64,000 nt of DNA from Coleofasciculus sp. FACHB-1120 (GTDB lineage: Bacteria; Cyanobacteriota; Cyanobacteriia; Cyanobacteriales; FACHB-T130). The position numbers and the translations under genes were made by a program. This document shows positions 1 through 64,000 of this stretch, in pieces; positions within the stretch are counted from its first letter, which is position 1; every line of letters begins with the position of its first letter. The stretch is taken from contig NZ_JACJTV010000001.1 in assembly GCF_014698845.1 (NCBI RefSeq), forward strand, positions 186,001 through 250,000. Reading direction: 5' to 3'. The notes under the pieces were generated by a model. It did no database searches. It had not been told where the DNA came from and was given only the letters and a program-made list of their open reading frames with translations.

Positions 1-132
1 TTTGCCATCAGTGCATTGTATCCGTTAGCAAGAATAACTAGTCGATTAAAGCAGATTTTTTCTTTTTCTCCAAATAAAATGCTAAAACTTTCTATTGATT
101 GTCATTAATATTTAATTTTTGTTTTTTGTAGC

Positions 133-202
133 AATGGAAACTAAATTTTTTAGTTAAGAAACATTAACCTGAAATTGGTGGGAAATAGGAATGGAAACTA
201 AA
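133..202 (+). repeat. 13-bp direct repeat spanning the first start codon
   Basis: The 13-mer AATGGAAACTAAA occurs at 133-145 and again at 190-202, where it carries the start codon of the JmjC-type gene. The two copies are 57 bp apart, so they are in the same frame. The first copy opens a seven-codon reading frame (METKFFS, stop at 155-157). It may be a small duplication or a leader peptide; nothing here distinguishes the two. Confidence 0.6.
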
Positions 203-1165
203 GCGGAAAAGAAGTTGAATATAGAGCTTGAAAATCAGGTTGCTCCAATCGAACGAGTGGACATATCCTCAATAACGCCAGACACATTTTTTGAAAAATA
301 TCGAAAACCCGGAACCCCAGTTATCATTACAGGCTTATTGAAGAATGAAGGTGACTGGGATTTAGACTATTTATGTGAAAAATTTGGCAATCAAGAATTA
401 ATCTTCCGAAATCCAGGACGTGCGAGGGAAAAAGAAGAAAAACGCAAATGGAAAAGCATCGGAAGTGGAGTTAATCTGCAAAGTATGCCATTCACAGAAT
501 ATGCAGAGATGTTGCGTAACCATCAGGCTCATGAAAATGACATTAATTTAGGAAAATGTCCGCTCAAAAATACCCCGCTTGCTGATACACCTTCTTTAAA
601 AGATATTGGAAACCGCCTTGGTTTAACGAAGCCTGCGAGTGAAATGAACATTTATGTGGCTCCGGGAGGTCATAGTTCAGGCTTACATTATGACTCAGTG
701 GACGGCACACTAATGCAACTACATGGTGCTAAAAAAGTGATATTTTTTCCACCGTCAGACACTTATAATCTCTATCCATTTCCGGTTTATATTCATTTGC
801 GCCACGGATTGAAGTTGCGTTCTTGGTTTAGTCAGGTGGATCTGGAAAACCCCGACTTTAAAACAATGCCAAAATTCAAGGAAGCACTCCAGCATAAACG
901 CGAAGTAATCCTTGAGCAAGGTGAAACCCTTTATATTCCTGCCGGCTGGTGGCATGAAGTCATCGGATTGGGCGATGAAATGGTGTGTGCAGTCAATCGT
1001 TTCTGGAGGATATATCCTACATCACGAGCCGTGTTCTCTTGGAGTCGATGGCGTGCAGCTTGTGGAATGATATTTGCATTACCCTATACTTTTTTAAATT
1101 TAGCGATCGCGCTAGGCAGCCGCAACAGAAAACAAAAAATTAGCAAGATTTCCCATAGGATGTAA
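191..1165 (+). CDS. JmjC/cupin-8 type Fe(II)/2-oxoglutarate oxygenase
   Basis: The protein has 324 residues. Its core is a cupin-like JmjC fold: the HxD iron pair lies at H166-Y-D168 (motif SGLHYDSVDG), and the distal ligand is H255 in the motif LYIPAGWWHEV. Such proteins hydroxylate side chains of proteins or small molecules using iron, oxygen and 2-oxoglutarate; the substrate cannot be told from sequence. Residues 35-55 (the PVIITGLL stretch) match the usual N-terminal segment of the family. The last 35 residues are hydrophobic then basic, which suggests membrane contact. It reads in the same direction as the fatty-acid-hydroxylase-like gene 78 bp downstream. An alternative role is a cupin-type aspartyl/lysyl hydroxylase. 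Confidence 0.85.
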   Translation: METKAEKKLNIELENQVAPIERVDISSITPDTFFEKYRKPGTPVIITGLLKNEGDWDLDYLCEKFGNQELIFRNPGRAREKEEKRKWKSIGSGVNLQSMPFTEYAEMLRNHQAHENDINLGKCPLKNTPLADTPSLKDIGNRLGLTKPASEMNIYVAPGGHSSGLHYDSVDGTLMQLHGAKKVIFFPPSDTYNLYPFPVYIHLRHGLKLRSWFSQVDLENPDFKTMPKFKEALQHKREVILEQGETLYIPAGWWHEVIGLGDEMVCAVNRFWRIYPTSRAVFSWSRWRAACGMIFALPYTFLNLAIALGSRNRKQKISKISHRM

Positions 1166-1243
1166 GCGTCCTAGCCAATCAAATCGGAGCAAAAACCTTT
1201 AGGTGTGCGTCGCGATACAGAAAAACTGTGAGGAATAGAGTTT

Positions 1244-1747
1244 ATGAGCTTATTAGCAAAGCTTTCTGTAGGAATCGCTTGTTTTACTCTGGCGTTTATC
1301 TTGGCAAGTTTAGTGGAATATTGGCTACATCGCTTGATGCACGTCTCGCCTCGGATTGGCGAACGTCATCGAGATCATCACCGTCGTAACGAAGGACAGG
1401 GGGTGCTGTGGGAGTTTCGAGACTATGTCAAGGGCAGTTTGCTGGTAATGTGCCTGATGTTTTTCTACTCGTGGGAGGCTGGAATCGGTTGGTTCCTCGG
1501 TGGCTTATTCTATGCTGCATTTTCAGCCTATGCCCATCAGCTACAGCACGAAAACCCCACCAAGTGCTTCTGGATGAAGATGCCAGTTCACTACGTGCAT
1601 CACAAGTATGGAATGTGGCATCACAATTTTGGTTTGGCGGTGGATTGGTGGGATCGGGTTTTTGGCACTTACAAGCCAGTAGAATGGCTGGGCGAAGAGG
1701 AACTGAGTCAACAGCCACGGGGTTATTTGCAACTCCGGTGGCGGTAG
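1244..1747 (+). CDS. Fatty acid hydroxylase/sterol desaturase superfamily membrane protein
   Basis: 167 residues with histidine clusters typical of membrane di-iron hydroxylases: H29-x3-H33, H42-x2-H45-H46, H98-x3-H102, H116-x2-H119-H120 and H126-H127. Hydrophobic segments at about 8-28, 65-95 form the membrane part. The family puts hydroxyl groups on acyl chains, sterols or carotenoids; the cyanobacterial carotenoid hydroxylase CrtR is in a different desaturase family, and CrtZ is a relative, so lipid or carotenoid are both possible. The start is supported by GAGGAA about 10 bp upstream. It is followed by an Mpo1-like gene, which suggests 2-hydroxy fatty acid metabolism. Confidence 0.8.
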   Translation: MSLLAKLSVGIACFTLAFILASLVEYWLHRLMHVSPRIGERHRDHHRRNEGQGVLWEFRDYVKGSLLVMCLMFFYSWEAGIGWFLGGLFYAAFSAYAHQLQHENPTKCFWMKMPVHYVHHKYGMWHHNFGLAVDWWDRVFGTYKPVEWLGEEELSQQPRGYLQLRWR

Positions 1748-1904
1748 GAATGTCCTAGCTGCCATCCAAGGGGAAATTGTCCAACCTGGGTTAAAGCAAC
1801 CTAAAAAAATTCTAATTTCTCTGACTTTCGCAAGAGACTTAGTGATATCGTTCCTACAACGCTTTGAGTTTGACAAATTCGGGTTTCACCGCAGGAGAAT
1901 TACT

Positions 1905-2228
1905 TTGAGCTACTTCCAGGAGGCTAAAGCCCACTTTGTTGCGAGTCATCAGCATCCCATCAACCAGTTTCTGCACCACTTGACTAATGTGCTAGCGATC
2001 GCTGCCGTGGTCTTTCTGTTTTATGATTGGCGGTTAACGCTCGTGTGCTTAGTCCTAACCCAAGTATTCGCCTTGGGCGGTCATGCTGTTTTCGAGAAGA
2101 ATCACCCGGCTTTTGTCAAGTACCCCGGCATTACCATCCTAGTTTCCCTCATGTGGTCTTTTGAGAACTGGTTTGGTCTGCGCCAAGTTTGGACATACTT
2201 GAATCGCAAGCAGAAAGCGTTGAATTAA
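1905..2228 (+). CDS. Mpo1-like (DUF962) membrane protein
   Basis: About 107 residues. It resembles the DUF962/Mpo1 family: a conserved H-x-x-N-x-x-x-H (HPINQFLHH) next to a first hydrophobic helix, then FALGGHAVFEKNHPA and a final hydrophobic segment. Yeast Mpo1 is an Fe-dependent dioxygenase that acts on 2-hydroxy fatty acids during alpha-oxidation; bacterial members are mostly uncharacterised. An upstream GTG at 1842 gives a longer form, but TTG at 1905 has AGGAGA seven bases before it and starts where the family begins, so it is preferred. It lies downstream of a lipid-hydroxylase-like gene on the same strand. Confidence 0.65.
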   Translation: MSYFQEAKAHFVASHQHPINQFLHHLTNVLAIAAVVFLFYDWRLTLVCLVLTQVFALGGHAVFEKNHPAFVKYPGITILVSLMWSFENWFGLRQVWTYLNRKQKALN

Positions 2229-2356
2229 ATTTCAGCCGCAAGGCGAGTATTCAATTAAAAACATTGTGTCTTCATCGGGGCAGGCTTCTATCCGACGCCC
2301 TGAAAACCTGGAATTTATTTGCAGGTAACGATTGAGCAAATTATTAAGGAGTGTTC

Positions 2357-3766
2357 ATGTATCAAGGTCTACTGGTAATTGATGCAGATGCCCATAAGAT
2401 AGAAAATCCTTTAGTAATGCGGGATTATCTAGAGCCAGAGTATCGCGATCGCATCGGTTTAGCGATTGATAGTCTGGGCGACCAACGGGCGAGAATCGTA
2501 GACTTTAATCCGGCAACGGGTAAAAACGACTTTATGCGGATGTTCCCGCAGCCTCAGGGACTGGGGAAAGGTGGCTTTCGCAACCTGCATCCAGATACAA
2601 CCTTGGGGGCAATGTTCAATCGCGTGCGGATTGAACACATGGATAAAGAAGGCATTGATATCCAGGTAATTTACGGCACGCTCAACTTAGTCTTTTCTAG
2701 CTTATTGGATAAAGACTTTGCGATCGCTCTGTGCCGTGCCTACAACAACTACATTGCCGATGACTGTCGGGGTTATGATAACCGACTCAAACCCATTGGT
2801 GTCTTGCCTCTACAGGATGTAGATGCCGCTGTAGCTGAAATGCACCGCTGCATCAACGAACTGGGCATGATTAGCGTCGCCGTTGCCCCAAACCTCCCAA
2901 TCCCCCATCCGAAAGCGCCCCAAGCTTTCCCGGATATTCGCACCTGTAAAGCGATTAGCCATCCTGACTTCCGCCCGATCCTGCAAGCAGCAGCCGATTT
3001 GGATATTGGTCTTGGCATTCACGGAGGGCCGGGATCTTACATGGTGGGGGGAATTGCCGATCATGTGGAAACCTTTGTCCTGACGCACATTTTTGTGCAG
3101 CGAAACCAGCAACAATTGGCTTTGGCAAGGATGGTTTTTGATGGCGCGTTTGAGCAATTCCCTTCCCTGCGGGTTGGTTTTTTAGAAGGCGGTTGTGGTT
3201 GGGTGCCGGATCTTGCCCATGCTTTCCACGAGCATTGGGAAAAACGCATCCGTGACTTTGACCCCAAGCATCCTTATCGTCCTTCCCTGATGGAATTCAC
3301 CAAGCTGATGATTCAGGAAAGAGGCACCCACAACAATATCAACCTGATTAGTCAGGCAAAAAACCTCTTCGATCTGCTGTGGAATGCTCAGCATGACCCG
3401 TCTCAGATTGAGGATGCAAGTCTTTATGAGCATTACGATCTCCGCCATCGAGATCCCTTGGAATACTTCGAGCGGGGTCAAATCTTTACTTCCTTTGAAT
3501 CAGACGATCCAGGCCCTGCTTATCTTCACATTGCGATGGGAGAAATTGGCAAACATCTGGCTTGCTTCTCTGGGGATTATGGGCACTGGGATGGCGTACT
3601 CCATGACTGTGTCAAGGATGCTGCAACTGTTGCCGATTATGATCGAGAGCATTTAGAACTATTGCTTAGCGGCAATGCACTGGCTCTTTATGGCGATCGC
3701 TTGCGCCCATCAGCGATCGCGAATCCAATCGCTGATGCACCCAGTCTGAACACTACGGTTAATTAG
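2357..3766 (+). CDS. Amidohydrolase-2 family metal-dependent hydrolase
   Basis: About 469 residues with the metal-dependent TIM-barrel pattern of amidohydrolase family 2: DADAHKIENP at the N-terminus, a histidine in LGIHGGPGSY near residue 223, EGGCGWVPDL near 278, and an acidic motif FSGDYGHWDG near 417. Family members hydrolyse or decarboxylate ring compounds (for example ACMSD) or lactones; the substrate is not predictable here. ATG at 2357 has AAGGAG at a normal distance, whereas GTG at 2351 overlaps that site, so the ATG is preferred. It is the last gene of the initial plus-strand group and faces the pentapeptide gene. Confidence 0.82.
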   Translation: MYQGLLVIDADAHKIENPLVMRDYLEPEYRDRIGLAIDSLGDQRARIVDFNPATGKNDFMRMFPQPQGLGKGGFRNLHPDTTLGAMFNRVRIEHMDKEGIDIQVIYGTLNLVFSSLLDKDFAIALCRAYNNYIADDCRGYDNRLKPIGVLPLQDVDAAVAEMHRCINELGMISVAVAPNLPIPHPKAPQAFPDIRTCKAISHPDFRPILQAAADLDIGLGIHGGPGSYMVGGIADHVETFVLTHIFVQRNQQQLALARMVFDGAFEQFPSLRVGFLEGGCGWVPDLAHAFHEHWEKRIRDFDPKHPYRPSLMEFTKLMIQERGTHNNINLISQAKNLFDLLWNAQHDPSQIEDASLYEHYDLRHRDPLEYFERGQIFTSFESDDPGPAYLHIAMGEIGKHLACFSGDYGHWDGVLHDCVKDAATVADYDREHLELLLSGNALALYGDRLRPSAIANPIADAPSLNTTVN

Positions 3767-3792
3767 CCCTTTTTGAGCGCAGAGAATTCCGT

Positions 3793-3823
3793 TAGGGACA
3801 CGGCAATGCCGTCCGTGTCCCTA
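3793..3823. terminator. Inverted repeat between convergent genes
   Basis: An 11-bp perfect stem (TAGGGACACGG / CCGTGTCCCTA) encloses a 9-nt loop, between the amidohydrolase stop and the convergent pentapeptide gene. The stem is bordered by the direct repeat AGAGAATT. There is no clear T-tract, so it could be a dispersed palindromic repeat rather than a classic intrinsic terminator. Confidence 0.5.
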
Positions 3824-3898
3824 GAGAATTTGTATTGAACCCTAAGTGACAACCAAGTGAAAAATACTGAGTGAAACAATACAACCGATTGCAAAGGA

Positions 3899-4405
3899 TT
3901 AGGGGCAAAACAAAGTTTCGCGGGTTTCCCGTCCAGTCGTGGGATTGGTGCCAGACGCTATCTTACACAACTGTTGTTGGACATCCTGACGAAGCAGCAC
4001 ATCTGTAAAATCAGCTCCATCAATAATCGCACCTTCAAACTTAGTGTTAAAGGCAAACGCCCCTTCCAAAACGGCGTTCGTTAAGTTAGCTTTGGTCAAG
4101 CGGGCTGTATCCAAAGTTGCGTTTCGGAGATCGGCTCCTTCTAAATTGACGCTTTCCAGATTAGCCCCGAAGAAACTAACCCCCCGCAAATTCGTATGAC
4201 TCAAGTTACTATTGCGGAGATTCGCTTTAGTAAAACTGGAGTCAGTTAGCTCTTTGCCGGAGAAGTCTGCACCAATCAAAAATTCTTTGTTGTAGTCGTT
4301 CGCCCAAGCGGGAGATGCGATCGCGCCAAAAGAGGCAATTGCGATCGCTACCAGTAATAAACTGAGTAAAATTGTCGAAATCCGATTATCTAGCCTAAAC
4401 TTCAT
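3899..4405 (-). CDS. Secreted pentapeptide-repeat protein (thylakoid lumen type)
   Basis: 168 residues from ATG at 4405. A signal peptide covers about residues 8-37 (hydrophobic LLSLLLVAIAIASFGAIA followed by SPAWA, a typical AxA cut). The mature part has about nine A(D/N)Lxx pentapeptides, such as GADFSGKEL, ANLRNSNL and ANLESVNLEGADL, which form a right-handed beta helix. Two cysteines near the C-terminus (CKIASG and LFCP) may form a disulphide. Homologues of this size occur in the thylakoid lumen of plants and cyanobacteria, role unknown. A longer upstream reading frame exists but overlaps yraN on the other strand and lacks a signal peptide at its start. Confidence 0.85.
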   Translation of the reverse strand: MKFRLDNRISTILLSLLLVAIAIASFGAIASPAWANDYNKEFLIGADFSGKELTDSSFTKANLRNSNLSHTNLRGVSFFGANLESVNLEGADLRNATLDTARLTKANLTNAVLEGAFAFNTKFEGAIIDGADFTDVLLRQDVQQQLCKIASGTNPTTGRETRETLFCP

Positions 4406-4419
4406 GCTGGTTCCATTTG

Positions 4420-4986
4420 ATGGAAAACCGTCGTCTATCTCATTATCCCGATATCGGTGTTTTAGGAGAAGACCTAGTTGCTCAATGGTTGCTTTCCCAA
4501 GCCTGGGAAATTCTTGAGCGTCGGTGGCGTTGCCGCTGGGGAGAAATTGATATAATTGCGCGACAACGCCCAGATGAAAGCAGGGTAGGGGGAGACATCG
4601 AGACAGAAACACAGCATTCATTACCCATTCCCCTGTCCTCTTGCTTAATATTTGTTGAGGTCAAAACTCGCAGTCGGGGAAATTGGGATGCGGATGGAAT
4701 GCTGGCGATTACACCAAAAAAGCAAGCTAAACTCTGGCGCACAGCGGAGATTTTTTTAGCAGATCGTCCAGATTTAGTAAATCTTCCTTGCCGATTTGAT
4801 GTCGCTTTGGTCAGATGTCAGCGCGTTCCTAAGAGCAATACTGTTTTGTTATCAGAACCTTTGTTAGCAGAACCTGCAAAGACTCCCTTGGTTTCTTCAC
4901 CGGAACCGAGAAACTTAGCCGTCAGAGAATATGAGTTGAGTCTACAAGACTACATTCAGTCTGCTTTCGATGAGCCGTTCAGTTAA
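4420..4986 (+). CDS. yraN: YraN family (UPF0102) nuclease-fold protein
   Basis: 188 residues. The conserved restriction-endonuclease-like core is visible: GEDLVAQWLL, the WGEIDIIAR strand and IFVEVKTRSRG, giving the E-D-ExK set of a PD-(D/E)XK fold. A cyanobacterial-type C-terminal extension follows. Between the GEID strand and the VEVK strand there are about 22 extra residues compared with the family's usual short turn; the DNA coding for them looks like intergenic repeat. TTG at 4417 immediately precedes the ATG at 4420. Its start lies only 14 bp from the divergent pentapeptide gene start. The stop codon abuts that of the convergent downstream gene. Confidence 0.88.
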   Translation: MENRRLSHYPDIGVLGEDLVAQWLLSQAWEILERRWRCRWGEIDIIARQRPDESRVGGDIETETQHSLPIPLSSCLIFVEVKTRSRGNWDADGMLAITPKKQAKLWRTAEIFLADRPDLVNLPCRFDVALVRCQRVPKSNTVLLSEPLLAEPAKTPLVSSPEPRNLAVREYELSLQDYIQSAFDEPFS

Positions 4987-5376
4987 TTAAGCCAAAGTTT
5001 CCGGGCAATATCCCAGACCTTTGGTGAACTGTTGGCGGAATGCTTCAATGTCGCTCCGATCGGGACTACCATGAGAAACCACAGCGACTTGGTAGCGACG
5101 CATCACATCGATGGGGGACTGGCCGGTTTCCAGGCTCCAAAGCGCCATCTGGAGGCGAATGGCAGGGTCGTAGGGAATTCCCAGTTCGTTCATGAACGCC
5201 CGGAAGTCACCATCTTGCTGAGAGTTTAGATGATTATTCATTTTGACCTTAATCACCCAGCCATCAATCTGATGAATCACCGTCATTAAACGAACGGGCA
5301 ACTGGGGCATTGTGTGTAGATACTCAACAACCCGTAGTGTCAGGCTGGCATTGGCCAAAAAGTAGACGTATTCCAT
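4987..5376 (-). CDS. Conserved hypothetical protein, 129 residues
   Basis: Not recognised. It is a soluble, mixed alpha/beta sequence with no signal peptide or membrane segment; notable features are the start MEYVYFLANASLTLRVVEYL, a central basic strand GWVIKVKMNNHL and a C-terminus rich in aromatic and acidic residues ending GLGYCPETLA. Its stop codon directly abuts the yraN stop, so the two genes converge with no spacer. Codon use and the clean reading frame support a real gene. Confidence 0.6.
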   Translation of the reverse strand: MEYVYFLANASLTLRVVEYLHTMPQLPVRLMTVIHQIDGWVIKVKMNNHLNSQQDGDFRAFMNELGIPYDPAIRLQMALWSLETGQSPIDVMRRYQVAVVSHGSPDRSDIEAFRQQFTKGLGYCPETLA

Positions 5377-5533
5377 GAGAAATTCTTAATGTCTAGGTCG
5401 TGCTGCTTCTATAACTCTCATTCTCTATGAGTAAGATAGTCTGCGATAGGGGAGAAGCCCCCGTTCTGATCTGGGGGTTATTACCCAATCTGCAAAGTTA
5501 AATTGATCCATACCTTATCAGTGAACTAACGGC

Positions 5534-6703
5534 ATGACAGAATTTAGCGAAGACAGTCCCATCAGCGATCCCCTGTCTGGAGATTCAAAAGCCGTCAGTC
5601 AAAGTATAGATATCGAGCGGTTATTAGCTAGTTATGACTACGAACTCCCGGCAGAACTGATTGCTCAAAACCCATCTGTGCCAAGGGATAGTGCGCGTTT
5701 ATTGGTGGTAGATTCCCCCAATCACTCCAGCCACGGCATTTTTCGAGATTTACCCGACTTCCTCCAATCCGGAGATTTACTGGTTCTCAATAATACTCGC
5801 GTCATTCCAGCCCGCCTCCGGGGTCGTAAATCTACGGGTACCCCCGTAGAGGTGTTGCTGTTGGAGGAACAGCAGAACAACTGCTGGCTAGCTTTGGTAA
5901 AACCGGGGCGGCGTCTCCAACCAGGGGCGCAGATATTGTTTGAACCACCGAAATTGGGGGCTGAGGAAAATTTGCACCCATCCCCAAATCCGAATCAATT
6001 CAGTGCAACAGTTTTGTCTAGGGATGAGGCGACTGGGGGGCGGGTATTGCAGTTCGATGTTCCAGCCGGGAGTCGGTTTGAAGATTTGTTGGAGGAATAT
6101 GGTCAAGTACCGCTACCTCCTTACATTACAGATTCTCAATCTCAGGCGGAACAGTACCAAACTGTGTATGCCCAGGCTCAAGGCGCGATCGCTGCCCCCA
6201 CCGCTGGACTACACTTTACCCCAGAGTTGCTCCAACGCTTGCAAGACCGAGGCATTCAACAGGCTTCGGTAACACTGCACGTCGGGGTCGGGACGTTTCG
6301 CCCCGTGGAAGTGGAGGATATTACCACCCACAAAATGCACGGGGAGTGGGTAGAAGTCCCCATATCTACAGTGGAACAAATTCGGGAAACCCAGGCGCGG
6401 GGGGGTCGGATTATTGCCGTGGGGACAACCGTTGTGCGATCGCTAGAGTCAGCCGCTGTTGATGGGGAATTACACGCTTTTAGGGGCAAAACGGAGTTAT
6501 TTATCTATCCCGGCTATCAGTGGCGCGTGGTAGACGGGCTAATTACCAATTTCCACTTACCCCGTTCGAGTTTGCTGATGTTGGTGGGTGCTTTAGTGGG
6601 GCGTCAGCGGTTGCTGGAATTGTATCAAGTGGCGATAAAGCATCGGTATCGCTTCTATTCTTTTGGGGATGCGATGCTAATTTTGCCGGAAGCCACAATT
6701 TGA
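5534..6703 (+). CDS. queA: S-adenosylmethionine:tRNA ribosyltransferase-isomerase
   Basis: 389 residues. QueA transfers the ribosyl part of SAM to preQ1 at the wobble base of tRNA to make epoxyqueuosine. Diagnostic motifs are [48 protein letters not shown], and the C-terminal [15 protein letters not shown]. The family normally begins near DYELP, so about 32 N-terminal residues are an extension; no better start codon lies inside it. Around residues 138-157 there is a Pro/Asn-rich insert (the PSPNPN stretch) relative to a usual compact turn. Confidence 0.96.
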
Positions 6704-6835
6704 TGACAATTGGACAAATTAAGGGAATGAGGAATGGTCAACTATCCCTGGTCAGTGGTAAATTGCAACTAACAACTCATTCCCTTTTTCCCAATTGCCT
6801 TTTTCCTAATTAGCGAGTGGTGCGGGTTTCTAGAT

Positions 6836-8095
6836 ATGGTTAAAAACTACAAACGAATTTATCTCGTTGCGGCTGCTTTGATCGGTTTTGGTTTGACGAG
6901 TGCCGGTACTGCCTTTGCGGGTGAATCGCGGTATGGACGACAAAAGATAACCTCTTTTGAGTCGCCCGTACATACTAAGCAGATGGTCGAAGGTCTATAC
7001 ACTCAAGATTTTGAGGCAGCGACTTACTTCCAGCAAGGGGTGACGCGATATAATCGCGGAGACTATCGAGGGGCAGAACTCGCGCTTCGCAAAGCGCTGG
7101 AGTTTGATTCCAGCATTGCGATGGCTTATTATCTGTTGGGGAATTCTCTAGCCGAGCAAGGACAGCTTGATAAGGCAACGAACGAGTACCTGCAAGCGCT
7201 TCGTCTCGACCCCAATTTGGGAGAGGCTTACTACAATTTGGGCGTTGCTTTATATAAGCAAGGGCAACCTGATGCCGCACTGACTGCCTATGAACGAGCG
7301 CTAAGTTTAAATCCTAAGTTGGCAGATGCTCACTATAATGTGGGCTTGGCGTTAGAGGCAAAAGGTCAGACACAGGAAGCGATCGCTGCCTATCAGCAAG
7401 CAATTCAGAATGACCCCAAATATGCAGCCGCTCACTATAATCTGGGACTGCTGTTAGTTGACAAAAATCAAAATGAAGCTGCGATGGCTCAGTTTCAAAA
7501 AGCAGTGGAAATTGACCCGGCTCTTGCCGATGCTCAATATCAACTGGGGTTACTTTACGCTCAGCAAAATCAGCCGACACAAGCGATTAACGCCCTGAAT
7601 GCAGCGGCTTCTAAAAATCCTAACTTGGCAGCGGCTCAATACCAGATGGGTCGGATTTTTGTCGAGCAAGGCAACTACAAAGCAGCAGCCAACCGATTTA
7701 AGCAGGCGGTGCGTCTCAATCCCAATGATGGCGAAGCGTATCAACAACTCGGCGCAATGCTGTTAAAGGAGAACCAGGCAAAAGATGCCGCAGCGGCATT
7801 GAGGGAAGCCAAGCGTCTCAACCCAAATGATGCTGTGACTCTCTATAATTTGGGCGTAGCTCTGCAACGGCAAGGTCAGTTTTCGGAAGCGATCGCAAAT
7901 TACCAGGAAGCGATTGTCATCAATTCCACTCTGGCAGATGCATTTTTTAACTTAGGAGTAACCCTGCAACAAACTGGACGCCGCGAGGAGGCAATCCCCT
8001 TTCTTGTTCAAGCGAAAACCCTATTCAATCAGCAGGGAAATCCAGACAAAATTGACCAGATTAACCAGGTTCTACAGCAGCTAGGCGCTTCTTGA
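6836..8095 (+). CDS. Secreted TPR protein
   Basis: 419 residues. The N-terminus is a signal peptide (basic MVKNYKR, a hydrophobic core, then AFA before GES). From about residue 58 to 415 it consists of roughly ten tetratricopeptide repeats with the usual W/L-G-Y-A-F-A-P pattern, e.g. LGEAYYNLGVALYKQGQPD and repeats ending in LNPN. These form a superhelical scaffold for protein binding in the periplasm or thylakoid lumen. No catalytic domain is visible. It is followed by a strong AT-rich hairpin and a convergent ktrA. Confidence 0.88.
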   Translation: MVKNYKRIYLVAAALIGFGLTSAGTAFAGESRYGRQKITSFESPVHTKQMVEGLYTQDFEAATYFQQGVTRYNRGDYRGAELALRKALEFDSSIAMAYYLLGNSLAEQGQLDKATNEYLQALRLDPNLGEAYYNLGVALYKQGQPDAALTAYERALSLNPKLADAHYNVGLALEAKGQTQEAIAAYQQAIQNDPKYAAAHYNLGLLLVDKNQNEAAMAQFQKAVEIDPALADAQYQLGLLYAQQNQPTQAINALNAAASKNPNLAAAQYQMGRIFVEQGNYKAAANRFKQAVRLNPNDGEAYQQLGAMLLKENQAKDAAAALREAKRLNPNDAVTLYNLGVALQRQGQFSEAIANYQEAIVINSTLADAFFNLGVTLQQTGRREEAIPFLVQAKTLFNQQGNPDKIDQINQVLQQLGAS

Positions 8096-8146
8096 ATTAA
8101 AAATTAAACATTAAAAACTTATCTTTTTAATGTTTAATTTTTAATT
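8095..8146. terminator. Long AT-rich hairpin, bidirectional terminator
   Basis: A perfect 23-bp stem (8095-8117 with 8124-8146) closes a six-base loop CTTATC between the convergent TPR and ktrA genes. Both flanks are A- or T-rich in the direction needed for intrinsic termination on either strand. Confidence 0.8.
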
Positions 8147-8148
8147 TT

Positions 8149-8847
8149 TTAAATGGGTAGGCGATTAATGTCTTTGTTGCAGCCAATCACTACCATTGCC
8201 GACCCTTTATAAAGCCGCCGGTTGGGATTAGGGTTAATTTCAAATTTGCCATCGTGGCTGACCGCTAGCAGATTTAAACCATAGCGGCTGCGAAGTTGCA
8301 ATTCTGAGATGGTTTTGCCGTGAAAATCGTCTGGAATAATCACTTCTACAATACTGTTATCAACATCCAGATCGAACCGATCTAAAATTGCTGGTTTAGT
8401 GAGCGATCGCGCTAAAGTACAGCCCATCTCATGCTCTGGAAATACCACATGATCTGCCCCCACTTTTTTCAGGAGTTTCATATGAATTTCTGAGGACGAC
8501 TTCGCCACCACATGAGCCACCCCACCTTCCTTGAGATTTAGGGTCGTCACCACGCTAGCTTCCAGATAATTGCCAATCGCCACAATCACCGTATCAAAAT
8601 CAAAAATTCCTCCCTCTTTAAGCGCAGCAGGTTCTGTCGAATCCAACTGCAAGGCATGGGAAGCGATTTGATCGGTCAAAACTTGGGCTACTTTCTTTTC
8701 GTCGGCATCAATGCCCAGTACTTCGTAGCCTAGATGGTGTAGAGTCGAGCAGACGCCACGACCAAAACGACCTAACCCAATGACTGCAAATTGATGCTTG
8801 TTAGTAGTGCTGAGACTGCGAAAAAAGTTTAAAGATGATAAGTTCAC
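8149..8847 (-). CDS. ktrA: K+ uptake regulatory subunit KtrA (TrkA-N/TrkA-C)
   Basis: 232 residues with a Rossmann-type RCK domain (GLGRFG dinucleotide motif at about 24-29, acidic D at the end of strand 2 in GIDADEKK) and a C-terminal TrkA-C domain from about 160. KtrA forms an octameric ring that binds ATP/ADP or NAD(H) and gates the KtrB channel. It lies 179 bp downstream of ktrB on the same strand. The start is GTG. In Synechocystis the Ktr system drives sodium-dependent potassium uptake under osmotic stress. Confidence 0.93.
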   Translation of the reverse strand: MNLSSLNFFRSLSTTNKHQFAVIGLGRFGRGVCSTLHHLGYEVLGIDADEKKVAQVLTDQIASHALQLDSTEPAALKEGGIFDFDTVIVAIGNYLEASVVTTLNLKEGGVAHVVAKSSSEIHMKLLKKVGADHVVFPEHEMGCTLARSLTKPAILDRFDLDVDNSIVEVIIPDDFHGKTISELQLRSRYGLNLLAVSHDGKFEINPNPNRRLYKGSAMVVIGCNKDINRLPI

Positions 8848-9026
8848 AAATAAACTCCGGACTGACTCATTGAGTTAGGGATCATTCGTCAAAAACAGTT
8901 GCAGGTTTAAACCAACCTTCTAACTTTCAACCTTTTAATCTACAAGCTGCAATTCTGTCATGAACATCTGACAAAAAGCTTGAGGTTACTCAGGCTCTAG
9001 CTTATGGAGCTTCGGGGATGCGATCG

Positions 9027-10361
9027 CTATCCTACCAACAAATTCTCCTCCGGATAGCGGATAACGCTGGGAGTAGGATCTCCAAGAATGGCTGACATTA
9101 GGAGCAACACTCCCACCCGACCCATGTACATGGTGGCAATCAATACAAGTTTGGCAAACGTTGAAACACTCGCTGTAATACCAGTAGAAAGTCCAACTGT
9201 GGCGAATGCTGAAACAACCTCAAATAAGATTCGGATAAACGCCACCTGTGGATCACTTAGCGCAATTAAAGTCGTGGAACCAATGACCACCAGAAGCGAA
9301 CCAACCGCAACCCCAGTCGCTTTCACAATGAGCGCCATCGGGATTTGGCGTTGATAAGCAATTACCTCTTCCTTCCCTTGTAATGCTGAAAAAGTAGAAC
9401 TCAGTAAAACCCTTGTCGTCGTGGTTTTAATTCCGCCGCCGGTACTGCCAGGATTTGTCCCAATAAACATGAATGCAATGGTAATAAAAAGAGAAGCTTC
9501 GGTCAATTTCCCAATATCAATGGTATTAAAACCAGCTGTTCGAGGTGTTACCGATTGAAACCAAGCCGCCATGAGCTTCTGGGGAAAATCAAGTGCGCCA
9601 AAGGTTTGGGGATTGTTGAATTCTGTAAACAAAAAGAGAATTGTTCCCAGAATGAGTAGAAACACAGTGGTAGTGGTAGCAATCTTAAAATTGAGAGAAA
9701 AGACAACACAAGCTTGACTCTTGGATAAGCGATCGCGCGTCCATAAATACAGCTCCATAATCACTTCATAGCCAATCCCACCCAAAATAATTAAGGCGGT
9801 GACAATCAGGTTGAGCAAAGGCGATCGCACATATTGCATCAGATTATCTGAAAACAAGCCAAAACCTGCATTGTTAAAAGAATTTACACTATGAAAAACT
9901 GATAGCCAAAGACCGCGATCGAACCCATAATCGGGTACAAACACCAACATCAATAAAAAGATGCCAGTTATTTCAATAATCAACGTCGTGGCAATAATTG
10001 AGCGCACCAATTCCAGCACACCGGATAATCCAGGCTTGTCGAGGGATTGTTGAATCGCTATCTTCTCTCGCAGTCCAAACTTGCGTCCTAGCAACAGCAA
10101 CAGGCACGTCGTTGCCGTCATGTAGCCCAATCCCCCCACCTGAACCAGCAAGACAATGAACAATTGTCCCCAAAACGAATAAAATTTCCCCACATCGACC
10201 ACTGATAAACCAGTCACGCAGACAGCAGACGTGGAAGTAAATAGCGCGATTACCGGATTGCTCCAACTGCCGTCACTGATTGAAAATGGCAGCATCAGTA
10301 AAATCGTTCCCAACGTGATGACAGCAAGAAATCCCAGGCAAATAGTTCTGGCAACAGTCAT
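9027..10361 (-). CDS. ktrB: Na+-dependent K+ transporter KtrB
   Basis: 444 residues of the SKT superfamily with four M1-P-M2 units. The selectivity-filter glycines are visible in each pore loop: SAVCVTGLSVVD, NNAGFGLFSDN, TPRTAGFNTID and ATVGLSTGIT. The protein sits in the plasma membrane and imports potassium together with sodium under KtrA control. It is divergent from the tocopherol genes, sharing a 92-bp intergenic region. Confidence 0.94.
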   Translation of the reverse strand: MTVARTICLGFLAVITLGTILLMLPFSISDGSWSNPVIALFTSTSAVCVTGLSVVDVGKFYSFWGQLFIVLLVQVGGLGYMTATTCLLLLLGRKFGLREKIAIQQSLDKPGLSGVLELVRSIIATTLIIEITGIFLLMLVFVPDYGFDRGLWLSVFHSVNSFNNAGFGLFSDNLMQYVRSPLLNLIVTALIILGGIGYEVIMELYLWTRDRLSKSQACVVFSLNFKIATTTTVFLLILGTILFLFTEFNNPQTFGALDFPQKLMAAWFQSVTPRTAGFNTIDIGKLTEASLFITIAFMFIGTNPGSTGGGIKTTTTRVLLSSTFSALQGKEEVIAYQRQIPMALIVKATGVAVGSLLVVIGSTTLIALSDPQVAFIRILFEVVSAFATVGLSTGITASVSTFAKLVLIATMYMGRVGVLLLMSAILGDPTPSVIRYPEENLLVG

Positions 10362-10453
10362 GGTCTAGCGGTCTATCAGGAAAAGTATTTTTAGAGCTTA
10401 CTGCTTTCCGAGTTCTGGTAGGCTAATTTTCAGCAACACCGCCTGAAAATTTC

Positions 10454-11323
10454 ATGACTTCAACTCTTTATCAGCAAATTCAGCAGTTCTACGACGCTTC
10501 CTCCGGTCTGTGGGAACAGATTTGGGGAGAACATATGCACCACGGATACTATGGCGCTGATGGTACTCTGAAAAAAGACCGGCGGCAAGCGCAAATTGAC
10601 TTAATTGAAGAATTGCTCAAGTGGGGTGAGGTGCAGGTCGGGGAAGGCTTGACTACCCCCGCCAATATCCTCGATGTTGGCTGCGGGATTGGCGGCAGTT
10701 CTCTTTACTTGGCGCAAAAATTCAACGCAACGGCAACGGGAATCACCCTGAGTCCCGTCCAGGCGACTAGAGCCAAAGAACGGGCAGCCGTTGCTGGATT
10801 AAGCGATCGCACATCGTTCCAGGTGGCAGACGCCCTGAATATGCCCTTCGCTGACGATTCCTTTGACTTTGTATGGTCGCTCGAAAGTGGCGAACATATG
10901 CCCAATAAGCAGAAGTTCTTGCAGGAGTGCTACCGGGTGCTGAAGCCGGGGGGGACTTTTCTCATGGCAACCTGGTGTCATCGTCCGGTTGGGGGCGCAG
11001 ATGCACAGTTGACAGATGATGAGCGCAAGCATCTGGCAGAAATTTACCGCGTCTATGCTTTGCCTTACGTGATTTCGCTGCCAGAATATGAAACGCTGGC
11101 TCGCAAAGTTTCGTTCGAGAATATTCGCACGGCAGATTGGTCAAAAGCTGTCGCACCATTTTGGGATATCGTGATTGATTCGACGCTCGATCCCAAAGCC
11201 GTTCTAGGTTTGCTTTTCTCCGGATGGACAACGATTCAAGCGGCGCTTTCACTGGGGTTAATGAGCCGGGGCTATGAGCAAGGTCTGATTCGATTCGGAT
11301 TGCTCTGCGCGACTAAGAAATAA
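10454..11323 (+). CDS. Tocopherol (gamma-tocopherol/MPBQ-type) methyltransferase
   Basis: 289 residues. A class I SAM-binding fold with motif I LDVGCGIGGSSLYLA near residue 76 and motif II region SFDFVWSLESGEHM. The N-terminus (LYQQIQQFYDASSGLWEQIW, then HMHHGYYG) is characteristic of the gamma-tocopherol methyltransferase family, which methylates the chromanol ring as the last step of alpha-tocopherol synthesis. The homogentisate phytyltransferase gene begins 54 bp downstream, which supports the assignment. A closely related 2-methyl-6-phytylbenzoquinol methyltransferase or sarcosine-type methyltransferase is the main alternative. Confidence 0.87.
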   Translation: MTSTLYQQIQQFYDASSGLWEQIWGEHMHHGYYGADGTLKKDRRQAQIDLIEELLKWGEVQVGEGLTTPANILDVGCGIGGSSLYLAQKFNATATGITLSPVQATRAKERAAVAGLSDRTSFQVADALNMPFADDSFDFVWSLESGEHMPNKQKFLQECYRVLKPGGTFLMATWCHRPVGGADAQLTDDERKHLAEIYRVYALPYVISLPEYETLARKVSFENIRTADWSKAVAPFWDIVIDSTLDPKAVLGLLFSGWTTIQAALSLGLMSRGYEQGLIRFGLLCATKK

Positions 11324-11377
11324 CGTTTGGGAACAAAAATTGCTTAAAATCAAGCCTGAGTATTCATTCAGGCACGC

Positions 11378-12349
11378 ATGAGCCAGATTTCTCCTGAAAA
11401 GTCTTCCCTTCCCAAAACCAGTCCTTCTGAGTCCTACCCTGTACAGCGCACTGGTTCCTGGCTCTACGCCTTATGGAAGTTCTCCCGCCCTCATACGATT
11501 ATTGGCACCAGCCTGAGCGTGATGGCGTTGTACGCGATCGCGCTTGCAACAGCTTCCGGGGGCGTCACCAGCGTCGAACAGTTTTTGGGTGCATGGATTG
11601 CCTGTCTGGGCGGAAATGTCTACATTGTCGGGCTAAATCAGCTCGAAGATGTGGAAATTGACAAGATTAACAAGCCCCATTTGCCTATCGCTGCTGGTGA
11701 ATTTTCTAGGGCGCAAGCTCAAATTATTGTCGCCATTAGTGGAAGTGTGGGGCTGCTGTTGGCACTTCTTCTAGGACGATATTTACTGTTCACGGTGGGG
11801 GTTAGTTTAGCCATTGGTACAGCCTATTCTCTGCCGCCGATTCGGTTAAAACGATTTTCCTTTTGGGCAGCGCTGTGCATTTTCACCGTGCGCGGAGTCA
11901 TTGTCAATTTAGGGCTATTTTTACACTTCAATTGGGTATTGCAAAAAAGTCAAGTGATTCCGGCATCAGTCTGGGCGCTGACGATGTTTGTGTTGGTATT
12001 TACGTTTGCGATCGCTATCTTTAAAGACATCCCCGATATGGAGGGCGATAAGCAGTACAACATCAACACCTTTACGATTCAACTCGGTAAGCCAGCCGTC
12101 TTTAATCTATCTCTTTGGGTGATTACGGTCTGCTACCTGGGCATGATTGTGGCTGGGGTATTATCGCTAAGTGCGGTTAATTCCACATTTCTGATAATTA
12201 CTCATGTATTCGCACTCTTGTTGCTGTGGTGGCGAAGTAGAAGTGTAGATTTGCAGGATAAGAGCGCGATCGCATCTTTTTACCAATTTATTTGGAAACT
12301 CTTTTTCTTGGAATATCTGATTTTCCCCGCTGCCTGTCTTTTAGCATAA
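11378..12349 (+). CDS. hpt: Homogentisate phytyltransferase
   Basis: 323 residues, UbiA prenyltransferase family with eight or nine predicted membrane helices. The first Asp motif is NQLEDVEIDKINKPHLPIA and the second KDIPDMEGD, both chelating Mg-diphosphate. The NKPHLPIAAGE string is typical of the plant VTE2/cyanobacterial Slr1736 group, which joins homogentisate with phytyl diphosphate and commits the cell to tocopherol. The first 25 residues are hydrophilic. It probably shares a transcript with the upstream methyltransferase. Confidence 0.93.
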   Translation: MSQISPEKSSLPKTSPSESYPVQRTGSWLYALWKFSRPHTIIGTSLSVMALYAIALATASGGVTSVEQFLGAWIACLGGNVYIVGLNQLEDVEIDKINKPHLPIAAGEFSRAQAQIIVAISGSVGLLLALLLGRYLLFTVGVSLAIGTAYSLPPIRLKRFSFWAALCIFTVRGVIVNLGLFLHFNWVLQKSQVIPASVWALTMFVLVFTFAIAIFKDIPDMEGDKQYNINTFTIQLGKPAVFNLSLWVITVCYLGMIVAGVLSLSAVNSTFLIITHVFALLLLWWRSRSVDLQDKSAIASFYQFIWKLFFLEYLIFPAACLLA

Positions 12350-12419
12350 GAAAGGTTAAAACCCTCATCAGGGTAAGCTTAAGGAAAGGGGTGCCACAAA
12401 TGCCGGAGGGCTACCAAGG

Positions 12420-12881
12420 GTGGAAACAGAAACATCTCAACTAACTTATTTTCTGGCTGTCGCTGTCGTCGGCATTAGTCTGACTCTCCTGGTTTTTTTC
12501 TTGGGGAAGACATTTGTCGCTTCAAACTTTTTTAAAAAAGGGGTGGCACTTTATAAACAAAAAGACTATGCAGGTGCAGAGGCAGCTTTTCGCCAAGTGA
12601 TTCAGCGACACCGCACCAATGACATGGCGCGATTGCTGTTGGGAAATGCTCTGATGGCGCAAGATAAGATTGACGAGGCAACGCCGATATATCGGGAATT
12701 GATTGAGCGATCGCCCAAAAATGTCGATGCTTATTTGAGGTTGGGAGACACGCTGATTAAACAAGACAAAATTGAGGAAGCGATCGCCGTCCTTCAAAAA
12801 GCTAGAAACTTATATAAAACGGGCACCACAGAGCAACAACAACTCGATCAACTCATCCAGGAAATGGACGCCCCAAAATAA
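12420..12881 (+). CDS. Membrane-anchored TPR protein
   Basis: 153 residues starting at GTG. One membrane helix (about 9-33, FLAVAVVGISLTLLVFFLG) is followed by three TPR units, then a short tail. A GGAGG lies about ten bases before the start. Likely a protein-protein adaptor on the cytoplasmic or lumenal face of a membrane; no specific partner is visible. It sits between the tocopherol genes and the CobA-HemD fusion, 30 bp before the latter, so it may be co-transcribed. Confidence 0.82.
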   Translation: METETSQLTYFLAVAVVGISLTLLVFFLGKTFVASNFFKKGVALYKQKDYAGAEAAFRQVIQRHRTNDMARLLLGNALMAQDKIDEATPIYRELIERSPKNVDAYLRLGDTLIKQDKIEEAIAVLQKARNLYKTGTTEQQQLDQLIQEMDAPK

Positions 12882-12911
12882 CCTGCAAATTCCTTCGATC
12901 GCAGCTAAATC

Positions 12912-14603
12912 ATGACTGAGCGTACCGGAAAAGTATATCTGGTGGGGGCAGGGCCTGGAGATATTGCTTACCTCACCGTCAAGGCACAACATCTGCTTGT
13001 TGAGGCACAGGTGTTAGTCTACGACGCCCTCGTAGATGCCCAGTTGTTGGAGTTGGTGCCAGACAGTTGCCTGAAGTTGGATGTGGGGAAACGCGGTGGA
13101 CAACCCAGCACACCGCAAGCCGAAATTAACCAACTGCTGGTGGAACACTGTCAGCAGGGAAAGCAAGTCGTGCGGCTAAAAAGTGGCGATCCGTTTATTT
13201 TTGGGCGTTCGACTTCCGAAATTCAGGCATTAATTACCGCTGGGTGTCCTTTTGAAGTCGTACCAGGGATTTCTTCAGCCCTAGCAGCACCTTTGCTCGT
13301 GGGGATTCCGCTGACAGATCCGGTGATGAGCCGAGGTTTCACGGTAATTACTGCCCACGAACCGGATGTTTTGGACTGGGAAGCACTGGCGCGGATGGAA
13401 ACGCTGGTAATCTTGATGGGAGGGCGCAATCTCGGTGAAATTGTCTATCAGTTGCAGCGATATGGGCGATCGCTTTCTACTCCCGTCGCCGCAATTCGTT
13501 GGGCGGGAACGCCTCAACAACAAGTCTGGATAGCTACGCTGGGCACTATCGTTGAGCAAACTAGGGGCGAATCTCTCTCTCCCACCGTGATTGTCATCGG
13601 GGAAGTCATCGGTTTGAGAAAATACTTGCGATCGCCAGATGCACCAGTCGTCTTAGATCGACGCCTAAATCCGCCCGTACAATCATCAGAATCTTCAACC
13701 CCATCAGCACGGGTGAGTTTATCAGACATACCTATGGGAAGCGATTCGCAGAAAACCTCGTCCCTCACGACTCAAAACTCTTCCCAACCGCTAGCTGGGA
13801 AAACGATTTTAGTGACACGCGCCGCAGGACAATCGGGTGAGTTTTGCTTGCGCCTCCAAGAAGAAGGCGCGACAGTGATTGAGATGCCGACGCTGGAAAT
13901 TACTCCTCCTTCCAGTTGGGAAGAATTGGATAATGCGATCGCGCACTTATCCAATTTCGACTGGTTAATTCTCACTTCCAGCAACGGTGTTGATTACTTT
14001 TTTGAACGACTGGAAGCGCAAAATCAAGATGCCCGCGCCTTAGCCGGGGTCAAAATTGCCGTCGTCGGGAAGAAAACCGCCCAGAGTCTCAGGCAGCAGG
14101 GCTTACAACCCGATTTTATTCCCCCAGCTTTTGTGGCAGATTCGCTGGTTGAATACTTTCCAGAATCGTTAGAGGGCAAGAAAATTCTCTTTCCGAGAGT
14201 GGAAACGGGTGGAAGAGAAGTCTTAGTGAAGGAATTAACCGCCCAAGGTGCAGAAGTAATCGAAGTGGCGGCTTATCAATCTCGGTGCCCGGAAGCGATC
14301 GCACCCGCTGCCTTAGATGCCCTCCAGCGACAAGCAGTGGATGTGATTACTTTTGCAAGTTCTAAAACCGTGCAATTTTTTGGTCAATTAGTCGGAGAAA
14401 TCGACAAATTGCCCCTACAAGGTGTCTGTATTGCCTCGATTGGTCCTCAAACTTCTAAAACCTGTCTTTCTCTGCTGGGGCGAGTGGATGTAGAAGCCCC
14501 AGAATACACTTTAGACGGCTTAACCCAAGCGATCGTCCAGTGGGCGACATCTGAGGAGAATGTCCGCGATCGCTTGGCTCACAACTCAAATATAGATTGC
14601 TAG
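12912..14603 (+). CDS. cobA-hemD: Uroporphyrinogen-III C-methyltransferase / uroporphyrinogen-III synthase fusion
   Basis: 563 residues. Residues 1-245 are a SUMT (CobA) domain: VYLVGAGPGD, VRLKSGDPFIFGR, VPGISSALAAP and ILMGGRNL. SUMT adds two methyl groups to uroporphyrinogen III on the path to sirohaem and corrins. A linker of about 50 Ser/Pro-rich residues follows, then a HemD domain from about 295 (TILVTRAAGQSGEF, WLILTSSNGVDYFF, ITFASSKTVQFF), which closes the tetrapyrrole ring. Fused CobA-HemD proteins couple synthesis of the ring with its first diversion from haem and chlorophyll. Confidence 0.95.
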   Translation: MTERTGKVYLVGAGPGDIAYLTVKAQHLLVEAQVLVYDALVDAQLLELVPDSCLKLDVGKRGGQPSTPQAEINQLLVEHCQQGKQVVRLKSGDPFIFGRSTSEIQALITAGCPFEVVPGISSALAAPLLVGIPLTDPVMSRGFTVITAHEPDVLDWEALARMETLVILMGGRNLGEIVYQLQRYGRSLSTPVAAIRWAGTPQQQVWIATLGTIVEQTRGESLSPTVIVIGEVIGLRKYLRSPDAPVVLDRRLNPPVQSSESSTPSARVSLSDIPMGSDSQKTSSLTTQNSSQPLAGKTILVTRAAGQSGEFCLRLQEEGATVIEMPTLEITPPSSWEELDNAIAHLSNFDWLILTSSNGVDYFFERLEAQNQDARALAGVKIAVVGKKTAQSLRQQGLQPDFIPPAFVADSLVEYFPESLEGKKILFPRVETGGREVLVKELTAQGAEVIEVAAYQSRCPEAIAPAALDALQRQAVDVITFASSKTVQFFGQLVGEIDKLPLQGVCIASIGPQTSKTCLSLLGRVDVEAPEYTLDGLTQAIVQWATSEENVRDRLAHNSNIDC

Positions 14604-14635
14604 ATAGCTATTCTCGATTGGATGCCGTACATTTT

Positions 14636-14880
14636 AACCCCACCCCTGCCCCTCCTCGTTTACGGGGAGGGGTTCCCTCTTCTCCCCGATTCCCTGCCCC
14701 GCCTTGCTGCCGCTAGTGTCTCCCCCTAAACGAGGAGGGGTTCCCTCTTCTCCCCTCTCCGTGAACGGAGAGGGGTTGGGGGTGAGGTTCCATATTCTCC
14801 TCTCCGTAAATGAGGAGGGGTTCCCTCTTCTCCCCTCTCCGTGAACGGAGAGAGGCTGGGGGTGAGGTTCCAAATATCGA
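14636..14880. repeat. Tandem GC-rich palindromic repeat, 80-bp period
   Basis: Two near-identical copies start at 14732 and 14812, exactly 80 bp apart, and a partial, diverged copy lies at about 14652-14700. Each copy holds a self-complementary core (CCCTCTCCG...CGGAGAGGGG) and ends GGGGGTGAGGTTCC. Related single elements occur at 25486-25556 and 33867-33887. The reading frame that crosses it on the minus strand only translates the repeat and is not a gene. Confidence 0.85.
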
Positions 14881-14980
14881 CACTCAACTGAAAACCGTGA
14901 TAATCTCTCTCGAAAGCTTTGCAGAAATTTTCCTCCTTTCGTCGCGCCCTAGGGGATAGAGGGTTTCGAGATTCTTCCGG

Positions 14981-15094
14981 ATGGCAGAGCCGATGGTAAG
15001 TATTTTTAGCTATGATTTATTATTATTAAGATTGTTAACAGTAACTTGCATTTTGGCAGCCTTACTACTCCATATAGGGTGGTACGCCAGCTAA
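14981..15094 (+). CDS. Candidate 37-residue membrane peptide
   Basis: An ATG-started frame of 37 codons ends at TAA 15092-15094. The peptide begins MAEPMVSIFSYD, then has about 20 hydrophobic residues (LLLLRLLTVTCILAALLL) and ends HIGWYAS, the layout of the small single-helix subunits common in photosynthetic complexes. It does not match any such subunit that I know. A second ATG at codon 5 is possible; no strong ribosome binding site is seen. It lies in the 687-bp gap before the CpcS-type gene. It may be chance. Confidence 0.3.
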   Translation: MAEPMVSIFSYDLLLLRLLTVTCILAALLLHIGWYAS

Positions 15095-15108
15095 GTGCCA
15101 GATAGCTG

Positions 15109-15146
15109 ACCCGATTGAGTGACGCTCAACTGTACCCAGATCGGGT
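15109..15146 (+). other. Two-tier hairpin upstream of the lyase gene
   Basis: ACCCGAT (15109-15115) pairs with ATCGGGT (15140-15146), and directly inside it TGAG pairs with CTCA around TGACG. It lies about 145 bp before the GTG start of the CpcS-type gene. It may end the upstream transcript or be part of a leader; no T-tract is seen. The rest of the gap (15147-15290) shows nothing recognisable. Confidence 0.35.
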
Positions 15147-15290
15147 GTCACTAGAAACTGCGACTTGCACAACCGTTCATCAGATTGCTTGCATAAAGGT
15201 CAAATAAAAGGGTGATAAGTCCCATAGCTACTTAGCAAAAATTGACGCTTGCAAGAACTTTATTTTCACTTCGTATGAGGACTGGTACTG

Positions 15291-15830
15291 GTGACATCAC
15301 TAAGACAACTTGCCCAAACCCATGAAGAATCTTTAATTGCAGCGTTTTTTCAGGAATCGGAGGGTAAATGGCGCTCTGAAAGACGCTACTATACGCTGCC
15401 GGATGGAGAAACCAAGGAGATGGTGAGTCTGATTACCGTCCGGTTTTTGGAACAGGGAAGCTCGGAATTGCTACATTTGGCAGAGTTACATCAACTAGAA
15501 GATCCAGGGGCACTGATTTGTGGTTCTTATGTAGAGTGGGACAGCACAAATTCAGTCACAAACCGCAAAGAGTCCAAAGGTTCGACACTGTTTGGCGCAT
15601 TGGGAACCACACTCTATCGCGATCGCGGCTTTGCTACTCCAAAACCCGTCACGGCTGAGTATTATTTCTCCAATCCCAAAACTTTGTGCTTGCGGACAGA
15701 GTACAGAGACTCTTCATTTGAAGAAGAATTAAAACTGATTGGTCGAAGCTACCGCACCCGGCAAACGATCATCTCCCGCGCCGGAGAACAGCAAATGATC
15801 GGTCAATATCTAGAAAAGCGCATTAGCTAG
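15291..15830 (+). CDS. CpcS/CpeS-family phycobiliprotein chromophore lyase
   Basis: 179 residues. The N-terminal pattern AFFQESEGKWRSERRYYTL and the later SKGSTLFGALGTTLYRDRGF fit the S-type lyases, lipocalin-like beta barrels that attach phycocyanobilin or phycoerythrobilin to Cys-82 (beta-84) sites of phycobiliproteins. Family members are about 170-200 residues. Which subclass (CpcS, CpcU, CpeS, CpcV) cannot be decided here. The start is GTG with GAGG about ten bases upstream. It stands alone, away from phycobilisome genes. Confidence 0.8.
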   Translation: MTSLRQLAQTHEESLIAAFFQESEGKWRSERRYYTLPDGETKEMVSLITVRFLEQGSSELLHLAELHQLEDPGALICGSYVEWDSTNSVTNRKESKGSTLFGALGTTLYRDRGFATPKPVTAEYYFSNPKTLCLRTEYRDSSFEEELKLIGRSYRTRQTIISRAGEQQMIGQYLEKRIS

Positions 15831-18034
15831 ACTTCACTTGCACGCCCAGCCAGAAGTGCTACCGCCGCCACTAAATCATCAGGCTCGACTGGCTTAGGCT
15901 GATACATTTGAAAACCTGCCTTTAGGGCACGGTTTTTGTCTTCCTCCCTAGCGTATGCCGTCAGCGCTAGGGCTGGAATTTGTTTTCCGGTCTTTTCTTC
16001 CAGAGTTCTCACCTTGCCGATGAGGGCATAGCCATCTTCCTCTGGCATTCCAATATCACTTACCAGCAAATCGGGCTGCCAGTTACGAAGGACTGCCAAC
16101 GCCTCGGCTACGGATGCGATCGCTTTCACTTTCGCCCCAGACTCTTCAAGCACAAGGGCGATCAACTCCCGTGTATCCGTATCATCATCCACAACTAGCA
16201 CCTGCACTCCGCTCAAGAGTGGAGGTGCTTGTGCTACCTTCTCCTCAGCTTTCCCGATCCCCGGCTCCTCTACCCCCCGGTTCTCCTGCCCCTCTATTTC
16301 CCGACTTTTATCAAAAAGTGGCAGAAGCACTGTAAATGTTGCTCCCCGCCCGATTCCGAGACTAGCAGCACGAACGGTGCCACCGTGCAGTTCCACCAAG
16401 TGACGTACAATCGCTAATCCGAGTCCCAATCCTCCATGCGATCGCGTAGTGCTAGCATCAGCTTGACGAAAGCGGTCAAATGCATAGGGTAGAAAGTCGG
16501 GACTAATGCCAATGCCGCTGTCGCTAATTTGGATTTGGGCAAAGCAAGTGGAAGGTTGCGGGTGATTCGGTTCAGAGTCAGAGGATTGCAAGTTTGGGAT
16601 TTGATTTAAAGCTTCTACTTTTCCTTCAACCTTTAAACCTTCAACCTTCTCCAGTCGCACCTCAATTTTCCCGCCTTCTGGTGTGAACTTGATGGCGTTA
16701 GAGAGTAGATTCCAAACGACTTGCTGTAAGCGATCGGGATCGGCAGCGACTAAGCCAACTGAGCGATCTAATACCGCCTTGACTTGAATTCCCTTGCCAT
16801 CCAATGCCGGACGCACAATATTAATTGCCTCATCAATGGTGGGAACTAGATCGATTGAGCGAATATTTAGGTGCAGCTTGCCTCGAATAATCCGCGAGAC
16901 ATCCAGAATTTCATCGGTGAGTTTTACCTGCGCCTTGGCGTTGCGTTCGATACTCTCAAGGGCGCGATTGGTAACAGAGGAATCTAGCTTCTGACTGCGG
17001 AGTAGCGTTGCCCATCCGAGGATAGAGTTGAGGGGAGTGCGGAGTTCGTGAGACAGCGTTGCTAAGAACTCGTCCTTGAGGCGGTTTGCGTCCTGCGCCT
17101 CCCGGTAGAGTCGGGCATTATCAATTGCCAAAGCAGCCCGATCCGCGAGGTCTTGCAGAAAGAATTGGTCATCACGAGTATAGGAATATCCAGGGCGATC
17201 GCGCGAAACGAATAAAGTCCCAATCCGCCGACCTCGTACCTCTAAAGGTGCGATCAAAATGCTGTACATCCCAAAGCGCTGCAAGTAGGGCAAATACTTG
17301 GACTCGCGCAAAGGTTGTATCTCCTCTGACGACACGACTGGAATCAGTAGCGTCTCGCCCGTTTTAAAGACCCGACCCGTCAAACCCTCATCAACGCGGT
17401 GCGCCTCCGTGGCGAGGGCTTCTTCCAAGCAGGCGAGGGCTTCTGGGTTTGGATGATAAATTGCTACCGGCTTGAGGTACTTTCCATCATCTGATAGGAT
17501 GCGGACTACGCAGAGATCGCCCAGTAGCTGAGCTACCTGCTGACTGACGAGTTCTAGAACTGCTTGGAATTCTGGAATTTTCTCAGCGAAAGCCCGCGAT
17601 ACCTCACTCAAAGCTTGCCGATGCGCTTCCAGACGGGCGGATCTGCGCTGAGTTTCAGCTCGTTCTAGGGCTAACTGCACCGCAGCAGGCAGACGGTTGT
17701 AGTATTTGGGCAACTTCAGAACGTAGTCGGATAGCCCCGCCTTCATCGCCTCTACAGCGATCTCTTCGCTGCCTGTATTGGTAAACATCACCACGGGACA
17801 GTCGGGATACCGCTCTTTGACGGCACGCAACACCTGTAGACCATCACTCCAGCGCAGTTGATAGTCAGTGACAACGGCGTCAAAGCCATCTTCCTCCAGC
17901 GCCTGGTTTAAGGCATTGATTTCTGCGATCTCCTGGATTTGGAGATCGGAAAAAGCTCGGCTGAGCTGACGAGCTGCTAGGAGGCGATCATCAGGGTTGT
18001 CATCAATTAGTAAAATCCGTAAAGTCTGGCTCAT
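15827..18034 (-). CDS. Hybrid sensor kinase: REC-GAF-HisKA-HATPase-REC
   Basis: About 735 residues. Order: N-terminal receiver (LLIDDNPDDR, phosphoacceptor in VVTDYQLRWSDG), GAF near 145-310, dimerisation domain with LATLSHELRTPLNS near 330 (His acceptor), ATPase with N box NLLSNAIKF and SDSGIGI, and a C-terminal receiver (LVVDDDTDTREL, LLVSDIGMPEEDG). There is no membrane segment, so it is cytoplasmic. ATG at 18034 is used; a GTG lies two codons upstream. A repeat-like insert (residues about 463-495) lies in the ATPase domain between the N and G1 boxes. It follows the Rcp1-type regulator gene, probably as one phosphorelay operon. Stop codons overlap the convergent lyase gene by 4 bp. Confidence 0.9.
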   Translation of the reverse strand: MSQTLRILLIDDNPDDRLLAARQLSRAFSDLQIQEIAEINALNQALEEDGFDAVVTDYQLRWSDGLQVLRAVKERYPDCPVVMFTNTGSEEIAVEAMKAGLSDYVLKLPKYYNRLPAAVQLALERAETQRRSARLEAHRQALSEVSRAFAEKIPEFQAVLELVSQQVAQLLGDLCVVRILSDDGKYLKPVAIYHPNPEALACLEEALATEAHRVDEGLTGRVFKTGETLLIPVVSSEEIQPLRESKYLPYLQRFGMYSILIAPLEVRGRRIGTLFVSRDRPGYSYTRDDQFFLQDLADRAALAIDNARLYREAQDANRLKDEFLATLSHELRTPLNSILGWATLLRSQKLDSSVTNRALESIERNAKAQVKLTDEILDVSRIIRGKLHLNIRSIDLVPTIDEAINIVRPALDGKGIQVKAVLDRSVGLVAADPDRLQQVVWNLLSNAIKFTPEGGKIEVRLEKVEGLKVEGKVEALNQIPNLQSSDSEPNHPQPSTCFAQIQISDSGIGISPDFLPYAFDRFRQADASTTRSHGGLGLGLAIVRHLVELHGGTVRAASLGIGRGATFTVLLPLFDKSREIEGQENRGVEEPGIGKAEEKVAQAPPLLSGVQVLVVDDDTDTRELIALVLEESGAKVKAIASVAEALAVLRNWQPDLLVSDIGMPEEDGYALIGKVRTLEEKTGKQIPALALTAYAREEDKNRALKAGFQMYQPKPVEPDDLVAAVALLAGRASEV

Positions 18035-18105
18035 ATTCACTACTTAGTTGGAAGGTTGAAAGAGGTGAATGTTTTAGCTTCCAACTTTCAAAGTCTTTCC
18101 AACTT

Positions 18106-18561
18106 TCAACCCTCCTCTAATTTTGGTCTTTGGTTGAAAATGAGCCAATATGAATTCAGTGTCTTCACCATATCCAGTAACGCTTCAAAAGCAACTGGTT
18201 TAACCAAGTAAGAGTTGGCTCCCAGGTCATAGGCTCGGTTGATATCACGATTTTCCTCAGAGGAAGTTAGGACAACAACCGGCAGGCGCTTCAGGTCTGG
18301 CTGCTGCCGTAGCCATTCCAATACTTCAAGACCTGACTTGCGAGGGAGTTTTAGGTCTAGCAGGATCAGAGCGGGTAGAGGGTAGCGATCGCGATCGCTA
18401 TAAGGCTGCTTACCCGCAAGGTAAAACACGGCTGCTTCCCCATTTTCCACCACTTGCAATGGGTTGAGCAGGTTGGCTTTCCGAAAAGCTCGCTGAATCA
18501 GGAAAACATCATTGGAGTCGTCTTCCACCAGCAAAATAGTATAGTTAGACACGTTCAACAT
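18106..18561 (-). CDS. Single-domain response regulator, Rcp1 type
   Basis: 151 residues, one receiver domain only: acidic pair EDDSND near 14, phosphoacceptor Asp in LILLDLKLPRKSG, conserved Thr/Ser in VVVLTSSEE and Lys in SYLVKPV. The Rcp1 type is the usual partner of phytochrome-like kinases in cyanobacteria. The start overlaps the end of the upstream kinase gene by 7 bp, which points to translational coupling. It probably shuttles phosphate between the upstream kinase and other relays. Confidence 0.93.
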   Translation of the reverse strand: MLNVSNYTILLVEDDSNDVFLIQRAFRKANLLNPLQVVENGEAAVFYLAGKQPYSDRDRYPLPALILLDLKLPRKSGLEVLEWLRQQPDLKRLPVVVLTSSEENRDINRAYDLGANSYLVKPVAFEALLDMVKTLNSYWLIFNQRPKLEEG

Positions 18562-20603
18562 TCGTCTCTAGCCTTGGGCAGGTCTATCCAAAATCTGCTT
18601 CCCTGATTAGCTTGCGACTCGACTCCGGCATAACCTCCCATGCGTTCTAATCCTTTACGCACAATTGCCAACCCAATGCCAGTGCCGGGGTAACTTTCAA
18701 TTCCGTGTAAACGCTCGAAGACGCGAAAAATGCGTTGTTGATGTTCTGGAGCAATGCCGATGCCGTTGTCTTCTATCCACAAGCGTACCCACAATTGGGA
18801 ATTTGCTGAAGGTTGATGACTCTCTGACTCTTCAGCTATAGACGCGATCGCTCTTGTTTCTACCCTTGTCTCTACAATACCCTGTTCCTCGGCTTCCCCT
18901 CTCTCCCTAACTTCTGCCCAGACTCGCACCTGCGGTTGGACTCCAGGAGCGATAAATTTCATTGCATTATTTAGCAAATTTGTCAAGACTTGAATCAAAG
19001 TGGTGCGATGCCCGACGACTTGAGGCAGCGGGGATTCTACTGCCACCTGGACTTGTTTTTGGCGCACTTCTGGCTCTAGTTGAGCGAGGACTTCTATCAC
19101 CACCGCTTCTAGGTGAATCGGCTGGAGACGGATCTCCGTGCGGCTGAGGCGGCTATAGTCGAGCAGATCCTGGATTAAGATATCCATGCGCTGGGCAGCC
19201 GTAACGATGCGCTGGGCATAGTCTTGCCCGATGACATCGAAGGAGTCGCCATAATCTTCTAACAAAGCGGAACTAAAACCCTGCATGGCACGCAATGGCG
19301 CACGGAGGTCGTGAGAAACGGAATAGGCAAACGCCTCCAATTCAGCATTGGCTTCCTGCAATTGGACAGTGCGATCGCTGACGCGCTGCTCCAGTTGTGC
19401 ATTGTACTGTTCGAGTTGTTCTCGTAACTCAGCTTGCTGCATCGCGATCGCAAGTTGGTCGGCGACCTCCCTGGCAATCTCTTGGTGTTCGGGATTAAAC
19501 GTTGTCGGTTCCGTGGCACTCAGAATCAGTTCGCCGAGCAGATTTTCTTCGACCCGCAGGGGTATAGTCATGCAGTTACTTTGCCCTTCCCCCATTCGCT
19601 TTATGGCAGGCGGACAACGATTGATTGTCGCGTTCTCTACAGAATAGGATCTCTGTTGCCCTAAGACAAATCCAGGCAGGAACTCGTCAATTTGGAGCGT
19701 AGCGCCTTCTGGGAACGGAAAATCTCCGTTAACAGTTCCGGCGATCACGTGGGCAATGCCAGTTTCAAAGTGAAACAACACCACAAAAGCCTGTTGGCAA
19801 GGCACCAAGCGCTGCATCCGCGACAATGCCGCGCGGACAACTTCGGCGGGTGAATGTGCTGCCAGAATCGCCCGGTCAATCTGATGCAACGCTTCCAACC
19901 GTTGGGCAGATCGACGCAGTGCCTCTGTTTGCTCTTGGGCGATTGCAAGGGCGTGTTTGTAGGTTTTTGCTACTGCTATCAACTGACGGTTGGTGAACAA
20001 TGCCAGGAGGCTTCCCAACCCAACCGTTAAGCCGAGAGTGCTGCCAATTGTCAGTTGGGTTGTTTTTTGAGCGGTGTCGGTGCGAACATCCCGCAGTACC
20101 TCCTCGGTTTCGATGAACGAGGCAAGCTGAACCCGCATCGCGTCCATCAGATGTCTACGAGTGTTAAACACAGAGAATTGATAATCACCACTGCGCTGCT
20201 TCCGAGCGATCTGGGAGGGGGCATATCGATTCCACTGTTCATAAATTGCCCGCAACTCTTTGAGGCGCTGAATTTGACGCGGGTTGTCCGAAATTAAAGA
20301 ACGCAAGTCATTAAAGGCAGGATCGATTAACAAACTTGACGCTTGGTAAGGCGCTAGAAAACTCGGATTGCCGGTGACGAGATACCCGCGTATCCCGCTT
20401 TCCATATCTAACAGCAATCTCTGAGTATAGTTTGCTTGAGCAATGACTCGATCTGTGTGGTCAACCCACCGCGTCACCGAAAGTAGATGGTTGAGCTGCA
20501 AAAATAAGATGCCGGAGAGCGCTAGCATCAAAATAAACGGCAACGCGATCGCACGAGTTAGCCTGCGGCGAAAGTTGGTTTGGGCAGTCTCAAATAGCGC
20601 CAT
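18555..20603 (-). CDS. Membrane sensor kinase: CHASE3-GAF-HisKA-HATPase
   Basis: 682 residues. Two membrane helices (about 18-40 and 188-208) frame a periplasmic CHASE3 domain (DMESGIRGYLVTGNPSFLAP). A GAF domain (about 240-395) follows; there is no obvious bilin-binding Cys-His pair, so it is probably not a phytochrome. A coiled coil leads to SVSHDLRAPLRAMQGF (His acceptor) and an ATPase with NLLNNAMKF and EDNGIGI. An insert of about 40 Glu/Arg-rich residues lies inside the ATPase domain. First gene of the minus-strand phosphorelay operon. Confidence 0.9.
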   Translation of the reverse strand: MALFETAQTNFRRRLTRAIALPFILMLALSGILFLQLNHLLSVTRWVDHTDRVIAQANYTQRLLLDMESGIRGYLVTGNPSFLAPYQASSLLIDPAFNDLRSLISDNPRQIQRLKELRAIYEQWNRYAPSQIARKQRSGDYQFSVFNTRRHLMDAMRVQLASFIETEEVLRDVRTDTAQKTTQLTIGSTLGLTVGLGSLLALFTNRQLIAVAKTYKHALAIAQEQTEALRRSAQRLEALHQIDRAILAAHSPAEVVRAALSRMQRLVPCQQAFVVLFHFETGIAHVIAGTVNGDFPFPEGATLQIDEFLPGFVLGQQRSYSVENATINRCPPAIKRMGEGQSNCMTIPLRVEENLLGELILSATEPTTFNPEHQEIAREVADQLAIAMQQAELREQLEQYNAQLEQRVSDRTVQLQEANAELEAFAYSVSHDLRAPLRAMQGFSSALLEDYGDSFDVIGQDYAQRIVTAAQRMDILIQDLLDYSRLSRTEIRLQPIHLEAVVIEVLAQLEPEVRQKQVQVAVESPLPQVVGHRTTLIQVLTNLLNNAMKFIAPGVQPQVRVWAEVRERGEAEEQGIVETRVETRAIASIAEESESHQPSANSQLWVRLWIEDNGIGIAPEHQQRIFRVFERLHGIESYPGTGIGLAIVRKGLERMGGYAGVESQANQGSRFWIDLPKARDEC

Positions 20604-20933
20604 TTCAACCCTTCGAGCCTTTCGGCTCTAGCAGTAAGCTTTAGCGATCGCATTCGGCGGAAGCCGTCAGCACCGGCTATGTTGTCTCTTTTACTTTGAA
20701 AAAATACTGAGCCAGCAGATCCAAAGATAGCGATCGCCTACTTCCAAGCTAACAACTTACAACACAATAGCAATCCCCAATTAGTTATTAGTTAAAACTC
20801 TGTGCATCTTTCTGGATTTCTTCGAGTAACATTTCCCTCGTTAAACTCCTGATAAATGGGTGGCTCAGAAAAAGTTGCATTGGGCGTTATGCACTGAGCG
20901 TTATGCACTGAGTGTTATGCACTGGAGCGTTAT
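20604..20933. other. Intergenic region with 14-bp tandem repeat
   Basis: A 330-bp gap between the kinase operon start and the flv1 stop. It contains a small hairpin near 20615-20630 (GAGCC / GGCTC), several HIP1 sites, and at 20884-20925 three tandem copies of the 14-mer GCGTTATGCACTGA (third copy imperfect) followed by a partial fourth copy. The repeat ends directly against the flv1 stop codon. No gene is seen. Confidence 0.7.
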
Positions 20934-22706
20934 TTAATAATGGCTACCCGATTTTCGGTGATGAACGGCGGTGACGCCTTCCTGCTGTAACACCTTGCCA
21001 TTTTCCACCACAGCGTAAACCAACCAGTGATCGCCACATTCCATGCGATTCCGGGCAGTACATTCTAGATAAGCCAGGGCGTCGGTGAGAATCGGACAAC
21101 CATTTTGGGCGTCTTGCGTACCGACACCTGCAAATCGGTCTTCACCGGGACCAAAAGGTTTGAGAAAATGCTTCATCAAGCCGAGGTGCTTGCCTTCTCC
21201 CAAAATATTTAAAACAAATTTTCCACCAGAATGCATCAGCGACTCAATCGCTCGATCCTTGGCGACAGCAATGGTTAAACCGGGGGGATTAAAAGTTGCC
21301 TGAGACACCCAAGAAGCCAACATCGCCCCGCTGAGTTCGCCTTGTTTTGTTGTTACTACCGAAAGAGAGCCAACCAGATGCCCTACCGCTTGTTCGATCC
21401 TGGCAGATTGCGAAGGTGAAATCGGTTGCACACCTAACTGTTGTCGGGCAACTTTGGCTTTTCTAGCTTTTTTCAAGGCTTGGGCGAAGTCTGTCCCCGC
21501 TTCTTCGCAATATTTCAGCGTCACCTCAGTGGGTTTAAATTTGACCCGAATCGGGTCAAAACCAAAGCGATATCCCGCATCTTTTAACTTGCCTTCAAGT
21601 AAATCAATCGCTTCCCCACTCCAGCCATAAGAACCAAAAACCCCCGCTAGCTTGCCTTTGCTCGCATTGGATAGGACAATACCTAACGCGGTTTGAATCG
21701 GCGTAGGAGCATGACCACCGAGGGTAGGAGAACCCATGATAAACCCATCTGATTTTTCTACAGCTTCTTGAATTTCAGCAGGTTCGGCAAATTCACAGTT
21801 AATCGATTCGACAGCAACCCCCGCTTTGGTAATCCCACTAGCGATCGCTTGCGCCAAGGTCGCTGTATTCCCATAAGCTGAAGCATAGAGCAGCGCCACG
21901 CTCGTTTCCGTTGCCCTTTGCTGCTGGTTCCATTGCCGATAAGCTTGAGTCAACGGAATCAGGCTGTAACGCACCAAGGGGCCATGACCCGTCCCATAAA
22001 GTCTGGCTGGCAAATCCTGTGTCAGTTTGTCTAGCGCTGTTTCGACTTGCCGAGCGTGGGGAGCCATCAGACAATCGTAATAGTAGCGCCGATCTTCGCT
22101 AAACACCGTCCACCCTTCATCAAACACCTGATCGCCACAAACGTGCGCCCCGAAAAGCTTATCAGTATACAAAATTTCGGTTAGGGAGTCGTGGGTGCAG
22201 AGGGCGTCGGGCCAACGGGGACTGGGGGTGGGGATAAATTGTAAGTGATGACCTTTGCCTAAATCGAGGGTTTCTTCCCCCCGCATTACGGCAATTTGGA
22301 GATTGTGTTCTTGTAAAGTTTCTGGGAAAGTGCTTTCAAAAAGATTTCGCAGCAGAATTGAGCCTGGATTTGAGCAAACAAATGTAATTTGAGGAGCCAG
22401 TTTTAGTAAAGCATTCAGCGTAAAGGCTCGGTTGGGATTGACGTGTCCCAAAATTACATAATCCAGCTTTTTCAAGTCAAACCGCTGCTGTAAAGCGGAA
22501 AGAAAAATCTCTGTAAATGATTCTCCCGGCGGATCGATGAGTGCTGTTTTATCCGCTTGAATTATATAAGAATTCGCCGTTGTGCCTCTTTGCAGCGCAT
22601 ATTCGACTTCAAACTTAAGTCTGTCCCAAGTGCGCGATCGCAATACAGTTGTATCTGCACCAATCGGGAGAACCTGAACATCGCGGGGTTTTGTGGCTGT
22701 CATCAT
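20934..22706 (-). CDS. flv1: Flavodiiron protein Flv1 (degenerate di-iron site)
   Basis: 590 residues: beta-lactamase-like N-domain, flavodoxin domain (about 265-410, start VALLYASAYGNTATLA) and C-terminal flavin reductase domain (from about 430). In the first metal motif the usual HxExDH is replaced by GHVNPNR, so several iron ligands are missing; this is a known trait of Flv1 and Flv2. Flv1 works with Flv3 to move electrons from the acceptor side of photosystem I to oxygen without making hydrogen peroxide. The partner flv3 lies 106 bp upstream; the absence of an Sll0218-like gene between them argues for flv1 rather than flv2. Confidence 0.9.
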   Translation of the reverse strand: MMTATKPRDVQVLPIGADTTVLRSRTWDRLKFEVEYALQRGTTANSYIIQADKTALIDPPGESFTEIFLSALQQRFDLKKLDYVILGHVNPNRAFTLNALLKLAPQITFVCSNPGSILLRNLFESTFPETLQEHNLQIAVMRGEETLDLGKGHHLQFIPTPSPRWPDALCTHDSLTEILYTDKLFGAHVCGDQVFDEGWTVFSEDRRYYYDCLMAPHARQVETALDKLTQDLPARLYGTGHGPLVRYSLIPLTQAYRQWNQQQRATETSVALLYASAYGNTATLAQAIASGITKAGVAVESINCEFAEPAEIQEAVEKSDGFIMGSPTLGGHAPTPIQTALGIVLSNASKGKLAGVFGSYGWSGEAIDLLEGKLKDAGYRFGFDPIRVKFKPTEVTLKYCEEAGTDFAQALKKARKAKVARQQLGVQPISPSQSARIEQAVGHLVGSLSVVTTKQGELSGAMLASWVSQATFNPPGLTIAVAKDRAIESLMHSGGKFVLNILGEGKHLGLMKHFLKPFGPGEDRFAGVGTQDAQNGCPILTDALAYLECTARNRMECGDHWLVYAVVENGKVLQQEGVTAVHHRKSGSHY

Positions 22707-22812
22707 AAGTTAAAACGGTAATTTTTTTTAACGCAAAGGTACGCTCTCGTAGCGCAAAGTTAAAGCTGCCTCTTTGCGTACCGAGAGCGTTAACCTTGGC
22801 GCACCGAGAACG

Positions 22813-24531
22813 TTAATAATAATTTCCGATCTTACGATGGTGAACGGCTGTGAGGGCGTCGGCTTTGGAGACGCGACCGGATTGAACGGTGCTGTAAACA
22901 ATCCAGTGATCGCTGCATTCCATACGGCTTGCAACTTCACACTCCATGTAGGCGAGGGCTTCTGTCAGAATCGGGGAACCGTTCTCCGCAGGCTGAGATT
23001 TTATCCCGGCAAATCGATCCGCGCCAGGGGGGAATCGTTTTAAAAAGTGGCGCATCAAATTTTGATAATTTCCCTCTTCTAAGACGTTGAGGACAAAGCG
23101 ATCGCCTACTTGCATCATGGACTCAATTGCCCGGTCTTTTGCGACAGCAATGGTGAACCCTAGGGGTTGGAAGCTAGCTTGTGCCACCCAGGAGGCTAAC
23201 ATGGCACCGTTGACTTCGCCTTTTTTGGCAGTGATGATGTAAAGTCCACCACTGATGCGTCCCAGCGCTTTTTCTAAGTCGGCATCAAGGGACTTAATCT
23301 GTTTGATGTTGCGATCGCGGGTAAGCACTTGCCCCAAGTCAGTTCCCGCTTCTTCGCACAGCTGATAGGTGGCTTCTCCGGGTGTGTCTTTAATCCGAAT
23401 CGCTGGAAATGCGACTGTCAGCCCTAACTCTCTAAATTTACTCACTAGCGGATCGACGGGTTCATCATCTCCTCCATAGGACTCCAGAATCCCAACCACT
23501 TGTTTTTCCTTGGCGGCGGCTAAAACGGTGCCAATCGCCGCTTGGGCGGTGGCAGAGGCGGCTGGGGGTGTGGCAATGACTAAGCCAGATGAACGCCCTA
23601 CCAGTTCTTGTACTTCCTGGGGATCGGCGGATTTCAGGTCGAGTGTCTCAACGGCGACGCCGGTTTTGGTGATCCCTTTGGCGAGAGATTGGGAAAGGCG
23701 ATCGCTATATCCGTAATCGGAGACGTAAAATACCGCTACTGTCGTCTCTCCCTTAGTTTGAGCTTGGCTCCACTGCCGATAGCGTCCCGTTAGTTCCACA
23801 ACGTTGTGGCGCAGCAGTGGGCCGTGTCCGGTGGCGATGGTGCTGACTTCTGGCAGTTCTCCCATCCGCTTCAGTGCAGATAGCACGGAACGGGCATTCG
23901 GAGCCATCAGGCATTCGTAGTAAAACCGATAATCGGCTTCGATGGCGGCTAAATCTTCATCAAAGGTGCTATCCGAGCAATAGTGCAAGCCAAAGGCGTC
24001 GCAAGTATACAGGATTTGGGTTTTGTGGTCGAATGTGAAAATCGTGTCGGGCCAGTGCAAGTTGGGGGCAATCACGAATTCCAATTCGTGTCCGTTGCCT
24101 AAATCCAACTTGTCGCCATTTTTGACAATTCGCCGCTCAAACGGCTGATGCACAAAATCTTCGATAAACTGAATTGCGACTTTTGACCCAACCACCGTTA
24201 CTTGGGGAGCCAGTTTCAAGATGTCTTTGACTAATCCGCTGTGGTCTGGCTCGGTGTGGCTGATAATCAGGTAATCAATTTCTTTAGGGTCAATCAGTCC
24301 CTGTAATGCATCCAGATATAGCTGGCGAAACTTTTCGTGGGAGGTATCCACTAAAGCCGTCTGCTCACCCCGAATGATGAAGGAATTATAAGTAGTGCCG
24401 TTTTGCAGTCCAAATTCAATGTCGAAGCGATCGCGATCCCAATCGAGCGAGCGAATCGTTGTGGTGTCAGGGGCGATTTCGCCAGTCTGCATGGTGAGGC
24501 GTTTTTGGGTTCGGTCGGTGAGCGCTACCAT
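22813..24531 (-). CDS. flv3: Flavodiiron protein Flv3
   Basis: 572 residues from ATG 24531, which has AAGGAGA at an ideal distance; a longer frame up to 24558 lacks a site. The metal motif ISHTEPDHSG is canonical, followed by other ligands (HWPD, later ATGHGP). Flavodoxin domain starts AVFYVSDYGYSDRLS and a flavin reductase domain ends the protein. Flv3 pairs with Flv1 in the Mehler-like reaction that protects photosystem I in fluctuating light. It is the first gene of the pair and is divergent from coaX. The spacer to flv1 is rich in imperfect TTGCGTAC/AACGC repeats. Confidence 0.9.
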   Translation of the reverse strand: MVALTDRTQKRLTMQTGEIAPDTTTIRSLDWDRDRFDIEFGLQNGTTYNSFIIRGEQTALVDTSHEKFRQLYLDALQGLIDPKEIDYLIISHTEPDHSGLVKDILKLAPQVTVVGSKVAIQFIEDFVHQPFERRIVKNGDKLDLGNGHELEFVIAPNLHWPDTIFTFDHKTQILYTCDAFGLHYCSDSTFDEDLAAIEADYRFYYECLMAPNARSVLSALKRMGELPEVSTIATGHGPLLRHNVVELTGRYRQWSQAQTKGETTVAVFYVSDYGYSDRLSQSLAKGITKTGVAVETLDLKSADPQEVQELVGRSSGLVIATPPAASATAQAAIGTVLAAAKEKQVVGILESYGGDDEPVDPLVSKFRELGLTVAFPAIRIKDTPGEATYQLCEEAGTDLGQVLTRDRNIKQIKSLDADLEKALGRISGGLYIITAKKGEVNGAMLASWVAQASFQPLGFTIAVAKDRAIESMMQVGDRFVLNVLEEGNYQNLMRHFLKRFPPGADRFAGIKSQPAENGSPILTEALAYMECEVASRMECSDHWIVYSTVQSGRVSKADALTAVHHRKIGNYY

Positions 24532-24676
24532 CTCTGGTCTCCTTCTGTTGCAACCCATTAGGTATTTTTTCTTCTTTCATTCTGCCACGAGTATCTTGTA
24601 AAGATTTATTAAAAAACCTATGAGTGAGTTAAGAGTTCTAAAAGTGTGAACCCGCAGAGGCACAGAGGACACAGAT

Positions 24677-25432
24677 ATGAATTGGCTAGGTTTGATGATT
24701 GGAAATTCGCAGATGCACTGGGCGTACTTTGAAGGAGAGACGCTTCACAAAGCCTGGGACACTCATTATCTAACGGCAGCATCTGTGAAGGAGCTGATGC
24801 AGGGTTTGATGGCAGGTGACTTACCAGCGGAAATTTCACCACCCAGTCAGCTACCTCTTTATCTGGCTTCGGTGGTTCCTAGGCAAACGCTACTTTGGCA
24901 AAGTTATCCTAATGTTCGCATCATTACTTTAGAAGAGTTGCCTCTTGAGGGAATGTACCCAACGCTGGGAATTGACCGGGCTTTAGCTGCGTTGGGTGCT
25001 GGTGAAGTCTGGGGTTTGCCAGTGCTGGTAATTGATGCTGGTACTGCTCTAACGTTCACGGGTGCAGATGCCAATCGTTGTCTGGTGGGTGGGGCAATTC
25101 TTCCAGGCTTGAGCCAGCAACTACTGTCACTAGCTTATAGAACAGCTGCCTTGCCATCAGTCAAAATACCACAGGAAATGCCGCCGCGTTGGGCGTTGAA
25201 TACACCAGAGGCCATTCAGAGTGGCGTTATCTACACTGTCGTGGCTGGAATCAAAGATTTTATCCAAGCTTGGAAGCAGGAATTTCCAAGCAGTCGGGTG
25301 GTTTTGACGGGAGGCGATCGCGCTAGTTTACTTTCCTATCTCCAAACCCAGTTTCCTGAAATAGCCAGTCAAATCATGAACGACCCCAATCTAATTTTTA
25401 TGGGCATGAGGTCAGTCGTCCTTAGTTCTTAG
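24677..25432 (+). CDS. coaX: Type III pantothenate kinase
   Basis: 251 residues of the ASKHA fold. The N-terminal phosphate loop is MIGNSQMHWAYF, the conserved GIDR is present near residue 95, and VIDAGTALTF is the adenosine/phosphate 2 motif. VVLTGGDRASL closes the domain. It phosphorylates pantothenate in the first step of coenzyme A synthesis. CoaX usually begins with DxGN; here the aspartate is replaced (MIGNS), common in cyanobacterial forms. Divergent from flv3. Confidence 0.9.
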   Translation: MNWLGLMIGNSQMHWAYFEGETLHKAWDTHYLTAASVKELMQGLMAGDLPAEISPPSQLPLYLASVVPRQTLLWQSYPNVRIITLEELPLEGMYPTLGIDRALAALGAGEVWGLPVLVIDAGTALTFTGADANRCLVGGAILPGLSQQLLSLAYRTAALPSVKIPQEMPPRWALNTPEAIQSGVIYTVVAGIKDFIQAWKQEFPSSRVVLTGGDRASLLSYLQTQFPEIASQIMNDPNLIFMGMRSVVLSS

Positions 25433-25485
25433 CCCTTAATAAAGCTACTCAGATCAAATCTGCTTGATTCTCCACAATTGAGAAA

Positions 25486-25556
25486 AACCTCACCCCGCCT
25501 CCACCTGCGGCTCCGGCTCCCCTCTCCGCAAGCGGAGAGGGGTTGGGGGTGAGGTT
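25486..25556. repeat. GC-rich palindromic element
   Basis: Inverted ends AACCTCACCCC (25486-25496) and GGGGTGAGGTT (25546-25556) enclose a second perfect stem CCCCTCTCCGC / GCGGAGAGGGG with an AA loop. It belongs to the same family as the 80-bp tandem repeat near 14.7 kb. It lies between the convergent coaX and hydrolase genes and may act as a terminator. Confidence 0.8.
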
Positions 25557-25596
25557 CTTTCATTAACTCCAGTAAAAGCGCACAGCCTATGCGCTC

Positions 25597-26436
25597 CTAC
25601 TGCTTACTAACGAAATCTCGAATATACTGAGCCACAACATCTGGCAGCGCTTCGGGTAGATCGTTTCCTGCAAAGCCAATAATTTCTAACTGAGCTGATG
25701 GAGTTAAGTCGGCGTAGGCTTGACTTTCGGCAATTCTGGAACGGTTATCTCGATCGCCTTGCAAAATTAAAACGGGGACTTTCAGCCACTCCAGTCTTTC
25801 TTTCAATAATTCTGCTTGAATTTCGGCGCGACGGCGTTGAAATAATAGCTTGTCAGTAGTGGGAAACTGTACCGGCTGTTCTTGTCGCCGCTTCTTTTGC
25901 CCAGTCTGCTTGCGGGCAAACAGGCGATTGTTAGAGACACGATTGATCGCATCTATAAGCGATCGCGACCCGGAGGATATTACCTTAGACAGCCGCTTAA
26001 ATAGAGATGTAAATAGAGATGGGCGCGATCGCTCGGTTCTTAATCCCTCCGCTTCCACCCCAATTGGAGCTATCAGCACTAATCCGCGTACCTGTTCCAA
26101 ATATTTCAGCGCGAAGCTTGCCGCAATCCATCCCCCCAGTGAGTGGGCAATTAAATAAACTTCCCGCTGGTTCAACGCTTCTAACAACTCACCGAGACAT
26201 TCCACCTCTAACTCAATCGAGTAGTGGATATTCGGGCGTTCTGAGTCACCAAAGCCGAGTAAATCTGGAGCAAAGCAGTGATAATCTCGACTCAAACAAT
26301 CGATGACAGGTAGCCATTGACTGCTATCGTGAGCCGATCCATGTAAAAAAACCAAAATCGGTCCTTGACCGACTTCGCGCCAGAAGATTTGTCCTTGGGA
26401 CAGCTTAATTCGAGAATTGCGTAGCGGTAGAGTCAT
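25597..26436 (-). CDS. Alpha/beta-hydrolase fold protein without an obvious catalytic His
   Basis: 279 residues. The oxyanion HG motif (FLHGSAHDSSQW), nucleophile elbow AHSLGG and acid loop LILQGDRDNRS are present. The expected GH..P motif near the C-terminus reads GFAGNDLPEALPD, with no histidine after it. It may be a non-hydrolytic relative or use another base. A charged insert (KRLSKVISSGSRSLIDAINR, about 140-180) forms the cap. NUDIX gene 72 bp upstream, same strand. Confidence 0.8.
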   Translation of the reverse strand: MTLPLRNSRIKLSQGQIFWREVGQGPILVFLHGSAHDSSQWLPVIDCLSRDYHCFAPDLLGFGDSERPNIHYSIELEVECLGELLEALNQREVYLIAHSLGGWIAASFALKYLEQVRGLVLIAPIGVEAEGLRTERSRPSLFTSLFKRLSKVISSGSRSLIDAINRVSNNRLFARKQTGQKKRRQEQPVQFPTTDKLLFQRRRAEIQAELLKERLEWLKVPVLILQGDRDNRSRIAESQAYADLTPSAQLEIIGFAGNDLPEALPDVVAQYIRDFVSKQ

Positions 26437-26508
26437 CCTAGATTTTTAATTTTAGATTTTGATTTTAGATTGACGATGGATTCACGCATCCAAAATCGAA
26501 AATCCTGC

Positions 26509-26970
26509 TCATGCGAGGGTTGTCAAGCCGTTCAAGTAGTCCTGCAACTGCTGGTCGTGGTCATGGCAGAGTTTCCCTGGAGGCAATGATGTCACAGAGA
26601 ATGCTTTTACTTCCATAATTTCCAGCGTATCCCGAACCTGCATTTCTCCTTGCACTTCCGCTTCTAGCGCTACACAAATCGAATGAATTCTGGGATCGCG
26701 GTCTGGCGAAGAGTAAACTCCCACTAACCGGCGAATTTTTACTAACTCTAGTCCGGTTTCTTCCGCCAATTCCCGCCGCGCTGATGTCGGAATATCCTCA
26801 CCCCAATCAACAATGCCGCCAGGAAAACCCCATTCACCCGTATCTCCGCGTCGAATAAACACAATTCGACCATCCGGCAAAATCGGGATGATAGTTGTGC
26901 CGATGATGGGATGACGGAAAATAATCCCTAGCACTGTTTGTATGAATCGCCATAACTGACGCATAGACAA
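26509..26970 (-). CDS. NUDIX hydrolase
   Basis: 153 residues. The Nudix box is complete: G-x5-E-x7-RELAEETGL within GGIVDWGEDIPTSARRELAE, preceded by FPGG. These enzymes split nucleoside diphosphates linked to another moiety. The first 20 residues are hydrophobic/aromatic (MRQLWRFIQTVLGIIF), as in several cyanobacterial members. Substrate not predictable. Confidence 0.9.
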   Translation of the reverse strand: MSMRQLWRFIQTVLGIIFRHPIIGTTIIPILPDGRIVFIRRGDTGEWGFPGGIVDWGEDIPTSARRELAEETGLELVKIRRLVGVYSSPDRDPRIHSICVALEAEVQGEMQVRDTLEIMEVKAFSVTSLPPGKLCHDHDQQLQDYLNGLTTLA

Positions 26971-27690
26971 AAGAAGCTTTACTTCAACGCAGAAAGGATA
27001 CTTTTACTTTTAGAGTCAATTTATGACCAGGAAGTTCTCCGATTACAGATAAAATTTAAAACTTTGCAAAAGGAGGGTTTCCCCAAGGGCGGAACCCGCA
27101 TAGTTCTGGGGATGCCAGAATTGCTGATTCATCCACCTCTACAAATTAAAATTTTTAAATCTGCAAGAATTTCTGTTTTTTGAGATTCCGCTCTCACTGG
27201 GAGATAAATCTTCTCAATGTTACCATTCGAGCCGATCTCATTCATGTGTGTCGCTGAAGGCGGATCAGTTGCTTGCTGCGGAATTTTTCAGCCCTTTGCT
27301 GTCGTTGTGGCTGACAATTTTACCCACCAAAGGAGCAGTGCTACTGAGTTTCAGGGATATGGGGCTATTTTCAACCGCAGCAAGTCAGGGCTTTTTAGTA
27401 GGCTGCTGACGGGCTGTTATGATATACGTTACGGATGCAAGTTCGGTCACGTCAGTCAGCGACCCGCCGTTTTTAGGCTAGCCTGCTTCGGTGTTTCTTC
27501 CACAGGTTTGAAGGCAGAGGCTTCCAGCGCCAAAAAAATGCTCTGGGGAAGTAACACACTCTGTCTAGACTCGCTTGGACAAGAGTACGTTCTGAGAAGT
27601 TGCTAGAGACGCTTTAAATTTTGCGCTTCTAGGTTGCTTTTCTGTCTCTGGGCTTTCATCTGAATCAATTGTTCGGATGGATATTGTTGG
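26971..27690. other. 720-bp region without a recognised gene
   Basis: It holds a possible hairpin-rich stretch at about 27070-27120 (GGAGGGTTTCCCC and GGGCGGAACCCGC) and a frame of 129 codons at 27217-27606 that looks like chance (Cys/Ser-rich, no domain). No motif of RNase P RNA, tmRNA or a tRNA was found. It may carry the 5' leader of the RRM gene that follows. Confidence 0.5.
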
Positions 27691-27990
27691 ATGACTATTT
27701 ACATCGAAAGTCTGTCTTTGCAGGTTACTCCAGAAGACCTTAAACAAGTCTCTGCATCAGGTTTAGCCAAAAGTGTGGCGATACCAAGCGACCGGAAGAC
27801 AGGCAATGTGCGGGGCTTTGCTTTCCTAGAGAAGGTGGACGCTCCGCAAAAAAAGACAGCTATTTCGGCGCTGGATGGTGCAAAATGGATGGGGCGTTAG
27901 ATGCAGCTCAAACCAAGCCAGATCGAAGGAGAACCCTCGAAAAGAGGGCGATCGCGGTAGATTGGCAGATTGGCAGATTCTAGTACCTGC
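27691..27990 (+). pseudogene. RRM RNA-binding protein gene with apparent frameshift
   Basis: The first 69 codons (27691-27900) encode an RRM fold similar to cyanobacterial cold-inducible Rbp proteins: RNP2 is IYIESL (usually IYVGNL), RNP1 is NVRGFAFLE, and the segment ALDGAKWMGR matches ALDGAEWMGR. The frame then stops at TAG. One base out of frame the text continues ALDAAQTKPDRRRTLEKR, which aligns with the usual RRM end (R-LKVNKAKPRE). A single-base loss around 27895-27900 would explain this. Rbp proteins bind U-rich RNA and help adaptation to cold and localise photosystem mRNAs. Confidence is good for the RRM and moderate for the frameshift. Confidence 0.6.
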
Positions 27991-28089
27991 TTTTACAAGC
28001 CTTGGGCATGACTGGCAACACCAACAAGCATCAGGTGCGGGGGAAAACCCAAAGGCACCATTTTTTAGTCGTATATCAAAGAGGTGAAC

Positions 28090-28284
28090 ATGGCGAAGCG
28101 CCGTAACCCTAAGAAAGAAAAGGCGCAGCGTAATCAAGCATACGCCCGCAAGTTTCGTAAACGTCAAACTACGGGTCGGTTCTCTAAATTCCGGCGTCAA
28201 AGATCGCCCGGAGAGAGAACCAATGAGGAGGATGAAGACAAGATGGGAGGAGGAATGGGAGCAATGGGCGGCGCGATGGGTTAG
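28090..28284 (+). CDS. Small basic protein, 64 residues
   Basis: Starts MAKRRNPKKEKAQRNQAYAR; about one third Lys/Arg in the first 45 residues, then an acidic stretch (TNEEDEDK) and a Gly/Met-rich end (MGGGMGAMGGAMG). Nucleic-acid or ribosome binding is likely from charge, but no known domain is recognised. GAGGTG precedes ATG 28090 at a workable distance. It is on the same strand as the RRM gene just upstream. Confidence 0.6.
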   Translation: MAKRRNPKKEKAQRNQAYARKFRKRQTTGRFSKFRRQRSPGERTNEEDEDKMGGGMGAMGGAMG

Positions 28285-28430
28285 CCATTGCTCGGTGCTG
28301 AGGATTGAGCGCTTAGGACTGAGGGCAGAGGGCTGAAGACTGAGGAAGAAAAATATTTTTCCTCAGCTACTAACTCTTTTGCGAAATTGAGAAAGCCCCT
28401 ATTCAGTCCTCAGTCTTGATTACTCAGTCC

Positions 28431-29822
28431 TCACTCCTGATTACTCAGCCGAGACTGGGCAGCTTGAATCGCTTGTCTCACTTGCTCGAATCCGGTACCG
28501 CCGTAACTGTTACGAGCGGCAACCACTTGTCTTGGAGAGATGGCTTCATAGATGTCTGGCTCAAAAGCTGGGTGCAATTCCTTCCATTCGTCTAAGCTCA
28601 AATCCTTGAGAAGTTTACCGGCAGCGAGGGAAGTTTTTACAACCTTGCCCACGAGATTGTAAGCTTCCCGGAAGGGGACACCCCGCGCTGCTAGGTAATC
28701 AGCAACATCGGTCGCGTTAGAGAAATCTTCCGCGACAGCTTCTGCAAGGCGAGCGGTACGGAATTCTAGCCCCTCGCGAAACAAAATGGTCATTGCTTCT
28801 AGGCAGCCTTTAACGGTCTTTACACTGTCAAATAGGCTTTCTTTGTCGTCTTGTAAGTCTTTGTTGTAAGCCAAGGGTAGCCCTTTCATCAGCACTAGCA
28901 TTCCTTGCAGATGCCCAAAAACACGACCTGTTTTGCCCCGCACGAGTTCAGGCACGTCGGGGTTTTTCTTTTGGGGCATGATGCTGGAGCCGGTGGCGCA
29001 GCTATCTTTGAGGGTGACAAAGCCGAATTCGTGGGATGACCAGAGGATGACTTCTTCCGATAGACGGCTGAGGTGAACCATGATCAGGCTGGCGCTACAG
29101 AGAAATTCAATCGCAAAGTCGCGATCGCTCACACCATCCATGCTGTTGGCATACACCCCATCAAAGTTCAGCAGTTTGGCGGTGTAGTGTCGATCGATGG
29201 GGAAAGTGGTTCCAGCCAGTGCGCCACTCCCTAAGGGCGAGACATTGACGCGCTGATAGACTTCTCCTAGGCGCTCCCAGTCGCGTTCTAGCATTTGAAA
29301 GTACGCAAGCAGGTGGTGAGCTAAAGAGACCGGCTGGGCGCGTTGTAGGTGCGTGTAGCCGGGAATCAGGGTTTCAACGTGATTCTGGGCAAGGTTGATG
29401 AGAACTCCCTGAAATTCGCGCAACTGGCTGCGAATTTGGGAAATTTGATCTCTTAAATAGAGGCGGGTGTCGGTGCCTACTTGATCGTTGCGCGATCGCG
29501 CCGTGTGCAGTTTTTTGCCGACATCTCCGGTAATTTCTGTCAGTCTGCGCTCTACCGCAAAATGAACATCTTCCGCATCTATACCTGGATTGAAGTTCCC
29601 TTCCCGGTATTCTTGGCGGATTTGTTCTAAGCCTGCGACTAGCTGTTGTGCCTCCGACTCGGAAATAATGCCGGTGTGAGCGAGCATTTTGGCATGGGCG
29701 ACCGAGCCGGTGAGGTCGTATTCGATGAGTTCTATATCGAAGCCGATACTAGCGTTGAAGCGAGCGATCGCTGGATGCAACGCCGATTCAAACCGTTGGC
29801 TCCAAGTTTTTTGTTCAGTCAC
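28431..29822 (-). CDS. argH: Argininosuccinate lyase
   Basis: 463 residues of the fumarase/aspartase superfamily. The signature [11 protein letters not shown] is at about residue 280; TARSRNDQV and TPGYTHLQ-like segments are also present ([12 protein letters not shown]). It splits argininosuccinate to arginine and fumarate, the last step of arginine synthesis. The start is GTG without a strong upstream site. A nested hairpin lies in the leader at 29857-29910. Confidence 0.97.
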
Positions 29823-29856
29823 GAGCTTGTTGATAACGTTGGAAAGTTGACAGATT

Positions 29857-29910
29857 CAAAGGCGAGCCGGTTGAAAGTTGGCTCGGCGAGCAGATTTTAG
29901 CTTGCCTTTG
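29857..29910 (-). promoter_or_regulatory. argH: Nested hairpin in the argH leader
   Basis: CAAAGGC (29857-29863) pairs with GCCTTTG (29904-29910), and inside it CGAGCC (29863-29868) pairs with GGCTCG (29880-29885). It lies 35-90 nt before the argH GTG on the transcribed strand. It could be a structured leader; no known riboswitch was recognised. Confidence 0.4.
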
Positions 29911-30014
29911 CAAGCATCTTACTCTTTAACAAATTGCAGGACGAGCAAGCTGTATCCAAACATTCAACTTTCAACCTTCAACCTTTAACTTTTTAGACCT
30001 TCAAACGCCATCCA

Positions 30015-30260
30015 CTAAGCGGTAATCCCTCGAATCAGGTAGCCAAAAAACAGTCCGATTAACAGCGCCCAGACTTGCCCTGATTTAATGAAGTAGTTAA
30101 ACGCATTTTGCATCTGGTCTAACACTTTTGGGTCTCTGATTTGCTGCGCCAACACGGGCCAATTGACCGGCGAGTGCGAAAACCACAGCGATACACTATC
30201 GTAACTGTGGGTCAAGTTGGGCAACCAACCAATTATTTCGTGCATTTCGTTAAGCACCAT
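30015..30260 (-). CDS. Small membrane protein, 81 residues
   Basis: From ATG 30260 the protein is mostly hydrophilic (MVLNEMHEIIGWLPNLTHS) and ends in one membrane helix (VWALLIGLFFGYLIRG). The longer upstream frame (to 30404) is less likely, since it covers the intergenic repeat-like DNA next to the phosphatase stop. It lies downstream of the SpoIIE-type phosphatase on the same strand. Function unknown. Confidence 0.5.
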   Translation of the reverse strand: MVLNEMHEIIGWLPNLTHSYDSVSLWFSHSPVNWPVLAQQIRDPKVLDQMQNAFNYFIKSGQVWALLIGLFFGYLIRGITA

Positions 30261-30417
30261 GACTCTGATTTCCTCACAACAAAAGAGAGATGTTGGCAAA
30301 GGTTGCTCGCGCATCCGTTCAGATTGTATTAACACAAAGCTGATGTCTTTGCTAGTGGGGGAGTCAGTGATGGGTAATGAGTCATGGGTATCGGAAATGA
30401 CCATGACTCATTACCGA

Positions 30418-31842
30418 TTAACTTTTGACCTGCATCACCACTAGCGTCATATCATCTCCGTTACGGCTGGTCGGGCCGATAAACTGCTGTACCTGCTCAA
30501 ATAGGTAATCTAAAATCGCTTGGGTGCCGTTGCAATGCTGGCAAGCCCACTGGAAGGTGCGGCTCAGCTTTTCTTCGTCAAAGCGATCGCCATTTTGATT
30601 TGCCGCATCGGTAAAACCATCGGTGTAATAAATAATCGTGTCGCCGGGATACAGCTGGACTTGGGCATCTTCATACTGGGAATCGGCATCTAGACCAATC
30701 AGCATTCCCCAGGTATCCAAGCGCTTGATGGAACGGGTTGATGCCTGCCACAACAAGGGAGGATGGTGGGCGGCATTACTGTACGACAGGATGCGGGTTT
30801 GCGGATCGTATTCGGAATAGAACAGGGTGACAAACCGATGGGAGTTTTCCAAATCGGCGTACATCACCCGGTTTAAATGTTGCAAAATCTTCGCTGGTGA
30901 GTGCCTGTTTAGCACTTCGGCTCGCAGCATCCCCCGCGTCATCGTCATAATTAGACCGGCGGGGACACCTTTGCCCATCACATCCCCAATTACCAGGCTC
31001 CACGGAACCAATCCTCTTTGGGCGGTTTCCACTTCCGAATCGCTGCTCGTTTTGGGTCGCAGCTGGTCATAATTGGCGGGAATGAAATCATAATAATCTC
31101 CGCCAACGCGACTAGCTGTTTGGCACTTTGCCGCTAGTTCGACTCCATAAATATCAGGGCATTGTCGCGGCAGTAAGCGCAGCTGGATATCGGCACCAAT
31201 TTCTAATTCTTTATCCAGGCGTTCTTTTTGGCGGAGTTCGACGGTGAGTTCATCGTTCGCGATCGCTACTGCTGTTTGATCGGCAACTAAGCGCACCAAC
31301 TTTTGTCGGGTATCTGTCCAAATATATTTGGGATCGCGGCTGAAAACATAAAGACGCCCTCGCTCTGCATTTTTCACCAGAATCGGAGTGCCAAATACCT
31401 GAATGTCTGGCCCCAAAAACCGAGTCAGTTGAGCATCCAATGATGGCGGGGAAGCGATCGCCTCCCCCTCTGCTGTTGTCGAAGCATTACTTGTCTGACG
31501 GGTTGCGGCGTTAAGCGCCTTGCGAATATCCTGACAAGACTGACCTTCCTGACAGTGCAAGCGTTCTAGCCGCACCTGACCATTGGGCAAAAACCGGATG
31601 AGAATGCCACCATCGGCATCTGTCACCCGCGTTGCCATCAGCGGAATCAACTCCAAAAACTGATTTAAGTTATTGAAGCTACGCAGGGCAAACCCTAACG
31701 ACGAGAGCAAGTCTTGAATCTTGCGCTGTTCTCGATGCAAACGCGCCACCAGTTCTTTGAGCGCAAAAACTGGCGTTGTTTCGGCAGTGGTACCGCCGTC
31801 AGGCAAGGGAGATGGCTGGCGAGGAAGGGGCACAGCAGTCAT
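30418..31842 (-). CDS. GAF-SpoIIE (PP2C-type) serine phosphatase
   Basis: About 474 residues from ATG 31842; a TTG nine codons earlier is an alternative. A short coiled coil leads to a GAF-like domain (about 45-215) and a PP2C/SpoIIE domain with all metal motifs: SRVGGDYYDF, VIGDVMGKG, YYTDGFTDA and GDDMTLVV. Such RsbU-type phosphatases act on anti-sigma antagonists in partner-switching pathways. No RsbV/RsbW-like gene lies next to it. Confidence 0.92.
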   Translation of the reverse strand: MTAVPLPRQPSPLPDGGTTAETTPVFALKELVARLHREQRKIQDLLSSLGFALRSFNNLNQFLELIPLMATRVTDADGGILIRFLPNGQVRLERLHCQEGQSCQDIRKALNAATRQTSNASTTAEGEAIASPPSLDAQLTRFLGPDIQVFGTPILVKNAERGRLYVFSRDPKYIWTDTRQKLVRLVADQTAVAIANDELTVELRQKERLDKELEIGADIQLRLLPRQCPDIYGVELAAKCQTASRVGGDYYDFIPANYDQLRPKTSSDSEVETAQRGLVPWSLVIGDVMGKGVPAGLIMTMTRGMLRAEVLNRHSPAKILQHLNRVMYADLENSHRFVTLFYSEYDPQTRILSYSNAAHHPPLLWQASTRSIKRLDTWGMLIGLDADSQYEDAQVQLYPGDTIIYYTDGFTDAANQNGDRFDEEKLSRTFQWACQHCNGTQAILDYLFEQVQQFIGPTSRNGDDMTLVVMQVKS

Positions 31843-31869
31843 AGCATCAGGAGTCAGAGTTCCGCACAA

Positions 31870-32395
31870 AGGTTTTAGCTGTCAGGATATCTTCACAGAT
31901 TCTGGCTTCAGGATTGCCAGTTTCGGCAACGGTTTGGAGAAAGCGCCTCTTATTTAAAAAAAATCAGAAGGCGTTAGAGGAGAATTGTTCCCGATTACTA
32001 TCGCAACTGTTGCCGGTTGCAGCTAGCTGTCCGGACGCGATCGTTCAGCAATAGGAGCCGATTTGGCTGTTCTTGAGGTGTAACTATACCCCTAATTACA
32101 GGTTCTGCCAATCACCCGGAGGGGCTTTTTGAAAACTTATACATAAGTCTATAGACGGAAAGTTCACCATAGCTGTCGCCATCGTAAACCCGATCTCTCC
32201 TAAAGCGCCCTTCCTTCTGTTTTATTCGTTCATCGGCAGTATAGCCTAAGGGTAGCAGAGAGAAAATATCTACCTATAGAGGGATTTTAAAAGAGAAGGC
32301 TGTAAATCGTAACTGGATGGGGCGTGTATCCCCAAAGTAAAAATTTCTTCCAAAAGAACATCTGGAATCGAATCGGGTCAGAAAGCTCTAGTAGC
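31870..32395. other. Intergenic region, nothing recognised
   Basis: About 525 bp between the phosphatase start and the degenerate frame below. It is AT-rich after 32090, with no clear hairpin, gene or RNA signature. It probably holds the phosphatase promoter. Confidence 0.5.
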
Positions 32396-32698
32396 ATGGC
32401 GTTTCTCGATAGCATTTTTAGTAAACCCATTGCAGGTTTCATGTCAATGGTTCTCTTTGCTCCGCTTGCTTCTTAGCAGTTTTTTAGCAAAGAATTGCCA
32501 ACTTTGATTGCCAATTTTAAGAAAGGGCTTCCGGGTGAGAAACTTGAATCCCTGACGACGACCCTAAAGAATCTGATCATCCAAAAGTTCAGCCGAAACC
32601 GAAGGGTGCAGGTGGGGATTGCCCACCTGAATCGGCAATTTAGGCTGCCCAAGGAGATGAACTACATAGACTGTCTAATCATGAAATCTAATCATTGA
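32396..32698 (+). pseudogene. Candidate short gene interrupted by one TAG
   Basis: ATG 32396 opens a frame reading MAFLDSIFSKPIAGFMSMV up to TAG at 32474-32476. The same frame continues without a stop to 32698 (QFFSKELPTLIANFKKGLPG... ). If the TAG is ignored, the product is about 100 residues. It has no recognised domain. It may be a broken small gene or chance. Confidence 0.25.
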
Positions 32699-32717
32699 AA
32701 TCCAAAATCCAAAATGG

Positions 32718-33701
32718 TCAACCTAAACCGAGTTCGCGCTTGAGCAAGTTAATTGACTTGGTGCCAATATAATTTTCGCTACATAATACCTCCGGAGGAC
32801 GAATAATGTCTTCCCGGGCGGCGCTGACTGCCGCTTTGACGGTGGCAAAACTGGCGCGATCGCTAACAATCGTTTGGGCACTGCGAACGATTGCGTTGAG
32901 TTTGTAGGTGTCTTTTACTTGGGCTGTCATCACTAGCAAATCATCCCCACGCAGGCTGTGGATAAGAATTTCTGCAACGCCGAGAATGCCTGAGCTGAGG
33001 CTCACCAGACCCATACAGCTGTCTTTAGGGAGGCGTTGAACTAGATTGAGTTCTTGAGCGTAGTCGTAAATATCGACGGGGATGACGCGCACTGCTCTTG
33101 GGGCAGCGATCGCTTCCGCATCCCCAATAAAATAGCGGCTAGTCACCACGGTGCCAGAGTGGGTTTGATCGAGGACTTTACTGAGTTCCTCCATCGGCAC
33201 CAATTGAACGGGTATCCCTAAAGATTTCTCCAGTTCCTGAACCATCAACTCCCCAGCACCCATGTCTCGTGACGGGACTGTAACCAACACCCGCGCACTA
33301 CAGCGTAAGCGCCAGTCAACTTCTGCTAGGAATAGTTCCCTGGCTTGGTTGAGGGTGCAACCTTGGTTGAGCAGGTCATCCAGGCTGTGCTGCACCAGCT
33401 TGTAAGCTTGAGGATATTGTTCGTGTATAGGACCGCTGTGTCCAGTACCGCCCTCGTTTCCTTGGGCTTTGACATAAATTCCCGATCCGGCTTGGGATTC
33501 TACTAATCCAGTGTCTTCTAGTTGCCGGTATACCTTGCTAATGGTATTCCGGTGCAGACCTGTTTGCATTGCCAGCTGCCGAGTGCTGGGCAATCGATGA
33601 CCAGGGGGAAACTGTCGCGAGGCGATCGCAAATTGCATTTGGTCAAATAGTTGTTTTGATGCTGGAATTTCACTGTCTGGTTGAATATGAAACTGAACCA
33701 T
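32718..33701 (-). CDS. GntR-family transcription regulator
   Basis: 327 residues from ATG 33701, which has GGAGG at an ideal distance; the longer frame to 33764 lacks it. The N-terminal winged helix-turn-helix is visible (ASKQLFDQMQFAIASRQFPP, then LPSTRQLAMQTGLHRNTISKVYRQLE). The C-terminal 230 residues are a cyanobacterial-type sensing domain not assigned to FadR, HutC or MocR classes. Target unknown; it may act on its own promoter. Confidence 0.88.
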   Translation of the reverse strand: MVQFHIQPDSEIPASKQLFDQMQFAIASRQFPPGHRLPSTRQLAMQTGLHRNTISKVYRQLEDTGLVESQAGSGIYVKAQGNEGGTGHSGPIHEQYPQAYKLVQHSLDDLLNQGCTLNQARELFLAEVDWRLRCSARVLVTVPSRDMGAGELMVQELEKSLGIPVQLVPMEELSKVLDQTHSGTVVTSRYFIGDAEAIAAPRAVRVIPVDIYDYAQELNLVQRLPKDSCMGLVSLSSGILGVAEILIHSLRGDDLLVMTAQVKDTYKLNAIVRSAQTIVSDRASFATVKAAVSAAREDIIRPPEVLCSENYIGTKSINLLKRELGLG

Positions 33702-33866
33702 TTGTGAGCCTCCAAGGACTCTGATTCTCATGAAGCCGTGAGAAGGGCAATTCTTTAATAGCATAATGCGCTACAGAAGCTGAGTTATCACGCTGGTTTT
33801 TCAATATCCTGTTTCCTCCTCAATTGACCTGCGGTGTACACCCAAGTCGGCAGACTCTCCCCAAAC

Positions 33867-33887
33867 CCCTCTCCGATACGGAGAGGG
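33867..33887. repeat. Short copy of the GC-rich palindrome
   Basis: Perfect stem CCCTCTCCG / CGGAGAGGG with a 3-base loop, same core as the repeats near 14.7 and 25.5 kb. It lies upstream of the GntR gene and downstream of the deacetylase gene on the minus strand. Confidence 0.7.
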
Positions 33888-33978
33888 ACTTTGAAGATTT
33901 CTCCCCTTAGAAAGGTAGGGAAGGCGCTGTTCTTGTTAGGTCTGAGAGCGCTTTGAGCAAAATAAGTCTAGAGCGCAC

Positions 33979-35139
33979 TCACTCAGGAAAATAATTTTCG
34001 GGTTGTTCTCCGGGTGAGTGCGGAAATTCCTCCAATAAAGGGGGAATCTGTGTTTCTGCTTCCCCAGTAGAGACGGAGTTAGGGGCATCTATCGTTTCTT
34101 GCCTCTGGAGGAGTTCTGGCAGGGTGACAAACTCATATCCCTGCTTTTTGAGTTTTTCAACGATCTGGGGTAAAGCCTGAACCGTTGTCGAATGGTTGCC
34201 GCCACCATCATGCATCAGCACAATAGAGCCGGGAAAGGCACTCTTGAGAATGTTTTTGACCAATTTGGGTGCGGAGAGGCGGTGGCGACGACTGTCCGCG
34301 GAGTTAATCGACCACATCATCACGGCGTAGTTGTTCTTTTGGGCGTAAGCTGCTAGTCCATTTTGTAAGTTGCCGCCGGGAGGGCGGAAGTAAGCGGTTG
34401 TGACTCCGGTTGTCTTGTAGATGAGTGCGGCTGTATCGTCTATTTCCCTTGCCGCCGTAGCCTCGTCCATCTGACGATAAGAGTGATGCCAGGTGTGGTT
34501 GCCAATGGCGTGACCTTCCGCAACCACTCGTTGAGCTACGGCTGGATAACTTTGCAGTTGTTCTCCTACCCAGAAGAATGTGGCTTTTATGTTATTTTTC
34601 TTGAGGATGTCCAGCACTTGCAATGTCGTTTTACCCCAAGGGCCATCATCAAAAGTGAGGGCGATGATTTTATTCTTCGGCGTTACCCGATAAATGGTTT
34701 TTCCTTGATATTCGATAGGCACTGGGAAGGTTTTTTCAGATGCGGGTGGGAGAGCGATCGCAGAAGGTGTTGTTTCACTCGGTAGATTTTCCGGTTCGAC
34801 AATGGGGAGTAGTTGCTGAACTGGATTGGATGGTGCGATCTCCAAGTGTATGGGCGATCGCGAGGCGTCTACTCTTTCGGCTATACCGCTACTCGCTGGC
34901 GGTATTATTTCCCTCGGCGACGAAGTTTCGGGTTCGACACTGGGGCGTTGTTGAGGGAGTTGTTGAGCTTCCGGCTTGTCCTGACGAACCTCTATCGCAA
35001 ACTGATCCTGAGGGGAAGGTTGAGGTGACGGCTTGATGATTTTATTGACGATAAGCGCCGTTAAGGTAACGATAGCGATGCAGGTAAGTTGCTGAGTGAA
35101 TAATCCGGTTGGTTTTTCTTTTTCTTTCCAGTCTGCCAA
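33979..35139 (-). CDS. Membrane-anchored polysaccharide deacetylase
   Basis: 386 residues, start TTG 35139 with AAGGAGTT a few bases upstream. An N-terminal helix (about 18-33) anchors it; a Pro/Glu/Ser-rich linker (about 35-140) precedes a NodB domain with LTFDDGPWGKTT (general base and metal Asp), HTWHHSY (metal His pair), FRPPGG and VLMHDGGGNHS. Such enzymes remove N-acetyl groups from peptidoglycan or exopolysaccharide outside the plasma membrane. The last 35 residues are unstructured. Confidence 0.9.
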   Translation of the reverse strand: MADWKEKEKPTGLFTQQLTCIAIVTLTALIVNKIIKPSPQPSPQDQFAIEVRQDKPEAQQLPQQRPSVEPETSSPREIIPPASSGIAERVDASRSPIHLEIAPSNPVQQLLPIVEPENLPSETTPSAIALPPASEKTFPVPIEYQGKTIYRVTPKNKIIALTFDDGPWGKTTLQVLDILKKNNIKATFFWVGEQLQSYPAVAQRVVAEGHAIGNHTWHHSYRQMDEATAAREIDDTAALIYKTTGVTTAYFRPPGGNLQNGLAAYAQKNNYAVMMWSINSADSRRHRLSAPKLVKNILKSAFPGSIVLMHDGGGNHSTTVQALPQIVEKLKKQGYEFVTLPELLQRQETIDAPNSVSTGEAETQIPPLLEEFPHSPGEQPENYFPE

Positions 35140-35506
35140 GGTTGAACTCCTTCCCTTACCCCTTGATAATTTTTGAGTTTTTAATGATTACAAAACCTAG
35201 TTATTGTTCTTGACTCACCCCCCTAAATCTCCCTTTTTTCGGCAGCCAGCAACTCTTCAATAACCGCACAAAACTATACAATAGAGCTGCCGAAGATTAC
35301 AAATTATTTAAAATATAGAATCTTTTAAACAAACAAGCTATGGTTTGGTTTATATAAAATTTCTTCATAAAAAAATGCGATAATTTGTGCAGCACTTCCA
35401 TGAAGTTTTAAATACTTTATTCCGGTAAAAAGTAGGGCACTTTGCTGGTAGACAAAATAGTAGCACTATCTGCTAAAAAAACGGCAGAGGACACAGAAGA
35501 ATTATC
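35140..35506. other. AT-rich divergent intergenic region
   Basis: 367 bp between the divergent deacetylase and dienelactone hydrolase genes, very AT-rich at 35300-35440. CGGCAGC near 35239 and GCTGCCG near 35288 form a distant inverted repeat. No gene or RNA is recognised; it should contain promoters for both genes. Confidence 0.4.
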
Positions 35507-36253
35507 ATGACAGAGAGCAAGATTCGGACAAAAAACCTCAAAATTGCCAATGGCGATCTAGAAATTGCGGCTTACCTGGCAATGCCGGAAGGGGAGGGGT
35601 CTTTTCCCGGTATTGTGGTGTTGCAGGAAATTTTTGGGGTGAATGCCCACATCCGGGAGGTAACGGAACGAATTGCCAAGGAAGGCTATGTAGCGATCGC
35701 GCCAGCAATCTTTCAACGCCAAGCACCGGGTTTTGAAACCGGCTACACTCCAGAAGACATTCAAATTGGCAGACAGTACAAAGACCAAACTCAAGCCTCA
35801 GAACTACTCGGCGATATCCAGGCGGCAATTAATTACCTCAAAGCCTTGCCCGAAGTAAAACCTGTCTTTGGCTGCATCGGCTTCTGCTTTGGGGGTCACG
35901 TTGCTTACCTCGCCGCTACTTTACCCGATATCAAAGCCACAGCATCATTCTACGGTGCTGGCGTTGCCACGAACACTCCCGGCGGCGGCGAACCAACCAT
36001 CGCACGCACAAAAGACATCAAAGGCACGCTTTACGCCTTTTTCGGCATGGAGGACGCTAGCATCCCCGTCGAACAGGTAGATCAAATTGAAGCGGAGCTA
36101 GAGAAACACCACATTCCCCATCGTGTCTTTCGCTACGATGGAGCTGAACACGGGTTTTTCTGCGACCATCGCGCCAGTTACAATGACACCACAGCCGCCG
36201 ATGCCTGGAAGCAGGTAAAACAGCTGTTTGAACACGAACTTCAAGCGGCATAA
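35507..36253 (+). CDS. Dienelactone hydrolase family protein
   Basis: 248 residues. The catalytic triad is visible: Cys in GCIGFCFGGHVA (about residue 125), Asp in FFGMEDASIP (about 177) and His in GAEHGFFCD (about 209). The family opens dienelactones in ring-cleavage pathways and also hydrolyses other esters. The start is supported by its fit to the family. Rps1-type gene follows 63 bp downstream on the same strand. Confidence 0.93.
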   Translation: MTESKIRTKNLKIANGDLEIAAYLAMPEGEGSFPGIVVLQEIFGVNAHIREVTERIAKEGYVAIAPAIFQRQAPGFETGYTPEDIQIGRQYKDQTQASELLGDIQAAINYLKALPEVKPVFGCIGFCFGGHVAYLAATLPDIKATASFYGAGVATNTPGGGEPTIARTKDIKGTLYAFFGMEDASIPVEQVDQIEAELEKHHIPHRVFRYDGAEHGFFCDHRASYNDTTAADAWKQVKQLFEHELQAA

Positions 36254-36316
36254 ATTTTTTCCCACACTAGCAATCAGCGAGTTGGGAATTACTTTTTTTC
36301 AATCAACTAAGTTGTC

Positions 36317-37219
36317 ATGAATTCCAAATCGACCTCTTCTCAAGATGCAAAATCCTCATTTTCTATGGACGATTTTGCCAAAGCTCTCGAACAACACGAC
36401 TACCAATTTCACAAGGGGCAAGTCGTGCGCGGTAAAGTGGAAACCCACGAAAGTGATGGTGCCTATGTAGACATTGGCGGCAAGTCTTTGGCTTTTTTAC
36501 CTGTTGATGAGGCGTCGTTGAGACGGGTAACAGATTTATCGATTGTGCTGCCGTTGCAGGAAGAACGGGATTTCCTGATTATCCGAGAGCAAGATGCAGA
36601 TGGTCAGGTGACGCTTTCAGTGCGGCAAATGGAGATCAAGCAGGCGTGGGATAACCTGGCTGATATGCAGGAAGCGAATCAAACAGTGCAAGCCCGTGTC
36701 ACTGGCATCAATAAGGGGGGCGTTACGGTAGAAGTGCAGGGGTTGCGGGGGTTTATTCCGCGATCGCACTTGGTGGAACGCGATAACCTGGAGTCCCTGG
36801 TTGGTGAAAAGCTAACGGCTAGCTTTTTGGAGGTTTCTGCTGACACGAACAAACTGGTGCTTTCTCAACGGCAAGCGACTCGTTCTGTTGCCATCACTCA
36901 GATAGAAGTTGGGCAGTTAGTCGAAGGGAAAATTACTGGGGTGAAGCCCTTCGGTGTGTTTGTTGATTTGGATGGAATTACTGGTTTGCTGCATATTAAA
37001 CAAGTAAGCCAAACCTACATCGAATCTCTAGCATCATTATTTCAGGTGGGTCAAGTAATCAAAGCGTTGATTGTTGATATCGATGAAGGTAAAGGTCGGG
37101 TTTCTTTGTCTACCAGAGTCTTAGAAAATCATCCAGGAGAAGTGCTGGAAAATATGGCTGAGGTAATGGAATCAGCTGAGTCGCGTTCTGAACGGGCGAG
37201 GAAAAATCTCACCAGATAG
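36317..37219 (+). CDS. S1-domain ribosomal protein, Rps1B-like
   Basis: 300 residues with three S1 RNA-binding domains: about 34-105 (QVVRGKVETHESDGAYVDIG), 123-187 (ARVTGINKGGVTVEVQGL) and 202-270 (GQLVEGKITGVKPFGVFVDL). Cyanobacteria carry two S1 homologues; this length and the divergent first domain resemble the Rps1B type, which does not require Shine-Dalgarno sites. Binds mRNA on the 30S subunit or nucleic acids in general. Followed by a HIP1-containing terminator. Confidence 0.85.
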   Translation: MNSKSTSSQDAKSSFSMDDFAKALEQHDYQFHKGQVVRGKVETHESDGAYVDIGGKSLAFLPVDEASLRRVTDLSIVLPLQEERDFLIIREQDADGQVTLSVRQMEIKQAWDNLADMQEANQTVQARVTGINKGGVTVEVQGLRGFIPRSHLVERDNLESLVGEKLTASFLEVSADTNKLVLSQRQATRSVAITQIEVGQLVEGKITGVKPFGVFVDLDGITGLLHIKQVSQTYIESLASLFQVGQVIKALIVDIDEGKGRVSLSTRVLENHPGEVLENMAEVMESAESRSERARKNLTR

Positions 37220-37235
37220 GTGTTTGGAAGATAAG

Positions 37236-37274
37236 AAGCGATCGCACTTGGGAATCAAGAGTGCGATCGCTTTT
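37236..37274 (+). terminator. Terminator with HIP1 sites in the stem
   Basis: AAGCGATCGCACT (37236-37248) pairs perfectly with AGTGCGATCGCTT (37260-37272) around an 11-nt loop and is followed by TT. Each arm contains a HIP1 octamer. It lies between convergent genes and could work on both strands. Confidence 0.75.
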
Positions 37275-37307
37275 GATTTGAAGGATGCGATCGCGTCTTT
37301 GTTGATG

Positions 37308-40300
37308 TCATAAGGCGATCGCATAATAATCTAACGGGGTTTTCCCCGCACCCTGAAGCCAGCGTGCATCGGGTTTCCATGCACCATTGAGTTCTTCGCG
37401 GCGGCGAGTGTAAACGGTGAGTTGGTTGTCTTCAAATTTCAGCAGGTTGTACTGAAGGGGATAACCAGGCACCCACTCGCGTACAGGTGCGCCAAAGGTT
37501 CCGGCACAAATCCGGTCTAATTTTCGCCCGTCGCTACTCATGTCGTAGCGGAAGAGGCTGGTTTCGGCTTTGTGGATGTGTCCATGCAGGAAGAGGCGGA
37601 ATCCATTGACGGCGAGTTGTTCTAGGAATCCTTGGTCGGTGATGCGGTCTGAGTAAGCACTATCGAGGGGATGGTGCCAAACGGCGATTTTCAGGCAATT
37701 TTTGTAGTCTAGGTTGCGGCGAATTTGGGTGAGGGCGTTGCTGAGGGCGTTCGTGTTGATGCTGGCGCGGGTTTTGTAGTGGTGGTCGAGTTCCCAAGCG
37801 GAGTTTAGACCCAAGATGAGCAGGTTTTGTTCTGGTAGGTGGTCTAGGGTATATTGCTGGTCGTATTCGAGGGGATAGGGGTTTTGTTTGATGGTTTTAT
37901 AGAAAGAGCTGAAGTGGGCAAAGCGCTGTTTATATTCGGTTTCGTCGCGAACACCGATGACGCTTGCACTCTCTTCAATGTAGTGACCATCAATAAGTTG
38001 TCCGTCGTAGTCTTCGCGGTAAACGGGTTTGTATGCTTTTTTTGCGAGTTTCCAGTTGAGGTCGTGGTTGCCGGGAACGAGGATAATTTGCTCTGGGTTT
38101 AGGGGCAAGTCTTGGCGAAGGTTGTCGAGAAATTGTGCGGCGGCTTTGTATTCGTCGTCTGTCGAGTAGTTGGCGATGTCGCCAGAGAGGATGAGGGCGT
38201 CTAGGTGAGAGATGTTGATGTCGTTGTATAAATCTGCTGCGAGTTGATTAGACCAAAGATTGGCTTGGTCGAGGGTGCCGAAGTGGAGGTCGCTGAGGTG
38301 GAGGATGTGCATGAGGGAAGTGAAGATGAGCTGAATTGGTGGAATTTTGAGTTGAGTTTCTGGGACAAGGATTGCTTCAGTAAGGGTGTAGTTGTAGAAT
38401 TTGCAGCGCTCTTGAATTGCAGCAATTGTATTGAGTACCCAACGAAGTAAACTACTGTCTACAGTTGTTAATAGAAACTCACACAAACGAGGCAGTATCT
38501 TAGGGCTACTGCATTTTTCTAATGCCTCAGTTGCACTGCGACGCACCCAAAACTCTTCATCTTTCAAAGCCTCAAGCAGAGCTGGAATAGCAATCTCATT
38601 TCCAATCCACCCTAACGTTTGAGCAACACTTTTCCGAACCGTGTAATCCTTATCTTTCAAAGCCTCAAGCAAAGCTGGAATCGTAATATCACTGCCGATA
38701 TGACCTAAGGCAAAACTGGCACGTAGCCGAACATGAGGGTGTTCGTCTTTCAAAGCTTCAAGCAAAGCTGGAATCGCAATCTCACTGCCGATATTGCCTA
38801 AGGCTGAGGTGGCACACATACGAACACCGTAGTTTTTATCTTTCAAAGCTTCCAGCAGAGCTGGAATAGCAACCTCACTGCGGGTATCCTCTAACGCCTC
38901 GGCAGCTCTCCTCCGAACATGAGAGTCTTTATCTTTCAAAGCTTGCAACAGAATAAAAATTGCCGACTCATCGCCAATCCTGTACAAGGCAGAGGCGGCA
39001 CGCATACGAATACAGGCATCTTTATCTCTCACTGCTTCAAGCAAAGCTGGAATCGCAATCTCACTACCGATTAGCCCTAATGCATAGATAGCACGCTCAC
39101 GAACCTGAGAGTCTTGATGCTTTAGAGCATGGTGGAGCAGAACAGATATTGCTGACTGATTGCCCATGCTGCCGAGTCTTCCCAATCCAAGAGTAGCATT
39201 GACACGAACGATAGAGGCTTCATCATTCAAGGCTTTGAACAAAGCCGAAAATGCAAGATCACAATCGATTCTTTCTAATACACTGAGAACGGTTTGACGA
39301 ACAGTGGGTGATTTGTGTTCTAGAGATTGGAGCAAAGCTGAGATAGCAGCATCATTACCAATTTTTTCCAATGCCCAAGTAGCATGCATAGTTACACCAG
39401 AATCTTCGTCATTCAAGGCTTGAAGCAGAGCTGGAATTGCAGCCTTACCACCTATTTGCCCTAACATCTCTACGGCATTTTGACGAACAAGAGAATTTTC
39501 ATCATTCAAGGCATTAAGTAGAGTCATAATGGTAGTTTCACTCCCAATTTGCCCCAACGCATAGATAGCACTCTCACGAACTTGAGAGTCTTCATGCTCT
39601 ATACCTTGGAGCGGAGCAAAAATTGCACCATCAGAACGTGTTACACCAAGAAGTAAAATCTTAAATTGTTGGCAAATTTCTAAGCTAGCAACTAAACTAA
39701 CTGCTGCCTTTTGAAATTCAAGTTTTACGGCTCCTGCCAACCTCGCCCCCAACCTCAAATCCACCTCTAAGGCTAACTTCACCACTCGTACCGCCTGCGC
39801 CTCATCCTCTACCAACTCCAGCATCAGTGCCAGGGGTTCTGTCCATTTCAGATAATTCAGATACTCCCGTTTCAATTCGTCATCACTGAGACTTGGTAAT
39901 AGCTTCAGCAGAGTTTCTGCCGTGCAATGTTCCTGAATTAATTGATGGCGAAACTCTATCTGATTCTTGGTTCCCAGTTGCAGCAGGTGATACTTAAGTA
40001 AATCTGCTAGCCATTCCATAGCGCAGTTACGGGGTTGAGCAAACCCCTCATTCCGTAGATAGGCTGTTAAAATTTCCTCTGCCTCGTGTCGGGAAATAGC
40101 AACTTGTAATTCCGTCGCCTCCCGCCCCTGTGTCATTCTCCAAGCAAGATGCTGCAACATTAACTGACACCAGCGCCGCGACTCATCACTAACCGGGACA
40201 TCCTGTTTCAGCTTGTCATAATAACTCTGAGTGAACTGACGAAACACTAAACCCAAATTCGGCGGCACCTTCCCCATAGCCCTAAACAGGGAACACAGCA

Positions 40301-41054
40301 TCCACAACAGCAGAGGTGTTTGCCCAAGTTCCCGCAACCGATCGCCCAACTGTCTCAACATCTGCTCTCCCTGCTGGGGCAGATAGGCGCGGACAAACTG
40401 CTGCATCTGCGCTTCACTCAGGGGTTGCATTTCCAGCTTCTTGGCAATGTCCAAGTCGCCCCCTACCCCCAAATCCCGCGTCGTGAAAATCATCGGCGTG
40501 GCAGCATTCGTCTGCCGAAAAGCCTTCAAATCCCGCCTAGCAGCTTCCGAGGGCAATTCATTAATGCCATCCACCAGCAGCAAAAATTGCTTCTCGAACA
40601 GCAGCCTTTCAATCTCGGAAGTGTTGAGAAACAATCCATGCTGTTTCAAGAAGTCCCGAATTAAGTCTAGGACGGAGGTTTGGTAGTAGCGCAATTCTAC
40701 TAATACAGGGATGCGTGAATCCGCCAGGGAATTTATTTCCCGGCTGGCTTGCGCTTCTTCCAACAACAACCGCGCCAGTGCCGTCGATTTCCCGGAACCG
40801 GGACGCCCCACCAACAACACATGATCTGCGGCATATTTCCACAACCCTTCCAGCACCCCCAAACGCTCAGCTTTCTGCTGTGCTTCGCCGGCTTCTCCCT
40901 TGGCAGGTTGCACCGTCTCCACCATAAAATCAAGCAGTAGCGGTGATTCCACCTCAACCCGTTGGCGTCCGACTACATCCGTCAGCGTGTAGACTTTCCA
41001 CCATTGGGCGTATTGATTGCAGAGGGCTTCTAGGTATGGCTTCCAGTCAATCAT
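37308..41054 (-). CDS. NACHT-HEAT-metallophosphoesterase fusion
   Basis: 1248 residues. Residues 1-75 are an N-terminal helix region. A NACHT NTPase follows: Walker A GRPGSGKST at 83-91, Walker B FLLLVDGINELP at 157-168, and sensor-like TTRD near 191-194. From about 480 to 850 there are about 12 HEAT/PBS-lyase-type repeats of 31 residues (GSEIAIPALLEALKDK). After about 60 further residues a calcineurin-like phosphoesterase begins at MHILHLSDLHFG (915): D922-x-H924, GDIAN 958-962, GNHD 995-998, HH 1127-1128 and GHIH 1158-1161, so all metal motifs are kept. NACHT proteins with HEAT or TPR sensors act as NLR-like threat sensors in bacteria; here the effector is C-terminal. It would plausibly cut a nucleotide or nucleic acid. 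A small membrane protein gene is divergent 175 bp away. Composition shifts between the three parts. Confidence 0.9.
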   Translation of the reverse strand: MIDWKPYLEALCNQYAQWWKVYTLTDVVGRQRVEVESPLLLDFMVETVQPAKGEAGEAQQKAERLGVLEGLWKYAADHVLLVGRPGSGKSTALARLLLEEAQASREINSLADSRIPVLVELRYYQTSVLDLIRDFLKQHGLFLNTSEIERLLFEKQFLLLVDGINELPSEAARRDLKAFRQTNAATPMIFTTRDLGVGGDLDIAKKLEMQPLSEAQMQQFVRAYLPQQGEQMLRQLGDRLRELGQTPLLLWMLCSLFRAMGKVPPNLGLVFRQFTQSYYDKLKQDVPVSDESRRWCQLMLQHLAWRMTQGREATELQVAISRHEAEEILTAYLRNEGFAQPRNCAMEWLADLLKYHLLQLGTKNQIEFRHQLIQEHCTAETLLKLLPSLSDDELKREYLNYLKWTEPLALMLELVEDEAQAVRVVKLALEVDLRLGARLAGAVKLEFQKAAVSLVASLEICQQFKILLLGVTRSDGAIFAPLQGIEHEDSQVRESAIYALGQIGSETTIMTLLNALNDENSLVRQNAVEMLGQIGGKAAIPALLQALNDEDSGVTMHATWALEKIGNDAAISALLQSLEHKSPTVRQTVLSVLERIDCDLAFSALFKALNDEASIVRVNATLGLGRLGSMGNQSAISVLLHHALKHQDSQVRERAIYALGLIGSEIAIPALLEAVRDKDACIRMRAASALYRIGDESAIFILLQALKDKDSHVRRRAAEALEDTRSEVAIPALLEALKDKNYGVRMCATSALGNIGSEIAIPALLEALKDEHPHVRLRASFALGHIGSDITIPALLEALKDKDYTVRKSVAQTLGWIGNEIAIPALLEALKDEEFWVRRSATEALEKCSSPKILPRLCEFLLTTVDSSLLRWVLNTIAAIQERCKFYNYTLTEAILVPETQLKIPPIQLIFTSLMHILHLSDLHFGTLDQANLWSNQLAADLYNDINISHLDALILSGDIANYSTDDEYKAAAQFLDNLRQDLPLNPEQIILVPGNHDLNWKLAKKAYKPVYREDYDGQLIDGHYIEESASVIGVRDETEYKQRFAHFSSFYKTIKQNPYPLEYDQQYTLDHLPEQNLLILGLNSAWELDHHYKTRASINTNALSNALTQIRRNLDYKNCLKIAVWHHPLDSAYSDRITDQGFLEQLAVNGFRLFLHGHIHKAETSLFRYDMSSDGRKLDRICAGTFGAPVREWVPGYPLQYNLLKFEDNQLTVYTRRREELNGAWKPDARWLQGAGKTPLDYYAIAL

Positions 41055-41229
41055 GCTGAGTGAAAATATAGCTAGGTTGAGGAGGTAGCGATCGCCCCGA
41101 TTCGCCTTTAATCAATTCCCAGGTTTAAACTCTTGGCAAGGATAAGGCACAATCAAAAAGTCCTAGTGTCAGCTACCCGTGGCGTCATGTCCTGACTTAT
41201 CTTAATCTCAGTATCCTCTGACCTGCCCA

Positions 41230-41727
41230 ATGTCTAACCCACCAACCGCCGACTCTCAACCCCAGCCACCAAATACATCAGAATTAGAACTACTCAAACA
41301 GGAATACTTTTTCCTACAAAACACGATTGAAGACTACAACAAGCAAATCTGGACGATCAAAGCCCTTGGTATCGGTGGCACTGGGGCTGTTTTAGGTTTG
41401 ATGCTACAGCACAAATCAAGCGTAGTTCCTTTAATTGGTTGTGCCATTCCCCTATTTTTCTGGATTCTCGAAAGTCAATGGAAGCACTTTCAACGTGGCT
41501 TTTACCCTCGCGTCACGGAGATTGAAACTATCCTGAGCAACGATTATCATCTCCGTAGCCCTGCGATTTTTGGCGGCTGGGCGAGTGCCTTTAAGCGCAC
41601 ACCCGCCCCAAAACGTCGCGGTTATCTGTGGGATGGTTTGCTCAATCGCAGCGTTTTTATCAGTTATCTACTGGAAATTATATTTTTGTTGCTGCTAGCT
41701 GCGATCGCGCCTCGTCTCTGGAAATAA
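41230..41727 (+). CDS. Small three-helix membrane protein next to the NACHT gene
   Basis: 165 residues. A Pro/Gln-rich start, then a helix LELLKQEYFFLQNTIEDYNK leading into two adjacent membrane helices (about 45-62 and 67-82), a cytoplasmic loop with basic and aromatic residues (KHFQRGFYP, AFKRTPAPKRRGY) and a C-terminal helix (SYLLEIIFLLLLAAIA). The arrangement resembles small membrane proteins associated with conflict systems, but I cannot place it in a named family. It is divergent from the NACHT gene, which suggests a shared control region. No catalytic motif. Confidence 0.6.
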   Translation: MSNPPTADSQPQPPNTSELELLKQEYFFLQNTIEDYNKQIWTIKALGIGGTGAVLGLMLQHKSSVVPLIGCAIPLFFWILESQWKHFQRGFYPRVTEIETILSNDYHLRSPAIFGGWASAFKRTPAPKRRGYLWDGLLNRSVFISYLLEIIFLLLLAAIAPRLWK

Positions 41728-41780
41728 CCCGCAAGCGATCGCATCCCAAAATCTACTCTTGAAGTAGTTTAGGTATAAAT

Positions 41781-42386
41781 ATGCTCAAATTGTATCAATT
41801 TTTCTCTTCTGGAAATTGCTATAAAATTCGTCTTTTACTAACTCAACTAGAAATTCCCTTTGAGAGTATAGAACTAAATATTCTCAAAGGCGAAACTCGG
41901 ACTCCTGAATTTTTAAGCAAGAATCCCAACGGGCGAATTCCAGTATTGGAAACGGAATCAGGTCAATTCCTGGCGGAATCCAACGCAATTCTTTTTTATC
42001 TGAGCGAAGGAACTGATTTTTTACCAAGCGACCGTTTTGAACGCGCAAAAGTGTTGCAATGGTTGTTTTTCGAGCAGTATAGCCATGAGCCTTATATTGC
42101 TACTTCCCGGTTTTGGATTTCTATCCTTGGCAAGCCGGAAGAATATAAGGAGGCACTTAATCAAAAGCGCGAACCCGGTTATGCAGCGCTAACGGTTATG
42201 GAAAAACATTTAACAAATTGTAATTTTTTTGTAGGGGAACGCTATACGATTGCTGATATTGGATTGTTTGCTTACACCCATGTGGCGGATGAAGGGGGAT
42301 TTGATTTAACAAGATTTCCGGCAATCCAAGATTGGATAGAACGAGTTAAAACTCAGCCTCGGCATATTAGTATCGCGCAATTATAA
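41781..42386 (+). CDS. Glutathione S-transferase
   Basis: 201 residues. Thioredoxin-like N-domain (SSGNCYKIRLLLTQL, cis-Pro in GRIPVLE, ESNAILFYL) and all-helical C-domain (TIADIGLFAYTHVA). Likely conjugates glutathione to electrophiles or reduces peroxides; class not assigned. It starts 53 bp after the membrane protein gene on the same strand and may be co-transcribed, but no functional link is obvious. Confidence 0.93.
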   Translation: MLKLYQFFSSGNCYKIRLLLTQLEIPFESIELNILKGETRTPEFLSKNPNGRIPVLETESGQFLAESNAILFYLSEGTDFLPSDRFERAKVLQWLFFEQYSHEPYIATSRFWISILGKPEEYKEALNQKREPGYAALTVMEKHLTNCNFFVGERYTIADIGLFAYTHVADEGGFDLTRFPAIQDWIERVKTQPRHISIAQL

Positions 42387-42440
42387 TAGAGTTCGGTATG
42401 AGGATGTAGGATACGCGATCGCTTCATTCGCATACCATAA

Positions 42441-42460
42441 TTTAGGTAACTGTACCTAAA
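42441..42460. promoter_or_regulatory. 20-bp palindrome, candidate operator
   Basis: TTTAGGTA / TACCTAAA separated by ACTG, an exact 8-bp half-site palindrome between the GST stop and the S41 peptidase gene. It lies about 205 bp before the peptidase start, so its target is uncertain. Confidence 0.35.
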
Positions 42461-42523
42461 CAAACCTATCTGTAGAACCATTGATTAGCAGCGCCTACTC
42501 TACAACATCTAGTAATGAGTTTG

Positions 42524-42544
42524 AAACCCGCGTCGGCGGGTTTT
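42524..42544 (+). terminator. Intrinsic terminator after GST
   Basis: Stem AAACCCGC / GCGGGTTT around a 4-base loop, followed by TTTT. It is placed to end the plus-strand transcript that includes the GST gene. Confidence 0.8.
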
Positions 42545-42663
42545 GTCTGTGTAGTTGCGGTTTATAGCCACTAGCATTTTTTTGTAAAAATGGGAAGATT
42601 TATACCCAATTTTAACTAGATGATGAGCTATACTGACTGAGGTTAACTTTAAATAATAAAACA

Positions 42664-43947
42664 ATGATAACCATTAAAAAAACTAACCGCTTTTTAGCTA
42701 CTTTAAGCCTTAGTCTTTTAGTCATTCTTGCCTTATCATTTTTTCTCTTGCCTATCACTTCAAGACTTCAAGAATCACCAACGTTAGCTGTTTTTGAGGA
42801 AGTTTGGCAAACCGTCAATGACAATTTTTTTGACCCCAAATTCAATGGGGTTGACTGGAAAGCCATGCGAGAGAAGTATAAACCTTCAGTCAAGCAGGCA
42901 AAGTCTATTGATGAAGCAGCAGTTGTCATCAATCAAATGCTGTCTGAGTTACATACTTCTCATATCGGCTTCTATCCGAAGACGGAACCCGCTTACTATC
43001 AGCTTTTGGGGATATTTAATCAGGGTTACTTTTTAGAAAAAATTCAAAAGTTATTTCCCAAAGGCTTAGAGTACACTGGCATCGGAGCTTTCACTAAAGA
43101 GATAAATGGGAAGACGTTTATCACTGCTATTCTCGATAAAAGTTCTGCTGCTCAAGCGGGACTCAAAGTAGGCGACCAAATATTAGCCGTTGATGGCAAT
43201 CCGTACCAGCCAATCGAATCTTTTGTTAATAAAGCAGGACAACAAGTTAGTATATCGATTCAACGGACTCCCGATGCAAACAGCAATAAGAAGGTAACTG
43301 TAGTTCCAAAAATAATAAAACCTACTACAGTTTTCTTAGATGCAATGCGGTCGAGCATCGAAATAATCGAAAGCAATGGAAGAAAACTGGGTTATGTTCA
43401 TATCTGGTCGTATGCTGGCGATAAATATCAGGAATTACTGGAAGAAGAAATTGCTTATGGACGCCTTAAAGATGCAGATGGATTAATTTTAGACCTAAGA
43501 GATGGCTGGGGTGGAGCTACTCCGAATTATCTGAGTATTTTTTCCGAAAAAGTTCCAGTATTAACCCAAATTCCCAGAGATGGAATAAAAACTACCTTAG
43601 ATTATCAATGGAGAAAACCCGTTGTGATGCTGGTGAATAAGGGAACCAGAAGCGGAAAAGAAATTTTAGCTTATGGTTTTGAGCAGTATGGAATTGGAAA
43701 AGTCGTTGGTAGTCAAACAGCAGGAGCAGTTGTTGCGGCTCGTCCTTTCTTGCTCAAAGATGGTAATCTTCTTTATCTGGCGGTCGTTGATATTTATGTG
43801 AATGGAGAACGCTTAGAAGGAAAGGGCGTGAAACCAGATATAGAAGTGCCGTTCCAGTTAGAATATGCTCAGGGAAGCGACCCTCAAAAAGCGAAAGCTG
43901 TAGAGGTTCTGGCTGAAGCTGTCAAGAATCAGAATCGAGGGGCATAA
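42664..43947 (+). CDS. S41-family peptidase with PDZ, not CtpA-type
   Basis: 427 residues. An N-terminal membrane helix (about 10-32), a PDZ-type domain (about 137-210, AAQAGLKVGDQILAVDG), and an S41 core: LILDLRDGWGG and VNKGTRSGKEILAYGF with Ser330 as nucleophile. The CtpA catalytic Lys expected 25 residues later is Ala355 (QTAGAVVA). His97/His100 in LSELHTSHIG and Glu333 fit the Ser-His-Glu set of the tricorn/C-terminal-type branch. It acts outside the plasma membrane. CtpA function (D1 maturation) is unlikely. Confidence 0.85.
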   Translation: MITIKKTNRFLATLSLSLLVILALSFFLLPITSRLQESPTLAVFEEVWQTVNDNFFDPKFNGVDWKAMREKYKPSVKQAKSIDEAAVVINQMLSELHTSHIGFYPKTEPAYYQLLGIFNQGYFLEKIQKLFPKGLEYTGIGAFTKEINGKTFITAILDKSSAAQAGLKVGDQILAVDGNPYQPIESFVNKAGQQVSISIQRTPDANSNKKVTVVPKIIKPTTVFLDAMRSSIEIIESNGRKLGYVHIWSYAGDKYQELLEEEIAYGRLKDADGLILDLRDGWGGATPNYLSIFSEKVPVLTQIPRDGIKTTLDYQWRKPVVMLVNKGTRSGKEILAYGFEQYGIGKVVGSQTAGAVVAARPFLLKDGNLLYLAVVDIYVNGERLEGKGVKPDIEVPFQLEYAQGSDPQKAKAVEVLAEAVKNQNRGA

Positions 43948-44005
43948 TTGCATTAATAACCTCTCGGAAAGATGCGACTAATCGCGTCTCTACTATCTCT
44001 CTCTA

Positions 44006-44869
44006 CTATCTCAAAATACGCTCAATCATCCCGTTGGCTTGCGAACTGTAGCCGCCGCCAAACAAATTAAAGTGATTAAGGATGTGATAGAGATTGTAGA
44101 GGGTTTTCCGGCGCTCGTAGCCTGGATCTAGAGGAAATACTTCGTTATAGCCGCGATAAAAGGCTGCGGGGAAGCCACCGAAAAGTTCTGTCATGGCGAT
44201 ATCAACCTCGCGATCGCCATAATATGCCGCTGGATCAAAAATGACGGGTTCTCCCGATGCCGTAAAGCCTGCATTTCCTCCCCACAAATCGCCGTGAACT
44301 AGGGATGGTTGAGGGTGGTAATCCGCTAGCAGTTCGGGAATTGTCGCCAGCAATTTCTCCTGTTGGGGAAAATGACCGCCGCGACGCTTTGCTAGCTGAA
44401 ATTGATAGCCGAGACGATGCTTGGCATAGAATTCCGCCCAATCGGCTGTCCAAGTGTTGATTTGTGGCGTGGAGCCAATGGTGTTATTTCTGTCCCAGCC
44501 GAAGGCGTCTTTTCCAGCGCATTTGTGCATCGCCGCTAACTTCCGCCCCATTTCTTCCCAAGAATGGGTGTCGCCGCGCCCCATTTCCAGCCACTCCAGT
44601 ACGATATAAGCAGAATTCCCCCCGGTGCCCCAGCCAATCGGTTTTGGCACCCGAATCGTGTGAGTTTCCTGCATTTGCTGGAGTCCCAGCGCCTCTGCCT
44701 CAAACATATCAACCAAAGACGCTTGGTTGATTTTGATGAAGTAGGTGCGTTTTCCATCGCTGACGGCATAGCCTTGATTGATGCAACCACCACTCACCGA
44801 TTGCCGGTGCTGACTTTGAAACTTTTCACCCGTTAGGCGAGTGATTTGAGCGTCTATTTCTGTCCACAT
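44006..44869 (-). CDS. Fructosamine/ketosamine-3-kinase family protein
   Basis: 287 residues. The kinase-like fold shows SGGCINQGYAV (nucleotide loop), YFIKIN (Lys), and LVHGDLWGGNAGF (catalytic loop). The bacterial family phosphorylates sugar adducts on lysines (ribulosamine or fructosamine), leading to repair of glycated proteins. Length is normal. Confidence 0.93.
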   Translation of the reverse strand: MWTEIDAQITRLTGEKFQSQHRQSVSGGCINQGYAVSDGKRTYFIKINQASLVDMFEAEALGLQQMQETHTIRVPKPIGWGTGGNSAYIVLEWLEMGRGDTHSWEEMGRKLAAMHKCAGKDAFGWDRNNTIGSTPQINTWTADWAEFYAKHRLGYQFQLAKRRGGHFPQQEKLLATIPELLADYHPQPSLVHGDLWGGNAGFTASGEPVIFDPAAYYGDREVDIAMTELFGGFPAAFYRGYNEVFPLDPGYERRKTLYNLYHILNHFNLFGGGYSSQANGMIERILR

Positions 44870-44948
44870 GGGAGAAATTTTAACCCAGAGTCACGCGAAG
44901 GCACGCAAAACTAGATTGACTTCTTTGCGTACCTTTGCGTAAAAAAAA

Positions 44949-46247
44949 CTAGCTAACTGGCTTGATCGCAACCACACCATAAGCATCGCAAGAGAGATAC
45001 TGTTGAGCCGCTGACTGGAGATCCGCCGCTTCCAATGCTTGAATTCGAGCCGGATAATTCAATGCTGGAGCCAAGTCACCCATCATGGTTTGATAGTAGC
45101 CGTATAAGTTAGCGCGATCGCTTGGCGTTTCATTCCCGAAGACAAACCGATTCGCTACTTGCGTCCGGAAGCGGGAAATCTCTGCCTCACTCGCGGGTTC
45201 TGTCTGGAGGGTGCGAATATGAGCCAGAATCGCCGCTTCTACCTCTGCCAAATTCTCTACCGGCAACTGCGCCCCAATATAGAAGATGCCTTGATGCCGA
45301 TGGCTCATATTGCTCACCCCAATATTTGTCACCAGGTGCCTGTCTTCCCGCAAATCTCGGAACAGCCGCGACATTCGACCTTGTCCCAGAATCACGCTCA
45401 ACACATCCAGCGCGTAAGTATCGGATAAGTGCGCCATTCCAGGCACTCGCCACATCATCACTAACCGCGCTTGCTGCAAGCTTTCATCAACATACTCGCG
45501 GCGGACAATTTCCCTAAAAGCAGGTTCGGGAGTGAGGGTTGAAGCGATCGCTTCCTGACTTTTGACTTCTGGCGGCTGAGTGCTGACTCCTATCTCCGTC
45601 AATCCCTCTGCCACAATTTCAATTAATTCCTCAACCGGCAAATTGCCCACAACTGCCGCTGTTATCGATTGGGGTTGATACTGACTGGCGTGGAAATCGC
45701 GCATCTGTTGCGCCGTCAGATGCTCAATTACCGCTGCTGGCCCAAGTACCTGACGCCGGTAGGGCAGGGTGTCAAATGCCACCTCCATCGCCCGCTGGTA
45801 AGTCCGACGGCGGGGATTATCTTCCGAGCGGCGAATTTCTTCTAAAACGACCAATCGCTCTCTTTGAAAGGCATCCTCTGGAATGCTCGGATTTAGCACC
45901 ACATCTAGTTGCAATGGTGCCAAATGGGCAAAATCTTTAGGAGCTGTTGTGATGTAGTAGTGGGTATAGTCCTGACTGGTTGCTGCGTTTGTTACGGCAC
46001 CCCGCTCTTCAATCAGTCGCTCGAATTCTCCACTGTTGAGCCTTGGTGTCCCCTTAAAAACCATGTGTTCTAGAAAGTGAGCCATGCCGTTAATGGGATC
46101 TGGCTCATCGAATGAGCCGACGTTTATCCACACGTTCAGGTTAACGGCTTCGACGGGCATCTGCTCCGCCACAATCGTTAAACCGTTAGGCAGGCGGTGG
46201 AGAGTAGGGGCGTTGAGTGGCGTAGATTTGAGCAGAGTTGAGGTCAT
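44949..46247 (-). CDS. M16-family zinc peptidase
   Basis: 432 residues. The inverted zinc motif HFLEH is at about 58-62 (MAHFLEHMVFKGTP), with the third ligand in VLEEIRRSEDNP. Two M16 half-domains are present. Similar to mitochondrial processing peptidase beta and bacterial PqqL-type enzymes. Many cyanobacteria have an adjacent partner M16 gene; none is seen here. The start is in the hydrophilic N-terminus. Confidence 0.93.
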   Translation of the reverse strand: MTSTLLKSTPLNAPTLHRLPNGLTIVAEQMPVEAVNLNVWINVGSFDEPDPINGMAHFLEHMVFKGTPRLNSGEFERLIEERGAVTNAATSQDYTHYYITTAPKDFAHLAPLQLDVVLNPSIPEDAFQRERLVVLEEIRRSEDNPRRRTYQRAMEVAFDTLPYRRQVLGPAAVIEHLTAQQMRDFHASQYQPQSITAAVVGNLPVEELIEIVAEGLTEIGVSTQPPEVKSQEAIASTLTPEPAFREIVRREYVDESLQQARLVMMWRVPGMAHLSDTYALDVLSVILGQGRMSRLFRDLREDRHLVTNIGVSNMSHRHQGIFYIGAQLPVENLAEVEAAILAHIRTLQTEPASEAEISRFRTQVANRFVFGNETPSDRANLYGYYQTMMGDLAPALNYPARIQALEAADLQSAAQQYLSCDAYGVVAIKPVS

Positions 46248-46656
46248 GGGTTCTTCGTCGCTGGGCTATTTCTCCTTTTATCTTACTCAGTCTGCACCTG
46301 TCTCCTCAGCCAGCTCCCCAGCATTGCGCGATCGCGCTCTAGATGTGATGTTTTTAAAAAGTTTCCCGCTCCTATCGGCTTTAACACATATTCCCTTTCT
46401 GTGCCATTTTTTAAAGTTAATTAAGAAAGTCAATCATTCTTTAAAATTTGGCTTGTTGATTAAACTTTGTTTATTTATGTATTGTGAAATACCTTTCTTA
46501 TGAAATATTCATTTTAAGTTTTAAAAAATTTGAAAAAAGTCCGTATCTTTAGATAAATTTAAGAATTTAAAATGCTTTATCCGTCTAGAGACAGATACTA
46601 TAGTTTAGTCTGCTAGACCAGACTAAAGCTTCATTTAAGTGGAGTAAGTTGTACTT
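46248..46656. other. Divergent intergenic region with inverted repeat
   Basis: 409 bp between the divergent M16 and sensor kinase genes, AT-rich at 46380-46560. TTTAGTCTG (46604-46612) and CAGACTAAA (46619-46627) form a 9-bp inverted repeat 29 bp before the kinase start, a possible operator or leader hairpin. No gene is recognised. Confidence 0.5.
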
Positions 46657-48558
46657 ATGCTGAGTGTACTTTCAGGAAGTACAAATACCATCATTGCGGC
46701 TGGTTACTATACGACTGCGTTTTTGATTTATCGCGGTTTTCTCCGAGGGCAGCATCTACTCAGCAATCCATTGATACTCGTAACTCTAGCAATCTTCTTT
46801 AGCTGTGCTGTAGAACATTCAGTGCAGCTTTTAAAATTAGTCTTTGGTGGGCAAAACGGCTCCCCAATGATACTGACAATTCAGGGAGGTTTCGTTCCAC
46901 TCATGGCTGTAGTCGTGGGAGCTTTCATTGCGCTGAGGCGTTACTACTCGCTCCTAGTTGAAAATTTCCAAATCCAAAAGAACACTAAAAATCAACTGGC
47001 TCAGGCTCAGGCTGAGTTGGAAAGAGCGAACGCCAATTTGGAAGTTTTGACAGATCGGGGCAAAAACTTATTGCAGACGAATCAACAATTGGAAAGGGAA
47101 ATTATTGATCGCAAACAGGCACAAAAAGCAACAGCATACACTCAAAGCTTATTAAATTCCATCGTAGAAAATCTGCCAATTGGGATTTTTATTAAAGAAG
47201 TGAATGAATTGCGATTTGTATTCTGGAACAAAGCCAACGAGGAACTCACTGGTTATTCTCCGGAAGAAGTGTTAGGCAAGAACGACTATGGCATTTTCCC
47301 GCCAGAGCAAGCTGATTTCTTCACAAGTCGCGATCGCGAAGTGTTGGCATCTGGGAAACTTCTGGAGATTCTGGAAGAGCCAATCCAGACAAAACATCAA
47401 GGTTTGAGGATTCTGCACACTAAAAAAATCCCGATTTTCGACGAATCGGGAATTCCCCAATATTTGTTAGGCATTTCCGAAGATATCACCGAGCGCAAGC
47501 AAGCGCTGGAGGCTTTAGGAGAATCGGAAGCTGCCCAAAGCAGCGCGATCGCAGCTCTGCAACAACAAGCAATCCAGATGAAAAAAGCGATGCAGGCGTT
47601 GCAAAGTAGTCAATCTCAACTGGTTCAGAACGAAAAAATGTCCAGTCTGGGGCAGCTAGTTGCGGGTGTTGCTCACGAAATTAATAATCCAGTCAGCTTT
47701 ATTTACGGCAATCTCGCTTACGCAGAGCAATACACCCAAAATTTGCTGCACCTTCTACAACTTTACCAGCGTTATTATCCCGATCTAGTCCCAGAAATCG
47801 AAGCGTATAAGGAAAATATCGATCTAACTTTTGTCATAGAAGACCTATCGAAGATACTCTCTTCCATGAAGCTAGGAGCAGATCGTATTCGCCAGATTGT
47901 TCTGAGTTTGCGGAATTTTTCTCGGCTCGATCAAGCAGAAATGAAGGAGGTCGATATTCATGAGGGGTTAGATAGTACGCTGCTGATTTTACAGCATCGA
48001 ATGAAAGCAAAGGGGGGAAATCAGGGAATTGAGCTGATCAAAGAGTACGGCGATCTCCCGCTTGTGGAGTGTCATGCTGGACAGATGAACCAGGTGTTTA
48101 TGAATATCCTCAACAATGCGATTGATGTTTTGGAGGAGTACAGCTATCAGCACTTAGCGATCGCAACCATTGAGAATTTGCATACACACTGTCTTCCGCA
48201 CTCTCTTCCGCTAGGTCAAACTCCCCCCATTCCCAATGTCCAAGCGCCAGTTGCTTCAATTAGAATTCGCACGGAGGTTGTCGAAATTGATGGCAGTCCT
48301 CAGGTAGTGATTCGGATTCGAGATAATGGGTCTGGCATCCCTCCAGAGGCGATGGCACGACTATTTGACCCTTTCTTCACGACTAAACCTGTTGGCAAGG
48401 GGACAGGCTTGGGTTTATCCATTAGCCATCAAATTGTGGTCGAGAAGCACGGTGGGATTCTAACGTGTTCTTCAGAACCCGGACAAGGAACAGAGTTTTG
48501 CATTGAAATCCCGATTGTTCATCGTCGAGCGCGAACCTGTCAGGAAGCCGAAACTTAA
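46657..48558 (+). CDS. Sensor kinase with ethylene-receptor-like membrane region
   Basis: 633 residues. Three membrane helices (about 11-28, 36-60, 72-95) precede a coiled coil, a PAS domain (about 152-275, ENLPIGIFIKE) and a HisKA/HATPase core (His in LVAGVAHEINNP, N box NILNNAIDV, DNGSGIP, GTGLGLSISH). Helix 2 has Cys50-A-V-E-His54, the same spacing as the copper-binding Cys65-His69 in plant ETR1; other ETR1 residues (Asp25, Pro36, Lys91) are not conserved. The ligand is therefore uncertain. GGAG precedes the start. Confidence 0.9.
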   Translation: MLSVLSGSTNTIIAAGYYTTAFLIYRGFLRGQHLLSNPLILVTLAIFFSCAVEHSVQLLKLVFGGQNGSPMILTIQGGFVPLMAVVVGAFIALRRYYSLLVENFQIQKNTKNQLAQAQAELERANANLEVLTDRGKNLLQTNQQLEREIIDRKQAQKATAYTQSLLNSIVENLPIGIFIKEVNELRFVFWNKANEELTGYSPEEVLGKNDYGIFPPEQADFFTSRDREVLASGKLLEILEEPIQTKHQGLRILHTKKIPIFDESGIPQYLLGISEDITERKQALEALGESEAAQSSAIAALQQQAIQMKKAMQALQSSQSQLVQNEKMSSLGQLVAGVAHEINNPVSFIYGNLAYAEQYTQNLLHLLQLYQRYYPDLVPEIEAYKENIDLTFVIEDLSKILSSMKLGADRIRQIVLSLRNFSRLDQAEMKEVDIHEGLDSTLLILQHRMKAKGGNQGIELIKEYGDLPLVECHAGQMNQVFMNILNNAIDVLEEYSYQHLAIATIENLHTHCLPHSLPLGQTPPIPNVQAPVASIRIRTEVVEIDGSPQVVIRIRDNGSGIPPEAMARLFDPFFTTKPVGKGTGLGLSISHQIVVEKHGGILTCSSEPGQGTEFCIEIPIVHRRARTCQEAET

Positions 48559-48606
48559 TGTAACGTAATATTAAGTCTCGGAAGAGCGAATCCTCGTTCT
48601 CAATTC

Positions 48607-50139
48607 ATGCCAAGCCGTCATGTTGTCGTTATCGGTGCTGGAATTGGTGGTCTCACTACTGGGGCATTACTGGCTCGTCGAGGCTACCCAGTCTTAGTTT
48701 TGGATCAAGCTCTGGTGCCTGGTGGATGTGCTTCCACGTTTAAACGCAAAGGATTTACCTTTGATGTGGGAGCGACTCAGGTAGCTGGACTAGAACCGGG
48801 GGGGATTCATCATCGGATTTTTCGAGAACTAGAAATTGAAATCCCAGCGGCGACGCCTTGCGATCCAGCTTGTGCGGTGTATCTACCGGGAGAAACCGAA
48901 CCAATTAACGTATGGCGCGATCCCCAAAAGTGGAAGGAGGAGCGTCAGCGGCAGTTTCCCGGAAGCGAACCATTTTGGGAGCTGTTGGCGACTTTATTCC
49001 GGGCGAGTTGGGCGTTTCAATCGCGCGATCCGGTGCTACCGCCGCGAAATTTATGGGACTTATGGCAGCTGGTATCGGCGGTTCGTCCTGATACGTTGAT
49101 TACTTTGCCCTACACTTTTTTGACAGTGGGAGACGCTTTGCGGGGGTATGGATTGGGCGATAATCAGCGTCTGAGAACGTTTCTGGATTTGCAGCTCAAG
49201 CTTTATTCTCAGGTAGATGCAGAGGAAACGGCTCTACTCTATGCAGCGACTGCGTTGAGTGTTTCCCAGGAGCCGCAGGGACTATTTCATCTCAAAGGCA
49301 GTATGCAGGTGTTGAGCGATCGCCTAGTCTCCTCTTTAGAGCGAGATGGTGGCAAGCTGTTGATGCGCCACACCGTTGAACGTATCCACACCACAAATGG
49401 CAAAGCCACTGGTGTCGTCATTCGCAATCAAAAGACCGGCGTTGTCTGGACAGAACCCGCCGACCACGTTGTTGCCAATGTCACCGCGCAAAATCTGGTG
49501 CAGCTGTTGGAATTGGAAGCAGAGAAACCAGAGAGTGCCAATTCTCCATCCAAAATCCAAAATCGATATCGTCGTCGAGTCGATAAATTGCCCCCATCGT
49601 CGGGAGCTTTTGTGGTGTATCTAGGTGTCGATCGAAGTGCGATTCCTTCAGGATGTCCGCCTCATTTGCAGTTTCTCTACGATTATGATGGCCCGATTGG
49701 GGAAAATAACTCTCTATTTGTCTCCGTGAGCCACGCCGGAGATGGTCGCGCACCAGAAGGCAAAGCAACTATCATCGCCTCTTCCTTTGTTGACACTCGA
49801 AATTGGTGGCAATCTGAGGATTATGAACAGCTAAAGCAACAATATACCGAGGAAGCGATCGCTCGCCTGAGTCAATTTTTTCACTTGACACCAGAAACTA
49901 TCGTCCATCAAGAAGCCGCCACACCCCGCACCTTTGCCCGCTTCACAGCACGCGATCGCGGGATTGTCGGCGGAATTGGTCAGCGAGTTTCTACCTTTGG
50001 TCCCTTTGGCTTTGCCAATCGCACACCCGTGAATCATTTGTGGCTAGTGGGAGATTCCACCCATCCCGGCGAAGGAACCGCAGGCGTCAGCTACTCCGCT
50101 CTCACCGTGGTGCGCCAAATCGAAAATGCCAAGAATTGA
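48607..50139 (+). CDS. crtD: C-3',4' carotenoid desaturase
   Basis: 510 residues. FAD-binding start VVVIGAGIGGLTTGALLARR, then GCASTFKRKGFTFDVGATQV and the C-terminal FAD motif HLWLVGDSTHPGEGTAGVSY. CrtD introduces the 3',4' double bond in the myxoxanthophyll pathway. At about 305-322 a loop ESANSPSKIQNRYRRR is encoded by CCAAAATCCAAAAT-like DNA typical of the intergenic repeats here. It starts 48 bp after the kinase gene. Confidence 0.85.
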   Translation: MPSRHVVVIGAGIGGLTTGALLARRGYPVLVLDQALVPGGCASTFKRKGFTFDVGATQVAGLEPGGIHHRIFRELEIEIPAATPCDPACAVYLPGETEPINVWRDPQKWKEERQRQFPGSEPFWELLATLFRASWAFQSRDPVLPPRNLWDLWQLVSAVRPDTLITLPYTFLTVGDALRGYGLGDNQRLRTFLDLQLKLYSQVDAEETALLYAATALSVSQEPQGLFHLKGSMQVLSDRLVSSLERDGGKLLMRHTVERIHTTNGKATGVVIRNQKTGVVWTEPADHVVANVTAQNLVQLLELEAEKPESANSPSKIQNRYRRRVDKLPPSSGAFVVYLGVDRSAIPSGCPPHLQFLYDYDGPIGENNSLFVSVSHAGDGRAPEGKATIIASSFVDTRNWWQSEDYEQLKQQYTEEAIARLSQFFHLTPETIVHQEAATPRTFARFTARDRGIVGGIGQRVSTFGPFGFANRTPVNHLWLVGDSTHPGEGTAGVSYSALTVVRQIENAKN

Positions 50140-50196
50140 TTCAGATGCAAGTGTTACAAAGATAGCAATCCTATTTGAGTTGTGAGCCAGCCCTTG

Positions 50197-50230
50197 AGAT
50201 CCCCGACTTCTTTCTCGAAGCCGGGGATCT
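50197..50230. terminator. Palindromic repeat/terminator after crtD
   Basis: AGATCCCCGACTTC and GAAGCCGGGGATCT pair with a single mismatch around a 6-nt loop, about 58 bp after the crtD stop. A near-palindrome of this text is common between cyanobacterial genes. Confidence 0.6.
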
Positions 50231-50267
50231 CGCGTTTACGAATTATTTAGGACTGGATCTAAGTGTT

Positions 50268-50366
50268 ATTAATATGCGCTGATTAATATGCGCGGTAATT
50301 CTGTTTGAAGCTTACAGAAAACCAGAATACCTCGGCTAAGTTAAAGGCATACTGGTTTTCTGTAAG
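50268..50366. repeat. Direct and inverted repeats in the crtD-DUF4383 gap
   Basis: ATTAATATGCGC occurs at 50268-50279 and 50282-50293. CTTACAGAAAACCAG (50311-50325) pairs exactly with CTGGTTTTCTGTAAG (50352-50366), a 15-bp stem with a 26-nt loop. It lies between convergent genes. No T-tract flanks it, so its role is unclear. Confidence 0.6.
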
Positions 50367-50430
50367 GCAATCAGCGACGTAAAACTCAATCGGATTCGAC
50401 AATCGACCCGCTATTAAACGCCACCCTTTT

Positions 50431-50904
50431 TTAGCCCTCGTTACGAGTACCGCCCTGTTGTGGTGTGCTTAGCTCCAATAAATCCGGTGTAACAATAAAG
50501 CCAAAGTACACTGCGATCGCGGCGGTGACTGCATGAAGCCAGACATCATTGCCAAAGATTGGGATCAAGCCCAAAGTTGACTGGGTAGCTGGAAAAAGCC
50601 CCATTAGCGTTAGTACCCCATAAAAAATTCCCAGGACTCCACTATAGAGGCGAGAACTGTCTAAGGCGATGGATGCAAAAATTCCCAGCAGTCCTACGAC
50701 AAGGTGAACAACATTATGTAAGACATTGATGGGGAATAACCCCAGCAAGTAACCGTATCCACTTGTGTATCCAAGACCCGCCATATCAGGCGTAACTGTA
50801 GGCGCTTTCACAAAGGCTGGAATAAATCCCATTACACCACACAGGAAAAAGAAAATGCCGACAATTAACGCAAATTTTTGCGTTGATTTCATTCCTTTCA
50901 TCAT
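50431..50904 (-). CDS. DUF4383 membrane protein
   Basis: 157 residues from ATG 50904; a TTG five codons earlier is an alternative. Four membrane helices are visible (FALIVGIFFFLCGVMGFIPA; LHNVVHLVVGLLGIFASIAL; YSGVLGIFYGVLTLMGLFP; HAVTAAIAVYFGFIV), as is common for DUF4383. Residues N-VLHNVVHLVVGL are the conserved core. The function of the family is unknown. Confidence 0.88.
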   Translation of the reverse strand: MMKGMKSTQKFALIVGIFFFLCGVMGFIPAFVKAPTVTPDMAGLGYTSGYGYLLGLFPINVLHNVVHLVVGLLGIFASIALDSSRLYSGVLGIFYGVLTLMGLFPATQSTLGLIPIFGNDVWLHAVTAAIAVYFGFIVTPDLLELSTPQQGGTRNEG

Positions 50905-51265
50905 TAAATTTCCGTACAAAGTTTGATTTTAATCTAAGCAGTATTAGCAGCTCTTTCGCCTTTCCTAAGGAAGAGGTGTTGAATCTGCCCAGAGAAAGGG
51001 TTTATTGTTAAAGGCGAACGTAATCGATCATACAACTGTAGCAAATTTAGACTACTAACCTAGACAGAGCGCTTGTCCCGTCTTAATTTCAGTAATTTTT
51101 TGTAAAGATGGATACAAAGAGGAGCGGTTAGCAATCAATTAACGCGAATATTAAGCGAAGTATACCCTTCACCACAATTAGGTAATTCTCGTTATTGAGG
51201 CGGTTAAGGTAGATAAAAATAGCAGCACTGCTAACGATTAAACCTACTCCGAAGGTCAAAAGAAT
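50905..51265. other. Divergent intergenic region, nothing recognised
   Basis: About 360 bp between the DUF4383 start and the five-PAS kinase. No hairpin, gene or RNA signature is seen. Promoters for both genes are expected here. Confidence 0.4.
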
Positions 51266-54235
51266 ATGCGTAGATTGGGAAGACGAGTGAGATCCGTGCA
51301 GGCTGCGCTAAAACCACAATTAATCCGGCAACTCAAAGCTGAAAAAGCTAGACTACTACGCCAATATCATAATTTGCTGGCTAACCCATTAATCGCTGAC
51401 GTTGTTGTTAATTCCCGCAATATCACCAAATGCAAAGCTGCTGAAGCTGCACTGAATCAGGCAAACGAAGCCTTAGAAATTCGCGTTGAGGAACGTACCA
51501 TTGCATTAACAGAAACCAATAATCAATTGCGGCAAGAAATTATCGAAGGCAAACAAGCTCTGGATGGGTTGAGAGAAAGTGAAGAACGGTTCCGTTGTTT
51601 GAGTAGCTACTCGCCAGTGGGGATTTTTTTGACAAATATGGAGGGTTGCTGCACCTACACAAATCCCCGCTGTCAAGCCATCTGTGGCTTCACCTTAGAG
51701 GAGAGTTTGCAAGAAGGGTGGTTGCAGTTTGTTCACCCAGGCGATCGCGATCGCGTCTTTGCAGATTGGTTGGCACATACTGCTGAACAGAGAGAATACT
51801 CTGACGAGTTTCGCTTTCAAACTAAAGAAGGAATTGTGCGTTGGGTTTACGTTCGGTCTTCACCGATGTTCTCCGATCGAGGAGAATTTATCGGTCATGT
51901 TGGAATTTTAGAAGACATTAGTGAAAGCCTGCGGCACGCTACGCTACGCCAGCACGCAGAGGAACAGCTAACACAGCAGCGCAGCCAGCAGAAAGCAATC
52001 CTCGATAATATTCCCCATTTAGCTTGGTTAAAAGACAAAGAAAGCAGATTCATTGCCGTCAACGAGGCATTTGGCAAAGCCTGCGGGCTCAAACCAGAAG
52101 ACTTAATTGGGAAGACAGATTTAGATATATGGCATCCAGATTTAGCCCAGAGATATCGAGAGGACGATCGAGAGGTGATGAAAATCGGCAAGCGAAAGCG
52201 TGTCGAAGAACCCGCAGTCTACCAAGAAGGAAAAATGCTATGGACAGAGACAATTAAAACCCCAATTTTTAATAACACCGGGGAGGTAATCGGAACAACC
52301 GGGATTGCGGTCGATATCACCGAGCGCAAGCAGTCAGAAGAAGCACTCCACCGCCGCGAACAAGGATTTAAAGCACTGGCTGAGAATTCCCCTGATATCA
52401 TTTCCCGATTTGACAAAGAATTGCGACATTTATATGTCAGTTCCGCTGTAGAGCGAACAATCGGAATATCCCCAGAAATATTTATCGGCAAAACTCATCC
52501 AGAGTTAAGAATCCCACCAGAAATTTATATTCCTTTTCAACAAATCCTTCAAGATGTATTTACAACAGGTCAGCCACACATTTTGGAAAGCAAGTCCCCA
52601 ATGAGCGGAAAATGCTATCAAGCTCGTATCGTCCCGGAATTTGCTTTAGATGGGTCAGTGGAGTCTGTGTTAAGTGTCGCTCGTGACATTACTGAGCAAA
52701 AACAGACAGAAGAAGCGCTCCGGGATGCACTTCAGAGACTGAACTTTCATTTTGAAAACTCACCCCTAGCGGTCATAGAGTGGGATTGTAATTTTCGGGT
52801 GTCGCGTTGGTCGTCGGAAGCAGAAAAAGTTTTCGGATGGAAAGCGGAGGAAGTTATTGGCAAACATCCCGCTGAGTGGCAGTTTGTCTTTTCTGAAGAC
52901 GTGCCAACTGTTGATAGTGTCATTCAGCGGTTAATTGATAGCAGAGAGCAGCGTAATGTTTCCCGAAACCGCAATTACACCAAGGATGGTTCCCGTGTCT
53001 ATTGCGAATGGTACAACTCGGCATTATTCGATAAATCGGGCAATTTAGTATCGGTGCTGTCTCTAACTCTGGATGTAACTAAGCGTAAAAAGATGGAGGA
53101 AGCGTTGCGGGAAAGCGAAACACGCTTCCGGATTATGGCTGACAACGTGCCTGCATTGATTTGGATGTCAGACATTAATTACAAGGGAACATTTTTCAAT
53201 CAAGCTTGGTTAGATTTTACAGGACGTAGCCTTGAACAAGAACTGGGCAACGGTTGGTTAGAAAGTGTCCATCCTGATAATTTACGACGTTGTTTGGACA
53301 CCTATAAATCAGCCTTCAATACTCGCCAACCAGTGCGAGTGGAATACCGCCTCAAGCGTGCTGATGGGAATTATCGCTGGGTTTTAGATACGGGGATTCC
53401 GCGCTTCACACCTGATGGCAGCTTTGCAGGTTACATCGGCTCGTGCATAGATATTACGGAGCGCAAACAGGCAGAAGAAGAGATTTTGAATGCTTTGGCA
53501 AAAGAAAAAGAACTGAGCGAACTGAAATCTCGCTTTGTCTCCATGACTTCCCACGAGTTCCGCACGCCTTTAAGCATTATTTTGTCTGCTTCGGAATTAT
53601 TAGAATATTATGGCAATCTCTGGAATCAAGAGGAAAGACTAGAACAACTTCATCTCATTCAATCCTCGGTTCACCACATGACCCAGTTATTAAATGATGT
53701 ACTGACATTAGGGAAAGCCGACGCGAGAAGATTAGACTTTAATCCGGCAACCCTTGACCTAATTGAATTCTGTCAGGCAATCGTTGCCGAAATACAACTT
53801 ACCGCGAGCAGGGGACATAAGATTATTTTTACCAGCCAATCCCCATGTCTGAATGCTTGTATGGATAAAAAATTGCTGAGACAAATTCTCAATAATTTAC
53901 TCTCAAATGCTATCAATTATTCACCAGAGAATAGCAATATTTATTTTAAGCTTGCTTCTGAAGATGGAGAGGCTATTTTAGAAATACAAGATGAAGGAAT
54001 TGGGATTCCTCTAGCAGATCAATCCCGATTGTTTGAACCGTTTCACCGGGGAACAAATGTCAGCAACATTAATGGTACGGGATTAGGACTGGCAATTGTG
54101 AAAAGGTGTGTAGACTTACATCAGGGTAGGATGATATTAACCAGTAAAATTGGGATTGGCACGACGTTTCAAGTCGTTCTTCCTTTAAATAACAGATTGA
54201 CGAGTCAAACCTGTGAAGAAGATTCTGGTGATTGA
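51266..54235 (+). CDS. Sensor kinase with five PAS domains
   Basis: 989 residues without membrane helices. After a basic coiled coil there are five PAS/PAC units (about 107-220, 235-355, 365-480, 492-610, 618-735), each ending in a D(V/I)T(E/K)(R/Q)K-like PAC end. HisKA has VSMTSHEFRTPLSI (about 758) and the ATPase has NNLLSNAINY, QDEGIGI and GTGLGLAIV. PAS signals are unknown; no FMN Cys motif (NCRFLQ) or haem His pattern is seen. Residues about 222-229 (LRHATLRQ) are coded by a GC-rich repeat. It overlaps the next gene by 23 bp. Confidence 0.92.
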   Translation: MRRLGRRVRSVQAALKPQLIRQLKAEKARLLRQYHNLLANPLIADVVVNSRNITKCKAAEAALNQANEALEIRVEERTIALTETNNQLRQEIIEGKQALDGLRESEERFRCLSSYSPVGIFLTNMEGCCTYTNPRCQAICGFTLEESLQEGWLQFVHPGDRDRVFADWLAHTAEQREYSDEFRFQTKEGIVRWVYVRSSPMFSDRGEFIGHVGILEDISESLRHATLRQHAEEQLTQQRSQQKAILDNIPHLAWLKDKESRFIAVNEAFGKACGLKPEDLIGKTDLDIWHPDLAQRYREDDREVMKIGKRKRVEEPAVYQEGKMLWTETIKTPIFNNTGEVIGTTGIAVDITERKQSEEALHRREQGFKALAENSPDIISRFDKELRHLYVSSAVERTIGISPEIFIGKTHPELRIPPEIYIPFQQILQDVFTTGQPHILESKSPMSGKCYQARIVPEFALDGSVESVLSVARDITEQKQTEEALRDALQRLNFHFENSPLAVIEWDCNFRVSRWSSEAEKVFGWKAEEVIGKHPAEWQFVFSEDVPTVDSVIQRLIDSREQRNVSRNRNYTKDGSRVYCEWYNSALFDKSGNLVSVLSLTLDVTKRKKMEEALRESETRFRIMADNVPALIWMSDINYKGTFFNQAWLDFTGRSLEQELGNGWLESVHPDNLRRCLDTYKSAFNTRQPVRVEYRLKRADGNYRWVLDTGIPRFTPDGSFAGYIGSCIDITERKQAEEEILNALAKEKELSELKSRFVSMTSHEFRTPLSIILSASELLEYYGNLWNQEERLEQLHLIQSSVHHMTQLLNDVLTLGKADARRLDFNPATLDLIEFCQAIVAEIQLTASRGHKIIFTSQSPCLNACMDKKLLRQILNNLLSNAINYSPENSNIYFKLASEDGEAILEIQDEGIGIPLADQSRLFEPFHRGTNVSNINGTGLGLAIVKRCVDLHQGRMILTSKIGIGTTFQVVLPLNNRLTSQTCEEDSGD
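51927..51950. repeat. GC-rich short repeat inside a coding region
   Basis: The 24-bp stretch beginning GCCTGCGGCACGCTACG lies inside the five-PAS kinase gene, in frame, at the joint between PAS1 and PAS2. Similar short elements are dispersed in cyanobacterial genomes; another one lies near 61127-61165. Confidence 0.4.
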
Positions 54236-55331
54236 AGATGAGCCAGCCGTTAGAAGCAACCTTCTCAAACTCCTCAAGGCTGAGGGTTTTGATGCCATTG
54301 GTGCAGAAAACGGTTTAGTGGGGGTGCAGTTGGCAAGGGAACACGAACCTGATTTAATTATTTGTGATATCATGATGCCCGATTTTGATGGTTACAGCGT
54401 GCTAACTCAATTGCGCCAAGACCAGATGACGGCGATAATTCCCTTTATTTTTCTCACCGCTAAAACGGAGAGAGAAGACTTGCGCCAAGGGATGCAGCTG
54501 GGGGCTGATGATTATCTGACGAAGCCGTTTACCAGAGCAGAATTGTTAGGCGCGATCGCTACTAGACTGAAAAAACAAGAAGCTGTGACACTCCTGCAAG
54601 GGAAAATCCAAGAACTCCAGCAGCTCAATATTCAGAAAGATGATTTGCTCGCTAGAGCCTCTCACGAATTGCGAACCCCTCTAGCCAACATGAAGTTGAT
54701 TATCCAAATGTTGGAAATCATCTCTAATGAAGAACAACAGCAACAATATAGAGCCTTATTAGAATCTGAATGTATTCGGGAGCTAGAGCTAGTAAACAAT
54801 ATCTTAGATTTGCATCGGTTAGGATCAGAAAAAAATTCAATTTCTCCAGAGACTTTGATTTTACAATACTGGTTTCCGACGCTAATTGAGCCATTTAAAC
54901 CAGGAATAGACCAGCGCCAACAAATCCTCAAAATCGATTGTCCTCCCGATATTCCTCCACTGATTTCAGATCGGCTTTGTCTAGAACAGATATTGATAGA
55001 ATTAATTGGTAATGCTTGTAAATATACACCCCAATTTGGGAAAATATCCATTAGTATCTATGTAGATAATTCAACAAAAATTAATTGTTTAAATTCAATA
55101 ATTAGCTTTAAAATTACTAATCAAGCAGAAATATTAAATACGGAATTACCTCGAATTTTTGATAAATTTTATCGCATTCCTAATGCGGACATCTGGAACC
55201 AAGGAGGAAGTGGGTTAGGTCTATATTTGGTACAGAGTTTAGTGAAAAAAATTGGAGGAAATCTTCAAGTTCAAAGCACACAGGGTTGGACTACATTTAC
55301 CGTGCAGCTACCTATTCAGACAAGTGTTTGA
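54213..55331 (+). CDS. REC-HisKA-HATPase kinase
   Basis: 372 residues, start GTG. A receiver domain comes first (VIEDEPAVRSNLL, phosphoacceptor in LIICDIMMPDFDG, FLTAKTE, LTKPF), then a kinase: DDLLARASHELRTPLANMK (His) and an ATPase with LIELIGNACKY and GGSGLGLYLVQ. The order is that of a response regulator that itself signals on by a kinase domain. The 23-bp overlap with the five-PAS kinase indicates co-translation and phosphate flow from one to the other. An output regulator is not present nearby. Confidence 0.92.
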   Translation: MKKILVIEDEPAVRSNLLKLLKAEGFDAIGAENGLVGVQLAREHEPDLIICDIMMPDFDGYSVLTQLRQDQMTAIIPFIFLTAKTEREDLRQGMQLGADDYLTKPFTRAELLGAIATRLKKQEAVTLLQGKIQELQQLNIQKDDLLARASHELRTPLANMKLIIQMLEIISNEEQQQQYRALLESECIRELELVNNILDLHRLGSEKNSISPETLILQYWFPTLIEPFKPGIDQRQQILKIDCPPDIPPLISDRLCLEQILIELIGNACKYTPQFGKISISIYVDNSTKINCLNSIISFKITNQAEILNTELPRIFDKFYRIPNADIWNQGGSGLGLYLVQSLVKKIGGNLQVQSTQGWTTFTVQLPIQTSV

Positions 55332-55814
55332 GTAAAAAAGAGTAATTAGATATCAATAGGCATTTAGCTTAAGGATAAGGTAGTTAAAATAGACATCTTG
55401 TACCTTTCTCAGTCAGCCCATCTACCTTAAACTCAAGCTCAATGCTCATCACTTACGTCCATTAAAATGGGGTGAAATTATTACTTCGCCTTCTTCAGAA
55501 GACTTGATTCTGTAAGCCTGGGTTTTAAATCCCAAGTGCGCTAAGTGCGTAATACGACTGGTGCAAGAAGGTGAGGGCTTGAGCGATTAGAGGGGGGAAT
55601 TTATTCTCCGGAGGGATTGAAGCGAAGCTCAAGTTTTAACAGAAGTGGATAATGACATAACCTGAAAGGGCAGGCGAATTACAACTCTTTGAGGCAAAAA
55701 CTCCGATTCTGTGTAAGATGTAACAAAAATTCTACACAGTAATTTCGTTGCTGCATAAGAATAAGTAATAGTGGCTTCAGCCTGTTTTCCTCAGAAACAG
55801 CTACAGACAAACTT
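55332..55814. other. Intergenic region before the helicase gene
   Basis: 483 bp without a gene. GTGCGCTAAGTGCG and a small hairpin near 55490 are seen, and a GC-rich purine stretch around 55590-55620 (GGGGGGAATTT and CCGGAGGG). No known RNA is recognised. It should contain the promoter of the helicase gene. Confidence 0.4.
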
Positions 55815-58800
55815 ATGTACGTCTATCGCACCTCTCAATTTAACCGAAAGACCCTGTGCTACGGTGTTCAGGCTCAAGTAGATAAATTATGCAATGAACT
55901 TGAGCCTTTGAGTATTGATGAGTCACAGGCACGTTTTGAGAGGGTTTATCCCTACTTAAAGCGGAGAGGGGAAAACAATTTACGCCTCATTGCCAGAATT
56001 CGACCCGTACAGGACGACCTGGTGCTATGCTTACTAGACATTTTTCTCCGTGGCTCTAAAGAATACAAAAAGTTCCTGCGAACCCCAGAAGAGTACGGTA
56101 CTAAGAATCTTGACTGCCAATTAGATGAGAAAGCGTTAACTGGTTGGCTTCAACAGCAGCAACCCTCAGCCAGCAACGTGTCTTCAAGACGTGAACCGCT
56201 TCCAGACGATTTGCTTCCCTGGCTAGAACCTCCAGGCTGGGAGATAGAAAAGGATAAAGACTCTTGGGCAATCCTCTACGAAAGTGATGAGTGGATTGCT
56301 AAGTTCAAGAGTCCAGAAATCGGAGAAAACTGGGAAATTTACTATCAAATTGTCTCTGGAATAGAAGAAAAATCGAGGAACGCTGAGAAAATTGCTGCTT
56401 GGCCCGGTGTGTATTTGTGTGGTGAAAATAATTGCTATGTGCTATTTAGCCAACTTGAAACCGCCGATACACCACCTCGAAAAGTATTATTTCTCCTAGC
56501 ATCTTTTGCTCATCGACCTTCTACGGAAGAGATAGCCCAAATAGGACAGGCAACCAATTTATTTGACAGTTATAAAAATGTTTTATCTAAGCCTTTAACG
56601 TTGGATGAACTCACTCCCTTTGCTCGACGGTCTTATCCGAGTTACTTAGTAACAGATAAACAAAGTTGGCTTGCCATTCAAAGAGGAGCAGAAGTAAATC
56701 TAGCCCTTTCAGCAGAAGAAGAGGCAATTCTTAACTCGGTGTCAACAACATCAGCACGGGAAAATAACTGTCTGCCGCTTTTCTTAAATGGACGAGCGGG
56801 TAGCGGTAAATCTACCATGCTGTTGTATTTGTTTGCAGATTATTGTTATCGAAAATATTACTACGAACCGGGAAAAGAACTTCCAGGTAGACCGCTTTTT
56901 CTTACTTATAATAAGCGTCTATTAGAGGTGGCGAAAGAGTTCGTACGCTGTCTGCATACATTCCATCACCGCTTTGTGGCAGATCGAACAGAAGGTTCGG
57001 AAATCCCCGATGTCAGTGCCTTCTTTCAGCCGTTTGGGACATTTCTTTTAAACTTACTTCCTTTAGAAGCAGACGATGCGTCGCTGGCTAACCGGATGAT
57101 CCAGCAACCTTACTCTGCGGGAAACCCTACCGGCTACCGGCATACACTCCAGGAGCGTTTCGATTCCCAGAAATACATTTCTTTCCATCGCTTCCGACAG
57201 CTTTACCGAGACTCAAAGCTGCCACAAGCACAGGTGTATTCCCCAGAACTTTCCTGGCACGTTATTAGAACGTTCATCAAGGGGTACAGTCTCAGGTACA
57301 TGACTCCAGAAGACTACCAGCATGAAGTGCCGACTCAGGAACGCACTGTCCCAGTCGCTCAGTTTCAAGAAATTTACAAAACCATCTGGGGACGTTGGTA
57401 TAAGCGACTAACAACCGAGCTAGGGTACTGGGACGATCAAGACTTGATTAGATTGGTGCTGGAACTCAAGTGTTACCGTGCTGAGTACACCGCCATTTTC
57501 TGCGACGAGGCGCAAGATTTCACTCGGATAGAACTTCAGTTGATTATGCGGCTGTCTGCATTCTCTCAGTGCGATCTGGGATACCAGCCTATGCGTAATT
57601 TGCCTTTTGCTTTTGCTGGAGATCCTTTCCAAACCTTGAACCCGACAGGATTTCGTTGGGAGAGCGTACAGGCAGCATTTTACAATGAAGCGATCGCAGC
57701 ACTCGATCCTACACAGCGATTAAATCTGCGGATGAATTTCCCGGAGCTGAAGTCTAACTATCGCTCTTGTACTGCGGTTGTGCAAGCGATTAACCTGATC
57801 CAATTGTGTCGTCAGGTTCTGTTTAAAATTCCGGCACTTCAGCCGCAAACAGCCTGGAAACAAGGTCACTTTCCCACTCCGCAAAAATTTATTATTGGTC
57901 GGAATATTCAAATTGAGCAACTCAAACGCTACCTGAGAGACACAATTATTATTGTGCCTTGTGAAGAAGGGGGAGAGCTTGCCTATGCTCAAAACGATGC
58001 AGTTCTTTCTCAAATTTTGGCAGAGATTCCAGAGTCAGAACCGCTCAAAAATGTATTAAGTGCTAGTGCAGTTAAAGGATTGGAATTTAAACGAGTCGTT
58101 CTCTATAAATTTGGTGAGGAATGTAACAAAGCTGTTTGGAGTCTGGTCAATCGGCAGGAAGACTCAAAAGACCTTTTAGCGGATCGTTTATACGAATTTG
58201 AATTTTTCTTTAATAAACTCTACGTGGCTGCTTCCAGAGCCAAAGAACGTCTATTTGTTGTTGATTCTCAAATCGGAGACCAGCGGCTTTGGGGGGTCAC
58301 AGAAACTTATTTAGAAGTGCTTTTACAGCATTCACAAAATCCTGCTTGGAGAGAAAACGTTCAACCCATCCGTTTGGGAAAACCTGAAAGCGCACGAGAT
58401 ATGCAAGAAGATGACTGGCACTCGATCGCGCAGGAGTTTGAGAGCCGGGGAATGAACTCGGAAGATCCAGATTTCATGAGGCGTGCCAGACAGTGTTATA
58501 GCGATCGCGCTTATGCTAAAAAAGCAGAAATTTGTGAAGCTTGGGCACTCAAATTTGAGCAGAAATTTGGCGATGCCGGTCAGCGTTTTCTCCTGCTTGG
58601 AAAAACAGAAGACGCTTGGGATTGTTTTTGGCAGGGGATGTGTTGGTCAGCATTGTTAAAGCATGACAAGGCTCCGCCAGGTCGGGAACTAGAGCGGGAG
58701 ATTGCCCAATTCATGGACAAAAAATTGAGCCAAGCTTCTTTAAAGGAGTTCACTCACTTCCTTCAGAACTGCATCAAAAGCAACCAGTTAGAAATTCACC

Positions 58801-59243
58801 GGAACAGCCGACAGTGGAAACTAGCTTTGGAGGAATATGCGACGGGAATTGGGGCTTTAATTGCTGGGACCAACCTCCACCCAAATGAATGGCAGCGATT
58901 TGGAGAGGTTCTCGAAGCTTTAGGCGAAGGCTGGAATGGGATGCTCTACCGTGCTGGAACTTGTTTCTACCGCGCCAAGAAGTATGAACGTGCCGCGCAA
59001 TGTTGGGAACGGTGTGATTCTACTCAACAGCGTAAATATTATCTAGCAAAAGCTTCTGTTCTTGGTTTGCCAAATGGCTTGGAGTATTTAGAAAAAGCCG
59101 GGGAATCTGAGCAGATTGTTAATAAGTGGAACCAAGCGGGTAGGCCTCACACTCAATTGTGGTTAAAGTATGTTGCACCAATACTAGAAAAAGGAAAAAG
59201 AAAGAGCGGTGCGGCAACAAAGGCGAAACAGAAAAAGCGGTAA
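55815..59243 (+). CDS. RelE/ParE-like domain plus SF1 (UvrD-type) helicase
   Basis: 1142 residues. Residues 1-95 look like a RelE/ParE toxin fold (YPYLKRRGENNLRLIARIR, then DDLVLCLLDIFLRGSKEYKK). A mixed region (about 135-300) follows. The SF1A motor has motif I GRAGSGKST (326-334), II FCDEAQDF (562-569), III AGDPFQTLNP (601-610), IV SNYR (647-650), V SAVKGLEFKRVV (751-762) and VI YVAASRAKERLFVV (803-816). The last 320 residues are helical, TPR-like. A family of TRANK1-like helicases has a similar plan. Role unknown; antiviral or RNA/DNA quality control are both possible. Its neighbours give no clue beyond a kinase pair upstream. Confidence 0.85.
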   Translation: MYVYRTSQFNRKTLCYGVQAQVDKLCNELEPLSIDESQARFERVYPYLKRRGENNLRLIARIRPVQDDLVLCLLDIFLRGSKEYKKFLRTPEEYGTKNLDCQLDEKALTGWLQQQQPSASNVSSRREPLPDDLLPWLEPPGWEIEKDKDSWAILYESDEWIAKFKSPEIGENWEIYYQIVSGIEEKSRNAEKIAAWPGVYLCGENNCYVLFSQLETADTPPRKVLFLLASFAHRPSTEEIAQIGQATNLFDSYKNVLSKPLTLDELTPFARRSYPSYLVTDKQSWLAIQRGAEVNLALSAEEEAILNSVSTTSARENNCLPLFLNGRAGSGKSTMLLYLFADYCYRKYYYEPGKELPGRPLFLTYNKRLLEVAKEFVRCLHTFHHRFVADRTEGSEIPDVSAFFQPFGTFLLNLLPLEADDASLANRMIQQPYSAGNPTGYRHTLQERFDSQKYISFHRFRQLYRDSKLPQAQVYSPELSWHVIRTFIKGYSLRYMTPEDYQHEVPTQERTVPVAQFQEIYKTIWGRWYKRLTTELGYWDDQDLIRLVLELKCYRAEYTAIFCDEAQDFTRIELQLIMRLSAFSQCDLGYQPMRNLPFAFAGDPFQTLNPTGFRWESVQAAFYNEAIAALDPTQRLNLRMNFPELKSNYRSCTAVVQAINLIQLCRQVLFKIPALQPQTAWKQGHFPTPQKFIIGRNIQIEQLKRYLRDTIIIVPCEEGGELAYAQNDAVLSQILAEIPESEPLKNVLSASAVKGLEFKRVVLYKFGEECNKAVWSLVNRQEDSKDLLADRLYEFEFFFNKLYVAASRAKERLFVVDSQIGDQRLWGVTETYLEVLLQHSQNPAWRENVQPIRLGKPESARDMQEDDWHSIAQEFESRGMNSEDPDFMRRARQCYSDRAYAKKAEICEAWALKFEQKFGDAGQRFLLLGKTEDAWDCFWQGMCWSALLKHDKAPPGRELEREIAQFMDKKLSQASLKEFTHFLQNCIKSNQLEIHRNSRQWKLALEEYATGIGALIAGTNLHPNEWQRFGEVLEALGEGWNGMLYRAGTCFYRAKKYERAAQCWERCDSTQQRKYYLAKASVLGLPNGLEYLEKAGESEQIVNKWNQAGRPHTQLWLKYVAPILEKGKRKSGAATKAKQKKR

Positions 59244-59342
59244 TTAGTCATTCGCGATCAGTTTTTAGATTTTGGCAAAATACCTAATCCCTCTTTTGTG
59301 ACTTTAGAAAAAGAGGGGTGACAACCCACTAATGACTAACGA

Positions 59343-61607
59343 CTAAAACGATGGTGAGTTCTCAAGGGACTGAGGTTGTATACTTTGTTTCCAACCTTGG
59401 ATTGCCCGTTGAGCGTCGGTATAGGCAGATGAACCGTCGGGGATGTTTTGAGCGATCGCGATCGCTCTTTGTACATCATTCCGAGCCTGATCTTGTGCCA
59501 TCGCCAACAGTTGATAACTCCAGCGATTAATCACCTCTCTAGCCTCAGCACCAACTCGCGTCGAGTTACGCACCTGACGAGCCGTTTGAACTGCTTGCGC
59601 GATCGCATCTGGTGTTCCTGGATTTGCTAACTGATAAGCGGACTGCAAAATCTCTTGCGATCGCAGTTCTGTCCGCCAACCTTTAATTTTTTCCTGAGCT
59701 TCACCGTAGAGTGCCCGTCCCGAGCGAATCTGTCCGGCTGCGGTAATTGCCCCCGGAAGATTACCAGAACTCGCCAAAGCTTGCGCTTGATCCAAATAAG
59801 GCTGGTCTTGAACCCGCTGAATTCTGTCTTGCCACCGTTGGATTTTGCCTTGAGCTTCTTGATAGAGGACTCGTCCTGGTTGAATCTGTCCCGCTGCGGC
59901 GATCGCACCGGAAAAATCTCCGGCATTTGCCAAACCTGTGGCTTGATCCAAATAAGGCTGGTCTTGCATTCGCTCGATTTTCTCAGTCCAACCTCGGATT
60001 TTGCGCCTCGCTTCTGTATAAAGAGCGCGTCCTTGACCGACTTGACTGGCTTCGTTAATGGCTTCTTGTAGGGAATTCATATCCCCCAAACTTGCCAGTT
60101 GATCGGCGCGAGAGAGATAGGGACGATCTTCTACCGTCTCTATTTGACTCGTCCAGTTAACCACCAGGGATTTGGCTTCTGAGGAGCGGGGATTCGTGCT
60201 AGGAACCAGTTGTGCTTCCGCGATCGCTGCGCTTAAGTCACCCACCGTTCCCCCTCTTGCCAGTTCTCGCGCCCGATCTAAATGGGCGACATCTTCAATT
60301 TCTCTCTGCCAGCGAACAATTAAATCCTGGGCTTTATCGTATAGAGGGCGTCCGGGATTTAGCTTTTGGGCAAGGGCGATCGCGTCTTCCAAATCTGAAA
60401 CCGTTCCCTTCTGAGCGCGAGACTGGGCACTTGCCAAGTCGTTCAAATCTTGCGCTTCGCTTTGTAAATTCAGGCTTTCGGGAATTTTACTGGTAATGAG
60501 GATCGTCGTTTGCCAGTCTTTTCGATCGAGCGCCTCTTGAGCCATATCGATTAATTTGCGCCCAAATTCTGTCACCGCGCCTTGGGCTTCCTTGTATGCC
60601 AAACTGCTGGGCGGAATTGCCTGTGCCAGCTTGATCGCCTCCAACAGATTATCTAATCCTCCGCTCTTAGAAAGTTGGAAAGCTTTATCCAACTTGGCGC
60701 TCTCTTCCCGCGCCGACTGAATTAGATTCACCAGTTGATCGTACTTGGTTGTTGCCCAGTAGTTATTGCCGATATAGACCAGTTGTACGGCATCGCGAAA
60801 AGCCTGATTCCAGTTAGACTCGCGTACCTCGTCCTCGGCTTTTTTATAAAGGTCTTCTGCCTTCGACCAGATAGATTGCCAGCGATTTACGCGCTCATCC
60901 ACCAACTTGTAGGCTGGTACGCCAGTGGGGATTTTGCGAGCCATTGCGATCGCGTCCGACAATTGACCCGCTTGGAAGGATTCCTCTCCTAATTTCAAAA
61001 TCTCCAGCGACCACTCTTCCAGATACTTGTCAATTTCTGGGCGTAGCGGGTGATCTTGTGGCAAACCACTCACCAGCGCGATCGCTTCTAGTAAATCTTT
61101 TGCTGTCTGCTTAGAAGCCGCTATCTGAGCGCAGCTGAGGCGCAGCGATGCCGAAGCCGTAGGCCAAAAAATCGCTGGGCAGTTCGGGAGGGCTGGCAGC
61201 TTAAATAACAGCGCCACCGCTGTAAAACCCAGCCCCCCAGAGAGCAGCACCACCAATATGCCCCAGAATGCCCAGCTAGTCGGCAAGCGTAAAAAACGTT
61301 TAGGACGAGGTGACTTGGGTGTTTCTGAGGGAGAGGGGGGCTGTGTAGCCGGAATTTGCTGCCCCCCCTCTGCGGGTGCTGAACGACTACCCGCCGGACG
61401 CTTAGGACGATCTGTTGGTGCAGGAAGGGGCTGTTTCCCCTGACGAGGTGCTTTGCCGGGGACGGGTCGTGAAGAGTTCTCGCTCGCGTGTGGTTTGCGA
61501 TCGCTCGGACGCCCAGACGCAGGTACTCGTTTTTGGGATGTCCACCCAGCCGAATTTGAAGACTTGCCGCTCCGCCCGCCATCTGGAATTTCGGGATTTC
61601 TAGTCAT
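59343..61607 (-). CDS. Membrane-anchored repeat protein
   Basis: 754 residues. The first 113 residues are Pro/Ser/Arg-rich and disordered, then one membrane helix (about 114-136). The remainder, probably outside the membrane, has at least eight helical repeats of about 54 residues; the best three read YLDQA..LA..G...GAI.AAGQI..GR.LY.EAQ.KI..W. Repeats alternate GRxLY with Trp, reminiscent of helical hairpin arrays. No known domain. Residues about 148-155 (TASASLRLS) are encoded by a GC-rich dispersed repeat. Confidence 0.8.
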   Translation of the reverse strand: MTRNPEIPDGGRSGKSSNSAGWTSQKRVPASGRPSDRKPHASENSSRPVPGKAPRQGKQPLPAPTDRPKRPAGSRSAPAEGGQQIPATQPPSPSETPKSPRPKRFLRLPTSWAFWGILVVLLSGGLGFTAVALLFKLPALPNCPAIFWPTASASLRLSCAQIAASKQTAKDLLEAIALVSGLPQDHPLRPEIDKYLEEWSLEILKLGEESFQAGQLSDAIAMARKIPTGVPAYKLVDERVNRWQSIWSKAEDLYKKAEDEVRESNWNQAFRDAVQLVYIGNNYWATTKYDQLVNLIQSAREESAKLDKAFQLSKSGGLDNLLEAIKLAQAIPPSSLAYKEAQGAVTEFGRKLIDMAQEALDRKDWQTTILITSKIPESLNLQSEAQDLNDLASAQSRAQKGTVSDLEDAIALAQKLNPGRPLYDKAQDLIVRWQREIEDVAHLDRARELARGGTVGDLSAAIAEAQLVPSTNPRSSEAKSLVVNWTSQIETVEDRPYLSRADQLASLGDMNSLQEAINEASQVGQGRALYTEARRKIRGWTEKIERMQDQPYLDQATGLANAGDFSGAIAAAGQIQPGRVLYQEAQGKIQRWQDRIQRVQDQPYLDQAQALASSGNLPGAITAAGQIRSGRALYGEAQEKIKGWRTELRSQEILQSAYQLANPGTPDAIAQAVQTARQVRNSTRVGAEAREVINRWSYQLLAMAQDQARNDVQRAIAIAQNIPDGSSAYTDAQRAIQGWKQSIQPQSLENSPSF
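61127..61165. repeat. GC-rich short repeat inside a coding region
   Basis: The element (GCGCAGCTGAGGCGCAGCGA, then TGCCGAAGCCGTAGGCC) is in frame in the repeat protein gene just after its membrane helix. It is of the same kind as 51927-51950. Confidence 0.4.
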
Positions 61608-61812
61608 AGCTTACTCACACCACAACGCGCTTCGCCTGGGACGAATGCTTTTTAGCACAGGCAGTAGTTGCAATCCTACTCCCCTCAGCCGCAAAAAGCT
61701 ATATTCTAATCCAGAAGTCAAAATCTATAATTCATCATTCACAAGGAAATTTTCAATTCAGCTACAGAATCTAGAATCTTTTCTAGCCTTGTGACTTTGT
61801 AACTTCTGATTC

Positions 61813-62712
61813 CTAAACAGACTCTGCACGTAAATCCTCAATCAGCGCCGCTAATTCGTCACTGCTAGCCTGGTAAACCTCTCCACAAAAATGGCAAGTC
61901 GCTTCGGCTCCATCATCTTTTTCAATCATGTCTTGCAGTTCGGCTTCACCCAGCATCTTCAAAGCACCCAAGACGCGGCTCATCGAGCAACCACAATGAA
62001 ATTGCAGCATCTGGACTTCTGGTAGGATGACCAGACCCAGATCTCCCAGGAGTTGTTCCAAAATTTCCGGCAACGTCTTACCTGCCTGTAACAACGGTGT
62101 AAATCCCGCCAGTGCTTCCATTCGAGATTCCAAAAGCTGCACGAGGCTCTCGTCGCTCGCCGCCTTGGGCAGGACTTGCACCAGCAACCCACCAGAAGCC
62201 CGGACTGTACCCGCTTCTATGAATACACCCACTGCTAGCGCCGAGGGCGTTTGTTCGGAAGTCACCAGATAGTGGGCAATGTCATCCCCAATTTCACCAG
62301 ACACCAGCTCAACGGTACTCGAATACGGGTAGCCGTATCCTACATCCCGCACAACATAGAGGTATCCCTCCCGACCGATTGCTCCCCCGACATCTAGTTT
62401 TCCTTTAGCGTTTGGGGGCAGTTCCACGGTTGGGTTATCTACATACCCTCGCACGGTTCCATCCAATCCCGCGTCAACGAGAAGCCCGCCGAGTGGACCA
62501 TTTCCCTTAATGCGAATGTTGACCCTTGAACCCTCTCGCTTCATGCTAGAGGCAAGTAATAGCCCAGAGGACAGGGTGCGTCCCAGTGCAGCGGTTGCTA
62601 CGTATGAAAGGTTATGACGCTGTCTGGCTTCTTGTGCGAGGCGTGTGGTAATGACCCCAACAGCTCGAATTCCACCCTCTGCCGCCGTGGCACGGATTAA
62701 CTGATCAGCCAT
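61813..62712 (-). CDS. hslO: Redox-regulated chaperone Hsp33
   Basis: 299 residues. The C-terminal redox switch is complete: HCGCSMSR (C-x-C) and CHFCGE (C-x-x-C). Under oxidation the zinc leaves, disulphides form and the chaperone binds unfolded proteins. N-terminal signature ADQLIRATAAEGGIRAVGV. Length is normal. Confidence 0.97.
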   Translation of the reverse strand: MADQLIRATAAEGGIRAVGVITTRLAQEARQRHNLSYVATAALGRTLSSGLLLASSMKREGSRVNIRIKGNGPLGGLLVDAGLDGTVRGYVDNPTVELPPNAKGKLDVGGAIGREGYLYVVRDVGYGYPYSSTVELVSGEIGDDIAHYLVTSEQTPSALAVGVFIEAGTVRASGGLLVQVLPKAASDESLVQLLESRMEALAGFTPLLQAGKTLPEILEQLLGDLGLVILPEVQMLQFHCGCSMSRVLGALKMLGEAELQDMIEKDDGAEATCHFCGEVYQASSDELAALIEDLRAESV

Positions 62713-63160
62713 GAAAAGACCTTACATTTCTTAACACACTATACTTTTATTGTAGGCATGGCAGTTGATGGTGAGGTAGCATCTGCGCTGCTAATTATTG
62801 GAACCGTTAAAAGCAGCGAGTTCTTCAAACAAGAGTAAGAATCTGAATCTTCTATCAGGTGCAGTTCAATCAGACACAGATGGATAAACAGACTAAGAAT
62901 CAGGATAGAAATCAAATCAGCATTTTCGATAATTCAAGAATTATATTTTAGGTTACTTTAGTTAATCAAAAAATCGATATTAAATTAAAATTACTCTTGT
63001 ATTTTTGATTAAAATATTAATTAGTTGATGCATTATAATTTTCATCTGCCAAGGTTATTTAGCCGCTATTTTGGAGAAAAACTATTACATTAGGGTGAGG
63101 AGCAGTAAATAGAAACCTCTGTACCAGTAACAACTAATAACCAAAAAATCACAACGGTTT
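62713..63160. other. AT-rich intergenic region, nothing recognised
   Basis: 448 bp between the divergent hslO and a small conserved gene. It is AT-rich at 62930-63060. No hairpin or RNA signature is seen. Confidence 0.4.
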
Positions 63161-63550
63161 ATGCTAGGAAACTTTCAACAAAGCCATCTCAGAATAGAAG
63201 TCAATTCCCCAGCCGCAGTCATCGGCGACAGTCTGCTTCGTCCCAGCCAGCTAAGCCAATGGCTGTGGCCCCAGCGCCTTTCCGCAGGGCTACCGGAACA
63301 ACTGTCTGAGGGGTTAACTTACACCAGTTGGGTGGGGCCAGTGGCGATACAACACCAAGTGGAAGTGGCTCAACCCCACTGTCTGCGCCTGCTCTTGAGC
63401 CAAGGAATTGACGGTTATCACGAGTGGTACTGGGGAGAACATTGGGTACAGTCACGTCTGGAAGGGGTATCTCTTCTGTCGCTGAGTTTGGGACAAACAC
63501 TCAGTTTGCTGCGCCTGCGAGAATTTCTGGCATCCCGATCTAAGGGCTGA
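63161..63550 (+). CDS. Conserved cyanobacterial protein, SRPBCC-like
   Basis: 129 residues. Pattern PSQLSQWLWPQRLSAGLPEQ, then a central strand set (YTSWVGPVAIQHQVEV) and DGYHEWYWGEHWVQSRLEG. This alternation and the C-terminal helix SLGQTLSLLRLREFL are reminiscent of small SRPBCC/polyketide-cyclase folds, which hold hydrophobic ligands. No catalytic residues are predicted. Start supported only by frame. It is followed by a strong bidirectional terminator. Confidence 0.65.
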   Translation: MLGNFQQSHLRIEVNSPAAVIGDSLLRPSQLSQWLWPQRLSAGLPEQLSEGLTYTSWVGPVAIQHQVEVAQPHCLRLLLSQGIDGYHEWYWGEHWVQSRLEGVSLLSLSLGQTLSLLRLREFLASRSKG

Positions 63551-63717
63551 GGGCGGAGAGGTGAGGGCTGAGTAGAAGAACAAATTCCATTGTTGAGAAT
63601 ACTGCGGCGCTTCAAGACTAACTTGAATACGAACTGAGCCAGAGAGGCAGAGAAAATAGATTCTTCTTTCCAGTCGCTTTTTGCAAATCCTTTTGTCTTC
63701 AGTCTGTGGAACAAAAG

Positions 63718-63748
63718 AAACCCGTTTTCTAGTAGAAAACGGGTTTTT
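63718..63748. terminator. Bidirectional intrinsic terminator
   Basis: Perfect 13-bp stem AAACCCGTTTTCT (63718-63730) with AGAAAACGGGTTT (63734-63746) around AGT, flanked by A and T tracts. It lies between two convergent genes. Confidence 0.85.
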
Positions 63749-63800
63749 ATTCGGGGATAGACAATTTTAAATTTATGGCGAGTGACCTCGATTGACCTAG

Positions 63801-64000
63801 CTACTGTCTCACCAATCGTTGCTGTTCTCGCTCTTTCACCTCTGTCAGTCCAATTTGCTCTAAGAGCGATAGAAACTCCTGATGGATTACCCGATCCTTG
63901 GGGTACTTAGCCTGGGCGGCTAAAATTACGCCTAGAGTGTCATACCAGTATGCTGATCGCGCGTAGATTGATGCCTTGCGAATCTGCGATCGCGCAGCTG
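63801..64000 (-). CDS. DUF928 protein, C-terminal part only
   Basis: The frame runs off the end of the window; only the last 65 residues are seen, ending at TAG (63801-63803). The text YARSAYWYDTLGVILAAQAKY and HQEFLSLLEQIGLTEV matches the end of DUF928, a cyanobacterial family usually coded next to CHAT or TPR proteins. Function unknown. Confidence 0.7.
   Translation of the reverse strand, partial: AARSQIRKASIYARSAYWYDTLGVILAAQAKYPKDRVIHQEFLSLLEQIGLTEVKEREQQRLVRQ

Follow-up and report, generated by a model that had tools for sequence, protein, structure and literature searches.

RelE-family toxin domains have nearly always been studied together with a separate antitoxin, and the locus described here raises the question of what such a domain may do when it forms the first part of a helicase. 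In fact, a 2025 survey of the superfamily left many multidomain members aside, and one of its reasons was that no antitoxin had been found for them (PMC11980606). The window analysed, a stretch of 64,000 nucleotides from Coleofasciculus sp. FACHB-1120, carries on its forward strand a gene with an ATG start (55815–59243) for a protein of 1142 amino acids, in which a RelE-like domain is followed by a middle domain, a UvrD-type SF1A helicase and a TPR-like tail. The gene is present in one copy in the 6.2 Mb genome. A preliminary description had read this open reading frame as a RelE/ParE-like start, an SF1 helicase and a TPR-like tail, and all these assignments were right; the middle domain (approximately residues 128–290) and the shortening of the tail were absent from it. 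As the matches to Pfam and NCBIfam were all sub-threshold, the N-terminal domain would escape automatic annotation.

The fold of this domain was predicted with AlphaFold2 for residues 1–115, using an alignment of ten sequences. The best of five models reached a pLDDT of 90.1 and a pTM of 0.82 (pLDDT of the remaining four: 80, 79, 53 and 47), with the order beta-alpha-alpha-alpha-beta-beta-beta-beta-alpha. In a Foldseek search of the PDB, the best matches were RelE/ParE toxins, with a probability of 0.99 and a top E-value of 0.012 (none was below 0.001), and the 50 matches listed by VIA-align were all toxins of the RelE/ParE superfamily. HigB2 was at the top (Z 10.6, rmsd 2.8 over 96 residues), Cami1 (Z 9.5 over 102 residues) and Thermus thermophilus RelE (Z 9.4) scored close to it, and ParE toxins ranked below these three (Z 7 to 7.6). 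At the sequence level, Pfam ParE_toxin matched two of the ten members (best E-value 3.2e-4) and not the window copy, hhalign and hmmsearch of the N-terminal profile against 30 cyanobacterial RelE/ParE toxins found nothing significant for the clade, and a sequence search of the PDB returned chance matches only. Because hhalign was not significant, the assignment rests on structure, on the partial Pfam match and on the active-site positions discussed below. We are confident in the predicted RelE/ParE (BECR) fold of residues 1–100 (55815–56114), and the pattern that had been read there by eye is thus borne out by both the fold prediction and the structure search. Homologues share the start MYVYRT.

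The next question is whether the domain resembles the RNases or the ParE proteins of this superfamily. In RelE, cleavage depends critically on R61, R81 and Y87, and K52 and K54 lie close to them (PMC2807027), while the catalytic residues are missing from ParE toxins (PMC11980606). When residues are equated by secondary structure and strand order, without superposed coordinates, R57 (codon 55983–55985), R79 (56049–56051) and Y84 (56064–56066) take the positions of R61, R81 and Y87, and K49 (55959–55961) would be the basic beta-2 position near K52/K54. As in RelE, K49 lies in beta-2, R57 near the start of beta-3, R79 right after beta-4 and Y84 in the helix that follows. All four residues are conserved in 42 out of 42 distinct N-termini aligned (54 rows were first taken as N-termini, and 12 of these were removed as secondary matches to other parts of the same proteins), and they are among the 14 invariant columns of a 21-sequence alignment with relatives down to 24–27% identity. 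The most divergent full-length relative, which is outside the 42, does not clearly retain this K/R/R/Y pattern. Since ParE toxins lack the catalytic residues that are kept here, RelE-type (RNase) appears to be a better label than ParE-type, and the retained positions would fit an N-terminal part that cuts or binds RNA.

Regarding the motor (residues 295–850, 56697–58364), the six UvrD-type motifs that had been described as complete could all be located, and they show little or no variation in the alignment of ten sequences. They are motif I or Walker A (GRAGSGKST, residues 326–334, 56790–56816), motif II or Walker B (FCDEAQDF, 562–569, with CDEAQDF at 563–569; 57498–57521), motif III (FAFAGDPFQTLNP, 598–610, with AFAGDPFQTLNP at 599–610; 57606–57644), motif IV (LKSNYRS, 645–651, with NYRS at 648–651; 57747–57767), motif V around KGLEF (750–758, with KGLEF at 754–758; 58062–58088) and motif VI (KLYVAASRAK, 801–810, with YVAASRA at 803–809; 58215–58244). 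Judging from these motifs, the motor is an SF1A helicase of the UvrD type, a family whose Pfam models give only weak, sub-threshold matches to the window protein. The glutamine of the Q motif is absent from it: NLALSAEEEAIL stands in its place, and the replacement is clade-wide (ALSAEEEAIL and similar sequences; residues 295–306, 56697–56732). The Q motif is an accessory element, and the core SF1A motifs are present here. A separate PcrA/UvrD is encoded in the same genome, which suggests that the motor of the RelE-UvrD protein is specialised.

Between the N-terminal domain and the motor, the middle domain (residues 128–290, 56196–56684) is conserved in the alignment and kept throughout the clade, is modelled in part, and does not occur in the remote relatives whose N-terminus is short. 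We considered the possibility of a second, tandem RelE domain, as a weak full-length model showed a similar order of strands and helices, and rejected it, since it received no support from a profile-profile comparison or from profile-sequence tests in which shuffled sequences and other segments were the reference.

The full-length AlphaFold2 model is poor (pLDDT 47) because the ten-sequence alignment is too shallow, and its sole usable part is the tail, where residues 859–1093 (58389–59093) are modelled as TPR-like helical hairpins, in agreement with what had been proposed for this region. The tail is approximately 250–400 amino acids shorter in this genus than in most relatives, whose length is 1385–1545 amino acids compared with 1142 in the window protein. 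The relatives continue with extra helical repeats and finish with a segment that, by eye, seems rich in strands; neither is present here, and the C-terminus of the window protein is lysine-rich (59180–59243). As a second species of the genus shares this C-terminal end, the shortened end is fixed and not an assembly error. In addition, a relative in the family with 75% identity, whose open frame has a length of 1118, matches only up to residue 1123.

Full-length homologues occur across the order with 40–75% identity, and the gene is present in 81 of 389 genomes and 46 of 149 genera of the order (matches with E-values of 1e-20 or better). Across 386 genomes of the phylum, the N-terminal profile matched 20 times, always in open frames of at least 1166 codons, and this search found no unfused N-terminal domain. 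More remote UvrD proteins in the phylum have short N-termini with a KxxR ... RLxF ... HDD-like pattern, and their tails are TPR, clathrin-like or ankyrin; for instance, one remote bacterial relative (L027) carries ankyrin repeats after the UvrD core. TRANK1-like proteins, which the preliminary description had brought up, combine a UvrD-like core with TPR and ankyrin repeats. Against the RelE/ParE profile, three remote relatives (L029, L019 and L020) outscore all 2300 shuffled sequences and the others do not. No relative was found in the phage records searched.

The gene is under purifying selection. In a comparison with the genus's second species, at 96% identity, dN/dS is 0.085 overall, 0.064 for the helicase part and 0.047 for the RelE part, the last from few changes (1.5 nonsynonymous versus 8.5 synonymous). 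The gene is surrounded by housekeeping genes, which vary from lineage to lineage. A crtISO-like gene is near the homologue in 7 of 27 loci, the window included, followed by genes for fructose-bisphosphatase (5), glucose-6-phosphate dehydrogenase (3) and hsp33 (3); there is no universal partner gene, as no neighbour family occurs in more than 7 of the 27 loci. The defence-island surroundings that the preliminary description had suggested looking for were not found in the window's clade, where housekeeping genes stand instead. PADLOC matches among the neighbours were also considered as defence genes and set aside as generic (a desaturase, an ABC-type ATPase and an OrfB/IS605 transposase read as Cas12f). 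The 480 bp upstream of the gene contain no open reading frame longer than 43 amino acids, and thus none of the size of an antitoxin gene, and the next gene is 99 bp away on the opposite strand; consequently, the locus does not consist of the small toxin and adjacent antitoxin gene of a type II system.

Some further features of the surroundings can be mentioned. In the window, a PAS-rich sensor histidine kinase (989 amino acids) and a response regulator-kinase hybrid that overlaps it (GTG start at 54213) occupy 51266–55331, between the crtISO-like gene (48607–50139) and the RelE-UvrD gene, and at two other loci (L032 and L048) the crtISO-like gene immediately precedes the homologue. On the other side, a repeat-rich protein of 754 amino acids (59343–61607, reverse strand) adjoins hsp33 (61813–62712, reverse strand), and L032 and L038 retain this pair downstream of the homologue.

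The fusion of a RelE-like domain to a UvrD helicase has already been described. ArmD, from the ARMADA type II four-gene anti-phage system, is a UvrD helicase with a RelE-like N-terminus, and its Walker A lysine is required for anti-phage activity (2025 preprint, PMC12458937). Both proteins, compared by description, have the RelE-like domain at the N-terminus of UvrD, but ArmD acts with ArmA, ArmB and ArmC, whereas the window gene stands alone among housekeeping genes, and the window protein has an additional middle domain and the TPR-like tail. No BrxHII-like helicase, PglX-like methyltransferase or YprA-like helicase is found among the window open reading frames at 48607–63550, and the ARMADA type II partners are absent from the 25 commonest Pfam families among the homologues' neighbours. 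As the core is common with ArmD and the operon is not, the window protein is a stand-alone variant and not a new kind of fusion; what is new is this variant with its TPR-like tail. Our literature search found no paper on stand-alone RelE-UvrD-TPR proteins, with the ArmD preprint as the one close precedent.

Other systems share single features with the protein. In the CRISPR-associated mRNA interferase Cami1 (CARF-RelE), the RelE domain is likewise fused to a regulatory part and is controlled by the fused CARF sensor upon binding of cA4; in the window protein, by contrast, the fused part is an ATP-driven motor with a TPR-like tail. The title of a PDB structure places Cami1 on the 70S ribosome. 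CoCoNuT CnuH helicases carry an RNase toxin-like (RTL) domain, RelE/colicin D-like, that was found by structure (PMC11090510). The helicase, domain order and partners are different there, and sequence conservation with characterised members has not been reported for RTL, whereas the window clade keeps the RelE active-site positions. The type II toxins HigB2 and RelE share fold and catalytic positions with the domain, but they are small single-domain proteins with a separate antitoxin, while the window domain is fused and has none. Finally, GajB of Gabija has a UvrD-type core, with a weak PADLOC match (E-value 1.6e-5), but lacks the RelE-like, middle and TPR-like domains, and no GajA (OLD-like ATPase-nuclease) gene is found among the window neighbours.

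Given a domain with conserved RNase positions that was found only in fused form, and in view of the missing antitoxin, restraint and release would probably come from the rest of the chain. We therefore tentatively favour, at somewhat less than even confidence, a single-protein, motor-gated and ribosome-dependent mRNA interferase, for which we infer the RNase step as well as the dependence on the ribosome, the gating and the nature of the trigger. In this model, the UvrD-type motor and the TPR-like tail would substitute for an antitoxin and, in the resting protein, keep the RelE part off the ribosome. The motor would then engage a trigger, for instance nucleic acid that is exposed or stalled during infection or where transcription is blocked, and ATP-driven movement or a TPR partner would release the RelE part, leading to mRNA cleavage in the ribosomal A site. 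The preliminary description had likewise suggested that the motor may sense stalled RNA or DNA and direct the RelE-like part. Cami1 and ArmD may be taken, by analogy, as precedents for a gated RelE and for a RelE-UvrD protein, respectively.

A physiological role would be as compatible with the stable housekeeping surroundings as a toxin-like one, and the main rival to the gated interferase is a non-cutting docking domain. According to this explanation, which is possible though we find it rather doubtful, the protein would be a housekeeping helicase whose RelE-like part binds without cutting and anchors the motor at the ribosome or on nascent mRNA, with the clearing of stalled transcription-translation complexes or R-loops as its task. 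Stable positions beside crtISO-like, hsp33, fbp and zwf genes look like core physiology, a chromosomal and largely lineage-wise distribution and the low dN/dS point the same way, and UvrD/PcrA helicases act at stalled RNA polymerase, according to the literature. However, docking would not require that all the RelE catalytic positions be kept down to 24–27% identity, and the presence of the gene in only about one fifth of the order's genomes shows that it is dispensable.

That patchy distribution would also be consistent with a single-gene anti-phage system like ArmD or GajB, with the motor detecting phage DNA or its replication and the RelE-like part stopping translation. ArmD has the same two domains and needs its Walker A residue for defence, the GajB profile matches weakly, and remote relatives are found on plasmids next to parA. 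Nevertheless, no recognisable defence system adjoins the gene in the clade, the PADLOC matches of the neighbours look generic, and the homologues are in stable housekeeping contexts. We thus consider a phage-defence role unlikely; it overlaps with the gated interferase and is without contextual support in the window's clade. It is very improbable, finally, that the domain is a ParE-like protein binder (e.g., of gyrase) that targets the motor to a protein partner and has no role with RNA. ParE toxins are indeed among the structural matches, and ParE_toxin is the Pfam model that matches two members; yet HigB2, RelE and Cami1 rank higher, the RNase positions are retained, and PF05016 itself mixes RNases with gyrase inhibitors (PMC11980606).

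The window clade is a case of the kind that the superfamily survey left out, with catalytic positions kept, a constant fusion to a motor and a stable place on chromosomes. Should the RNase be active, it must be held in check by motor and tail. A nucleic-acid motor would then be linked to translation arrest, and the clade would offer an ArmD relative that stands alone, so that the role of the RelE-like domain can be studied without three other proteins. More speculatively, chains of RelE-like, UvrD and TPR or ankyrin parts might be widespread in bacteria as antitoxin-free, motor-gated, ribosome-dependent RNases that, on cyanobacterial chromosomes, couple DNA or RNA trouble to mRNA cleavage, with ArmD as a version recruited into a phage-defence operon; we would give this generalisation a rather low probability.

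Some remote relatives are outside chromosomes. Two plasmid UvrD-TPR genes with RelE/HigB-like N-termini (L134:3125–6274 and L135:3476–6763) lie near parA, which is downstream in Paraclostridium (Bacillota) and two genes upstream in Crinalium. The N-terminus of the Crinalium protein matches Pfam HigB-like (E-value 0.003), while the Paraclostridium one has TPR and UvrD by Pfam and an N-terminus that is RelE-like by eye only. With the Crinalium relative as query, many Shigella plasmid records with a UvrD gene were retrieved, virulence plasmids included. In addition, one genome (G085) has two copies (L057 and L059), one of them on a contig of 87 kb, possibly a plasmid.
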